Both the position numbers and the translations under genes were made by a program. Positions 1 to 64,000 of a stretch of 64,000 nucleotides of DNA are shown here, piece after piece. The notes under the pieces are model-generated. The model was not told where the DNA came from and made no database searches. It worked only from the letters and a program-made list of their open reading frames with translations. Numbering within the stretch: position 1 is the stretch's first letter; each line of letters opens with the position of its first letter. The DNA comes from Polytrichum commune (Eukaryota; Streptophyta; Polytrichopsida; Polytrichales; Polytrichaceae): NCBI GenBank assembly GCA_950295325.1, contig OX485806.1:18476001-18540000 (forward strand), given 5' to 3'.

Positions 1-1886
1 GGCCTTACGCTTCTCCTCCAACTCCTATAAACCCAGTCATCAACAAAATATTAGAGGTATAGATTTTCTTTATATGTACATGATTCCCCCCCCCCCCCCC
101 CCAAAAAAAAAATGCATGGATACTAGACAAACAATTGATGTTTGTGCAAAATGAGGAAACGAGTATATGCCACAAAATGCAAGCCCCAGAAAGTAGAACG
201 GTCTTTATAATCAAACAGTCATCATGACGCGACCCACCTTGATAGTGTCATAATGGTGCCATCCGACCTCCTCAGATAGACGTCCCAACAGACAAAATTT
301 GTGGCCAGGTTGCATACTCTCATTTTAATGGAAACTACGGCGGAATTTACGGCGGAAATCAAATGTTATTTTTTTTACTTGTACGTACACTACAACTTTC
401 CAGTGGTTTTCATTTCGTTCTTGGATTAATAGTTTGCTTTATGTACTCTCAATTCACTGGAAAACTCTCATATTAATGAATATTGTGTTCATCATAATTG
501 TGTGAAGAGTCCATCCAACAAGGTCCAACTCCTGGGGGTTACACCTTTCATACCACCTATACGTATTTGTGCCAAAAGAGGATAACACCTATAAGTATAC
601 GTGAGTGCACAAATCGGGCATTAATTTGAACTTTTCCATATCATGTATACATAGGCCACAGGAATTACAACTTGTAGTTATGTTCATTAATGGAGGACCT
701 CTAGAAAATAAATAACATTTATATTTGTATGGTAGGGTCACTAGACTTTATGGGATAAGTATTTAATATTGAATGAAACTACCATGAATAATTTTCTCAT
801 TTCTTTATCTCATCCATGTATGTATGAAAGAGGCAACATTAGGGTTAAGGAAGGGGTGGTTAAGTTGAGAACGAGGCCACTTCTTGCTTAGGGTTACAAG
901 GGGGACGCCTGACACTTCTTTGTGGTTGATGCCTTCGTTAGATCATGGGTGGCATCAAAATTGTGAAGGTTTTGATTCCCATGTGGATTTTCTCTCCATT
1001 GACTTTGTATCATTGATAAATCCACAATATGTGTTAATGACTATATATGAATGTAAGTTGTTTTAGATGTACCTATTGCCATTGGTATGTTTTCATTGAA
1101 GTTGTACATGTACTGCTTGATTTTACAAAATAAGAAAAGTAAACATGTATATAGGGAATTTTTAGAGTATATTGCAAACACATGTGGGTCTTGGTTTTTA
1201 ATGAAAGATGCAGCCCCTCAAGTTCAAATTGAGGGACTTCTAAATCTTCAAGGAATTTTGGCTTTGGGATTGATTTAGAGTCGTTCCAAATAGTTACAAT
1301 TGCAAGTGTTAAAAAATGGAATTCGAAGTTCACAATCAAAGTTGAGATGCAAAATCTATAGAATTCTATCCATATGGAATTTGGATTCCTTAATAAATCA
1401 TCAAGTAGGCAGTCTAATCGTGTAAATTAGTAAACTTGGATTGTTTCAAATATTATGAGCATATTATCTAGTCTCATTGTAACTCAAGTGTGGCAAAAAG
1501 AGGTGAACTGTAAATTCACTCTGGAGTCCAACATCTCAAAATCCAAGCAACCATCGTTGCTTGCAAAGTCATTGTTGTTAGCGCCCTTCATGCTTTAATG
1601 GCTTTTCTGTAATATCCCAATATTTAGGGTAATATATAATTCCACATAGATTCAAATGGCAACTTATTAGACTTTTATAAGCTCTATGAACTATAAGATG
1701 TGAATACATATGATCGGATTTAAACCCTATGAATAGTAAACATTTGTAGTGCGATATGTATATACTTCAATTACTATGAAATTAATGTATTATGATATTG
1801 ATTCCCAATGATTACTTTGCCCGTTTTTGTAAGATGTTGTATTTGTCATAAAGATCTACTTTTCATGATTTATATTTTGTACATGT
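1..1886. other. Intergenic DNA, no gene seen
   Basis: AT-rich sequence with stop codons in all frames and only short spurious ORFs. The one notable element is a run of 17 C followed by 10 A at 86-112. It resembles the ends of the G-tract transposons described elsewhere in this window, but the partner end is not visible. Confidence 0.6.
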
Positions 1887-2143
1887 ATCACCATATTCGT
1901 TAATTTGGGACTTTTTCGGCATTTTGAGACAATTACAAATATAAGAACATGGATAAAATCACACAGATATTGGAGAATGTTGTAAGATGAAAATACTTTG
2001 AAGCGGGTGTTCATATCAAGAACCCAATTAAGAACTCATATCAAGATGGTTTAGGTAGGACGACCCAAACATTAGACCATGTTGTTGTGGTCCATATATT
2101 AATTTGAGACAAGAGAAAGTCTCAAATTAACGAATATAGTGAT
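1887..2143. mobile_element. 257-bp TIR MITE
   Basis: Both ends carry the inverted repeat ATCAC(C/T)ATATTCGTTAATTTG, reading inward with GGGACTTT or, from the other end, AGACTTT. There is no coding capacity. A second copy of exactly the same length lies at 19218-19474, so the boundaries are well defined. No clear target duplication is left at this copy. Confidence 0.8.
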
Positions 2144-3086
2144 CATTGTAGTGAAGACATTCATCACATTGAATTGAGGAGCTCAATATTAAATACATGA
2201 GCCTATTTTCTAGGTTACCGTTAGTACATGTACATTTTTTTCCTCTCTAAAAATCTTTCGTATATAAAGGGTTTTAATTCATAATCACCCAACACGTCAC
2301 TCATATTCCAATGAAGAGTCCACCCTCACCCCCCCCCTCAACAACCACAATGGCTATTTTAAGATGTACCCACTACACAACAAGGTATAAGAGGTATTCC
2401 ACAAAAGATGAACAAGCTCAAAATTGTATATGCAGCTTGAATTCCCCACAATAAGGCCACATACCGCATCTCTTATAAATATCACAACTTTTGTGTGGTG
2501 TATGCCTGTCTTGATTTTTGCTTATTTAAGTTACCTATGTGGATGATTTTACCAACTATATGGACTGCAATGAAGCCTACAACCCTCAAAAACCATACAA
2601 CAGAATAGGACCATACAATAGAAGAGGTATAGAAATTTTGATTCCACTCATCACAAAGAACATGTAGATCCATATATCGACAAAAATTTCATAATAATTG
2701 ACGCATATATACCTCCAACTACCTACTAAACATAGGGTTTGAATATTACATCTTAAAGTTGACAAGTTTTGTAAGAGTCTAATTAAATATCATTTGATCT
2801 AATGTTGAATGAATCATTAGCCTAAATGCTGGGGTGTGACATAAAAAACATTCAACCTTGAAGTGTGTGTAATGACAATGACTTTGCAGTTAACAATGGT
2901 TACTTGAATTTCAAGATGTTGGGATCTTGAGTAAATCTAGTGTTCACACCTCTCTTTGCCACACATGCATTACGATCGGAATAGATTATGTTCTCAAAAT
3001 ATATGAAAAATTTAAGTTTCATTTCTATTGTGTACACTTCCAACTCCACAACCTTCTATGAATATTGGATTGGATCCGTGGATATT
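2144..3086. other. Intergenic DNA with diverged repeat fragments
   Basis: No gene seen. Bases 2540-2950 are a diverged copy of sequence at 43830-44200 and, in part, 17640-17790. Bases 2955-3085 are homologous in inverse orientation to 26687-26830, a segment trapped inside a transposon. Confidence 0.55.
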
Positions 3087-4002
3087 GCATTATCCAATTA
3101 ACAATTGCAAATAATCTATAAAGCTATTTCTAGGTTTTAAATCATGATTTAGATGAAAAAGTCATGGAGCCAAAATTAAAGATTTACGTACTGCTTTAAG
3201 CGATCCCATAAGCCCCATGACTAAAGCACCTAGAATGGTCAATATACTATGAGCACATAGTGTAATGTCATCATAACACATATAATTTGGATATCCATTC
3301 TTAGCGACATTGATATGTACAATTAGGTGGCTCATACTAACCTACACTATTTTGTATGTTTACAAACATAACAACGAATAACAATTAAAATAATAGAATA
3401 CAATAATCGTTGGTTTATTTTATTGTTATTGATATAAGGATGATTGAACAAAGTTATAAGTTTTGTGATCTAGCTCATATTGACCCAAGGTAGCTTACGT
3501 GAATAGGCAACCTATTCATGAAAACAACTAAATTGCACATAGTATTGGTGTGTGTGCCTATGCCGGGAGGGGAGGGGGCATCCATGTTCTATTAGAAAAT
3601 GATGTGCGATAAAAGAGGGGGAGTCATTTATTAATGTGGGATGAAGTTTAAAAGTGAAGTAGGTCAACATGGGCATCCTTCATATTTATGGTCTACCTTA
3701 AAAACAATGTATGCCTTCTAGTAAGAAGTAAAATTACTTGGATTCTAGAAGTAATGAATAGTGGGTTTAAAGTGTCACAAGTTGTTGGGATCCACCAACA
3801 TGTCGACATATTCTATAGTCACTTTGTGGAACAATGCACACCTAACTTTGTATTTAAGAAGATGAAAAAATATGAAGAAGTTTGGTCTTCAAGGCACTTC
3901 CAAGTTCAATCAAATCAACATGCAAAGGGAGGCAAAATCTGTGTGACGACCGACATTGGGATTGAAAGGTTGTCCTTTAAAATTGTTATAGTTATTTACA
4001 AG

Positions 4003-4338
4003 TACTAGAATAAAACAATGCAAAAAAGAAACATAGTCGTTTTCCCATTGCGGTTCTTTTGACCACCCTGATCAGCAGTCGCTAACGACTACAAAGTTTG
4101 TTTTTTTTCTCGTTTTGCGATTGACATTCTGAAAATTCTAGTACATATAATATACCATTGGAAAGGTATTTTTAAGACCTTTCCAACGATATATTACAAG
4201 TCCCCAAATTCCTACAATTGAAGTTGGTAAACCACAAAGACAAAGCTGCAGTCGTTTAACGACTGCACAACAGGCTGGTCAAAAGAACTGCAATGGGAAA
4301 ACGATTGCGATTCTTTTTCGCATAGTTTTCTATAGGCC
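4003..4338. mobile_element. CACTA-like foldback MITE, copy 1
   Basis: Nearly the whole 336 bp folds on itself. The outer arms share CGTTTTCCCATTGC and GGTTCTTTTGACCA, and the centre is a hairpin formed by TTGGAAAGGT and ACCTTTCCAA around ATTTTTAAG. AAG flanks both sides (4000-4002, 4339-4341). The ends of the sister copy read CACTAGTAGA and CACTGGTAGA, typical of CACTA elements, which make 3-bp target duplications. No transposase is present. Confidence 0.65.
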
Positions 4339-4594
4339 AAGCCACCCACATCTGAACCTCCTAACGTTCAAGGTACTTTGTCAAATGAGATACATCAATC
4401 ACCTTTGTCGTAGCCTTTGACGCCTTCCACAAGCTATGGTCATCACATATTAGTTTCATGGTCATATTTAGCTATACTTACTTCATATCTAAGGTCTATA
4501 TTGAATTTTAAATTGAAATGTTTGAATTACAACTTAGAAGAGTTGTAATGACTTCCATACACCTATCGAATGTGAGTCCATAACAATGAACGGG

Positions 4595-4815
4595 AAGACC
4601 GACCGCTAGTTACAAATGAACTGGTTGAGGTTGAGAAATAACAGGTTTAAATTCAAGGTGTCGGAAACATTACCAATTGATTTGGAGGCATTTATGAAAT
4701 ATGCCTCAAATTAGTGGAGAAAAACTAAAAGATAACAATATGTAACCGGTTGGACTTGAAAACCACTAAGACTTTGACCGATTAGACCCAAAAATCTCCC
4801 CGGACACTAGTCCAG
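4595..4815 (+). repeat. Dispersed repeat with ACCGACCGCTAGTTA
   Basis: A segment of about 220 bp starting near ACCGACCGCTAGTTA and including AACCGGTTGGACTTG recurs at 13935-14145, 34940-35165 and 42620-42830. The copies within one duplication unit are clearly diverged, so the repeat is older than the 20-kb duplication. No coding frame survives across copies and the function is unknown. Confidence 0.55.
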
Positions 4816-5221
4816 AATGTTCCATTTATAGGCTCGATTTAATAAGGTTAATTTATAGTGGTAGAATGCATCAAAAAGGGAAAAATAATCATCATAACAT
4901 TATTGAACAACGTGAGTCCTCAAAATATAATAGTGAAATGTTGGAAGCTTTGTTTGAATTTGAGTCTTCTTGCACAACTTTTTGAGGATCCAATTGTTAT
5001 AATTTGAAGGCCCACATAACACGAGTTGAACATTGAGTAACGATATGGTATACATATATGACACTACTATTTAGTCTAGAATGTGTTTGGGTTTATAGTG
5101 GTTTTAAATAAGGGGCCACAACACACAAAAGGCTTGCCTTCACAAAGAAGATTGTACTACCATTGGAGGGATGGAAATGTAATTTTTTACAACTACCATT
5201 TTGTATAAATAATTCATATGC

Positions 5222-5545
5222 TACTACACTAACTATTGTATTTAGTGTCATAGGGTATTCTATGTCACTATGGTAACTTTCCTAATGACACTTCTTGTGA
5301 ACGGGCTTACAAGTACTGTCATCCCAACTTACTTTTAGTTCATCCACTTTTAGTTTGGTATTATTTTGCATTGTAGCATATTCTTTCTAAGTTGTAGTGT
5401 CAGTCCTCACATGTATTTTATTCCCTCCCTTGGATAGGAAATTTATTTAATAATTTACAACGATTTCAACATTGTAAATCCATACCGTGCAAAGTTTATT
5501 ACAAGGAAAGACAAATAGTGTTGGGTTTTACATTTAATATTAGTG
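5222..5545. mobile_element. ACACTAAATA-type MITE, 3' end deleted
   Basis: It begins TACTACACTAACTATTGTAT, as the intact sister at 35576-35979 does. About 170 bp including the 3' terminal repeat is missing relative to the sister; the break lies near 5565, where the sequence jumps to AATATATATAGAATATG. No coding sequence. Confidence 0.6.
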
Positions 5546-5884
5546 ACACAACGCGGGCAGTTTACAAGAATATATATAGAATATGAAATACATTATCTAA
5601 ATTTATACAAATTTGCAAATTATGCCAAATGAAAAATGCGTCGGCAAACCTTGCTATACAGTTACGTAAAATTCAAAACTCTACACCTTGAAAGTAATAA
5701 ACCACAATCCATTCAATGCCATGTAGGGATCCATGTACAATTTACATCCATCTTGCATTCACATACTCTCTCCCTTGGTCCCTTAAGCGAAGTGTGCAGC
5801 GAACTAAGACCAGCTCCGCCTTTTCCACCAATGAGAGTGCTTGAAGTGTCCTAGTCACGGGCCCTCAGTCTCGTGTGTGAAGTG

Positions 5885-8800
5885 GCTTTCTAGCAGCCAC
5901 TTGGAACTCATCTCCCATTTTGCACAAGAGCTTGGAAATAAAATTGAAAAAGATGGATAAATCAGTTGCTTGTACCTAGTAGCACACGGATGTCAAGCTT
6001 GCTTGTAACATTGAAGTCATATCGTACATCCCAAGGGACATCACAATCTAAAAAACAAAAAGGAACACGAATGTTAGTACATTGGCGTGTGATGTATGTT
6101 CACCACGTTTTGTGGCTACCCATGTATGCAACATCACACTCTGCACTTTGTACTCTCTTTTAAAGTTGATGGTGTTTCCAAACCGATCGCCGTATTAGAA
6201 GACACCACGATTGTGTGTTTTATATTATTCGTCGTGTTGGAGTAAAATATATTGCAATTACCAACTTTGCATTGCAAGGATGTGGATAAGTTGTCCATCA
6301 ATTTCAATGCCAGTGACGTGATGCACTTCTATTGGCCCAACAAAGCCTCATCAGCTGCGAAACATTGTTTTCTAAGTGCTTTGTGGTTCCCTTTTTTGGT
6401 TGGAAACCAAACTATGGAAGCCACCATTGCTTTCATATTGAACTATAATTTTAGGAGGCATGTTGGAAGCCTTATGAAATTAGTATGAAGGCCCATCACA
6501 CTATTGTTCCAAATCACGATGACACAATGATGAAGTTGGAAGTGTTGCTTTAAGAGTTCAAGGCGATTAGGAGGTTGAAAGTATTGTAACCGAAATTTCA
6601 AACCTAGTTTTGTAGTAGCAATGCAATATTAAGCATTAAGTGGGTCAAACATTGCCCACTCTAAGGAGTCACGGTGGAAGTGACAATATGCCATGCATGT
6701 GTACACAAAAAACATTCATTTGTCAACGACTATGCAACCAACATGACATAGCTTACAGCCTTAGACTCAATGAACGCCTGCTACACTAAGTATGGTATTC
6801 TGTGTGTCATATGGTATTTTATGTCACTATGGTAACTTCTCGGATGACACTTATGAACAGATACTGTCATGGATGATGGATGAGTTCGTCCATTGGCCCA
6901 AACCCTACCTTCTCTTGTGAGAAACTTGTGATGAGATATGGTGCAAGGATGATTGGAATTTGGATGAAAAGTCACTTGGTAAGTGACAGTAACTGCAACA
7001 CCGTAAGCTATGTAATTGCACAATATTGTAACTCCAAATAGTAAGTGACATTAAATATCGTATTTAGTATGCTCATTCCTCACTTGTGTCACTGAATTTC
7101 ATATTGTGAAAAAATATCCATGCAAGACAAAAAAAAATTCTGTTGGCATTTCTAGGATTGTAACAATTTACTGTGGCCATTCACAAATAGTGTCCTTCAA
7201 ACTAATTACCATAAATAGTGTAATCTTGAAGATGAATTTCAAAATTCAAACGAAAAATCATTCACCATGTGATTACCTCTCAATCACCTTGAATGCTAAT
7301 TTTTCCATCCTTAAGTCATGACGTGCGAATTGTTGTTCCCAAGTCTTTGATGGCTTTCTAGTGGCCACTTAGAACTCATCTCCCATTTTGCACAAAGAGC
7401 TTGGAAATAAAATTGAAAAAGATGCATAAGTGAGTTGCTAGTGCCTAGTAACACACAGATGTCAAGCTTGCTTGTAACATTGAAGTTGTATCGTACATCC
7501 CAAGGGACATCACAATCTAAAAAAGAAAAAGAAACACGAATGTTAGTACATTGGCATGTGATGTATGTTCACCACATTTTGTGGCTACTCATGTTTGCAA
7601 CATCACACTCTACACTTCGTACTCTCTTTTAAAGTTGATGGTGTTTCCAAACCGATTGCCGTGTTAGAAAACATCACGATTGTGTGTTTTATATTATTCG
7701 TCGTGTTGGAGTAAAGTACATTGCATCTGCCAACTTTGCATTGCAAGGATGTGGATGAGTTGCCCATCAATTTGATTGTCAGTGACGTGATGCACTTTTA
7801 TTGGCCCAACAAAGCCTCGTCAGCTGCGAAACATTGTTTACTAAGTGCTTTGTGGTTCACTTTTTTGGTTGGAAACCAAACTATGGTATGATAAGTACAC
7901 CTGTAATCATGTTTTTAAGCATTGGCCTATAAGTATAAATGCTATTGCTAATTAAGCTTTATTATTGCTGTTTGATTGAAAAACAATTCAACAGATCTAA
8001 ATACACTAAATACGATATTGAGTGTCGTATGACATTCTATGTCACTGTGGTAACTTTTTTAGTGACACTTTCAGCAATGCAATATTAAGCATTAAGTGGG
8101 TCAAACATTGCCCACTATAAGGAGTCACGGTGGAAGTGACAATATGCCATGCATTTGTACACAAAAAATATTCAATTGTCAACGACTCTGTAATCCACAT
8201 GACATAGCTTAGAGCCTTAGACTCAATGAACGCCTGCTACACTAAATATGGTATTCAGTGTGTCATATGGTATTTTATGTCACTATGGTAACTTCTCGGA
8301 TGACACTTCTTATGAATAAGTGAACAAATGGTATATTGTCATGGATAATGGATGAGTTCATCCATTGGCCCAAACCCTACCTTCTCTTGTGAGCAACTTA
8401 TGATTAGATATTCTGCGTGGATGATTGAAATTTGGATGAAAAACCATCTCCCATTTTCCACAAGAGTTTTGAAACAACATTGAAAAAGATGCATAAGTGA
8501 GTTGCTAGTGCCTAGTAACACACGGATGTCAAACTTGCTTGTAACATTGAAGTCATATCGTACATCCCAAGGGACATCACAATCTAAAAAACAAAAAGGA
8601 ACACGAATGTTAGTACATTGGCGTGTGATGTATGTTCACCATGTTTTGTGGCTACTCATGTTTGCAACATCACACTCTGCACTTTGTACTCTCTTTTAAA
8701 GTTGATGGTGTTTCCAAACCGATTGCCGTGTCAGAAGACACCATGATTGTGTGTTTTATATTATTCGTCGTGTTGGAGTAAAGTACATTGCAACTACCAA

Positions 8801-9320
8801 CTTTGCATTGCAAGGATGTGAATAAGTTATCCATCAATTTCAATGTCAGTGACGAGATGCACTTCTATTGGCCCGACAAAGCCTCGTCATGTGCGAAACA
8901 TTGTTTACTAAGTGCTTTGTGGTTCATTTTTTTGGAAACCAAACTATGGTATGATGAGTACACCTATAATCATATTCTTAAGCATTGGCCTATAGGCACA
9001 AATGCTATCACTAATTGAGCTTTATTATTGTGGGTTGATTGAAAAACAATTCAACAAATCTAAGTACACTAAATATGATATTGAGTGTCGTATGGCATTT
9101 TATGTCACCGCGGTAACTTTTATAGTGACACTTTCTATGAATAAGTTTACAATTACTGTCATCCCAACTTACTTTTAGTTCATCCAAACGCCAATTATTG
9201 ATACAAACTCTAGTATAGTATAATTTGCATTGTAGCAAATTTGCGATGAAATATTGTCATAGATGATTGAAAATTGGATGAAAAATCATGTAGTAAGTGA
9301 CAATACTTGCAACATTCTAA
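5885..9320 (+). repeat. Three tandem-like repeat units plus MITEs
   Basis: A unit of about 0.6 kb occurs near 5885-6480, 7345-7905 and 8440-8960. It is marked by CATCTCCCATTTT, TTGCTTGTAACATTGAAGT and ATTGGCCC(A/G)ACAAAGCCTC. Diverged ACACTAAATA-type MITEs lie between units (6780-7071, around 8005, 8236 and 9065). Copy 2 has one full unit (38590-39180) and one partial unit (37260-37560), so the number changed after duplication. Short ORFs of 60-78 codons recur in the units but in conflicting frames, so I do not call genes. Confidence 0.6.
6780..7071. mobile_element. ACACTAAATA-type MITE
   Basis: The imperfect terminal repeats read CTACACTAAGTATGGTATTC and, from the other end, CATACTAAATACGATATTTA. 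The copy in the second duplication unit is at 38003-38307. No coding capacity. Confidence 0.55.
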
Positions 9321-9847
9321 ATCTATAATGCCCCGTTTTTAAAATTAATTTTTTTTAGAGAATTATGAATATTTTTAGGATGGCTACATGCTAATTAGAG
9401 CATTTCACTAGTGATGTGTGATGTTCAACTGATGCTTTTCAGCCTCGGGGGGTTCACTCCCTCTTATATTTTGCATACACGTGCGTTCGGGACCTATTTA
9501 TTGGGGGGGGGGGTATGAGCCCAAAATGGTTGCTCATATTTGTTTTATGTTTAGAATTTATTTAGAATTGCATTTGGAGTGTTATTGAAACAATCAAAAG
9601 TATAAAAAGAGTGAGGCTTGGTGTGGTTTATGTTTTAGGCCTTATGCCTATTTTGTGTGGTTAATTAGAAGCTAGTGACATTAGGGAGTGTTTTGGTTAA
9701 GTGAGTAGTGTTTGATGAAGCAAGGGGAAGGGCCTTGGATTTAAATGTTTGATTTAGAACATGTTCTTGTTCGTTTAGGGGGTGAGGGTTTAGTGGATAG
9801 GATAAGGTCCTACTAAGTAGGAGAAGTTTAAGGGGGTTGTGGTTTGG

Positions 9848-9935
9848 GTGCCCTCTCTCCTTCCTTCTTCTTCCTCTCTCTTTTTTCCCTTTTTTTTTCC
9901 TTTTTTTTTCCCTTTTTTTTTAAAAAAAAAAAAAA
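9848..9935. repeat. Polypyrimidine tract followed by poly-A
   Basis: About 70 bases of C and T only, with long T runs, followed by 14 A. Low-complexity DNA inside the nested insert. Confidence 0.8.
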
Positions 9936-9964
9936 ACTTTCTTGTGTGTGTGTTGTGTATTGTC

Positions 9965-10135
9965 GTAGAGAGTAGAGTTGGTTAGAGGGAGCGTAGAGAG
10001 TAGAGCTGGTTAGAGGAAGTGTAGAGAGTAGAGCTGGGATTAGAGGGAAGTTGTGACAATAGCTGGACTAAGGGGTAAGCTGTGACAGCAGCTGGACTGA
10101 GAGGGTAGGCTGCGACAGCAGTTGGACTTAGGGGA
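9965..10135 (+). repeat. Two adjacent short tandem arrays
   Basis: Three units of about 27 bp with core GTAGAGAGTAGAGCTGG are followed by three units of about 30 bp with core GACAGCAGCTGGACT. Both arrays are imperfect. They lie within the nested insert. Confidence 0.75.
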
Positions 10136-10924
10136 GATTAGAATGATGGGTTAGTTATGTCTAGTACCCTAAGTTGAGAAGGATGGGTTAGCTGGGTAGT
10201 TAGCTATCCGTGTAATCGGGTGTGCACTTGTGTGGGGAGTTGATAGGGGGTGTGAAGAGAGCACTTATAGAGAAAAGCGTTTATCAACGCTTGTACTCAT
10301 GATATGGAATACATTGGTGTGACCAAAGGTATGTGTGATGTAATGGGGATGAATGAGGGAGGAAGGATTAAACTAGGACGAATATGAATGTGATCACCAT
10401 GCCCTCACCTGGACTAGGACGCTTAAGGGTGGGCGGTATGGCCTCACAGGGGGGGGGGGGTTATTTACCTTGCAGAAAAGATTATAAGGTGATGGTATTT
10501 TACATGTAAAAAGCCTGAAGATATTATATGTGATGGTATTTTATATGTTAACATATTTCACTATTTTAAAATCCCCTATTTTACATGTACATTTTTTACA
10601 AAATTTATCTACAATGAATATATTGGACCCTATTTTTTATCGCACGTTGTTCTACGATTTTCACCAGTGAACCCCCCAAGTTTTCAGCGCCCCCGGGGGG
10701 GAGGCCTTAATTTAGTTCAAAATTCAAATAATGAGAAATTGGTTTGTAAAGTATACATATGAGATGGATAGTTTTCCTTCTGATAATCTATAATAAATAA
10801 ATAAGGTAGTATGAATTTTGGGGACAGGTAATTGTCCCTTGAGGTCACCCTAGGGTTCTCCCATGAAGAATCTATTTTATCCCAACACACCTTAGATGCC
10901 CTAAAGTTCATCTGTATTCATTTA

Positions 10925-12010
10925 TGAAGCAATAAATTTTCTCATCCTTTGTCAACCAAAAAAGAAATGAAGCCTTATTTCCCCAACACATCAAACCATG
11001 TATGCATAAGTGACATATTTTACTCTTTAAAAATTTACATTTTCGTCTACATACATGAGACTATTATATTATATGGCCATGAAGATACTTATATAGGGGT
11101 TTACATAAGAAGCCTTGTACGCAAGTAGTTCTCACTTCCAAAGAATAGTGCTCCCACCCCCACCACAAGATTTCATACCTACCACATTGAATATTGTATT
11201 AGTGTAACCAACACTATTTGTCTTGCTCATTATTAATTGTAAATACCGCCCCTAAGTTATCACCAACACTAAACGTACACCTGACATTATTAGTCATTGC
11301 TTGTGTAAACAATGTATATTATATATTGATAATTTTGCATTAGTGTCACTTACTGAGAATTATTTCACCCAAATGATGATGGAATTATTCAATACATGAA
11401 TGCTAAGATACAAAATATACCAAAAGTGAATGAACCAAAAGTGAATTGGGATGACAATATCATGAAACGTATTAATAAGAAATCTCATTAGACTTAGGGC
11501 CACTTCACACACGAGACTGAGGTCCCGTGACCAGTACACTTCAAGCACTCTCATTGGTGGGAAAGGCAGAGCCGGTCCCAGTTCGCTTCACACTTCGCTT
11601 GAGGGACCAACGGAGGGAGTATGTGAATGCAAGATGGATGTAAATTATACATGGATTCCTACATGGCATTGAATGAATCATGCTTTATTACTTTCAAGGT
11701 GTAGAGTGTTGAGTTTTACGTAATTGTATAGCTAGATTTGCCGAAACATTTTTCATTTGCTATAATTTGCAAATTTGCATTAAATTTAGATAGGTCTTTA
11801 TCACTCACAAGAAATTTCATATTTTATTTTTATGTATATATGTATTCTTATGTTGCATGACTTTTATCTCATTTTATGACCTCTTGACACAAGGGATTAG
11901 TTTTTTAATTGAGAAAATTATGTTGTTCTTGATGCAGTCAATTGGTAGAATAGGATTACTACACTAAATATTGTATTAAGTGTCACCAATTTTATTTGTC
12001 TTGCTTGATA
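10925..12010 (+). repeat. Right arm of a local inverted repeat, copy 1
   Basis: This arm matches the reverse complement of 35900-37140 and is the direct counterpart of 39848-41290. In copy 1 the opposite arm survives only as 5560-5870. It includes ACACTAAATA-type MITE ends near 11185 and 11955. No gene. Confidence 0.6.
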
Positions 12011-13934
12011 TTACTTGTAACCCGGCCTATAATTCTCCACATTTGGCGCAAAATATCTTAAGCGATCAGTCATGGCCGCCTCTACTCTAGAATGCTTCAA
12101 TATGTTGAGGCAGAATTAGAAGTCCAAAAGCTTATAGTCTTTGGTGTTATTATAGTAATTTAAGCATTGTGAAAGCTTCTAGGGTCTTTTGAAAGGATTG
12201 AAGTATGTAAGACTTCTCTATGCAGCTTACTTCATAGAGTACCCAATATTCACTCTATATGGCTTAGAATGTGGTAAACATTCACAATACGGTAGATGGA
12301 TCTGAAGTGGTTTGTTTTCTTAATTAGCCCCTATATTTGATTGGTATGAGGTTTGGTGAGGATCAAAGAGTAAACATCACAAGGACACATGTTTAAAGGA
12401 AATTGGACTATGTCCTGCTTTATTAATAACCTCTCTACACTCAATAGTGAACCCAGTTGTGAGGACCTATGTATTCAAGAAATCAACAAACATGCACTTC
12501 CAATAACTCTAAGTATATGAGGGAAGACATGTTTTCAATCCAAATTTGCAGATATTTTATTGTAGATGTGCTAATGCAACACGAGTTTTGTTATGTAAAT
12601 CTAATTGGTAGAGGTTGGAGAACATGAAAACGATCAATCAACACCCACAGACCCCATCTACTAACTGGGAAGGTGAAAACATTGAACACTAGATATAGAG
12701 CCCGGAATGTAGAAGGTAAAAGAACACAACTGAATATGTTGAGTATGCATATTAGTGTGAATTATATAGGTAATAAAAATAACATTTAAAGTTGTTGGTG
12801 ACACTTTGATAATAGCTGGTGCACCTCATATTGACACCCGCCCGATTGTTGGCACACAATGATATCGTTCACACTCATTTTCATAAGGTAGATGGTCCTA
12901 AATGGTAGGTCCTAAATGGTTACTCTTGCCAACTAGCCCTATTCTCCTAGGATATGTAGCAGTCCAAGATAATTAGCAAATTCACATTGAGGCAATAGCC
13001 ACTTCTCTCATAATTTTGGAACTCATATGAATATCTTATTCATCATCAAAGTGAAGATTCTTGTGTTCATTAAATGGTCATTTAGGTCCCTCCAACAATT
13101 TTTATATAGATTTTTGAGCATGCAACCCACTCTCTGTTAAAGACATCTCTTTGATATCCATTTTTAGAGCCACAACAAGCCATATACCACTTAAAATATA
13201 GGTGTCTCATCAAGATATGTAACCGAAACTGTAGGCACATCTACCTTAGTTGATGTAGCTCGGGTACTTAGGCATATTGCATAATCTTTCAATTGATTAT
13301 ATGATAGGGCAAGGCATAACATTATTTAGATCCATAATAGGGTTTTGTGGGATTGACATGATTCCACATAAAACATCTCCACATTCAGTCTGAATATGGG
13401 AATATCCAAGAATATTCTGTGAAATACTATCTGTCCCATAGAACATTGTTATGGATATGAATAATGCTATAGGAGATTTGCTTACCAAACCTTATGATAT
13501 GCACATATGAGCTCATTCAGGATGTGGAAACCAAATATGATATCAAATTATCTAGAAATGTAATGAAGAACCATCTTTCAACATAATCCTAGCATGAGTT
13601 GTCATAGTCCACATATCTAGGCTATAAAATCATGATTCTTGACTCATATCATGAATTGGAGACCTGAGTAGACTTTTATATTGATCAATTGTTTAGAACT
13701 TTGAGAATGTTGTCATTAAATTGTCGTCCACCTTACTATGAATTCTGCAAAACCTATATGTGTTCAAGAGAGACCCGGAATGCCAATCTATCCCAAGTTT
13801 GGAAAAAGAAACCGAATAAAGACATCCTCCCAATTGCAGGAAGGCTGGATTTACATGATACACCCCATGACCAGCATGTTAAGGTTTTAGGAGATTTGAA
13901 GTGTCATTTCTTTTACAAATGACATGCCTAGCCC
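12011..13934. other. Non-coding part of copy 1, with 610-bp indel
   Basis: No gene recognised. Bases 13093-13702 are absent from copy 2, where sequence like ...GGTCATTTAGGTC joins AGGAGAATGTTG (42360-42395). This could be an insertion in copy 1 or a deletion in copy 2; no clear terminal repeats or target duplication decide it. A short frame near 13450-13500 (DLLTKP) recalls the C-terminal end of copia polyproteins, but it is too short to call. Confidence 0.45.
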
Positions 13935-14674
13935 TGTGAACAGGGAGAACCGACCGCTAGTTATTTACGGAGGAGCTGGTTGAAGTTCAAGACTTCAGGA
14001 AAACTGCAGTTCACTTTTGAGAATATACCCCAAATTCATAAGAAAACCCAAAAGATGTCAACATGTAACCGGTTGGACTTGGAACACTACGAACTCCACC
14101 GATTATGCCCAAAAATCTCCCTGGAAACTGGCCCAACCCCCAGCTGTAAGAATTGACATTAAAGAACCCAATCTTAGCGACACCAGGGGCCAAATGACAT
14201 TATTACTAGAAAACATATTTCTATATAATTGCAGTCAATAAAAGCCCCTTTTCAGCTTAATATACTGCGTTGACTGCATTGGACTGCGTTGGACGAGTTT
14301 CCGTAGACACCGCGAATCCCTAGCCCGTGTGTGAATGACTTTCAAGTAGTTTGCAAATTGTTCAATACAAATCTTTTAACGGTTTTATGAACACCTGGTC
14401 AAGTACAACTTTTTCTCGATATTAGGCAAGCTCGTCCTATGTTCATCTTTATACAATCTCAGAGAAACAAACACTATAAATTCCCAGGATCTCCGACAAC
14501 TGAAGAAACAGTCGATTTACACCTTCTCTGGCCTGATCGTGAGGGTATTGCACATGTGTACGTTGTTGCAATAAGTGTCGAGGCCGATGCCTCCATTGCT
14601 GCTGACACAGTTCCGTGCGTTACTGGACGGGCGGGCCATGTCCTTCCGAAGAGCTCGAGCGGCAGGCATCTTGT

Positions 14675-14905
14675 TCATTGAATCTCTGAGTTGTGTGGCG
14701 AGTTGCCAGCTTGCATGTCTAAGTTAGTCGAGTGTGGCAAGTGGAGCTCTTGGAATGGGCTGAGTCTGTGAGTCAAGTGCAGCATCCCTGCCACTCGCTC
14801 TTTGATGGAAACTTGACGCTGGGGAGCAGCAGCACTTCTTGAGAGGCTGGAACGACGAGAGTCGGCAGAGCTTTTGGGGAAGAATGCTCTGACTACGGTT
14901 GCCAT
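14675..14905 (-). CDS. Hypothetical 76-residue basic protein, copy 1
   Basis: I do not recognise this protein. I chose the ATG at 14905-14903 because its context is GCCACCATGGC, close to the ideal plant initiation context; the frame is also open further upstream but differs between copies there. The N-terminus (MATVVRAFFPKSS, then RRSSLSRSAAAPQR) is rich in Ser, Arg and Ala and lacks acidic residues apart from one Asp. That is the composition of a mitochondrial or plastid targeting peptide. The second copy, 43354-43584, is open over the same length with few changes. The surrounding 700 bp are more GC-rich and better conserved between copies than the flanks. A complete small gene, the first exon of a longer gene, or a non-coding RNA are all possible. 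Confidence 0.35.
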   Translation of the reverse strand: MATVVRAFFPKSSADSRRSSLSRSAAAPQRQVSIKERVAGMLHLTHRLSPFQELHLPHSTNLDMQAGNSPHNSEIQ

Positions 14906-15146
14906 GGTGGCCGTTGGAATCCCACCAAAACCTCCATTCTCGTCAAGGGTTAGCTTCAGAATATTTGAGGCCTGCATGTGTGGAGTGGATCGGCCGATGT
15001 TATGCACACGGAGCATCTGTAGTGCCAGTCCTGGATATGCAGTTTCCAGAAGCTTGAAATCAAACAAGGGAGAGCGAAGTTCAATTTCATTTGTGGGGCT
15101 CCGAATCTAGTGATGTGGTGAGCAGCGGAGACTCGAGAACACGTCT

Positions 15147-15178
15147 CAGTTATGTGATACGGTGGCATCACATAACTG
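15147..15178. other. Perfect 12-bp hairpin
   Basis: CAGTTATGTGAT and its exact complement flank the 8-base loop ACGGTGGC; one more T-A pair extends the stem. It lies in a segment (15105-15310) that is replaced by unrelated sequence in copy 2. It could be a transcript structure or a MITE remnant; no T-run follows. Confidence 0.5.
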
Positions 15179-15309
15179 ATGATGCTCCCATGGTGACACT
15201 GTCCCACATGACACCGCAAAATTTGTGACTTAAAACTTCTTTGGCGTCACTGACACAACAGCCAACCTCAAACTGGGGCACCACTCCCTGCAAGTGAGTC
15301 CCACACAAT

Positions 15310-15594
15310 CTATTCTACAACCACATACATACCTACCTTAATGAAGTTCCTTGCATGGTCCGTGCTTTTCGAACTTGCTCCCGCAGAAAAAGAAAATAAA
15401 ACATAAAACAAATGAACCTTGATATTAGCTACCAGTATGATGTTGAAGCTCGTTGACCCTGTCTTGTTCAAGAGTTCCCTTGTCCACAACAATGTTTGCT
15501 GCTTATTTTGTTCACAAGCCCCTCCTGCACCAAAATAACTACCCATTGTGATGGTTCTGAATTTTACTATGAGTGCCCCCCCCCCGCCCCCCAA
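15310..15594 (-). other. Conserved exon-like ORF, copy 1
   Basis: The frame is open in all three copies of the block (also 44254-44535 and 63477-63713) despite substitutions and a length-variable G-run at its start. Recognisable parts are CEQNKQQTLLWTRE, LVANIK and STDHARNFIK. The last is followed by a good splice donor, AAG|GTAGGTATG. The part after STDHARNFIK resembles the ORF at 46798-47019, which suggests fragments of an old gene family. No known domain is recognised. Confidence 0.25.
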
Positions 15595-16365
15595 CCGCAG
15601 GTAGATTTACCAATGCAACAAGATATTTTTTGTAGAAATCTTATCGGTAGAGGTTGGAGAACAAGAAAAAGGAATCAAATAACACCCACATACCTTAAAC
15701 CATTGACTATGAAGGTTGTGTGAGTGAAAGGATGGGGATGGTTACGTTAAGATGGTAGCCCTTTTTTGTTCTTTCATTATTTGGAGATATTATGGAAGTT
15801 ATCCAATGCAGCTCTAGAATGTTATGCTCTAGTATGTAATTGCAATTGTGTGGAAAAGGATGTGTGGCATATAAAGTCAATTTTCTAGTTATGGAATTTT
15901 CAAAGATTTCAATGGTCATGACTTACAGGGCCTCAAGCCGCGAGCTTAATTTGGTGTCCCTTAGCCACATAAATTGGTCATCGACTTGTCTAATAACCCT
16001 TAAGCATTTAAGATTTCCTATCCAAGTTTCAAATAAGAACATGAGGTACATAATTCCCTTTCAAGCCAATTACGACTAAAGTCACCGAGGAGTCTACTTT
16101 TTCACATTTCATCCACTTTCTCAAAATGGAACAGGTGTGGAAGAGACTTGGGGTGTCCATTGTGTTCCAAACTGCACTAACTAGTGTATTAAGTGTCATA
16201 TGGTATTTTATGTTACTGCAATAAAGTCTTCTAGAGACGAGTTTAGAATTATTGTCATCTCGACTTACTTTCAAATCACCCAAATGCCAATTATTAAACA
16301 AAGTTTGGTATAATTTGTATCCTAACAAATTTATGATGAAATGTTGTCATGGATGATTGGAATAT

Positions 16366-17145
16366 CTCAGGGCGATCACACCTACTTACGTTTCATAACC
16401 ATGTGCAATAATGGAATATTTAATGGGGGGCTATTTATGCTCCTCTCAATATTTTTCCCTCCCTATTTGTAGATAAAAAGCTACTTTGACGTATTTCTTA
16501 GTACCCTATATTTATTTTTAATTTTTTAGAGGGGTTAATTTTTGGCACAATCTATTCTATAAATCATACAAATACCAAATAATGGACAAAAAACTATAGC
16601 ATTGCGAAACCGACTATGTGAGCAACAAACGTTCCATACCATTGCAATTATCATTCATTTGGTTTCAATTAGTAATACCAGTCCTAAAGCATTCAAAGTA
16701 CCATTCATAACACAACCAATAGCACTTGGATACTAGTTAAAGGGTCCCACATGTTCAATGTCCTTACAAAACTCAACGGCCGTTGAGGAGTGCCAGCACA
16801 TTCCTTCTCCCAAAAAATTCCCACAACGTTTCCCTCCATACTAACGCGCTTGATTCAAAGTTGAATAGACACTACACACTTCTTTATCCAGGCAATCAAA
16901 CTCATAATTATTCTACTCATCCTACTACACACTTTTAGGAGGATCCTATGTCTATGACCATGTTTTTTTTTTTCATACTGATTACTATTACGAACCCTAT
17001 TGTACATATAATCATGTAGAGGACAAATTTCCAATGCTATGGTTGATCTAACGAAATTGAAAATTTCACCCTAAACAAAAATAAATTGACCCCCTTTTTT
17101 TTATCTCATGTAGTTTTCTAAAGTTCCAATAGTCACCTCCCCGAG
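16366..17145. mobile_element. G-tract TIR element, family 3, copy 1
   Basis: The ends are CTCAGGGCGATCACACC and, from the other side, CTCGGGGAGGTGACTA. The 8-bp duplication TGGAATAT/TGAAATAT lies at 16358-16365 and 17146-17153. The element is present at the same site in copy 2 (45307-46082), so it was there before the duplication. A related element lies inverted at 24851-26329. No ORF of note. Confidence 0.75.
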
Positions 17146-17903
17146 TGAAATATGGCTAAACAAATCACTTAGTAAGTGCTAGAAATGGCAATACTGTAAA
17201 TTTATACTGCCCAAAACAATTTATAAGGAATGACAAATAACGTTAGGTCAATATAGAGTGTCGGTGACACTGCGCTAGGGTTTACATTTATAATTGAGCA
17301 AGACAATTAGAATTGGTGATACTAAATACATTACTTACTGTAGTGACCATGTAACTAATCTTATTTATAAGTGGGTTGTTGAGAGATTGTTTAGAGACAA
17401 CTAACATGTTGAATTATACACTTGTGACATGATTTTGTCTTGTATGTGTTGTGGGGAGCAGATCTTACAATTTTGATTTCTCTAGGCCCCCATTAATGAC
17501 AACAATATGGCAAATATTAAGGTGTTTGGGCCTTCAAAGCTCATTCTTAAAATTTGACCTCTATATTCCATGGCAAGGTTCGTAGTAAAGAATGTATTCA
17601 CGTCTTATAGTTGAGAGAACTTACCAGTCCCATGAAATGTCATTTGAATCAATGTTGAGTGAATCATTAGCCTAAATGTTGAGTTACTACATTAAAAAGA
17701 TATAATACCCTGAAGGATATGCAGCAACATTGACGTCACATCAAACGATGGTTACTTCGATTTGGTCGACGTTGGAGTATGTGCTCAAATCAAGTTAACT
17801 GGTCTAATCTTAATTCCGGTTAACAAACTTGGTAAATACTTCAAAGAATAAATAGGATCTTCACTTCCACCTTCCATAATTTTTGCATTCAAGTCCCGAT
17901 TTT

Positions 17904-18086
17904 TCAAACTTCAAATGTCCATCCACGTAATTCACCATAGTTGCTAACTGGAGGACGCAATCTTTGATCTGATCCAACGGCCAAGAAATCGTGTGGGGAG
18001 TATTGAGTTGGAAGTACCCACAAATAGCGCCACACGCCTACCTCAATGAAGTTGTTCATACTATTGTTCATACTCTTCATGCTCAC
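17904..18086 (-). pseudogene. Frameshifted exon-like ORF, copy 1
   Basis: This is the copy-1 counterpart of the longer ORF at 46798-47019. An extra T within CTATTTGTGGGTAC shifts the frame soon after NNFIEVGVWRY. Function unknown. Confidence 0.3.
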
Positions 18087-18130
18087 TCATAAAACTAACT
18101 ATTGTTCATGATGGCTCCAAGCCTAGTCAT

Positions 18131-18334
18131 TTGGTGCGGGGTAATTCAAGAACACCTTTCATTAATGCAAACTGGTTCCATCAATTATATGAAGATTTCC
18201 ATGGTGACATCGCCCAATACGCATGCAAGCTTTGTGACCAAAATTGCTTTCCGAGTGTCTACACCCACAGCGGATCAGCTAGCGTCAGATTTGGAGAACC
18301 ACTCCCCAAAAATTCAAGTGAAGCTTCTTCTTGA
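18131..18334 (+). other. Conserved ORF with CKLC motif, copy 1
   Basis: The frame is open and conserved at 47064-47267 and in the remaining part of copy 3 (reverse strand, about 61860-62015). Shared residues include NANWFHQLYEDFHGDIAQYA, CKLCDQN and LPKN.SEASS before the stop. It has no recognised domain. It could be a terminal exon or a chance frame preserved by recent duplication. Confidence 0.25.
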
Positions 18335-18979
18335 GCGATGATCATCGACGGTTTTGTCGAACATCGACAGTGACATCCCACAACAAAACTATCGAGCGGA
18401 CATGTGGATGTGAGTGGTAGATGGCAACTGCAAGGCTTATACCTGGGGAGGAGGCCGTGAACTCTTGTGTATTTTAAGGGTCGAGTGCAATAAATGGGTT
18501 ATTCATTACCTAGGGGGGGAGGGGGTAAGAAGGAGTATTATGTTTTTCCAGGAGAATTTCTTAGCACCTTTGAATTATGAGAATGATTTTTCTAAGATGA
18601 GGTATTTTTGGAGACCTCGTTAGTGCCTAAAGCATGTATTTCTTTACACCCTACAATTGTTACAAATTGTAAGATTGTAATTTTATACAAATTTGGATGC
18701 AAATATCAAATTAACATCAAATGTACCACTTTGGTGGATGCATTTTCTCATGCACATTGATGACGTGGAGTCCTTGAATTGTGTTCATTGTATTCAACAC
18801 TTGTAGCCCATGGTTCATCACTTCTAGAAGGTAGGTAGTTCCCTTTCTATCTGGAGCCCTACATTATGTATAAAGGTAGATCATACATATATGGGATGCT
18901 TGTGTGGACCTACTTCGTTTATAAACTCCACCCAACATGTATACATGACACCCTCTCTTCTATCGCACACCGTTTTTTA

Positions 18980-19526
18980 CTCGGGGGGTTCACTCCCTTT
19001 TTATATTTTGCATACACGTGCGTTCGGGACCTATTTATTGGGAGGGTTATTTACCTTGCAGAAAAACTTATAAGGTGATGGTATTTTACATGTAAAAAGC
19101 CTGAAAATATTATATGTGATGGTATTTTCCATGTAAACATGTTTCATTATTTTAAAATTTCCTATTTTACATGTACATTTTTATAAAATTTATCTACAAT
19201 GAATATAGTGGACCCTAATCACTATATTCGTTAATTTGGGACTTTTTCGGCATTTTGAGACAGTTACAAATATGAGAACATGAATAAAATCACACAGATA
19301 TTGGAGAATGTTGTAAGATGCAAATACATTGAAGCGGGTGTTCATATCAAGAACCCAATTAAGAACTCATATCAAGATAGTTTAGGTAGGACAACCCAAA
19401 CATTATACCATGTTGTTGTGGTCCATATATTAATTTGAGAGAAGAGAAAGTCTCAAATTAACGAATATAGTGATCCTATATTTTATCGCACGTTGTTCTA
19501 CGATTTTCGCCAGTGAACCCCCCAAG
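18980..19526. mobile_element. G-tract TIR element, family 1
   Basis: The ends are CTCGGGGGGTTCACT and, from the other side, CTTGGGGGGTTCACT. The target duplication GTTTTTTA/GTTTTCTA lies at 18972-18979 and 19527-19534. The empty site is in copy 2, reading CACCGTTTTCTAAAGG near 47901. It therefore inserted after the 20-kb duplication, or was lost from copy 2. Without the nested MITE the element would be about 286 bp. Confidence 0.88.
19218..19474. mobile_element. 257-bp TIR MITE nested in the G-tract element
   Basis: It begins ATCACTATATTCGTTAATTTG-like and ends in its inverted copy. The 4-bp duplication CCTA lies at 19214-19217 and 19475-19478; related family-1 ends show the uninterrupted CCCTATATTTTATCGC. 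Same length as the copy at 1887-2143. Confidence 0.88.
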
Positions 19527-19559
19527 GTTTTCTAAACGAATGTTGGTGGACCTCTTCCC

Positions 19560-20140
19560 CCCCTCCCCAAGAAAAGAAGAAACCATGGGGCTTATACACT
19601 AATATCATGTGCGATGAAGTTGCTTTTCTGAATAACTTGTATGTTTATTCATGCTACCTTGGGTCATTATGAGTTAGATCGCAAAAACTTATGACTTTGT
19701 TTAGTTATCGATATATCAATCACAATAAAATAAACCAACAAATACTTGATTTCTATATTGTTGTTGTGTCCATAAATCCTGAAAATAGTGGGTGTTTTTG
19801 ATAAATTAGCATGGGCAACCTAATCGTACGTATTAGTTTAGCTAAGAATGGACACTAGAAATATATGTGTAACGGTGAAATTATACTATGTGCTTATAAT
19901 ACATCGACTATTCTAATTTTCAATTGCCATTGGCCATTGGGAGGGCCTAAGGATCACTCACATAGTACGTGAATCTTCAATTTTTGCTCATATGGTTTTT
20001 TCATCCAAATCCCGAAGTTGAACCTCTAAATAGCATTATAATATGTGATTTGCAATTATTACCGGAAGAGAATAATGTACATAGATCCGATCCGATATTC
20101 AAATAAGGTTGTGGAGTTGGAAGTGTCCACAATAGGGCCA
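19560..20140. repeat. Old dispersed repeat (R1)
   Basis: Bases 19560-20140 match in reverse complement a stretch near 3040-3680. Further copies lie at 33443-34000, 47930-48500 (inverted) and 60610-61240. Shared marks are TTGGAAGTGTCCACAATAGG and ATCCGATCCGATATTCAAAT (or their complements). The copies within one duplication unit are clearly diverged. No intact ORF. Confidence 0.5.
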
Positions 20141-21084
20141 CATACTTGGGTGAGGATCCCCCACTTGTAGCTTTCTCATAACCATTATATTATTGGTCAT
20201 AGTAAAAATCTAGGTTTAATATTGAAACCGATCATATGTTGAAAAACAACAAACTTATGAGTAGTTACTATTTCAGCACCCTTCTCTTTCACCTAATGGA
20301 GATCTCAATTATAGTCATTTTTGGAGTCTTTTGGTGTTATAAGTGTTTATGCAATTTGCACATGATTGTTTTAAAAATTAATTATGTGCACTTTCAAATA
20401 TCATATCATACTATAATTTAAATAGTAAGATGCCATATTTTGTTTGAAGTTACAAATTTGTGTGCTTCAAAATGGTTCCAAATGATAATCCATACTAGGT
20501 AATTGAAGTAAAGGGTGTGATATAGATTGGAGCTATTTTTGATAGATTATGTAGAAGCCGTTGGTATCAATGGTATTTTTTTCAATGGTTTTTTCATTTG
20601 ACCATCATTTGTGGTCCAAATCTCCGCACATATGGCATAGAACTTCATTGTATCTAGGCACATGCGTCCATTGAGTAGGTGAAAACATGACAAATTATAT
20701 TTTTCCTCGGAAATATGACATTTCAATTGATTTGGTTTTGGAAATGGTATTAGATTCTACAAACTTAAGATGATGTGCTCCGGTTGGAAAATTGGAAGGA
20801 ATCAACCGTCAATTTACAATGGCCTTATTTTTATCTATTCTTAAATTCCTACGTCTCAAATGGAATAGTTTAAGTAGGTGTCACCTAGCCCAAGCCACAT
20901 ATATGGTGGAGATCTAATGAATGTACTCACTTACATACGATATATATAGAACCTAGAAATCATATAGATTTATGGTAGGTTACAACTTAGACCACAAATT
21001 TTACAAAGTTGACGTGACATGCCACAACGACCTTCAAAATTTTGTGCGAACGAAGATGTGGTACATTCATTGCTTTTGGCACAA

Positions 21085-21100
21085 CCAATCGGCCTATAAA
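21085..21100 (+). promoter_or_regulatory. CCAAT and TATA boxes of BURP copy 1
   Basis: CCAAT lies at 21085-21089 and TATAAA at 21095-21100, about 119 bases before the start codon. This predicts transcription start near 21125-21135. The same pair is at 49460-49475 in copy 2. Both motifs are changed in copy 3. Confidence 0.55.
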
Positions 21101-21218
21101 GGGATTCATTTTTTCCCTCAGTCTTCATCCTATTGAGCGTTTGTGATCAACTCCTATCCTCTACCTCACTAAGTCCTATAGTTCTTGTTTGTGTTATTTA
21201 GTGGAGTGTGGGTATCCG

Positions 21219-22667
21219 ATGGCGACGATGTCCAATTTGAACAAGCCGCCTTGCGGCATCTTGTTCATAATCACGCTCGTCATGAGCGTCTTGATCCGCG
21301 AGGTACAATTTTTCATGCAAATCTTCAATTCAATATCATTAGCTTTCGTATTGACTTGCTGGAATATTTAAGCAACTTCTATATGTGCTCTTATTATTGC
21401 AAGTCTTGTGTAATATGACAACAATTTTTGCATCTCACAAGGTGAACAAGCTTATAAACGATGACTCATTGAATTATTATATAATTTCAACGTATGACGT
21501 TTATGTTTCCCAATGAGTGTAAGTTTCCAACCTCACAACATAGTAGGATGCATTTTGAATGCTACACTATTTATGATCGAAATATTGTCAACTAAACTAC
21601 ATGACATTTCACTTGTGATTTTGTAGATCTCATGCGGACGACCATATGGTGGCTTCATCAACGAAGTTGCTTCATGCGCAAATGAACCATTTTTCAAGCA
21701 CACCGCCACCATAACGGCAAACATGGCGATGCTTGATGTGTTGGGAAAGATGCATAGTGCAAATTCGGAGAGTGCATTTCACCTTCCAACAACCCTTGGT
21801 CATGGAGTGTCACGAGCAAACTTGGTGGACCATGCTTACAACATGATCGTAGATCCCCGCAAATGCCAAGTGGCTGGCTTGATTTGTGATGAGTTTGTGA
21901 ACATTTATGCCCTCAATGATGTCACCTCTCCTCAAATGAAGACAATCAATGACCTCCAAAGAAATTTCTTTGTAGAGTCGTCCCTCGTCTTGGGATCCGA
22001 GATGTCTCTCGACCGAAATTTGGGATCTCCTTTCCCAACCCGATCATTCTTGTCGAGTGCCATAGCCGAAGCGTTACCATCGATCAACACTCACAACCTC
22101 GGCAAAATTCTTGAAATATTTGGAATTCGATATGGGACGCCCATGGCGAGCATGATCGAGACAACCGCCCGCTTGTGCGGAGACCCCGCTTTACCGGGAG
22201 AAGAGAGGACATGCGCGGTCTCTTTCGAAGAAATCATGGCGTTTGCTACAACTCACCTCGGCGAGAATGTGCAACTCTCGGCCACAACCGGAGCACCTGT
22301 AGAGTCGGCACATGCTTCAACATCCACCGCGCCAATGAAGGTGATGGGTTACCGCAAGCACTCTCTCGAAGACGGGAAACGTGCAGTCGTGTGTCACGAG
22401 GTAATGTTCCCGAGCGCGATGTATTACTGTCATCGTGTGACGGGCGTCAAAGTCATCGATGTCAACCTTGCAACTGCAACGGATCAGGCAATTCCAAGCA
22501 ACAATCAGATTCAAGCTACCGCAATGTGCCACATGGACACGACTTTGTGGTTGTCACGCCACCCTGCTTTCGCGGCACTGCACATCGCTCGTGGTGACGA
22601 GGCATGCCACTTCTTGTCGGCAGGGGATCTTGTGTTCGTGCAAGCTGCTACAACAAACCACGTGTAA
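21219..22667 (+). CDS. Secreted BURP-domain protein, copy 1
   Basis: Two exons, 21219-21302 and 21627-22667, are joined by a 324-bp phase-0 intron (GAG|GTACAA ... TTTTGTAG|ATC), giving 374 residues. Exon 1 encodes 28 residues with a hydrophobic core, CGILFIITLVMSVLI, a signal peptide. Exon 2 begins with a Cys-containing segment (SCGRPYGG). The BURP domain runs from about residue 142 (FFVESSL) to 366. Its four CH pairs are at 284-285, 296-297, 329-330 and 355-356, spaced X10, X31 and X24; the middle gap is longer than the usual 23-27. BURP proteins are plant-specific, secreted or wall-associated and often stress- or development-related; their biochemical role is mostly unknown. Residues 29-141 show no repeat motif, so the BURP subfamily cannot be named. 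The frame is intact and promoter motifs are present, so it is probably functional. Confidence 0.92.
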
Positions 22668-22991
22668 TGAAGCTCCCAGAGACGTCTTCATCAAGGTTGC
22701 AGGCATATAAGTGCAACAATACTGTGCTTGCTGCTGGCCAGCAAGGGGATTGTGCTCTTTGGTATATTTCATGTTGCAATTAGTGTTTGTGCTGAGGAAT
22801 CGTGAGACAAGACAGAGAGGATTCCTCGTTATTGTTTATGCATAGTGTTCTTAATGGATGTAAACTCATGTGTTTTCATACATATTCTCCGGCTAGATAA
22901 GTTGTTCACGGAGGTTGGCAAGAATCCGACCCTTCGGGGTTTGGAGCTTGGTGTACAATGTATTACTTATAGAGTTGATTGGATTTCAATT

Positions 22992-22997
22992 AATAAA
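22992..22997 (+). terminator. Likely poly(A) signal of BURP copy 1
   Basis: AATAAA lies 325 bases after the stop codon, in an AT-rich context (TTAATAAAATATAAATT). It is conserved at 51369-51374 and, on the minus strand, at 57875-57880. Confidence 0.4.
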
Positions 22998-23199
22998 ATA
23001 TAAATTATAGTACAGCTTCGTGTATTGTCATATGGCTCCTAGCTCTGTAATGATCGATTCCGGCCAAGGAGAAATAGACCAGAAACATCCTTAACTGAGG
23101 CAATATTCATGGATCACGATTGCTAACTGGATCAGACAATTATTAGACGACTTTCTGTCATGGGGTTGAATCAAGAATGGGCTCATCCAGTTTTCAATC

Positions 23200-24850
23200 T
23201 AATCCCATTGTAACACACATTGTTTACCTTACTGGGGGCAGTCACGGTTGGGTTACTACTTTTGGGTGTCTAACGGAAAAAGGACTTTTTTGGATAACTT
23301 CACATGCTTGGTATGCTTGGATTTGTATTGTGAAGCATATTTTGGATCATACCTACCATTCATACTCCATATTGAGTACACCGACAAAGTTAACTTAGAA
23401 GGAATAGGGTCATCTAAGATATCATTTGGATTCCTTAAAGGACATTTAGGAGTGTTGTCTTAATTGTTCACCTTAGGATCAAGGAATGAAAAGGACAACA
23501 AGAATTAGTCGAAACGATCCCAAATTTTTTCCTCACAATCATCGTTCAAGTGTGTACCAATAGAACCAAAAATGAATTCAATACCAATTGCCCAACTTTA
23601 CATGTGGCACCAAACATGGCCAAAAATACATATGTACACGGCCACATGTAAAAGGAACGTCTAGTATAAGAATTGGACAAAAAAAATTATATGAATGGAC
23701 ACATGACACTTATGCCAAGGTACCAAGATGCAAAACAGGAAATAATTGACCACCAATGCACACCTAAATAACAAAAAATGCCATTGATGTCGCCAAATTG
23801 TAAATTTTTATTTTGGATTCATGCTGCTCTGGAAATCCCGTCACCTTCCCGCTGACGCTTATCCGAGAAGATCCCGGCCGTTGGTTCTCCCCGATTTTTT
23901 GGTAATTAATAAAAATACCCTAAACGTACCCAAATATTGCGAAGCCCTTAAGTCCTTTGTCCCAAAAGTAGTACCTCAATCGTGAATGGACCCTACTACA
24001 AACCTAGCCATCAAATATAGAAGTCACATAACAAGAATGACATGTAAAGGCCCACACACATAAACACTTGCCATATTGTTGCAACCAATGCGGGCCGAGG
24101 GCTATCAAATTATAAGATTGGCTCTCCACAACCTGTACAAGACAAAGTGATGTTATAATTTGTATTGTGCACTTGCTAATTATCTCTAAATATTGTCCCA
24201 AAAATCCACTAAACACGATGTTTGGTAATTGGATATTTTTTCATGATTTTGAGAGTATGTAAGGATGTGGCTTTCAAATAAAAAACAAGAAAAACACAAA
24301 AATGTACCCAATGTGACTTGATTTAGATGAAATAAAGAGATCTACATGGACAACACTAACTTATTTGGCACAAACACATGTCATCGCAATAAAGAATTGA
24401 ACCAGAATTGAACAAACAGCTAGCTAACTTTTAGTTTGATGACCTTATTTAAACCTTAATTTTAACTAGGTGGTGGAGACATGAGATTGATTTACCCTCA
24501 TGTACGTTAGCTTCCTCATAACCGGGCAATGTAGCAACCTCATAACTAATTCTCTTAACTGGGAAATGCATGCACAACATAACCGCCGGGAAGTGTGGCT
24601 AAACCATGATTCTTTCATACTAGCATTTTGATTCAAGTTGATGGCATAATTTCATTGATAAAGTCAATCAAAATGAATTATAGCAAGCCTTGGTATTTGG
24701 GTTGTACAATGCAAAAGCATTCAAGTAGAACATACTCCAAAATAATGTGACAATTATGGTTTTTTGAAGCCCTTCATTTTTGAGACTCAAGAAGTATCCT
24801 TTTTTTCAAAGAACTTGAGTATGAAGTGCAGGCTTTCAACTTGCATAGTA
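23200..24850. other. Intergenic DNA, no gene seen
   Basis: Low-coding AT-rich DNA. Bases 23740-23990 have an inverted partial copy at 63766-64000. Inside it, a GC-rich stretch (about 23830-23900) is missing from the other copy. Bases 24720-24850 match 56465-56585 in reverse. Confidence 0.5.
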
Positions 24851-26329
24851 CTTGGGGAGGCGACTATCGGAATTATAGAATATTACGTGAGATAAAAAAG
24901 ACATGGTCAATTTAATTCGTTTAGGGTAAGATTTATAATTTGGTTACATCTACCATAGCATTGGAAATATGTCCCCTACATGATTAAATGGAAAATGGGG
25001 TGATAAATAATTCCTTCATTTTAGTAATCAGTAGAAAAATAAAATAGGGTCATGGACCTCAAGGCGGGCACTAGCGGTATTCTAAAAACGAAGTGCAATA
25101 AAATATAAGGAATTTAATATTCATTTGAGATAAAAATTTAAAGATTTCCATATAAAATATAAGGGGCGAATTAATGTTAACACCTCTTATAAACAAAAAT
25201 ATCATGCAATATAACATGTTTAAGGGACCACGTTTTGCTTCATCAAAGAAGATGGAGGGCTTAATTTAATTCCATAAAGGTTTCTCTTCATTATGGATAC
25301 TTTGAACTTCATTATGTTTAAACGTTGACACGAAGGGGTATATTTGATGTTTGAAATTCTTTTGCAAATGTTGTACGAACTCTTACTATCCTGCAAATGT
25401 TGGACAATTATGTTTCTGAACACACTCAACTTTAAGGTTGCACTCTACTTGTATTCTCCATTACAATCTTGTTGGTGTAATTCACTTCTACTATGTTTCT
25501 TCTTGCCATACCACACAACAATGCCATCCCATTGCTAAAACGCCAATTCACAATGCAACCCCGCCCCCCTTGGCTAAGAATTAATGGCTATTAAAAATTT
25601 GTAAGAAAAATAGGGTATTTAATATTATATTCATTCTAGATTTCTAATTACCAATAGAGTATTAAAATTTTGAGCTCATTAGATTCTGTCTACTTTAAGG
25701 TTTCCAAATATTTATGCTGGAATAGTTATGGGTTTGACTACTTGGATGAAGAAGTGTGCACTTTTTGTCCACATTTGAATTAAGCGCAGTAGTATGGAGG
25801 GAAATGTCGTGGGATTTTTTAAAGGAAAAGAATGTGCTAGTGCTCCTTAGTGGCCGTTGGGTTTTGTAACAACGTTGAACATGTGGGACCTCACTAGATG
25901 CTTGTTTATTTCAGCTTGTATGTTTTGTTATCTCCATGTTTATTGGTAACCCTTTAACTAGTCTTAAGTGCTAATGGTTGTGTTTTGAATGGTACTTTGA
26001 ATGGTTTGAGATTGGTATTACTAATTGAGACCAAATGAATGACAATTTGAATGGTATGGAATGTTTGTTGCTCACATAGTCGGTTTTGCAATGCTATAAT
26101 ATTCTTTCCATTATTTGGTACTTGTATGATTTATTAAAATAATAATGTGCCAAAAATTAGCCTCTATAAACAATTACAATAAATATAGGGTGCTAGAAAA
26201 TATGTCAAAGTAGTTTTATATTTACAAATAGGGAGGGAAAAAATATTGAGAGGCTCATAAATATTCCCCCATTAAGTACCCCATTATCACATGTGGTTAC
26301 AAAACGTAAGGGCATGTGATCACCCCAAG
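24851..26329. mobile_element. G-tract TIR element, family 3, inverted, with inner insert
   Basis: The ends are CTTGGGGAGGCGACTAT and, from the other side, CTTGGGGTGATCACATG; these match the family-3 ends at 16366-17145 in reverse. The presumed duplication is GCATAGTA/GTGTACTA, three mismatches. The inverted copy of the region (around 56465) lacks the element. About 660 bp between 25058 and 25720 are extra relative to family 3; they begin CTCAAGGCGGGCACTAGCGG, like family-1 ends, but the far boundary is unclear. Confidence 0.65.
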
Positions 26330-26345
26330 GTGTACTACAATACCC

Positions 26346-26870
26346 CTCGGGGGGGGGGGGCAGTGTGTTGGAAAGTTAAGGATATAGGTGCGAACAACCA
26401 CTATTTTATAGGGGGGTATTACTTTGAATTTTTTTTTTTTTCACATGCTATCATTATGTAAATTTCTACTTTGGGTTAATAAAAAAATGGCTTGCATTAC
26501 TTATAATTCCAAATTACCTAGTATTCCATATCCTATAGTACTTTAAAGATGTCCAGTGCCATTTTTGATACCCTATATTACTCTTAAGTCCATTTATAAT
26601 TTTTAGCCCCCATGTTTTTAAAATACCCTATCATTTGTTCGCACGTGTATTGCTACTCCAACCAATGACTACCCCCCCCCCCCGAGATCCAATCGAATAT
26701 TCATAGAAGGTTGCGGAGTTGGAAGTGTACACAATAGAAATGAAACTTAAATGTTTCATATATTTTGAGAACATAATCTATTCCGATTGTAATGCATGTG
26801 TGGCAAAGAGAAGTGTGAACTACTCTTTATTGCTACTACAACCAATGACTGCCCCCCCCCCCCCCCCGAG
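26346..26870. mobile_element. G-tract TIR element, family 2, with captured DNA
   Basis: The ends are CTCGGGG and CCCCGAG with long G or C runs. Exact 8-bp duplications CAATACCC lie at 26338-26345 and 26871-26878. The inverted paralogous region holds the empty site (TAATTCCC context, near 56460). The right terminal segment (ATTGCTACT(C/A)CAACCAATG, C-run, GAG) occurs twice, ending at 26686 and again at 26870. Between them is about 140 bp homologous to 2955-3085. The sister at 39943-40291 has a single right end. Confidence 0.82.
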
Positions 26871-28120
26871 CAATACCCACAAATGTGGAGTCATTCAAGG
26901 TCATCGCATAGGGTGCAAGAGGTAAATTAGGGCATCCATTTCCTTTGGAAGAGGACCACAAATTTGAACATTATATGTTTTCATGAAATAAGCACCATGA
27001 CTTTTAAGGAAGTGCAATTCTTAAGAATAAACATCAAGTACATCACATGCTTCAATTGGATGCATGTCCTTATGATTATAATATTGGAACGTGTCAAATC
27101 TAATGTTACCATTTTTGGAATTGGATAAGCTAATAGACTTAAGGCAATACAAACATCAAATATAAGCTCAAAAAGCTACAAACTACAACAGTTAAAGTAA
27201 CTCAACTTTGAAAGGGAGGGGAGGGGAGCCACATGAGTGCAAGACCGTTTATTGAAAACCCTTGGATGGGAGAACAAATAACTAAATAATTAAATAATTA
27301 AAATAAATTATGACCAAAATGAAGACATGACATGCAAATCATATACTAAATTAAAGTCTCATATTTGCAAACAATTAAGACTTCCCAAAAAAATTTGTCT
27401 CATTTATGTTTATAGGCTTCAATTTTGCAAATGACAAAAGATGACAATAGCAACATGGGGTATAAGGGATGTTTAGGGTATAATAAACTCCTTATAATAT
27501 ATCCTTTAAAGGGGGGGGGGCATAACATTATTAAGTAGTGTGCGTTAGTTCATGTGGACTCTGAGAATTTAAACATGAGATTCCCCAACCTAGTGCAAAT
27601 TCAAACTTAATCTAAGTCTACATACACTAAGTTGGGACATCCCATGGTTATATTCTTAGGGCCCATATAAATGAACGCACATTGCTTTATAATGTTATGG
27701 GGGAGGGGGTTTCCTTATAATGTACCTACCTCTCCCCCAAAATTTATACTAGCATGACACTTCCCTAAATATTTCTACAAAACTAGGTCTAACAAATGCC
27801 CATCACATGTGTATATAGTTTAAAGCCATATTTTGATCAAATGTCCTTTAGTTCATCCACGTCGTACACCATGGACCATGTTCAGTCCCCCCCCCCCGCC
27901 CCTGCGTTTTCTAAACGACCTTCAAACACTCGAGGCAATAATGTTAAAATAAGGCATTTGGGTGTGATGTGGTTACTTTTTCTTAATTGTGCACCTATAT
28001 ATTGAGCAATTTGTGATTAGGTGTTGCACTAGGTACATATAAGGAGGGGGGGGGACACATGTTTGAAAGAGATTGGACTAGGTTACATCCTCAAAATCTT
28101 GGGGGATGCACTCAACATAC

Positions 28121-28955
28121 CTCGGGGGGGGGGGGGGGGGGCACTAGCGAAAAACGTAGGAACTACGTGCGATAAAATATAGGGTCTTGTATAAAAATTT
28201 AGCGTAAAATTTGTAAAATTATTAGATGTAGTATAGGGTGCTCTCGGATTGTGAAACATGATTATATGTAATATAGCATTTGACAAAACATGATTAAATT
28301 ACCTAAGTGGTACATATAAACTAGCATGGAGAAAAAGCGATAGTTTCAAAAATTAAATACTTTGCCACCAAAAAAAAAACCGGCCCCACTTTAGACCTTT
28401 CGGAAATCGCATAAATGAAAGAAAAAAATGCCGGCTAATTGCCTAAATACATTAGGAAATGGGGGCTATCAACTGATAAATTTTGCACTCTCTAGGCCCA
28501 CTCTCGGGTAAAAATTGAAAAATCCGAGCTACCTCCAGAAAGCTCGGCAATTAGCCGTTTCCTCTACAGAACTCCCCGGACTCTGCTCCCGCCCTCTCTC
28601 GCCCCCGCCTCCGTCAACCCTAGTTGGCAGACCTCAACTTGGTGCAAGAGTGGCACTCTGCTTCTCCGGGGCCCTGGAACAATCGGAGGATTCGGCTTCC
28701 AAACAATCGAAAACAATCAAGCAATCACCACCGGAAGCCTGGACATATAAGTAATATAGGGTACCATAAAATCAACCATCCAAGAATTTATAATTACCAA
28801 TAGGGTGCAAATAATCACAACAATTTACCATTATTTCAAAAATTAGCATCCCTTATAATCCTTTCTCATAGGTAAATAGCCCCCATTTTAATAGGTCATT
28901 ATCGCAGGTGTATGCAAAATATACAAGGGATTGCCCCCCCCCCCCCCCCCCCGAG
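28121..28955. mobile_element. G-tract TIR element, family 1, with GC-rich cargo
   Basis: The ends are CTC followed by 18 G, and 19 C followed by GAG. Exact duplications CAACATAC lie at 28113-28120 and 28956-28963. The inverted paralogue at about 55440 has the empty site, CTCAACATACTAGCCCG in complement. The interior carries an unusual GC-rich block at about 28520-28740. No transposase. Confidence 0.88.
28520..28740 (+). other. GC-rich block inside transposon, possible captured exon
   Basis: This block is much richer in C and G than its flanks. One frame is open through it and reads with a Ser/Arg/Pro/Leu-rich start followed by RVALCFSGALEQSEDSASK, the look of an organelle presequence ending in a processing-like region. 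No source gene is recognised. It could be a captured 5' exon of a nuclear gene for an organelle protein, or chance. Confidence 0.3.
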
Positions 28956-29339
28956 CAACATACTAGCCCGTATGGTATCATGTGGGTACCAAAAAATCTT
29001 TGATGAGAGTTTGGCTTCCAAATGTACATATGGGATGGGTATTTGGTGATGAAAAAGATGTATATAGGACTCTTGCATGCACGTGGCTCCCCACTCTCAG
29101 TGAAGAGTGCATCCCAAAGCTTCAATCTTACAAAATACTTTAGACTTAAGAGTTGACAAAATTGGGGAGACTCATGTATTCATTTAAATAACCCACATAC
29201 ATGCACTTTTGATAATCTTAACTAAATGAAGGAAGGTCCCGATATTCAATATAGTTTTTGTTAATGCTTCATCACGGATTTGTTGAATCCACGCAAATTT
29301 GGTTATGTAACTTTATTGAGTGAAATATTGGGTGAGCAT

Positions 29340-30989
29340 TGTAGTAAGTTTTTGCTATCATGGCTCAAAACGACAAAACCCAGGGAACTATGTCTCCAGG
29401 AAGACTAAGATAGTGTCTATAAGGGTTAATGTCACATTGGTTTTAAGGATCACAATAACAATGTAGGACTTTTATCCTTTCATTCCTTCTTTATTCTCCA
29501 CATTCTCCACTCTTATGGTTCGTTCATGCCTCTTTGGTCGTGAGTGATTCTGTCCTATCTTCGGGTAAGTTTCTATCACTCTATGTTTTGACCTACTGCA
29601 GTCGTGAAGCTCAATAGCTTGGACAATAGTCTTTTGGTATCCGGACAATAGTCTTCCAATGGATTTTCATCCTATTGGGGTTAGTATCCTTTGGTGTCCA
29701 CAAAACAACAAGGTAACAACAACAATTCTCATTCCAATAAATTCATTCATCACAAGGGTTCAATTATTCATTTTACTTGCGTTAATATTAATTCAAAGAC
29801 TTATCTCATTCATGAACCATCACACACAGCCTTTCGGTCTGCAATCTCTGCACAACTCAAAATGAGATAAACATGCATGACTATATTCAATATTAACTTA
29901 AAGCTTTAATTAGCCAAGTATTAATCATGCTCAATACTATAATCCACTTCAACCACTCATTTCCCGGTGGGACATCTCAATATCAAATAGTCACCTCATA
30001 TACTAGGTAATGATGAGGATGGCACTCTCAGCCCATGCTTCTTCCACTTTTAGGTTGGGCTCATCTATAATCAAATCCTTAAACTACGCTCATCCTAACC
30101 TAAATACTCTATCTCTTCCTCTGTAGGCATTACACTGAACCTAACTCTCTCAGAACCTCATCTCCTTCTCTCTCTCTTTATCTTTCTCTGTCCCGCTCAA
30201 TGTTGGAGGTTCACGGTCTGGCTGACGCTCAGAGAGATATCGTACGAAAGCCTCTGTAATCTCACTCTTCGGATGTCTCTCAACTAATTGACATGCCTAG
30301 ACCTTCGGACAACTTCTTCAACATCTTTCTCAATTTCCTCTCATGCAGATTATCTCAAGGCTTTCTCAATCTTGAATATTATATTTCCAATTTCTCTGGT
30401 CTGTATCTCCATTCTCTGAGACACATTCACTCGCTCTCCTTGCTACATTCTCTCTTCCTGCCAAATGATTTCGCTCGTATCTGTTCTGTCAGACGGTTCA
30501 TTTCAAATACCATCACATTCTTAAATTCTCTCTCTCGCATTGTGACCTCAATCTCTCGCTTACGTTCTCACTCGCTTCAATCATTCCCTGCACATCATGA
30601 CATTGCTTTCATACACTTGCATACTCCGCAAAAGAACTCAATTACTTTCAAATTTGATTACAGTATCTAAACTTCACTCTATCACAGAGTCGAAGCAAAG
30701 TTTTTCACTCGGCATTTGGCCAATTCTACACATTCTTCGCTTATCAACGACTACTCTAGACTATAGCCAGAAAACACTCTTTGAAAAATGGCCTTCGTTC
30801 TCATTCCGACAATAGTCCTTTATCCTTCCTCCTTTCAGACGGTTGCAACTCCTTTCTGAAACCATTCGGTTGCTAAAACCGCTATGGAAGCTCTTTCATC
30901 CGACTATAGTCCGATATTTCCATCTATTCTTCAAAAAGCTTGATTCAAAAAGTTAGGATTCAGACTATAGCCCAAAAATCTGCTCTACA
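29340..30989. mobile_element. Solo LTR-like element, 1650 bp
   Basis: It starts TGTAG and ends CTACA, so it has the TG...CA termini and short inverted repeat of an LTR. The 5-bp duplication AGCAT lies at 29335-29339 and 30990-30994. The inverted paralogue at about 54460 has the empty site (complement GTGAGCATGAAAAAAC). No internal terminal repeat, gag or pol is seen, which suits a solo LTR left by recombination. The 3' half is rich in C and T. ORFs inside are not conserved domains. Confidence 0.8.
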
Positions 30990-31150
30990 AGCATGAAAGA
31001 ACTAATCAAATAACACCCATGTACATGTGATATTCTCAACACTTTTGCATGTTGAGGGATGACTTAATCTTGTGCCACATCAACCTTTTCAAACGTTTCA
31101 ATCAATGTGTTTTTCACATGTGAGACTTCCACTTCATAAATGAATGAGTG

Positions 31151-31892
31151 AATGAAGATGGTACTAGATCCATTAGATCTCTTGGAAATCACATTATAAA
31201 GCATGACCATGAAACAAACCTAGAAAGAATTGTGCAAAACAATGTTTTAACATTGACAAACAATGGATAGAAAATGAGGATTTAGACAACGATCTGTCCA
31301 ATAAATTTGGTCCAACCTTGCAATTATAGACTTTCAAAAAGCCTTATCTTCTAAAATTCCGTATTAGCCAATATGTGGGAAACACTAGAAAACGAGCCCA
31401 CGTCATTTTGGTAGGGAAGCATTTCCATCAATTGCTTGCTCTATTTGTAACTCACTTGAACCCGACACACAACTCTAGTTACTTCTAATATGTAGACAAC
31501 ATCATATACATGCCCGTAGAATTAAAAATATATGAGAAAAACTCATATGGGAATTAGGAAAACTTTTGGTTTCATAGAATAAATCAAGATGCTACACTCT
31601 TGTGAATGCGGGAACATTTCACAATAACCCACAAGAAAACACAATACTACTATTGCTTCTCTCTTGCACATGCGGCCAACAAAGGTGCCATTGCAAGCTC
31701 CATTCAAACTCAACATAGTGTGCATCAAGGGTCTCCCATACCAAAACGCACGACCATTAAACCCCAACCTAAACCTTACCATACAATTTATCAAATTCAC
31801 AACCTGTACTTCCTAAAGATCTTTCTAGAAACAATAAATGCTAGAATTTTTAAAAAACCAACCACCAATTAGGAGGCCCCTATCTTTTGATA
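31151..31892. other. Intergenic DNA, no gene seen
   Basis: No conserved frame and no repeat partner noticed in the window. Confidence 0.5.
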
Positions 31893-32043
31893 TGTGGAAA
31901 TCAACAGTGATCACTATAATAATATAATATAATGTAATATAAACTAAAAATCTCAATTCAAGTAAGACAACCGTTGTCCATGTCGAATTGAGAATTTTTC
32001 GATTTTAGTTTTATTGATCACGGTCGATTTCAACGAATCACAC
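31893..32043. repeat. Imperfect 150-bp foldback sequence
   Basis: TGTGGAAATCAACAGTGATCA pairs imperfectly with the end segment. The inner arms AAACTAAAAATCTCAATTC and GAATTGAGAATTTTTCGATT pair around a short loop. It could be a MITE or a small-RNA precursor; no second copy was noticed. Confidence 0.5.
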
Positions 32044-32149
32044 ATCAAGGGCCTTCTAAATACCCCAAAACTCACCCAATGTTGGTTGTTAAAGCTTTCA
32101 TATCTGTAATCGTTCAATTAGCAGCACCAAGTCACTTGTATCTCAATGC

Positions 32150-32225
32150 CACTCAAACGAATCCAACGGGAATCGAACACGGACCACTTGCATGAGGTAA
32201 ACATCCACTTCCAACTACCCAATGA
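32150..32225 (-). other. tRNA-like segment, possible SINE head
   Basis: On the minus strand GTTCGATTCC (32169-32178) matches the pol III B box, and GGGTAGTTGGAAG (32208-32220) is a fair A box about 42 bases upstream. A full cloverleaf with a paired acceptor stem is not convincing. It may be a tRNA pseudogene or SINE head, or chance. Confidence 0.25.
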
Positions 32226-32369
32226 ACTCATGAATTGGCATCCACCAAAAGAACCCAAAACCCTATGGATTAAATCATCCACTTCTAAAAATTCCGGTCC
32301 AACTGTATTCAGGTACTTGAATAGTGGTTACTATGATATATATCCTTGAGACGGGGAAAATCCTGCAAC

Positions 32370-32687
32370 ACTTCACTAAATAGGATATTTAGTGTTTGAT
32401 TATATCTAATGTTGTGACCATCCTACCATGTTGAACACTACTTTTTGATTTTTTGATAATTAGTGTTAGAAGATATGTTGGAATTCTCCTTTTATCATTT
32501 TTCTTTTTTTCTTTTTCCATATCCTTACTAACACTAAATTCAAACATGTGACTTCCACATATTACCATAGTTGATATTTAGTGTTTGAGTTTACAGTCAA
32601 TGTTACTTACTTTCATAGGGTTATTGATATTTAGTGCATGCGTTTGTGGTTAGTGTATCAAACACTAAATGTCATGTTTAATGTAGT
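32370..32687. mobile_element. ACACTAAATA-type MITE variant
   Basis: The terminal repeats ACTTCACTAAATAGGATATT and, from the other end, ACTACATTAAACATGACATT each continue with TAGTGTTTGA. No ORF. Confidence 0.6.
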
Positions 32688-33442
32688 CTTTGTTTTGGCC
32701 GATATTAAATCAAGGGTGGGTTGAACAAACTCAATGTTCCCGTCGGTCTTGAAGAAGACCAAAGTTCCTATCTATCTATTTGGACTAATAACGTGGCCTT
32801 TCATTACCGACATATGACAGCCATCGTGCATATGACACATTGCTAAATTTAATCCCTAATTGCCAAAACGTGCTTTATTTGGACAGTGTACAAAATCAAA
32901 CTCAGGCTTTCTCGTCGGTCAGGCACTTTTTGCACTATGGATTTTCTACTATAGATTTTATGGGAAGTTAGCTTCATGCATGTTGCAGTCATTCACCAAA
33001 AATTTCTAAGATCTTGGCTCAAAAGTGCTCTTAGAAAAACCAATTCATAAAATTAAGCAACTAAAAAACTTCAACAATCATTGCACTTAGAGTATTACAG
33101 TTCAACTCATCAAAACAAACTTCATCAACACATTGTCAATGTCTTATTTGTAATTGAATTACCGAAGACTTTTGAATTTTTGGTTTCAAATTTTGTACTA
33201 AATATTGGTGATACCAGGGCAATGGCCTGATATGGGTGGTGCAAGGCCTTGCTTTATATTATCTTCCCACTCACCATAGAGTAGTTTTGCTGTCTTTTTG
33301 AACTGAAAACAAGTTTAAGGTGGGTGTGAGGCGAGCTTCTACTTTGAGACTCTTTACCGTCAACTCTACTTGCTAATGAATTCGAGGACCGCGTTCCTGC
33401 GAGCCATGCTAGAAATGAGCCCTCATCCATATGCATCATCCA
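32688..33442. other. Intergenic DNA, no gene seen
   Basis: Unique-looking sequence between the MITE and the start of copy 2. No conserved reading frame. Confidence 0.5.
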
Positions 33443-34356
33443 ATTGCATCATCCAATTAACAATTGCAAATAATATATAAAGATATTTCTAGGTTCAAAA
33501 TCATGATTTAGATGAAAAAGTTATAGGAGCTAAAATTGAAGATTCATGTACTTCTTTAAGTGGTCCCATAAGCCCAATGACTATTGAACCTAGAATGGTC
33601 AACGTATCATGAGCTCATAGTGTAATGTCATCATAACACATATAATTTTGGTATCCATTGTTACTGACATTGATATGTACAATTAGATGGCTCACACTAG
33701 CCTACACTATGTTGTATATTTACTAACATAACAACGAATAAGAATTAAAATAAAAAAATACAATAATCTGTAGTTTATTTTATTGTGGTTGATATAAAGA
33801 TGATTGAATAAAGTTACAAGTTTTGTGATCTAGCTCATATTGACCCAAGGTAGCTTATGTGAATAGGCAACCTATTCATAAACAACTAAATTGCACATAG
33901 TAGTAGTGTCCGAGCCTTGTGCTGGGAGGGGCGGGGGGCACCAAGGTTTCATTAGAAAACGATTGGCGATAAAAGAGAGGGAACCATTTATTAATGTGGG
34001 GTGAAGTTTAAAAGTGGAATAGGTCAACATAGGCATCCTTCATATGTATGGTCTACCTTAACGTAAGCCTTCTAATAAGAAGAAAATTTATTGGATTCTA
34101 GACGTAATGAAGAGTGGGTTTAAAGTGTCACAAGTTGTTGGGATCCACCAACATGTCGACATATGTTATTGTCACTTTGTGCAACAATTCACACCTAACT
34201 TTGAGTTGAAGAAGATGGAAAAAACATGAGGAGCTTTGGTCTTCAAGGCACTTCCAAGTTCAATCAAATCAACATGCAAAGGGAGGCAAAATCTGTGTGA
34301 CGACCGACATTGGGATTGAAAGGTTGTCCTTTAAAATTGTCATAGTTACAGACAAC

Positions 34357-34690
34357 CACTAGTAGAATACCATACGAAAAAGAACCATAGTTGTTTTCCC
34401 ATGGCGGGTCTTCTGACCAACCTGATCCGCAGTCGCTACATGACTACATATTTTTGTTTTCTGTTTTGTGACTGATATTTTGAACATGTTTGGGCGTATA
34501 ATATACCGTTGGAAAGGTATTTTTAAGACCTTTCCAACGGTATATTACAAGTACCCAAATTATTAGAATTTCATTTGGTAAACAAAAAAAAAACAAGTTT
34601 GCGTCGTTCAATGACTCCACAACAGGCTGGTCAAAAGAACCGCAATGGGAAAATGAGTGCAATTCTTTTTCACATAGTACTCTACCAGTG
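34357..34690. mobile_element. CACTA-like foldback MITE, copy 2
   Basis: The ends are CACTAGTAGAATACCAT and, from the other side, CACTGGTAGAGTACTAT. The flanking triplets are AAC and AAG. The central stem AATATACCGTTGGAAAGGT is a perfect 19-bp match to its complement, around ATTTTTAAG. It lies at the same site as 4003-4338, so it predates the duplication. Confidence 0.68.
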
Positions 34691-35575
34691 AAGCCACCCA
34701 CATGTGAACCTCCTAACATTCAAGGTACTTTGTCAAATGAGATACATCAATCACCTTTGTCGTAGCCTTCAACGCTTTCCACAAGCTATGGTCATCACAT
34801 ATTAGTTTCATGGTCCTATTGAGTTATACTTATTTCATATGAGAGGTCTACATTGAGTTTTAATTTGGAATGTTTAAATTACAAATTAGAAAGAGTTGTA
34901 ATGACTCCCATTCACCTACCAAAAGTGAGTCCATAACAAGAACATGGAGACCGACCACTGGTTACAAATGAACTGGTCAAGGTTGAGAAATAACAGGAGC
35001 AAATTCAAGGTGTCGGAAAAATTACCAATCGATTTGTATGAATCTATGAAATATACCTCAAATTAGTGGGGGAAAACTAAAAGATAACTATATGTAACCG
35101 GTTGGACTTGAAAACCACTAAGACTTTGACCGATTAGACCCAAAAATCTCCCCGGACACTAGTCCGGAATGTCCAATTTATAGACCCAATATAATAAGGT
35201 TAATTTATAGTGGTAGAGTGCATCAAAAAGGGCAAAATAATCATCATAACATTATTGAACGACGCGAGTCCTCAAAATATAATAGTGGGATGTTGGGAGC
35301 TTTATTTGAATTTGAGTCTTCTTGCATAACTTTTCGAGGATCCAACTGTTATATTTTGAAGGCCCACATAACAAGAGTTGAACATTGAGTAACAATATGG
35401 TATACATACATGACACTACTATTTGGTTTAGAATGTGTTTTGGTTTGTAGTGTTTTTGAATAAGGGGTCACAACACACAAAAGGCTTGCCTTCACAAAGA
35501 AGATTGTGCTACCATTGGAGAGATGGAAAATGTAATTTTTTACAACTGCCATTTTGTATAAAAAAAATCATATGC

Positions 35576-35979
35576 TACTACACTAACTATTGTATTTAGT
35601 GTCATAGGGTATTCTATGTCACTATGGTAACTTTCCTAATGACACTTCTTGTGAATGGGCTTAAGAGTACTGTCATCCCTACTTACTTTTAGTTCATCCA
35701 CTTTTAGTCTGGTATTATTCTGCATCGTAACATATTCTTTCTAAGTTGTAGTGTCAGGCCTCACATGTATTTTATTCCCTCCCTTGGATAGGAAAATTAT
35801 GTAATAATCGACAACAATTTCAACATTGTAAATCTATACCGTGTAAAGTTTATTACAAGGAAAGACAAATAGTGTTGGGTTTTACATTTAATATTAGTGA
35901 CACAACGTGGGCAGTTTACAAGTAATATCAAGCAAGAGAAATAGAATTGGTGACACTTAATACAATATTTAGTGTAGTA
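35576..35979. mobile_element. ACACTAAATA-type MITE, intact
   Basis: The terminal repeats are TACTACACTAACTATTGTAT and, from the other end, TACTACACTAAATATTGTAT. The element is 404 bp with no coding frame. Degenerate relatives occur throughout both duplication units, for example near 11185, 11955, 16180, 17225, 36575, 39225, 40440, 41245, 45115 and 46165. Confidence 0.7.
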
Positions 35980-37142
35980 ATCCCATTCCACCAATTGACT
36001 GCATCAAGAACAACATAATTTTTCAAAGAAAAAAACTAATTGCTTGTGTCAAGAGGTAAAAAATGAAGATAAAAGTCATGCAACATTAAAATATATATAG
36101 AATATGAAATATATTATGAGTGATAAAGATGTAGCTGAATTCAATGCAAATTTGCAAATCATACCAAATGAAAAATGTGTCGGCAAATCTAGCTATACAA
36201 TGACAAAAAATTCAAAATTCTACACCTTGAAAGTAATAAAGCATGATCCATTTGATACCATGTAGGAATCCATGTAGACTTTACATCCATCTTGCATTCA
36301 CATACTCCCTCATTTGGTCCCTCAAGCGAACTGTGCAGCGAACTGGGACCGGCTCCGCCTTTTCCACCAATGAGAGTGCTTGAAGTGTCCTGGTCACGGG
36401 CCCTCAGTCTCGTGTGTGAAGTGGCCCTAAGTTGGTGTGTGGGCCTTGAAGGCTTTCAGGTGAGCCCAATGTAAACACCTCCGGTTTTGTTGGGTCCAAA
36501 TCCGTCATCCACAATTAGTGCACATGCCCAACAAGTGACGACCAAATGCCCAATAACTTATACAAAGTAGGAGGCACTGCACTACATTTGTGTATTCAGT
36601 GTCGTATGTTATTTCATCTCATTGTCTCAACTTTTCTAATGATATTGTCATCCCAACTCACTTTTGGTATATTCTGTATCTTAGCATTCCTGTATTGAAT
36701 AATTCCATCATGGATGTCAATATTTGGGTGAAGTAATTCTTCGTAAGTGACAGTAATGGAAAATTATCAATATATAATATACATTGTTTTACACAAGCAA
36801 TGATTAATAATGTCATGTTTACGTTTAGTGTTGGTGATAACTCATGGGCAATATTTACAATTAATAATGAGCAAGACAAATAGTGTTGGTGACACTAAAT
36901 ACAATATTCAATGTGGTAGGTATGGAATGTTGTGGTGGGGGCGGGAGCACTATTCTTTGGAAGTGAGAACTACTTGCGTGCAAGGCTTGTTATGTAAACC
37001 CCTTGTATAAGTATCTTCATGGCCATATAATATAATAGTCTCATGTACGTAGACGAAAATGTAATTTTTTAAAGAGTAAAATATGTCAACAATGCATACA
37101 TGGTTCGATTTGTTGGGAAAATGCAACTTCATTTTTTTGGTT
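35900..37142 (+). repeat. Left arm of local inverted repeat, copy 2
   Basis: This arm matches 39848-41290 in reverse complement. About 160 bp (36438-36600) are extra in this arm. The two arms and the 2.7-kb middle form a 5.4-kb structure. No ORF shared by the arms looks genic. Confidence 0.65.
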
Positions 37143-37625
37143 GAATAGTTACAAGAATTGTTCTATGAATGTTGAAGAATTAGCTCAAATAAATACATGT
37201 ATTCCGCATGATTGAAGTATGCTCCTTTTGACTATGATCAACTATTTTCGGGCTACGTGAGAACACGCCCACTCCATGTGGAAATGGAAGCCACCATTGC
37301 TTTCATATTCATCTACAAATTTAGGCAGGTTGGAAGCCTTATGAAATTAGTCCAAAGGCCCATCACAGTATTGTTCCAAATCAGGAGGACAAGGTGACGA
37401 AGTTGGAAGTGTTGCTTTAAGAGTTGAAGGCGATTAGGAGCTTGAAGGTATTATATTAACCAAAATTCCAAACCTAGTTTTGTAGCAACAATGCACTATT
37501 AAGCATTAAGTGGGTCAAACATTGCCCACTTTGAGGAGTCACGGTGGAAGTGACAATATGCCATGCATTTGTACACAAAAAATTCAATTGTCAACGATTC
37601 TACAACCAACATGACATAGCTTAGG

Positions 37626-37981
37626 CCATGCCTCATTAAATTAGGCATTCTATAAATACACGCATAAAAAACATAAGACAATCATAGTGGCACACATAAA
37701 TTAAGGAAAAAACATTTTAAAAACATCCAAGATGTGTTTCGACGATGAGATTGCGCAATTCGTGCTCCTATCAATCGTCTTCGTTGATCAGAGCCTTCTC
37801 ACTGTGAACACAATAAACATGCCGCACACAATGCCATTTCAAACGCATTCTATTTGTCCAATTCCGAGCACTTTCCAACCATTTCTTGAAAAATGCTTAT
37901 TTTAGGTGCCCAGGGGGCATGGCGCACATAAATTAAGCTAGTATATTTAATTTCTACAAATGCCTAATTTTATGAGGCCTG
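37626..37981. mobile_element. hAT-like non-autonomous element
   Basis: The terminal repeats are CCATGCCTCATTAAATTAGG and, from the other end, CAGGCCTCATAAAATTAGG, each followed by CATT. The flanks are AGCTTAGG and ACTTAGGC, compatible with a slightly altered 8-bp duplication. Copy 1 lacks it at both matching sites (near 6755 and 8215). The CAGG end and duplication length suit the hAT superfamily. No transposase. Confidence 0.7.
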
Positions 37982-38002
37982 ACTTAGGCTCAATGAACGC
38001 CT

Positions 38003-38307
38003 GCTACACTATTTATGTTGTTTAATGTGTCATATGGTATTTTATGTCATTATGGTAACTTTTTGGATGACAGTTCTTATGAATAAGTGAACAAATGGTA
38101 TACCGTCATGGATGATGGATGAGTTCATCCATCAATCCAAACCCTACCTTCTCTTGTGAGCAACTTGTGATGAGATATTGTGCGTGGATGATTCAAATTT
38201 GGATGGGAAATCACTTGTTAAGTGACAGTGATTGCAACACTGAAAGCAATGCAATTGCACAATGTAACTCCAAATAGTAAGTGACACTAAATATCATATT
38301 TAGTATG
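38003..38307. mobile_element. ACACTAAATA-type MITE
   Basis: Counterpart of 6780-7071. The ends are GCTACACTATTTATG and, from the other side, CATACTAAATATGATATTTA. Confidence 0.55.
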
Positions 38308-39942
38308 AACATTCCTCACTTGTGTCACTGAATGTTAAATTATGAAAGATTATCCATGCCAAACAATTTTTTTATGTTGACATCTAGTGAATGCGGTATT
38401 TCTAGGATTGTAATAATTTGATGTGGCCATTCACAAATAGTGTCCTTCAAATTAATTACCATAAATAGTGTAATTTTGAAGATCAGTTTCACAATTCAAA
38501 CAAACAATTTATGTGATTACCTCCCGATCGCCTTGAATGCTAATTTTTCCATCCTTAACTCATGACGTGCAAATTGTTGTACCCAAGTCTTTGATGGCTT
38601 TCTAGCGGCCACTTGGAACTCATCTCCCATTTTGCACAAGAGCGTGGAAACAAAATTGAAAAAGATGGATAAGTGAGTTGCTAGTGCCTAGTAGCTTGCT
38701 TGTAACATTGAAGTTGTATCGTACATCCCAAGGGACATCACAATCTAAAAAACAAAAAGGAACACGAATGTTAGTACATTGGCGTGTGATGTATGTTCAC
38801 CACATTTTGTGGCTACTCATGTTTGCAACATCACACTCTGCACTTTGTACTCTCTTTTAAAGTTGATGGTGTTTCCAAACCGATCGCCGTGTTAGAAAAC
38901 ACCACGATTGTGTGTTTTATATTATTCGTCGTGTTAGAGTAAAGTACATTGTATCTACCAACTTTGCATTGCAAGGATGTGAATAAGTTGTCCATCAATT
39001 TCAATGTCAGGGACGTGATGCACTTCTATTGGCCCAACAAAGCCTCGTCAACTGTGAAACATTGTTTACTAAGTACTTTGTGGTTCATTTTTTTGGAAAC
39101 CAAACTATGGTATAATGAGTACACCTATAATCATATTCTTAAGCATTGGCCTATAGGTACAAATGCTATCACTAATTGAGCTTTATTATTGCTGTCTGAT
39201 TGAAAAACAATTCAACAAATCTAAGTACATTGAATATGATATTGAGTGTCGTATGGCATTTTATGTCACCGCGGTAACTTTTATAGTGACACTTTCTATG
39301 AATAAGTTTACAATAAGTATCATCCCGACTTACTTTTAGTTCATCCAAACGCCAATTATTGATACAAACTCAAGTATAATTTTCATCGTAGCAAATTTGT
39401 GATGAAATATTATCATAGATGATTGAAATTTGGATGAAAAATCACGTGGTAAGTGACAATATTTGCAACATTGTAAATCTATAATGCCCGTTTTTTTTAA
39501 TTTTTGTAGAGAATTATGAAAATTTTGAGGATGGCTACATGCTAATTACAACATTTCACTAGTGATGTGTGATGTTCAATTGATGATTTTCACCCCCCGG
39601 GAAGGGGGGGGGGGGGCTCAATTTAGTTCAAATTATGAGGAATTGGTTTGTAAAGTATACATATGAGATGGATAGTTTTTCCTTCTGATTATCTGAAATA
39701 AATAAACAAGGTAGTATGAATTTTGGGGACAGGTAATTGTCCCTTGAGGTCACCCTAGGATTCTCCCATGAAGAATTTATTCTATCCCAACACACCTTAG
39801 ATGCCCTAAAGTTCATATGTATTCATTAATGAAGCAATAAATTTTGTCATCCTTTGTCAACCAAAAAAGAAATGAAGCCTTATTTCCCCAGCACATCAAA
39901 CCATGTATGCAAAAGTGACATATTTTACTCTTAAACAAACTT

Positions 39943-40291
39943 CTCGGGGGGGGGGGGGGGGGGCAGTGTGTTAAAAAGTTAAGGATATAGGTGCGAACAA
40001 CCACTATTTTATAGGGGGGTATTACTTTCAAATCTTTTTTTTTTTCACATGCTATCATTATGTAAATTTCTACTTTGGCTTAATAGAAAAATGGCTTGCA
40101 TTACTTATGATTCCAAATTACCTATTATTCCATACCCTATAGTACTTTAAAGATGTCCAGTGCCATTTTTGATACCCTATATTACTCTTAAGCCCAATTA
40201 TAATTTTTTGCTCCCATGTTTTTAAAATACCCTATCATTTGTTCGCACGTGTATTGCTACTCCAACCAATGACTACCCCCCCCCCCCAAAG
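39943..40291. mobile_element. G-tract TIR element, family 2
   Basis: It starts CTCGGGG with a long G run, then CAGTGTGTTAAAAAG, and ends CAACCAATGACTA, C run, AAAG. The flanks ACAAACTT and AAAAATTT are a plausible 8-bp duplication with two changes. Copy 1 is empty here (TTTAAAAATTTACATTTTCG, about 11027). Same family as 26346-26870. Confidence 0.72.
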
Positions 40292-41098
40292 AAAAATTTA
40301 CATTTTCGTTTGCGAAATGAGAGTATTATATTTTATGGCCATGAAGATACTTATATACGGGGTTTACATAAAAATCCTTGTACGCAAGTAGTTCTCACTT
40401 CCAAAGAATAGCGCTCCCACCCCCACCACAAGGTTACATACCTACCACATTGAATATTGTATTAGTGTAACCAACACTATTTGTCTTGCTCATTATTAAT
40501 TGTAAATACCACCCATGAGTTATCACCAATACTAAACGTAAACCTGACATTATTAGTCGTTGCTTGTGTAAAACAATGTATATTATATATTGATAATTTT
40601 GCATTACTGTCATTTACTAAGAATTACTTCACCCAAATATTGACATCCATGATGGAATTATTCAATATATGAATGCTAAGATATAGAATATACCAAAAGT
40701 GAATGAACCAAAAGTGAATTGGGATGACAATATCATGAAACGTATTGATAAGAAATGTCATTAGACTTAGGGCCATTTCACACACGAGACTGAGGTCCCG
40801 TGACCAGTACACTTCAAGCACTCTCATTGGTGGGAAAGGTGGAGCCGGTCCCAGTTCGCTTCACACTTCACTTGAGGGACTAACGGAGGGAGTATGTGAA
40901 TGCAAGATGGATGTAAATTGTACATGGATTCCTACATGGCATCGAATGAATCATGCTTTATTACTTTCAAGGTGTAGAGTTTTGAGTTTTACGTAATTGT
41001 ATAGCTAGATTCGCCAAAACATTTTTCATTTGGTATAATTTGCAAATTTGCATTAAATTTAGATAGATCTTTATCACTCATAAGAAATTTCATATATA

Positions 41099-41106
<8 letters not shown>

Positions 41107-41130
<24 letters not shown>

Positions 41131-41132
41131 TC
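41107..41132. repeat. (AT)n microsatellite
   Basis: About 13 uninterrupted AT units. Copy 1 has only a short TATATAT here (about 11830). Confidence 0.9.
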
Positions 41133-43353
41133 TTATGTTGCATGACTGTTATCTCATTTTATGACCTCCTGACACAAGGGATTAGTTTTTAAATTGAGAA
41201 AATTATGTTGTTCTTGATGCAGTCAATTGGTGGAATGGGATTACTACACTAAATATTGTATTAAGTGTCACCAATTTTATTCTTCTTGCTTGATATTACT
41301 TGTAACCCGCCCTATACTTCTCCACATTTGGCGCAAAATATCTTAAGCGATCAGTCATGGCCGCCTCTACTCTAGAGTGGTTCAATATGTTGAGGTAGAA
41401 TTAGAAGTCCAAAAGCTTATAGTCTTTGGTGTTATTATAGTAATTTAAGCATTGTGAAAGCTTCTAGGGTCTTTTGAAAGGATTGAAGTATGTAAGACTT
41501 CTCTATGCAGCTTACTTCATAGAGGACCCAATATTCACTCTACATGGCTTAGAATGGGGTAAACATTCACAATACGGTAGATGGATCTGAAGTGGTTTGC
41601 TTTCTTAATTAGACCCCTATATTTGATTGGTATGAGGTTTGGTGAGGATCAAAGAGTAAACATCACAAAGACATATGTTTAAAGGAATTTGGACTATGTC
41701 CTGCTATAATAATAACCTCTCTACACTCAATAGTGAACCCAATTGGGAGGACCTATGTATTCATTCAAGAAATCAACAAACATGCACTTCCAATAACTCT
41801 AAGTATATGAGGGAAGACATGTTTTCAATCCAAATTTGGAGATATTTTATCGTAGATGTGCTAATGCAACACGAGTTTTGTTATGTAAATCTAATTGGTA
41901 GAGGTTGGAGAACATGAAAACGATCAATCAACACCCACAGACCCCATCTACTAACTGGGAAGGTGAAAACATTGAACACTAGATATAGAGCCCGGAATGT
42001 AGAAGGTAAAAAAACACAACTGGTTATGTTGAGTATGCATATTAGTGTGAATTATATAGCTAATAAAAATAAAAATTAAAGTTGTTGGTGACACTTTGAT
42101 AATAGCTGGTGCACCTCATATTGACACCCGCCCGATTGTTGGCACACAATGATATCGTTCACACTCATTTTCATAAGGTAGATGGTCCTAAATGGTAGGT
42201 CCTAAATGGTTACTCTTGCCAACTAGCCCTATTCTCCAAGGATATGTAGCAGTCCAAGATAATTAGTAGATTCACATTGAGGCCATAGCCACTTCTCTCA
42301 TAATTTTGGAACTCATATGAATATCATATTCATGATCAAAGTGAAGATTCTTGTGTTAACTGGTCATTTAGGTCATATAGGAGAATGTTGTTATTAAATT
42401 GTCGTCCACCTTATTATGGATTCTCCAAAACCTATACGTGTTCAAGAGAGACCCCGAATGCCAATCTATCCCAAGTTTGGAACAAAAAAACCCAATAAAG
42501 ACATCCTCCCAATTGCAAGAAGGCTGGATTTACATGAAACATCCCATGACCAGCCTGTTAAGGTTTTAGGAGATTTGAAGTGTCATTTCTTTTACAAATG
42601 ACATGCCTAGCCCTATGAACGGGGAGAACCGACCGCTAGTTAGTTACCGCAAAGAGCTGGTTGAAGTTCAAGACTTCAGGAAAACTGCAGTTCACTTTTG
42701 AGAATATACCCCAAATTCATAAGAAAACCCAAAAGATGTCAACATGTAACCGGCTGGACTTGGAACACTACGAACTCCACCGATTATGCCCAAAACTCTC
42801 CCTGGAAACTGGCCCAACCCCCAGCTGTAAGAATTCACATAAAGAACCCAATCTTAGCGACACCAGGGGCCAAATGACATTATTACTAGAAAACATATTT
42901 CTATATAATTGCAGTCAATAAAGGCCCCTTTTCAGCTTAATATACTGCGTTGACTGCATTGGACTGCGTTGGACGAGTTTCCGTAGACACCGCGAATCCC
43001 TAGCCCATGTGTGAATGACTTTCAAGTAGTTTGCAAATTGTTCAATACAAATCTTTTAACGGTTTTATGAACACCTGGTCAAGTACAACTTTTTCTCGAT
43101 ATTAGGCAAGCTCGTCCTATGTTCATCTTTATACAATCTCAGAGAAACAAACACTATAAATTCCCAGGATCTCCGACAACTGAAGAAACAGTCGATTTAC
43201 ACCTTCTCTGGCCGCTCGTGAAGGTATTGCACATGTGTACGTTGTTGCAATAAGTGTCGAGGCCGATGCCTCCATTGCTGCTGACACAGTTCCGTGCGTT
43301 ACTGGACGGGCGGGCCATGTCCTTCCGAAGAGCTCGAGTGGCAGGCATCTTGT

Positions 43354-43584
43354 TCATTGAATCTCTGAGTTGTGTGGCGAGTTGCCAGCTTGCATGTCTA
43401 AGTTAGTCGAGCGTGGCAAGTGCAGCTCTTGGAATGGGCTGAGTCTGTGAGTCAAGTGCAGCATCCCTGCCACTCGCTCTTTGATGGAAACTTGACGCTG
43501 GGGAGCAGCAGCACTTCTTGAGAGGCTGGAACGACGAGAGACGGCAGAGCTTTTGGGGAAGAATGCTCTCACTACGGTTGCCAT
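43354..43584 (-). CDS. Hypothetical 76-residue basic protein, copy 2
   Basis: Counterpart of 14675-14905 with the same start context (GCCACCATGGC) and the same stop. Substitutions seen are Asp to Val in the SSA(D/V)SRR segment and His to Arg in the LHLP(H/R)STN segment. The region upstream of the ATG carries small indels relative to copy 1 that change the upstream frame, supporting a start at the internal ATG rather than further upstream. An overlapping plus-strand frame present in copy 1 (14439-14681) is broken here. Not recognised; a targeting-peptide-like N-terminus is the only functional hint. Confidence 0.35.
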   Translation of the reverse strand: MATVVRAFFPKSSAVSRRSSLSRSAAAPQRQVSIKERVAGMLHLTHRLSPFQELHLPRSTNLDMQAGNSPHNSEIQ

Positions 43585-44253
43585 GGTGGCCGTTGGAATC
43601 CCACCAAAACCTCCATTCTCGTCAAGGGTTAGCTTCAGAATATTTGAGGCCTGCCTGTGTGGAGGTGGATCGGCCGATGTTATGCACACGGAGCATCTGT
43701 AGTGCCAGTCCTGGATATGCAGTTTCCAGAAGCTTGTAATCAAACAAGGACAGCGAACTTCAATTTCATCTGTGAGGTGCTTGTCCAACGATCTCACTCC
43801 AATATCTTGAAACATGTGTCTTTATGTTGTTTGTTATATGGACCTCATTGAAGCCTAAATCCCTCAACTATATAATAGAATATGTATACGACTTATAATC
43901 CCACTCATCACAAAGGGTCTCTAGATTTGTATATCCACAATGATTTCATTGTAATTGAAGCATGTTGAACTACATATGCATACTAAACACAGGCTTTGAA
44001 TTCACATGTCATGATTGATGGATCTTATAATATTCTAATGAAATGTCATTTGAATCAATGTTGAGATACTTCATAAAAGACACTAAATCCTCAAGGGTCG
44101 GGAACGACAATGACATTGTACAGAATTGGAGTATGTGCTCAAATAAAATGAGCCATTCTATGTTCATTGCAGTTAACAAAAATGGCAAGACCTATGCGAT
44201 CAATTACAAAGAAATAAGAACATACACTTTCACCTCCTAGAAGTCGAAAGTGC

Positions 44254-44535
44254 CTATTCTACAACCACATACATACCTACCTTAATGAAGTTCCTTGCAT
44301 GGTCCGTGCTTTTCGAACTTGCTCCCGCAGAAAAAGAAAATAAAACATAAAACAAATGAACATTGATATTAGCTACCAGCATGATGTTGAAGCCCGTTGA
44401 CCCTATCTTGTTCAAGACTTCCCTTGTCCACAACAATGTTTGCTGCCTATTTTGTTCACAATCCCCTCCTGCACCAAAATAACTACCCATCGTGATGGTT
44501 ATGAATTTTACTATGAGTGCCCCCCGCCCCCCCAA
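44254..44535 (-). other. Conserved exon-like ORF, copy 2
   Basis: Same frame as 15310-15594, with CEQNRQQTLLWTRE, LVANIN and STDHARNFIK followed by GTAGGTATG. Not recognised. Confidence 0.25.
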
Positions 44536-45306
44536 CCGCGGGTAGATTTACCAATGCAACAAGATTTTTTTTGTAGAAATCTTATCAGTAGAGGTTGGAG
44601 AACAGGAAAATTGAATCAAATAACACCCACATACCTTAAACCATTGATCATGAGGGTTGTGTGAGTGAGAGGATGGGGATAGTTAAATTAAGATGGTAGC
44701 CCTTTTTTGTTCTTTCATTATTTGGAGATATTATGGAAGTTATCCAATGCAGCTCTAGAATGTTATGCTCTAGTATGTAATTGCAATTGTGTAGAAAAGG
44801 ATGTGTGGCATATAAAGTCAATTTTCTAGTTATGGAATTTTCAAAGATTTCAATGGTCATGACTCACGGGGCCTCAAGCCACGAGCTTAATTTGGTGCCC
44901 CTTAGCCACATAAATTGGTCATCGACTTGTCTAATAACCCTTAAGCATTTAAGATTTCCTATCCAAGTTTCAAATAAGAACATGAGGTACATAATTCCCT
45001 TTCAAGCCAATTACGTCTAAAGTCACCGAGGAGTCTACTTTTTCACTTTTCATCCACTTTCTCAAAATGGAACAGGTGTGGAAGAGACTTGGGGTGTCCG
45101 TTGTGTTCCAAACTGCACTAACTAGTGTATTAAGTGTCATATGGTATTTTATGTTACTACAATAAACTCTTCTAGAGACGAGTTTAGAAATATTGTCATC
45201 TCAACTTACTTTCAAATCATCTAAATGCCAATTATTAAACAAAGTTTGGTATAATTTGCATCCTAACAAATTTATGATGAAATGTTGTCATGGATGATTG
45301 GAATAT

Positions 45307-46082
45307 CTCGGGGCGATCACACCCCCTTACGTTTCATAACCACGTGAAATAATGGGATATTTAATGGGGGCTATTTATGCACCTCTCAATATTTTTTCCC
45401 TCCCTATTTGTAGATAAAAAGCTACTTTAACGTATTTCTTAGCATCCTATATTTATTTTTAATTGTTTAGAGGGGCTAATTTTTGGCACAATCTATTCTA
45501 TAAATCATACAAATACCAAATACTGGACAAAAAAAACTATAGCATTGCGAAACCGACTATGTGAGCAACAAACGTTCCATACCATTGTCATTCATTTGTT
45601 TCCAATTAGTAATACCAATCCTAAACCCTGCAAAGTATCATTCGAAACACGACCAAAAACACTTGGATATTAGTTAAAGGGTCCCACATGTTCAGCGTCC
45701 TTGCAAAACTGAACCGCCATTAAGTTTTGCCAGCACATTCCTTCTCCCAAAAAATTCCCACAACATTTCCCTCCATACTAACGCGCTTGATTCAAAGTTG
45801 AATAGAAACTACACACTTCTTTATCCAGGCAATCAAACTCATAATTATTCTACTCATCCTACTACACACTTTTAGGAGGATCCTATGTCTATGACCATGT
45901 TTTTTTTTTTCATACTGATTACTATTACGAACCCTATTGTACATATAATCATGTAGAGGACAAATTTCCAATGCTATGGTAGATCTAACGAAATTGAAAA
46001 TTTCACCCTAAACAAAAATAAATTGACCCCCTTTTTTTTATCTCATGTAGTTTTCTAAAGTTCCAATAGTCACCTCCCCGAG
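45307..46082. mobile_element. G-tract TIR element, family 3, copy 2
   Basis: The ends are CTCGGGGCGATCACACC and, from the other side, CTCGGGGAGGTGACTA. The duplications TGGAATAT (45299-45306) and TGAAATAT (46083-46090) flank it. Same site as 16366-17145. Confidence 0.75.
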
Positions 46083-46797
46083 TGAAATATGGCTAAACAA
46101 ATCACTTAGTAAGTGCTAGAAATGGCAATACTGTAAATTTATACTGCCCAAAACAATTTATAAGGAATGACAAATAACGTTAGGTCAATATAGAGTGTCG
46201 GTGACACTGCGCTAGGGTTTACATTTATAATTGAGCAAGACAATTAGAATTGGTGATACTAAATACATTACTTACTGTAGTGACCATGTAACTAATCTTA
46301 TTTATAAGTGGGTTGTTGAGAGATTGTTTAGAGACAACTAACATGTTGAATTATACACTTGTGACATGATTTTGTCTTGTATGTGTTGTGGGGAGCAGAT
46401 CTTACAATTTTGATTTCTCTAGGCCCCCATTAATGACAACAATATGGCAAATATTAAGGTGTTTGGGCCTTCAAAGCTCATTCTTAAAATTTGACCTCTA
46501 TATTCCATGGCAAGGTTCGTAGTAAAGAATGTATTCACGTCTTATAGTTGAGAGAACTTACCAGTCCCATGAAATGTCATTTGAATCAATGTTGAGTGAA
46601 TCATTAGCCTAAATGTTGAGTTACTACATTAAAAAGATATAATACCCTGAAGGATATGCAGCAACATTGACGTCACATCAAACGATGGTTACTTCGATTT
46701 GGTCGACGTTGGAGTATGTGCTCAAATCAAGTTAACTGGTCTAATCTTAATTCCGGTTAACAAACTTGGTAAATACTTCAAAGAATAAATAGGATCT

Positions 46798-47019
46798 TCA
46801 CTTCCACCTTCCATAATTTTTGCATTCAAGCCCCGATTTTTCAAACTTCAAATGACCATCCACGTAATTCGCCATAGTTGCAAACTGGACGACGCAATCT
46901 TTGATCTGATCCAACGGCCAAGAAATCGTGTGGGGAGTATCGAGTTGGAAGTACCCACAATAGCGCCACACGCCTACCTCAATGAAGTTGTTCATACTAT
47001 TGGTGCTCTTCATGCTCAC
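46798..47019 (-). other. Exon-like ORF, unrecognised
   Basis: A 73-residue frame with parts NNFIEVGVWRY, YFQLDTPHTISWPLDQIKDC and GHLKFEKSGLECKNYGRW. Its start resembles the STDHARNFIK segment of 44254-44535, including the GTAGG that follows. Diverged relatives occur in the R1 repeats. Copy 1 is frameshifted and copy 3 has lost it. It looks like a remnant of a multi-copy gene. Confidence 0.25.
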
Positions 47020-47063
47020 TCATAAAACTAACTATTGTTCATGATGGCTCCAAGCCTAGTCGT

Positions 47064-47267
47064 TTGGTGCGGGGTAATTCAAGAACACCTTTCATTAATG
47101 CAAATTGGTTCCATCAATTATATGAAGATTTTCATGGTGACATCGCCCAATACGCATGCAAGCTTTGTGACCAAAACCGCTTTCCGAGTGTCTACACCCA
47201 CAGCGGATCGGCTAGCGTCGAATTCAGAGCACCACTCCCCAAAAATCCAAGTGAAGCTTCTTCTTGA
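47064..47267 (+). other. Conserved ORF with CKLC motif, copy 2
   Basis: Counterpart of 18131-18334: same length, few substitutions (for example CDQNRFPSVYTHSGSASVE). Not recognised. Confidence 0.25.
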
Positions 47268-49459
47268 GTGACGATCATCGACGGTTTTGTCGAACATCGA
47301 CAGTGACATCCCACAACAAAACTATCGAGTGGACACGTGGATGTGATTGGTAGATGGCAACTGCAAGGCTTATACCTGGGGAGGAGGCCGTGAACTCCCG
47401 TGTATTTTAAGGGTCGAGTGCGATAAATGGGTTATTCATTACCCAGGGGGGAGGGGGTAAGAGGGAGTATTATGTTTTTCCAGGAGAATTTCTTAGCACC
47501 CTTGAATTATGAGAATGATTTTTCTAAGATGAGGTATTTTTGGAGACCTCGTTAGTGCCTAAAGCATGTATTTCTTTACACCCTACAATTGTTACAAATT
47601 GTAAGATTGTACTTTGACACAAATTTGGATGCAAATTTCAAATCAACATCAAATGTACCACTTTGGTGGATGCATTTTCTCATGCACATTGATGACGTGG
47701 AGTCCTTGAATTGTGTTCATTGTATTCAATTCTTGTAGCCCATGGTTCATCACTTCTAGAAGGTAGGTAGTTTTATTTCTATCTGGAGCCCTACATTATG
47801 TATAAAGGTAGATCATACATATATGGGATGCTTGTGTGGACCTACTTCGTTTATAAAATCCACCCAACATGTATACATGACCACCTCTCTTCTATCACAC
47901 ACCGTTTTCTAAAGGAATGTTGGTGGACCTCTTCCCCCCCCTCACCAAAAAAGAAGAAACCATGGGGCTTATACACTAATATCATGTGCGATCAAGTTGT
48001 TTTTGTGAACAACTTGCATGTTCACTCATGCTACCTTGGGTCACTATGAGTTAGATTGCAAAAACTTATAACTTTGGTTAGTTATCGATATATCAACCAC
48101 AATAAAATAAACCAACAAGTACTTGATTTCTATATTGTTGTTGTGTCCATAAATACTCAAAATAGTGGTTGTTCTTTTTATAAATTAGCGTGGGCAACCT
48201 GATCGTAAGTCTTAGTTTAGCTAAGAATGGACACTAGAAATATATGTGTAACGGTGAAATTATACTATGTGCTCGTAATACATCGACTATTCTAATTTTC
48301 AATAGCCATCGGCAATTGGGAGGGCCTAAGGATCACTCACACAGTACGTGAATCTTCAATTTTTGCTCCAATGGCTTTTTCATCCAAATCCCGATGTTGA
48401 ACTTCCAAATAGCAATATATGTGATTTGCAATTGTTACCGGAAGAGAATAATGTACATATATCCGATCCGATATTCAAATAAGGTTGTGGAGTTGGAAGT
48501 GTCCACAATAGGGCCACATACTCGGGTGAGGGTCCCTCACTTGTAGCTTTCTCATAACCATTATATTATTGGTCATAGTAAAAATCTAGGTTTAATATTG
48601 AAACCAATCATATGTTGAAAAACAACAAACCTATGAGTAGTTACTATTTCAGCACCCTTTTCTTTCACCTAGTGAAGATCTCAATTATAGTCGTTTTTGG
48701 AGTTTTGTGGTGTTATAAGTGTTTATGCAATTTGCACATGATTGTTTTAAAAATTGATTACGTGCACTTTCAAATATCATATCATACTACATTTTAAATA
48801 GTAGGATGTCATATTTTGTTTCAAGTTAGAAAATTGTGTGCTTCAAAATGGTTCGAAATGGTTATCCACACTAGGTAATTGAAGTAAAGGGTGTGATATA
48901 GATTGGAGGTGCCTTTGATGGATGATGTATAAACCGTTGTTATCAATTGTGTTTTCTTGCATTTTTTTTCATTTGACCATGATTTGTGGTCCAAATCTCC
49001 GCACATATGGCATAGAACTTCATTGTATCTAGGCACATGCGTCCATTGAGTAGGTAAAACCATGACAAATTATATTTTTCCTCGGAAATATGACATTTCA
49101 ATTGATTTGGTTTTGGAAATGGTATTAGATTCCACAAACTTAGGATGATGTGCTCCGGTTGGAAAATCGGAAGGAATCAACCGTCAATTTACAATGGCCT
49201 TATTTTTATCTATTCTTAAATTCCTAGATTCCAAATGGAAAAGTTTAAGTAGGTGTCACCTAGCCCAAGCCACATATATGGTGGAGATATAATTAATGTA
49301 TTCAACTACATACGATATATATAGAACCTAGAAATCATGTAGATTTATGGTAGGTTTCAACTTGGACCACAAATTTTACAAAGTTGATGTGACATGCCAC
49401 AACGACCTTCAAAATTTTGTGCGAATGAAGATGTGGTACATTCATTGCTTTTGGCACAA

Positions 49460-49475
49460 CCAATCGGGCTATAAA
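49460..49475 (+). promoter_or_regulatory. CCAAT and TATA boxes of BURP copy 2
   Basis: CCAAT lies at 49460-49464 and TATAAA at 49470-49475, 119 bases before the ATG, as in copy 1. Confidence 0.55.
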
Positions 49476-49594
49476 GGGATTCATTTTTTCGCTCAGTCTT
49501 CATCCTATTGAGCGTTCGTGATCAACTCCTATCCTCTACCTCACTAAGTCCTATATTTGTAGTTTGTGTCATTTTGTAGAGTGTGGTACATCCG

Positions 49595-51043
49595 ATGGCG
49601 ACGATGTCCAATTTGAACAAGCCGCTTTGCGGCATCTTGTTCACAATCACGCTCGTCATGAGCATCTTGTTCCGTGAGGTACAATTTTTCATGCAAATCT
49701 TCAATTCAATATCATAGGCTTTCGTATTGATTTGCTTGAATGTTTAAGCAACTTCTATATGTGCTCTTATTATTGCAAGTCTTGTGTAATATGACAACAA
49801 TATTTGCATCTCACTAGGTGAACAAGCTTATAAACGATGATTCATTGAATTATTATATAATTTCAACGTATGACGTTTATGTTTCCCAATGAGTGTAAGT
49901 TTCCAACCTCACAACATAGTAGGATGCATTTTGAATGCTATGCTATTTGTGATCCAAATATTGTCAACTAAACTACATGACATTTCACTTGTGATTTTGT
50001 AGACCTCATGCGGACGACCATATGGTGGCTTCGTCAACGAAGTTGCTTCATGCGCAAATGAACCATTTTTCAAGCGCACCGCCACCATAACGGCAAACAT
50101 GGCGGTGCTTGATGTGTTGGGAAAGATGCATAGTGCAAATTCGGAGAGTGCATTTCACCTTCCAACAACACTTGGTCATGGAGTGTCACGAGCAAACTTG
50201 GTGGACCATGCTTACAACATGATCGTGGATCCCCGCAAATGCCAAGCGGCCGGCTTGATTTGTGACGAGTTTGTGAACTTTGATGACTTCAATGACGTCA
50301 CCTCTCCTCAAATCGAGACAATTAATGATTTGCAACGAAATTTCTTTGTAGAATCGTCCCTCGTTTTGGGATCCGAGATGTCTCTCGACCGAAATTTGGG
50401 ATCTCCTTTCCCAACCCGATCATTCTTGTCGAGTACCATAGCCAAAGCGTTACCATCGATCGACACTCACAACCTCGGCAAAATTCTTGAAATATTTGGA
50501 ATTCGATATGGGACGCCCATGGCGAGCATGATCGAGACAACTGCCCGCTTGTGTGGAGACCCCGCTTTGCCGGGAGAAGAGAGGACATGCGCGGTCTCTT
50601 TCGAAGAAATCATGGCGTTTGCTACAACTCACCTCGGCGAGAATGTGCAACTCTCGGCCACCACCGGAGCACCTGTAGAGTCGGCACATGCTTCAACATC
50701 CACCGCGCCAATGAAGGTGATGGGTTACCGCAAGCACTCTCTCGAAGACGGGAAACGTGTGGTCGTGTGTCACGAGGTAATGTTCCCGAGTGCGATGTAT
50801 TACTGTCATCGTGTGACGGGCGTCAAAGTCATCGATGTCAGCCTTGCAACTGCAACGGATCAGGCAATTCCAAGCAACAATCAGATTCAAGCTACCGCAA
50901 TGTGCCACATGGACACGACTTTGTGGTTGTCACGCCACCCTGCTTTCGCGGCACTGCACATCGCTCGTGGTGATGAGGCTTGCCACTTCTTGTCGGCAGG
51001 GGACCTTGTGTTCGTGCAAGCTGCTACAACAAACCACGTGTAA
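49595..51043 (+). CDS. Secreted BURP-domain protein, copy 2
   Basis: Exons are 49595-49678 and 50003-51043, with a 324-bp phase-0 intron (GAG|GTACAA ... TTTTGTAG|ACC), 374 residues. The signal peptide core is CGILFTITLVMSILF. All four CH pairs of the BURP domain are conserved with spacing X10-X31-X24. Against copy 1 I count about 13 changes in the last 314 residues. Four are clustered at NFDDFND (NIYALND in copy 1). Copy 2 alone has SSTIAKALPSIDT and GKRVVV, where copies 1 and 3 agree with each other. The frame and promoter are intact, so the gene is probably functional. Confidence 0.92.
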
Positions 51044-52295
51044 TGAAGCTCCCAGAAACATCTTCATCAAGGTTGCATGCATATAAGTGCAACAATACTG
51101 TGCTTGCTGCTGGCCAGCAAGGGGATTGTGCTCTTTGGTATATTTCATGTTGCAATTAGTGTTTGTGCTGAGGAATCGTGAGAAAAGACAGAGAGGATTC
51201 CTCGTTATTGTTTATGCATAGTGTTCTTAGTGGACGTAAACTCGTGTGTTTTCATACATATTCTCCGGCTAGATATGTTGTTCACGGAGGTTGGCAAGAA
51301 TCCGATCCCTTCGGGGTTTGGAGCTTGGTGTACAATGTATTACTTATAGAGTTGATTGGATTTCAATTAATAAAATATAAATTATAGTACAGCTTCGTGT
51401 ATTGTCATATGGCTCCTAGCTCTCTAATGATCGATTCCGGCGAAGGAGAAATAGACCAGAAACATCCTTAACTGAGGCAATATTCATGGATCACGATTGC
51501 TAACCGGATCACACAATTTACAGACGACTTTGTTCATGGGATAAGATCGAGAATGGGCTCATCCGGTTTTCAATCCTGAAGATTTGTGCTTCCAAGTTTC
51601 AAAATTGCAGTCAAACGATAAAGCTAGAAGAGGTCCAACTGAAATTGAGATCGATGCTTACATCAATCTGGATCATTGATTGCATTAATGTGCTTCAACT
51701 GTCGAACTCTCCAATGTTGCACTTCCCTCATTTTTCAGTGATCAAGAACTCATCTCACGATGCAGCATCGCATCGTGATCCCTGTATACACCATCGCATT
51801 CCACAAACCCCTTCTACCCGCACGTCCTGAAGTTTCCAGTACTCAAGTTGCAAGGTGTCAACTTAATACCCAGCAACAGAAGTCACAGCACCCAATTCGT
51901 CAAAAGAATTTGTGGAGACCAATCTCTTGCATGAAAACAACGTAATCCCAGACGCACCACATTTCGAAACCATTTTATGACCCCACCATGGAAACCACAT
52001 CAAAACACGCTCATGGCCACTCCACCGCTAATCCTGTAACTGGATTCCTCACAATGCAGGACGACCCCAGTGCTCAAAATAAAGTAAACATCGTTAAAGG
52101 ATGTCGTACTGAACGAAGACATTTTCACAACATCTCTAGACTCCGATGTTGAAAATTGGTGTACTTCGTTAAAGCATCAGATTCTGTATTCAAACAAGGA
52201 CATCCCGTCATCCTCCAGGGCCAATGCAAACTCAACTAGTTGCATCCCACATATTGCCTATCAATTGGGCATCTCGTCAGACTGAACTCTAAAAT

Positions 52296-53861
52296 CTAAG
52301 CTCCGGGGACGGGCACAGCCTCAGCAGCATCGGGCTCTGCATCATCTCCCACAACTGGCCTATCAATCTTGGCTCCAACCTCCTCGCTGTAATCACCGTG
52401 TACCTGTGCACTCAAATAAGTACATCTTAGTAGGTCGCTCGACACTCCCAACTAAATACCCGCACTGCAACTCCCACATCAGCTCTCCAACAAAACTTTA
52501 GTGGTTCAAATTTGAGCATGGCCATCCCGCAAATCTATTACTCACCTCCATCAGCTTCATGAGGTCGAATTTGGGTGCCTTCAGAATCTTAACCTTCCTG
52601 ATGCAAGCGTTCTGGAGTGGGTAGATTCCTTGTGTCGCCTTCTCGATCTCCTTTCCAATCACCTCCGGAATGAATTTCGCCACCAACTCCTTCAAGTCGC
52701 ACGTCTGAGCTTCACGCACCATGATTTCTCTCATCTTTCGCCTGATCTGCAATTCAGGCCAAGGAATTCACGTTTGCACCATTTACTCATTCATACAGTT
52801 CAAAGCCTAATCTGCAATTCAGGCCAAGGAAATCACATTTGCGTCATTCACACAGTTCACACCTAACCCTAAAATAAATCCCAGACCAACCATTCCTCTA
52901 CTGCATTCATTGTTTTGGACGAAAGGTATTCGATGACAATTGCTCATCATTCTTCAAATTCTATGTGGCTTGGTTCCCAAAACTGTCAGGGCATCCCATG
53001 CATGTGATAATCGTACCTGACGAATTTGGCTGCTCTGTGCGTAACATGTTCGCTTGATCTGGTTGGGCCTCTTCTTCGTGAACGCAATGCAAAAAATGCG
53101 AAGCATGTAGTTGTCTGTGGTCTTCACGTCAACGTGAGCCTCGATCAGACTCTGCCACTTGCGCACCAGAGACCGAAGCTTGTCGGTTGTGAAGTCCATG
53201 CCCTGCATTCACAACAGATTCCCATTCAATATTCTCCATTCTCTAGCCCCTCCCTCATTAATCCATGCCTTGCATGATCCGCTGCACGTTAACCCTAATT
53301 TTCTGGGCAGCACAACCTCCATGCTCCCATCACAGATGCACAAGCCCGGCTTCTTGCTATGGACTCTCATTTCTAGCAACCCCTACCCTAACCCTAATAT
53401 AACCCCATCCCAACCCACAGGAGTGAAACTGTCCACGCACCCAGAAGTTCGTCAGGACATTCTTGCCCTGCACATCCTCGGCCCTCAGCTTGATCTTGCG
53501 GTAAGCCTGGTCCTCATCCTGCTGCAAGTCGGCCAGAGACACCTCGAACACTCGGCCCTTCAGCCCGTCGGAGGCAATCTGCAAACCACCCCAACACACT
53601 CCTCGTCACTCTCACGCTCCTCCACACACCAAGCGATCACACAAATCTCAAAACCCTTCCTAACAAAACACCGGCGGAAATAGCACAACGACTCACCTTG
53701 GTTCCCTGGGTACGGGTGACGAGGGTCTTGCCCAAAGACCGCTGCGTGAAGGTGGTGGGCGCCTTGATGTCATACCAGTCCTTCTTGGAGAAGGGGTCGA
53801 CAATTTTCTTCTTGCCTCCCTTCTTTCCCTTGGAAATACGCTTGTTCTTGCCGACCGCCAT
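52296..53861 (-). CDS. RPS3A: 40S ribosomal protein eS1 (RPS3A)
   Basis: Five exons on the minus strand: 53697-53861, 53441-53578, 53017-53202, 52546-52746 and 52296-52403. All introns are GT-AG and phase 0, and the exons code 55+46+62+67+35 = 265 residues, close to the usual plant length of about 262. Family signatures are complete: [19 protein letters not shown] at the N-terminus, [69 protein letters not shown] and [17 protein letters not shown], then a variable acidic tail. The protein is a structural part of the small ribosomal subunit near the mRNA exit region and acts in cytosolic translation. The start lies in a good context (GCCATGGC). The 5' leader is pyrimidine-rich. The 3' part, from intron 4 on, is duplicated inverted at 56822-57700. 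Confidence 0.97.
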
Positions 53862-53953
53862 GGCTCAGGGCCTGTGTTGTGCGAGCCGGAGCAAGAGACA
53901 CGCGAAAGAGAGACTCTCCCAACCTGCTCACCCTTTGTCCAGCCGCACCCCCC

Positions 53954-53962
53954 AAACCCTAA
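53954..53962 (-). promoter_or_regulatory. Telo-box upstream of RPS3A
   Basis: AAACCCTAA on the plus strand (TTAGGGTTT in the gene's sense), 93 bases before the start codon. Telo-boxes are typical of plant ribosomal protein promoters and of translation-apparatus genes. Related AACCCTAA motifs occur in introns (about 52864, 53287 and 53387). Confidence 0.6.
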
Positions 53963-54061
53963 TTCCCACTGCCCCGTTCACACCGGCGTCCCTGGCCCTC
54001 CCCTCCGTGCCTGTTATTTGCGAACAGACCCTTGAAAGACTTCCGACGGATCTTTGAGTTA

Positions 54062-56821
54062 CACGTGACGTGGCAAGCGATGCTATTTTAAGAAACATTA
54101 TGAATTGTGCCGAGGGTGGGTTTACAGTTTACACTAGGATATGTGAGCCTACTACAATAGGCCACTTGTTTTAGAATTCTTTGAGTCTTTATTAAGTATG
54201 TAACATGTCTCTTCATTTCAGAATGCAAATCTAGGAGTGGTGTACAGTGGAAATTATAGAAGAAAAGTGTTTGTTTTAGACTCACATAGATTAGTACCAT
54301 CTTACTTCACTCATTCATGTATGAAGTGAAAGTCTCACATGTCAAAAACACATTGATTGAAACATTTGAAAAGGTTGATGTGGCACAAGATTAAGTCATC
54401 CTTCAACATGCAAAAGTGTTGAGAATATCACATGGACGTAGGTTTATTTGGTTAGTTTTTTCATGCTCACCCAATATTTTACTCAATAAAGTTACGTAAT
54501 GAAACTTGTGTCAATTCAACAAATCCGTGGTGAGGTACTATCAAAAACTCAATTGAATATTGGACCTCCCTTCATTTAGTTGAGATTATCAAGAGTGCAT
54601 GTATGTGGGTTATTTAAATGAACACATGAGTCTCCCCAATTTTGTTAACTCTTAAGTCTGAAGTATTTTGTATGATTTGAGCTTGGGGGTGCACTCTTCA
54701 TTGAGAGTGGGGAGCCACGTGCATGCATGAGTCTTATATACATCATTTTCACCGGATGAAACTATAAACCGTAAAATAGAAAAATATAAACCATTAATGG
54801 ACAATATTGCCAACAAAGGTTGGAAGATAGACCCACTAATTGTCATCACTGCAGGCGCTAGGGCCGCCACACATATCCCCTCTATGGATAACATTGAAAC
54901 AACATTTAAAACCCCTAAGCAAAGCATCAAGAACACATTTGAGGCAATTAATGTCATCGCTATACAATATGCTATGTCCATAATTCTGCACAAAAGAAGG
55001 ATAGAAAATAACGAGCCAATACCACTTGACACACAACTACCATAAGAACTCCCAAAACACCAGCCAATCAATAAATAAAAGATATCACAATAAACTAATG
55101 GAAGGCTCATGACTCAACATCCACCCCACAAAGTTATAACCTTTGCCCCTACAAGCACTACAACCGCACCAACACATGGCCAAACTTGGTCACCCCAGTT
55201 TCTACAGTGCCCACCCCAAGAGGGGTTAGTAGTCCTGCACCACTGATATTATGTCCAGTGGACATAATATCAAGGGTGGGTTGAATGGGCATTTCAATCA
55301 TGCTGATCCCATCAGGGGTCAGCGTTTCTTCTCTCTACATCATTTTCATGACCATTACCCATCCCCATGTGTATAGTTGTAAGCCAAACTCTCATCAAAT
55401 ATTTTTTTGTATACCCACATGGTACAATACGGGCTAGTATGTTGAGTGCATGCCCCAAGATTTTGAGGATGTAACCTAGTCCAATCTCTTTCAAACATGT
55501 GTTACCCCACCCCCTCCTTACATGGACCTACAACAACACCTAATCACAAGTCACTCAATCAAGAAAAAGTAACCAAATCATACCCAAATGCCTTATTTTA
55601 ACATTTTTGCCTCGAGTGTTTGAAGGTCATCTAGAAGAAGGGGGAGGGGGGTCACTTAACACGGTCCATGGTGTATGACGTGGATGAACAAAAGGGTATT
55701 TGATCAAAATATGGCTATAAACTATATACATATGCGATGGGTATTGTTCGACCTAGTTTTGTAGAAATATTCTAGGGGAGTGTCATGGTAGTATGAATTT
55801 TGGGGTAGAGATAGATGTATTACAAGGAAACCCCCCCCCCCTCCCCATAAGGCTTGTATTATGAGGAGTTTATTACACCCAAACATCCCTTATACCCCAT
55901 GTTGCCATTGTCATCTTCCGTCATTTACAAAATTCAAGCCTATGACCATAAATGAGACAATTTGCTTTGGGAAGTCTTAATTGTTTGCAAATATGAGATT
56001 TTTATTTAGTATATGATTTGTATGTCTTGTCTTCTTTTATGTCATAACTTTTCTTTCTTCTATCCAAGGGTTCTAAATAAAACAGTCATGCACTCATGTA
56101 GCTCCCCCCTTCCCCCCCCCCCCTTTCAAAGTTAAGTTACTTCAACCATTTTAGTTTGCAGCTTTTTGAGCTTATATTTTATGTTTATATTGCCTCAGGT
56201 CTATTAGCTTATCCAATTCCAATAATTAAAATATTTGATTGGACTCATTCCAATTTCATAATCATAAGGACATGTATCTTATTAAAGTACGTGATGTACT
56301 TGATGTTTATTCATAAAAAATGCACATCTTAAAAGTCATGGCACTTATTTTATGAAATCAATTCAAATTTTGGTCCACTTCCAAAGGAAATGGATACCCT
56401 AATTTACCTCGTCGACCATGTGTGATGACCTTGAATGAAATCAAATTTGTGGGAATTACAGTACATGAGTTGAAAGCACCGACTTCATACTCGAGTTCTT
56501 CAAAAAAATTAGATACTTCTTCAGACTCAAAATTGAAGGGCTTCAAAACACCATGATTGTCACATTATTTTGGGGTATGTTCTACCTTGCAACTTGAGTA
56601 CTGGAAACTTCAGGACGTTGCGGGTAGAAGGGGTGTGTGGAATGCGATGGTGTATACAGGAATCACGATGCGATCCGGCATCGTGAGATGAGTTCTTGAT
56701 CACTGAAACATAAGGGAAGTGCAACATCGGAGAGTTCGACAGTTGAAGCACATTAATGCAGTCAATGATCCAGATTTATGTAAAGCATCAATCTCAATTT
56801 GAATTGGACCTCTTCTATCCT
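54062..56821. repeat. Right partner of second inverted repeat, and flank
   Basis: Bases 54300-56460 match 26930-31145 in reverse complement and mostly preserve empty sites for its transposons. Bases 56465-56585 match 24720-24835 in reverse. The stretch 54770-55310 has no counterpart, and no gene is seen in it. Bases 54062-54299 hold nothing recognised. Confidence 0.7.
56580..56821 (+). repeat. Duplicated 3'-flank unit of RPS3A
   Basis: About 240 bp, starting CCTTGCAACTTGAGTACTGG, recurs at 57395-57640 in the same orientation and at 51600-51860 inverted. Here it sits directly upstream of the copied exon 5, replacing intron 4 and everything before it. Confidence 0.75.
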
Positions 56822-56839
56822 ACTAATTTGAGTGCACAG

Positions 56840-56950
56840 GTACACGGTGATTACAGCGAGGAGGTTGGAGCCAAGATTGATAGGCCAGTGGTGGGAGATG
56901 ATGCAGAGCCCGATGCTGCTGCTGAGGCTGTGCCCGTCCCCGGAGCTTAG
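56840..56950 (+). pseudogene. RPS3A last-exon fragment
   Basis: A copy of exon 5 with its splice acceptor (GTGCACAG|GTACACGG) and stop codon. It codes for [16 protein letters not shown] and the acidic tail, with one extra Ala codon (GCT) in the DAA(A)EAVP stretch. No other exon is present upstream; a duplicated flank unit lies there instead. It cannot make the ribosomal protein on its own. Confidence 0.9.
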
Positions 56951-57874
56951 ATTTTAGAGTGCAGTCTGACGAGATGTCCAATTGATTAGGCAATATGTGG
57001 GATGCAACTAGTTGAGTTTGCATTGGCCCTGGAGGATGACGGGATGTCCTTGTTTGAATACAGAATCTGATGCTTTAACGAAGTACACCAATTTTCAACA
57101 TCGGAGTCTAGAGATGTTGTGAAAATGTCTTCGTTCAGTACGACATCCTTTAACGATATTTACTGTATTTTGTGCATTGGGGTCGTCCTGCATTGTGAGG
57201 AATCCAGTTACAGGATTAGCGGTGGAGTGGCCATGAGCGTGTTTTGATGTGGTTTCCATGGTGGGGTCATAAAATGGTTTCGAAATGTGGTGCGTCTGGG
57301 ATTACGTTGTTTTCATGCAAGAGATTGGTCTCCACAAATTCTTTTGACGAATTGGGTGCTGTGACTTCTGTTGCTGGGTATTAAGTTGACACCTTGCAAC
57401 TTGAGTACTGGAAACTTCAGGAGGTTGCGGGTAGAAGGGGTTTGTGGAATGCGATGGTGTATACAGGGATCACGATGCGATGCTGCATCGTGAGATGAGT
57501 TCTCGATCACTGAAAAATGAGGGAAGTGCAACATTGAAGACTTCGACAGTTGAAGCACATTAATGCAATCAATGATCCAGATTTATGTAAGCATCGATCT
57601 CAATTTCAGTTGGACCTCTTCTAGCTTTATCGTTTTGACTCCAATTTTGAAACTTGGAAGCACAAATCTTCAGGGTTGAAAACCGGATGAGCCCATTCTC
57701 GATTCCATCCCATGAACGAAGTCGTCTGTAAATTGTGTGATCCGGTTAGCAATCGTGATCCATGAATATTGCCTCAGTTAAGGATGTTTCTGGTCTATTT
57801 CTCCTTGGCCGGAATCGGTCATTAGAGAGCTAGGAGCCATATGACAATACACGAAGCTGTACTATAATTTATAT

Positions 57875-57880
57875 TTTATT
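57875..57880 (-). terminator. Likely poly(A) signal of BURP copy 3
   Basis: AATAAA on the minus strand, 325 bases past the stop, as in the other copies. Confidence 0.4.
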
Positions 57881-58204
57881 AATTGAAATCCAATCAACTC
57901 TATAAGTAATACATTGTACACCAAGCTCCAAACCCCGAAGGGTTGGATTCTTGCCAACCTCCGTGAACAACTTATCTAGCTGGAGAATATGTATGATGAA
58001 AACACATGAGTTTACGTCCATTGAGAACACTATGCATAAACAATAACGAGGAATCCTCTCTGTCTTGTCTCACGATTCCTCAGCACAAACACTAATTGCA
58101 ACATGAAATATACCAAAGAGCACAATCCCCTTGGCCAGCAGCAAGCACAGTATTGTTGCACTTATATGCATGCAACCTTGATGAAGACGTTTTTGGAAGC
58201 TTCA

Positions 58205-59653
58205 TTACACGTGGTTTGTTGTAGCAGCTTGCACTAACACAAGATCCCCTGCCGACAAGAAGTGGCACGCCTCGTCACCACGAGCAATGTGCAGTGCTGC
58301 GAAAGCAGGGTGGCGTGACAACCACAAAGTCGTGTCCATGTGGCACATTGCGATAGCTTGAATCTGATTGTTGCTTGGAATTGCCTGATCCGTTGCACTT
58401 GCAAGGCTGACATCGATGACTTTGACGCCCGTCACATGATGACAGTAATACATCGCACTCGGGAACATTACCTCGTGACACACGACCGCACGTTTCCCGT
58501 CTTCAAGAGAGTGCTTGCGGTAACCCATCACCTTCATTGGCGCGGTGGATGTTGAAGCATGTGCCGACTCTACAGGTGCTCCGGTGGTGGCCGAGAGTTG
58601 CACATTCTCGCCGAGGTGAGTTGTAGCAAACGCCATGATTTCTTCGAAAGAGACCGCGCATGTCCTCTCTTCTCCCGGCAAAGCGGGGTCTCCGCACAAG
58701 CGGGCGGTTGTCTCGATCATGCTCGCCATGGGCGTCCCATATCGAATTCCAAATATTTCAAGAATTTTGCCGAGGTTGTGAGTGTTGATCGATGGTAACG
58801 CTTCGGCTATGGCACTCGACAAGAATGATCGGGTTGGGAAAGGAGATCCCAAATTTCGGTCGAGAGACATCTCAGATCCCAAGACGAGGGACGATTTTAC
58901 AAAGAAATTTCGTTGTAAATCGTTGATTGTCTCAATTTGAGGAGAGGTGACGTCATTGAAGTCATCAAAGTTCACAAACTCGTCACAAATCAAGCCAGCC
59001 GCTTGGCATTTGCGGGGATCCACGATCATGTTGTAAGCATGGTCCACCAAATTTTCTTGTGACACTCCATGACCAAGGGTTGTTGGAAGGTGAAATGCAC
59101 TCTCCGAATTTGCACTATGCATCTTTCCCAACACATCAAGCACCGCCATGTTTGCCGTTATGGTGGCGGTGCGCTTGAAAAATGGTTCATTTGCGCATGA
59201 AGCAACTTCGTTGACGAAGCCACCATATGGTCGTCCGCATGAGGTCTACAAAATCACAAGTGAAATGTCATGTAGTTTAGTTGAGAATATTTGGATCACA
59301 AATAGTGTAGCATTCAAAATGCATCCTACTATGTTGTGAGGTTGGAAACTTACACTCCTTGGGAAACATAAACGTCATACGTTGAAATTATATAATAATT
59401 CAATGAGTCATCGTTTATAAGCTTGTTCACCTAGTGAGATGCGAATATTGTTGTCATATTACACAAGACTTGCAATAATAAGAGCACATATAGAAGTTGC
59501 TTAAACATTCAAGCAAGTCAATACAAAAGCCTATGATATTGAATTGAAGATTTGCATGAAAAATTGTACCTCGCAGATCAAGACGCTCACGACGAGCGTG
59601 ATTGTGAACAAGATGCCGCAAGGCGGCTTGTTCAAATTGGACATCGTTGCCAT
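58205..59653 (-). CDS. Secreted BURP-domain protein, copy 3
   Basis: Exons are 59570-59653 and 58205-59245, phase-0 GT-AG intron of 324 bp, 374 residues. The signal peptide core is CGILFTITLVVSVLI. All four CH pairs are present with X10-X31-X24 spacing; the second is followed by His instead of Arg. About 11 changes from copy 2 in the last 314 residues, including GVSQENL, FFVKSS, SLASAT, QAIAM and DLVLVQ. The coding frame is intact, but the upstream CCAAT and TATA motifs are altered, so expression may be reduced or changed. It lies in inverted orientation in the right arm of the large inverted repeat. Confidence 0.9.
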
Positions 59654-59768
59654 CGGATGTACCACACTCTACAAAATGACACAAACTACAAATATAGGAC
59701 TTAGTGAGGTAGGGGATAGGAGTTGATCACGAAGAATAGGATGAAGACTGAGGAAAAAAATGAATCCC

Positions 59769-59774
59769 TTTACA
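59769..59774 (-). promoter_or_regulatory. Degraded TATA box of BURP copy 3
   Basis: On the minus strand TGTAAA replaces TATAAA of the other copies, and the CCAAT nearby has become TCAAT. Confidence 0.55.
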
Positions 59775-62018
59775 GGCCGATTGATTATGCCAAAAGCAAT
59801 GAATGTACCACATCTTCGTTTGCACAAAATTTTGAAGGTCGTTGTGGCATGTCACGTCAACTTTGTAAAATTTGTGGTCCAAGTTAAAGCCTACCATAAA
59901 TCTACATGAGTTCTAGGTTCTATATATATCGTATGTAGTTGAATACATTGATTATATCTCCACCATATATGTGGCTTGGGCTAGGTGACACCTACTTAAA
60001 CTTTTTCCATTTGGAATCTAGGAATTTAAGAATAGATAAAAATAAGGCCATTGTAAATTGACGGTTGATTCCTTCCGATTTTCCAACCGGAGCACATCAT
60101 CCTAAGTTTGTGGAATCTAATACCATTTCCAAAACCAAATCAATTAAAATGTCATATTTCCGAAGAAAAATATAATTTGTCATGTTTTCACCTACTCAAT
60201 GGACGCATGTGCCTAGATACAATGAAGTTCTATGCCATATGTGCGGAGATTTGGACCACAAATCATGGTCAAATGAAAAAAACCATTGAAAAAAATACAA
60301 TTGATAACAACGGTTTATACATCATCCATCAAAGGCACCTCCAATCTATATCACACCCTGTACTTCAATTACCTAGTGTGGATAACCATTTCGAACCATT
60401 TTGAAGCACACAATTTTCTAACTTCAAACAAAATATGGCATCCTACTATAATTGAGATCTCCACTAGGTGAAAGAAAAGGGTGACTATTTATAAGTTTGT
60501 TGTTTTTCAACATATGATTGGTTTCAATATTAAACCTAGATTTTCACTATGACCAATAATATAATGGTTATGAGAAAGCTACAAGTGAGGGACCCTCACC
60601 CGAGTATGTGGCCCTATTATGGACACCTCCAACTCCATAATCTTATTTGAATATCGGATCGGATCTATGTACATTATTCTCTTCCGGTAACAATTGCAAA
60701 TCACATATAATGCTATTTGGAGGTTCAACTTCGGGATTTGGATGAAAAAACCATAGGAGCAAAAATTGAAGATTCACGTACTATGTGAATGATCCTTAGG
60801 CCCTCCCAATTGCCAATGGCTATGGAAAATTAGAATACTTGATTTATTATGAGATCATATTATAATTTCACCGTTACACATATATTTCTAGTGTCCATTT
60901 TTAGGTACACTAACAGTTACGATTAGATTGCCCACGCTAATTTATAAAAAACAACCACTATTTTGAGTATTTATGGACACAACAACAATATAGAAATCAA
61001 GCATTTGTTGGTTTGTTTTATTGTGGTTGATATATCGATAACGAACCAAAGTGATAAGATTTTGCAATCTAACTCATAGTGACACAAGGTAGCATGAGTG
61101 AACATGCAAGTTGTTCACAAAAGCAACTTGATCGCACATGATATTAGTGTATAAGCCCCATGGTTTCTTCTTTTTTGGTGAGGGGGGGGGGGAAGAGGTC
61201 CACGAACATTCCTTTAGAAAACGATGTGCGATAGAAGAGATAGTGTCATGTATACATGTTGGGTGGAATTTATAAATGAAGTAGGTCCACACAAGCATCC
61301 CATATATGTATGATCTACCTTTATATATAATGTAGGGCTCCAGATAGAAATAGAACTACCTACCTTCTAGAAGTGATGAACCATGGGTTACAAGTGTTGA
61401 ATGCAATGAACATAATTCAAGGACTCCATGTCATCAATGTGCATGAGAAAATGCATCCCCCAAAGTGGTACATTTGATGTTGATTTGAAATTTGCATCCA
61501 AATTTGTGTCAAAGTACAATCTTACAATTTGTAACAATTGTAGGGTGTAAAGAAATACATGCTTTGGGCACTAACGAGGTCTCCAAAAATACCTCATCTT
61601 AGAAAACTTATTCTCATAATTCAAGGGTGCTAAGAAATTCTCTTGGAAAAACATCATACTCCCTCTTACCCCCTCCCCCCTGGGTAATGAATAACCCATT
61701 TATCGCACTCGACCCTTAAAATACACAAGAGTTTGCGGCCTCCTCCCCATGTATAAGCCCTACAGTTGCCATCTGCCAATCACATCCACGTGTCCACTCG
61801 ATAGTTTTGTTGTGGGATGTCACTGTCGATGTTCGACAAAACCGTCGATGATCATCACTCAAGAAGAAGCTTCACTTGGATTTTTGGGGAGTGGTGCTCC
61901 GAATTTGACGCTAGCCGATCCGCTGTAGGTGTAGACACTCGGAAAACGGTTTTGGTCACAAAGCTTGCATGCGTATTGGGCGATGTCACCATGGAAATCT
62001 TCATATAATTGATGGAAC

Positions 62019-62651
62019 AATAGGGTTCGTATTAGTAATCAGTAAGAAGAAAAAAAAACATGGTCATAGACATAGGATCCTCCTAAAAGTGTGTAGTAGG
62101 ACGAGTAGAATAATTATGAGTTTGATTGCATGGATAAAGAAGTGTGTAGTTACTATTCAACTTTGAATCAAGCGCGTTAGTATGGAGGGAAATGTTGTGG
62201 GAATTTTTTGGGAGAAGAAATGTGTTGGCACTCCTCAATGGCCGTTGAGTTTTGCAAGGACGTTGAACATGTGGGACCCTTTAACTAGTATCCAAGTGCT
62301 ATTGCTTGTGTTACGAATGGTACTTTGAATGCTTTAGGACTGGAATTACTAATTGAAACCAAATGAATGATAATTTGAATGGTATGGAACGTTTGTTGCT
62401 CACATTGTCGGTTTCGCAATGCTATAGTTTTTTTTCCACTATTTGGTATTTGTACGATTTATAGAATAGATTGTGCCAAAACTTAACCCCTCTAAAGAAT
62501 TACAAATAAATATAGGGTGCTTAAAAACAAGTCAAAGTAGCTTTTTATCTACAAATAGGGAGGGAAAAAATATTGAGAGGTGCATAATGCCCATTAAATA
62601 TTCCATTATTGCACGTGGCTATGAAATGTAAGGGGGTGTGTTCGCCCTGAG
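62019..62651. mobile_element. G-tract TIR element, family 3, truncated copy 3
   Basis: The end CTCAGGGCGAACACACC (minus strand) is kept. The other end is lost in the deletion whose junction is at about 62019. Confidence 0.65.
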
Positions 62652-63421
62652 ATATTCCAATCATCCATGACAACATTTCATCATAAATTTGTTAGGATGC
62701 AAATTATACCAAACTTTGTTTAATAATTGGCATTTGGGTGATTTGAAAATAAGTTGAGATGACAATATATTTCTAAACTCGTCTCTAGAAGAGTTTATTG
62801 TAGTAACATAAAATACCATATGACACTAAATACACTAGTTAGTGCAGTTTGGAACACAACGGACACCCCAAGTCTCTTCCACACCTGTTCCATTTTGAGA
62901 AAGTGGATGAAATGTGAAAAAGTAGACTCCTCGGTCACTTTAGTCGTAATTGGCTTGAAAGGGAATTATGTACCTCATGTTCTTATTTGAAACTTGGATA
63001 GGAAATCTTAAATGCTTAAGGGTTATTAGACAAGTCGATGACCAATTTATGTGGCTAAGGGGCACCAAATTAAGCTCGCGGCTTGAGGCCCCGTGAGTCA
63101 TGACCATTGAAATCTTAAAAAATCGCATAACTAGAAAATTGACTTTATATGCCACACATCCTTTTCTACACAATTGCAATTACATACTAGAGCATAACAT
63201 TCTAGAGCTGCATTGGATAACTTCCATAATATCTCCAAATAATGAAAGAACAAGAAAGGGCTGCCATCTTAACTTAACTATCCCCGTCCTCTCACTCACA
63301 CAACCCTCATGGTCACTGGTTTAAGGTATGTGGGTGTTATTTGATTTTTTTTTCCTGTTCTCCAACCTCTACCGATAAGATTTCTACAAAAAATATCTTG
63401 TTGCATTGGTAAATCTACCCG

Positions 63422-63448
63422 CGGTTGGGGGGCGGGGGGGGGGGGGGC
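63422..63448. repeat. Expanded G tract
   Basis: GGTTGGGGGGCGGGGG followed by more G. The same site in the other copies is shorter and interrupted differently (15578-15593, 44521-44532). Such runs are prone to slippage and to base-calling error. Confidence 0.7.
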
Positions 63449-63476
63449 ACTCATAGTAAAATTCAGAACCATCACA

Positions 63477-63713
63477 ATGGGTAGTTATTTTGGTGCAGGA
63501 GGGGCTTGTGAGCAAAATAAGCAGCAAACATTGTTGTGGACAAGGGAAGTCTTGAACAAGAAAGGGTCAACGGGCTTCAACATCATGCTGGTAGCTAATA
63601 TCAAGGTTCATTTGTTTTATTTTTTATTCTCTTTTTCTGCGGGAGCAAGTTCGGAAAGCACGGACCATGCAAGGAACTTCATTAAGGTAGGTATGTATGT
63701 GGTTGTAGAATAG
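63477..63713 (+). other. Conserved exon-like ORF, copy 3
   Basis: Same frame as 15310-15594 and 44254-44535: CEQNKQQTLLWTRE, LVANIK, STDHARNFIK. The longer N-terminal reading of the other copies is cut here by the G-tract length change. Confidence 0.25.
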
Positions 63714-63765
63714 GCACTTTCGACTTCTAGGAGGTGGAAGTGTAGGTTCTTATTTCTTCAGGCCA

Positions 63766-64000
63766 TTCACGATCATGGTACTACTTTTGGGACAAAGGAC
63801 TTAAGGACTTTGTCGCATTGATCTTGGTTTTTATCATGATTTACTATTATTTGATCAATAAATTTTACATAAATAAGTAGATAGTTTATAAGATTTATCA
63901 AGAATTTTTATTATTATTTAATAATCACCCTAAACCCTAGGCCACATCAGTGGCATTTTTTTGTTATTTAGGTGTGCATTGGTGGTCAATTATTTCTTTT
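63766..64000 (-). repeat. Inverted partial copy of 23.74-23.99 kb
   Basis: CTTTTGGGACAAAGGACTTA and AATTGACCACCAATGCACAC (in reverse) match 23735-23990. About 130 bp in the middle differ. The window ends inside this homology. Confidence 0.6.

Follow-up and report, generated by a model that had tools for sequence, protein, structure and literature searches.

Mutator-like elements (MULEs) usually make a target duplication of 9 bp, with 8-11 bp in some of them, and hAT elements prefer targets of the form nTnnnnAn. The ends of plant hAT elements are given as (T/C)AGNGNNG, and earlier as (T/C)A(A/G)NG, in the available part of one study (PMC6027215), while Mutator MITEs, which are non-coding TIR elements, are described as prevalent in plants in an excerpt of another (PMC12550479). 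In the case of P elements, an 8-bp duplication is combined with a two-part end in which the transposase binds a separate internal site, and THAP domains are stated to be absent from plants in the same partial text (PMC7776569).

The window analysed here, a 64-kb stretch of the Polytrichum commune genome (64,000 nucleotides), contains an 835-bp element, E1, whose family is by kind an ordinary non-autonomous TIR transposon with unusual ends and an unusual, variable G tract. MULE MITEs resemble the E1 family as non-coding TIR elements, but they differ from it in the length of the duplication (9 versus 8 bp), and the MULE stretches read carry no E1-type ends. P elements share with it the 8-bp duplication and the two-part end, whereas plants lack THAP domains, as far as the cited part of PMC7776569 goes. 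Neither a MULE nor a P origin is supported by what was found. Plant hAT MITEs are alike in their 8-bp duplication, in being short non-coding elements and in their short G-rich terminal repeat, but the third terminal base of the E1 group, a C or T in all 30 ends tabulated, departs from the consensus in the accessible part of PMC6027215, and no hAT copy with E1-type ends occurs among the loci read.

E1 is best explained, with a probability of about 90%, as a member of a high-copy, young, non-autonomous, MITE-like TIR DNA transposon family that is mobilised in trans by an unseen transposase. Inverted terminal repeats are present, as in a TIR DNA transposon or MITE, and the shared ends, the two-part pattern and the 8-bp duplications of the copies argue for a non-autonomous DNA transposon family; as no autonomous copy was found, we infer both the mobilisation in trans and the enzyme. 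The features of E1 are as follows.

28121..28955, no strand assigned: E1, the element of interest, 835 bp, CTC-G18...C19-GAG, with target duplication CAACATAC twice and an empty site
28113..28120, plus strand: left target duplication CAACATAC of E1
28956..28963, plus strand: right target duplication CAACATAC of E1
28165..28181, plus strand: left subterminal motif ACGTGCGATAAAATATA of E1
55437..55444, minus strand: empty site of E1 in the inverted paralogue, a single CAACATAC and no element

The sequence-only reading had described CTC-G18 and C19-GAG ends between perfect copies of CAACATAC and an inverted paralogue with one copy and no element, and both descriptions are confirmed, at 28113-28963 and at 55437-55444 on the minus strand, respectively. 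The runs themselves are G18 at 28124-28141 and C19 at 28934-28952, and the paralogue reads ...GCACTCAACATACTAGCCCG... across the empty site. When the flanks were compared at lengths 3 to 12, identity peaked at 8 (8/8, against 1/7 at length 7 and 1/9 at length 9), and thus the target duplication of E1 is 8 bp; pairs of random 8-mers from the window match at 8/8 in 9 of 200,000 draws and at 7/8 in 130 of 200,000. The pairs of three other elements of the window, E2, E5 and E4, also peak at length 8, with 8/8, 8/8 and 7/8. Within E1, two ORFs of 80-84 aa gave 0 Pfam families, as did a third that overlaps the end of the element.

Relatives of E1 are found in the same window, which contains segmental copies of one region (A, B and C), the source of further empty sites.

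26346..26870, no strand assigned: E2, 525 bp, G12/C16 ends, target duplication CAATACCC (8/8)
39943..40287, no strand assigned: E3, G18 left end, right GAG lost, two paralogues without E3
18980..19526, no strand assigned: E4, 547 bp, ends CTCGGGGGGTTCACT / CTTGGGGGGTTCACT, target duplication GTTTTTTA/GTTTTCTA (7/8)
9444..10680, no strand assigned: E5, 1237 bp, ends as in E4, target duplication TTTTCAGC (8/8)
45307..46082, no strand assigned: F (B copy), an older element, G4 ends CTCGGGGCGATCAC / CTCGGGGAGGTGACT, target duplication TGGAATAT/TGAAATAT (7/8)
16366..17145, no strand assigned: F (A copy), flanks identical to those of the B copy
62592..62651, minus strand: F (C copy), left end only
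24851..26329, no strand assigned: F2, an older element, 1479 bp, G4 ends CTTGGGGAGGCGACT / CTTGGGGTGATCACA, decayed target duplication GCATAGTA/GTGTACTA (5/8)

The empty sites of E4 in paralogues B and C both carry GTTTTCTA, and one-copy sites, both diverged, are present for E2 in the inverted paralogue near 56457 (TAATTCCC) and for E5 in B (TTTTCACC). Since the A and B copies of F have the same flanks, they represent one insertion that is older than the segmental duplication. E3 matches the core of E2 at 95.8% identity; damage has affected the right end of E3, and the target duplication is unreadable (flanks ACAAACTT / AAAGAAAA). E2 has a second right end at 26686 plus a filler of 135 bp, which shares 96% identity with 3076-2942; both could plausibly stem from repair of a cut in which the template was switched. 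The subterminal motif is missing from the outer right end of E2, the end next to the duplication, which means that either the motif can be dispensed with at one end or this end changed after insertion. Two nested sequences were also seen: an insert in E5 at about 9514-10448, between G11 and G12 runs where E4 has GGGAGGG, and a repeat in E4 at 19203-19475, with a second copy at 1872-2144 and inverted ends ATCACTATATTCG...CGAATATAGTGAT.

The underlying end, as the relatives show it, is C-N-Y-R-GGG..., in most cases with TCACT around base 11-15; E4 and E5 end in CTYGGGGGGTTCACT and F in CTCGGGGCGATCAC or CTCGGGGAGGTGACT, and runs of 3-6 G are present in E4, E5, F and F2 as well as in nine elements from other parts of the genome. 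A terminal repeat made mainly of a G homopolymer, as had been proposed from the sequence, is for this reason rejected as the basic end, and in E1, E2 and E3 the long runs look like variable expansions of a short tract. In 13 aligned ends, a set that excludes the outer right end of E2, a terminal CTYGGGG is combined with a subterminal motif resembling ACRTGNGATAA (8-10 of 10 positions), which starts 26-31 nt past the G run; in the eight of these ends that have short runs the motif lies 33-36 nt from the end. The 30 ends of 15 elements, a table that omits L089, E3 and all copies of E1 other than E1 itself, start with CTCG (12), CACG (7), CTTG (4), CCCG (3), CACA (3) and CTCA (1). All of them have C or T at the third position, and so do 56 of 56 ends from 28 E1-family copies, E1 being counted in both sets.

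The window is rich in homopolymers of this kind, with 21 G/C runs of at least 8, whereas 30 first-order simulations averaged 0.7 and never gave more than 2; nine of them are inside elements and six at element ends. G/C homopolymers in the window differ in length between paralogues, for example at 15576. A foldback element at 27511-27699 lies inside a G run, and the inverted paralogue (55831-55841) keeps the run without the element, so the target repeat of the foldback element may itself consist of G's.

E1 is present in many copies. Searching the assembly to which the window belongs (407,808,757 bases, 64 contigs) gave 1472 first-look candidates, the best 40 of which were scored, and all 40 are 96-100% identical to E1 across roughly 800 bases. 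Of these, 28 were examined, namely eight loci from the search (E1 among them) and 20 that were fetched, and every one has the 8-bp duplication, at 8/8 in 25 and 7/8 in three; four were aligned after a shift of 1 nt at one end or at both, their runs being broken by a base. Identity of the cores to their consensus is 98.1-99.6%. The family has reached a high copy number and spread recently, although the best 40 of 1472 under-represent older copies and bias both age and duplication quality towards young ones. The runs vary from 6 to 21 G and from 7 to 20 C, as read from an assembly that may contain homopolymer errors, and such variation beside near-identical cores suggests slippage.

The duplication is equally regular in the wider group. 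The pattern GGGGNGNTCACTN{16,24}ACGTGNGATAA has 331 matches in the genome and 0 when read backwards. Eight stretches, picked from the listed matches in favour of unusual variants, and two hAT loci were read, and ten further end pairs gave, at the best of small end shifts, 8/8 in eight cases, 7/8 in L088 (after a shift; 6/8 at anchored ends) and 6/8 in L089. Over 42 elements (28 E1 copies and 14 others, without E3 and L089), 35 have a perfect flush repeat of length 8 and none has one of length 6, 7, 9, 10 or 11; the base beyond the 8-bp repeat matches in 5/42 on one side and 7/42 on the other. The proposal that this is a transposon with consistent 8-bp duplications therefore holds, on the strength of the empty sites, the 28 examined copies and the 35 perfect cases. 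The exceptions, which count against this explanation, are E3, with its unreadable flanks, F2 (5/8), L088 at its anchored ends and L089. Chance or slippage alone is ruled out by the exact 8-bp repeats, the empty sites and the copy number.

A longer copy with a transposase, which the sequence-only reading had suggested looking for, did not appear in the part of the loci checked. The longest element of the group (L084, 2254 bp) and another stretch (L086), from each of which five ORFs were scanned, gave only Pfam matches below the cut-off and no transposase, and the end in L086 has no partner end in about 9 kb. Unpaired end matches are those in L033, L042, L052, L084 (1043) and L086, and an earlier profile placed both ends of L033 at 306-652. 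Elements of the group adjoin hAT copies in L030 and L056. Between the pattern ends listed for contig 1 and part of contig 2, no hAT, MULE or DUF659 place was found by eye. The end pattern had 0 matches in the scanned viral-contig and genome-contig collections, and literature searches by end sequence and by words gave no description of the E1 family among the matches listed, as judged by titles or the opening of abstracts.

If the family moves as proposed, a transposase acting in trans, most likely a hAT-like one, would mobilise it by cut-and-paste. This enzyme probably recognises a two-part end made of the C-N-Y-R-GGG block, mostly with TCACT, and the subterminal motif, and it would bind at the motif resembling ACRTGNGATAA. 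Joining to a target cut with an 8-nt stagger would leave the 8-bp duplication, and an originally short G tract may have grown to as many as 21 G by replication slippage.

The nature of the partner can be weighed from the same data. A hAT transposase acting on hAT MITEs with degenerate ends (CAC, CTC or CCC in place of CAG or CAA) has a little less than an even chance of being the partner. The 8-bp duplications throughout are consistent with it, as are the starts of 10 of the 30 ends, which read CAC, one base off the hAT start, and the abundance of hAT domains in the genome: at least 150 matches to the dimerisation domain, those listed being the best of 1060 candidates, and 132 to DUF659, of which 100 score 108 bits or higher, many of these having open frames of around 1080 aa. 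An unpaired related end in L042 reads CAAGGGG and would fit the hAT start, but it has no partner, so its boundary is not fixed. The misfit of CTCGGGG to the hAT start, pointed out from the sequence, extends to the whole group, since none of the 30 tabulated ends agrees with the hAT terminal consensus and the 56 E1-family ends likewise all have C or T in third place; T at position 2 with A at position 7, the preferred hAT target, occurs in only 1 of 40 duplications. For both reasons the family is not filed as hAT. Three hAT families of this genome seem, as judged by eye, to carry ordinary ends and were rejected as partners: an abundant one with CAGAGCCCAAC in most of 30 loci, one with a 420-aa ORF in three copies and an apparent 3' end CAGTGTTGGAC whose boundary is inexact, and a DUF659 one with YAGGGTTGTC on the 5' side of two copies. 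No CNYRGGG pair encloses a hAT domain in 48 neighbourhoods (30 loci read with flanks of 1.5 kb, plus another 18 on the 3' side only), a sample of few families, reaching at most about 1.5 kb and one-sided in 18 cases. As a separate observation, the 3' sides of eight copies of the DUF659 group are mostly 97-98% identical, with one at about 92%, and this group is apparently young.

The departure of the terminus from the hAT consensus, as worded in the available part of PMC6027215, also speaks for a partner from a superfamily that is new to plants or undescribed and makes 8-bp duplications, as does the lack of a transposase with such ends among the hAT and MULE loci sampled; transposase loci were sampled only in part, so that absence of a partner weighs little, and this origin is somewhat unlikely. 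A more specific proposal, that a moss cut-and-paste lineage with C-N-Y-R-GGG ends, a two-part end and 8-bp duplications represents a new transposase superfamily or a deep hAT branch, in which growth of the G tract from 3-6 to 21 was tolerated during continued transposition, must be called unlikely. It is quite improbable that a MULE transposase making 8-bp instead of 9-bp duplications is responsible: MULE domains are present (142 genome matches) and Mutator MITEs are prevalent in plants, according to the excerpt of PMC12550479, but perfect repeats have length 8 in 35 of 42 elements and length 9 in none, and the end profile reaches no better than E 0.38 in four MULE stretches. One MULE pair, L091 (G000:C3:19740981) and L092 (G000:C5:50424175), was rejected as partner with no end-profile match better than E 0.7; the bases directly outside the aligned stretch of L092 happen to be CTCGGGG, which L091 does not have, and there is no subterminal motif there. 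The two are 99.7% identical, with frames of about 465 aa and an aligned part that starts with AGCGCGTATTTTC. The CCCCTTG and CCCCGAG sequences in L067 and L068, which have no subterminal motif, were taken as chance. Finally, G runs could themselves cause insertion, by end-joining or polymerase slippage at G tracts and with no transposase. The window is rich in them, and a further two insertions lie within G runs, but the exact 8-bp repeats, the core of about 790 bp common to many copies and the existence of relatives that make 8-bp repeats too with ends of only 3-6 G leave this cause a very nearly negligible likelihood.

Some genes were also observed in the window, whose DNA has a moss-like character. 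Three similar reading frames (21627-22664, 50003-51040 and 58208-59245) form a segmentally duplicated cluster, and the first of them, the one scanned, matches the BURP domain; the named relatives among its matches are three Ceratodon proteins only, with 43-47% identity. A gene for ribosomal protein eS1 has metagenome proteins as its best matches (94-96%, the best of 7993 candidates scored), and its best named match among these is from the fern Adiantum (90%).

No hAT elements were reported in Physcomitrella by one study, in the part of it available (PMC6027215), and the abundant hAT domains found here contrast with that report. The E1 family indicates a recently active transposase in a plant group whose DNA transposons have been little described. 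A young, high-copy MITE family is a natural test of how far the ends of a transposon can change and still work, and copies that are 98.1-99.6% identical to their consensus, with runs of 6-21, bear on how much change of the end is tolerated.
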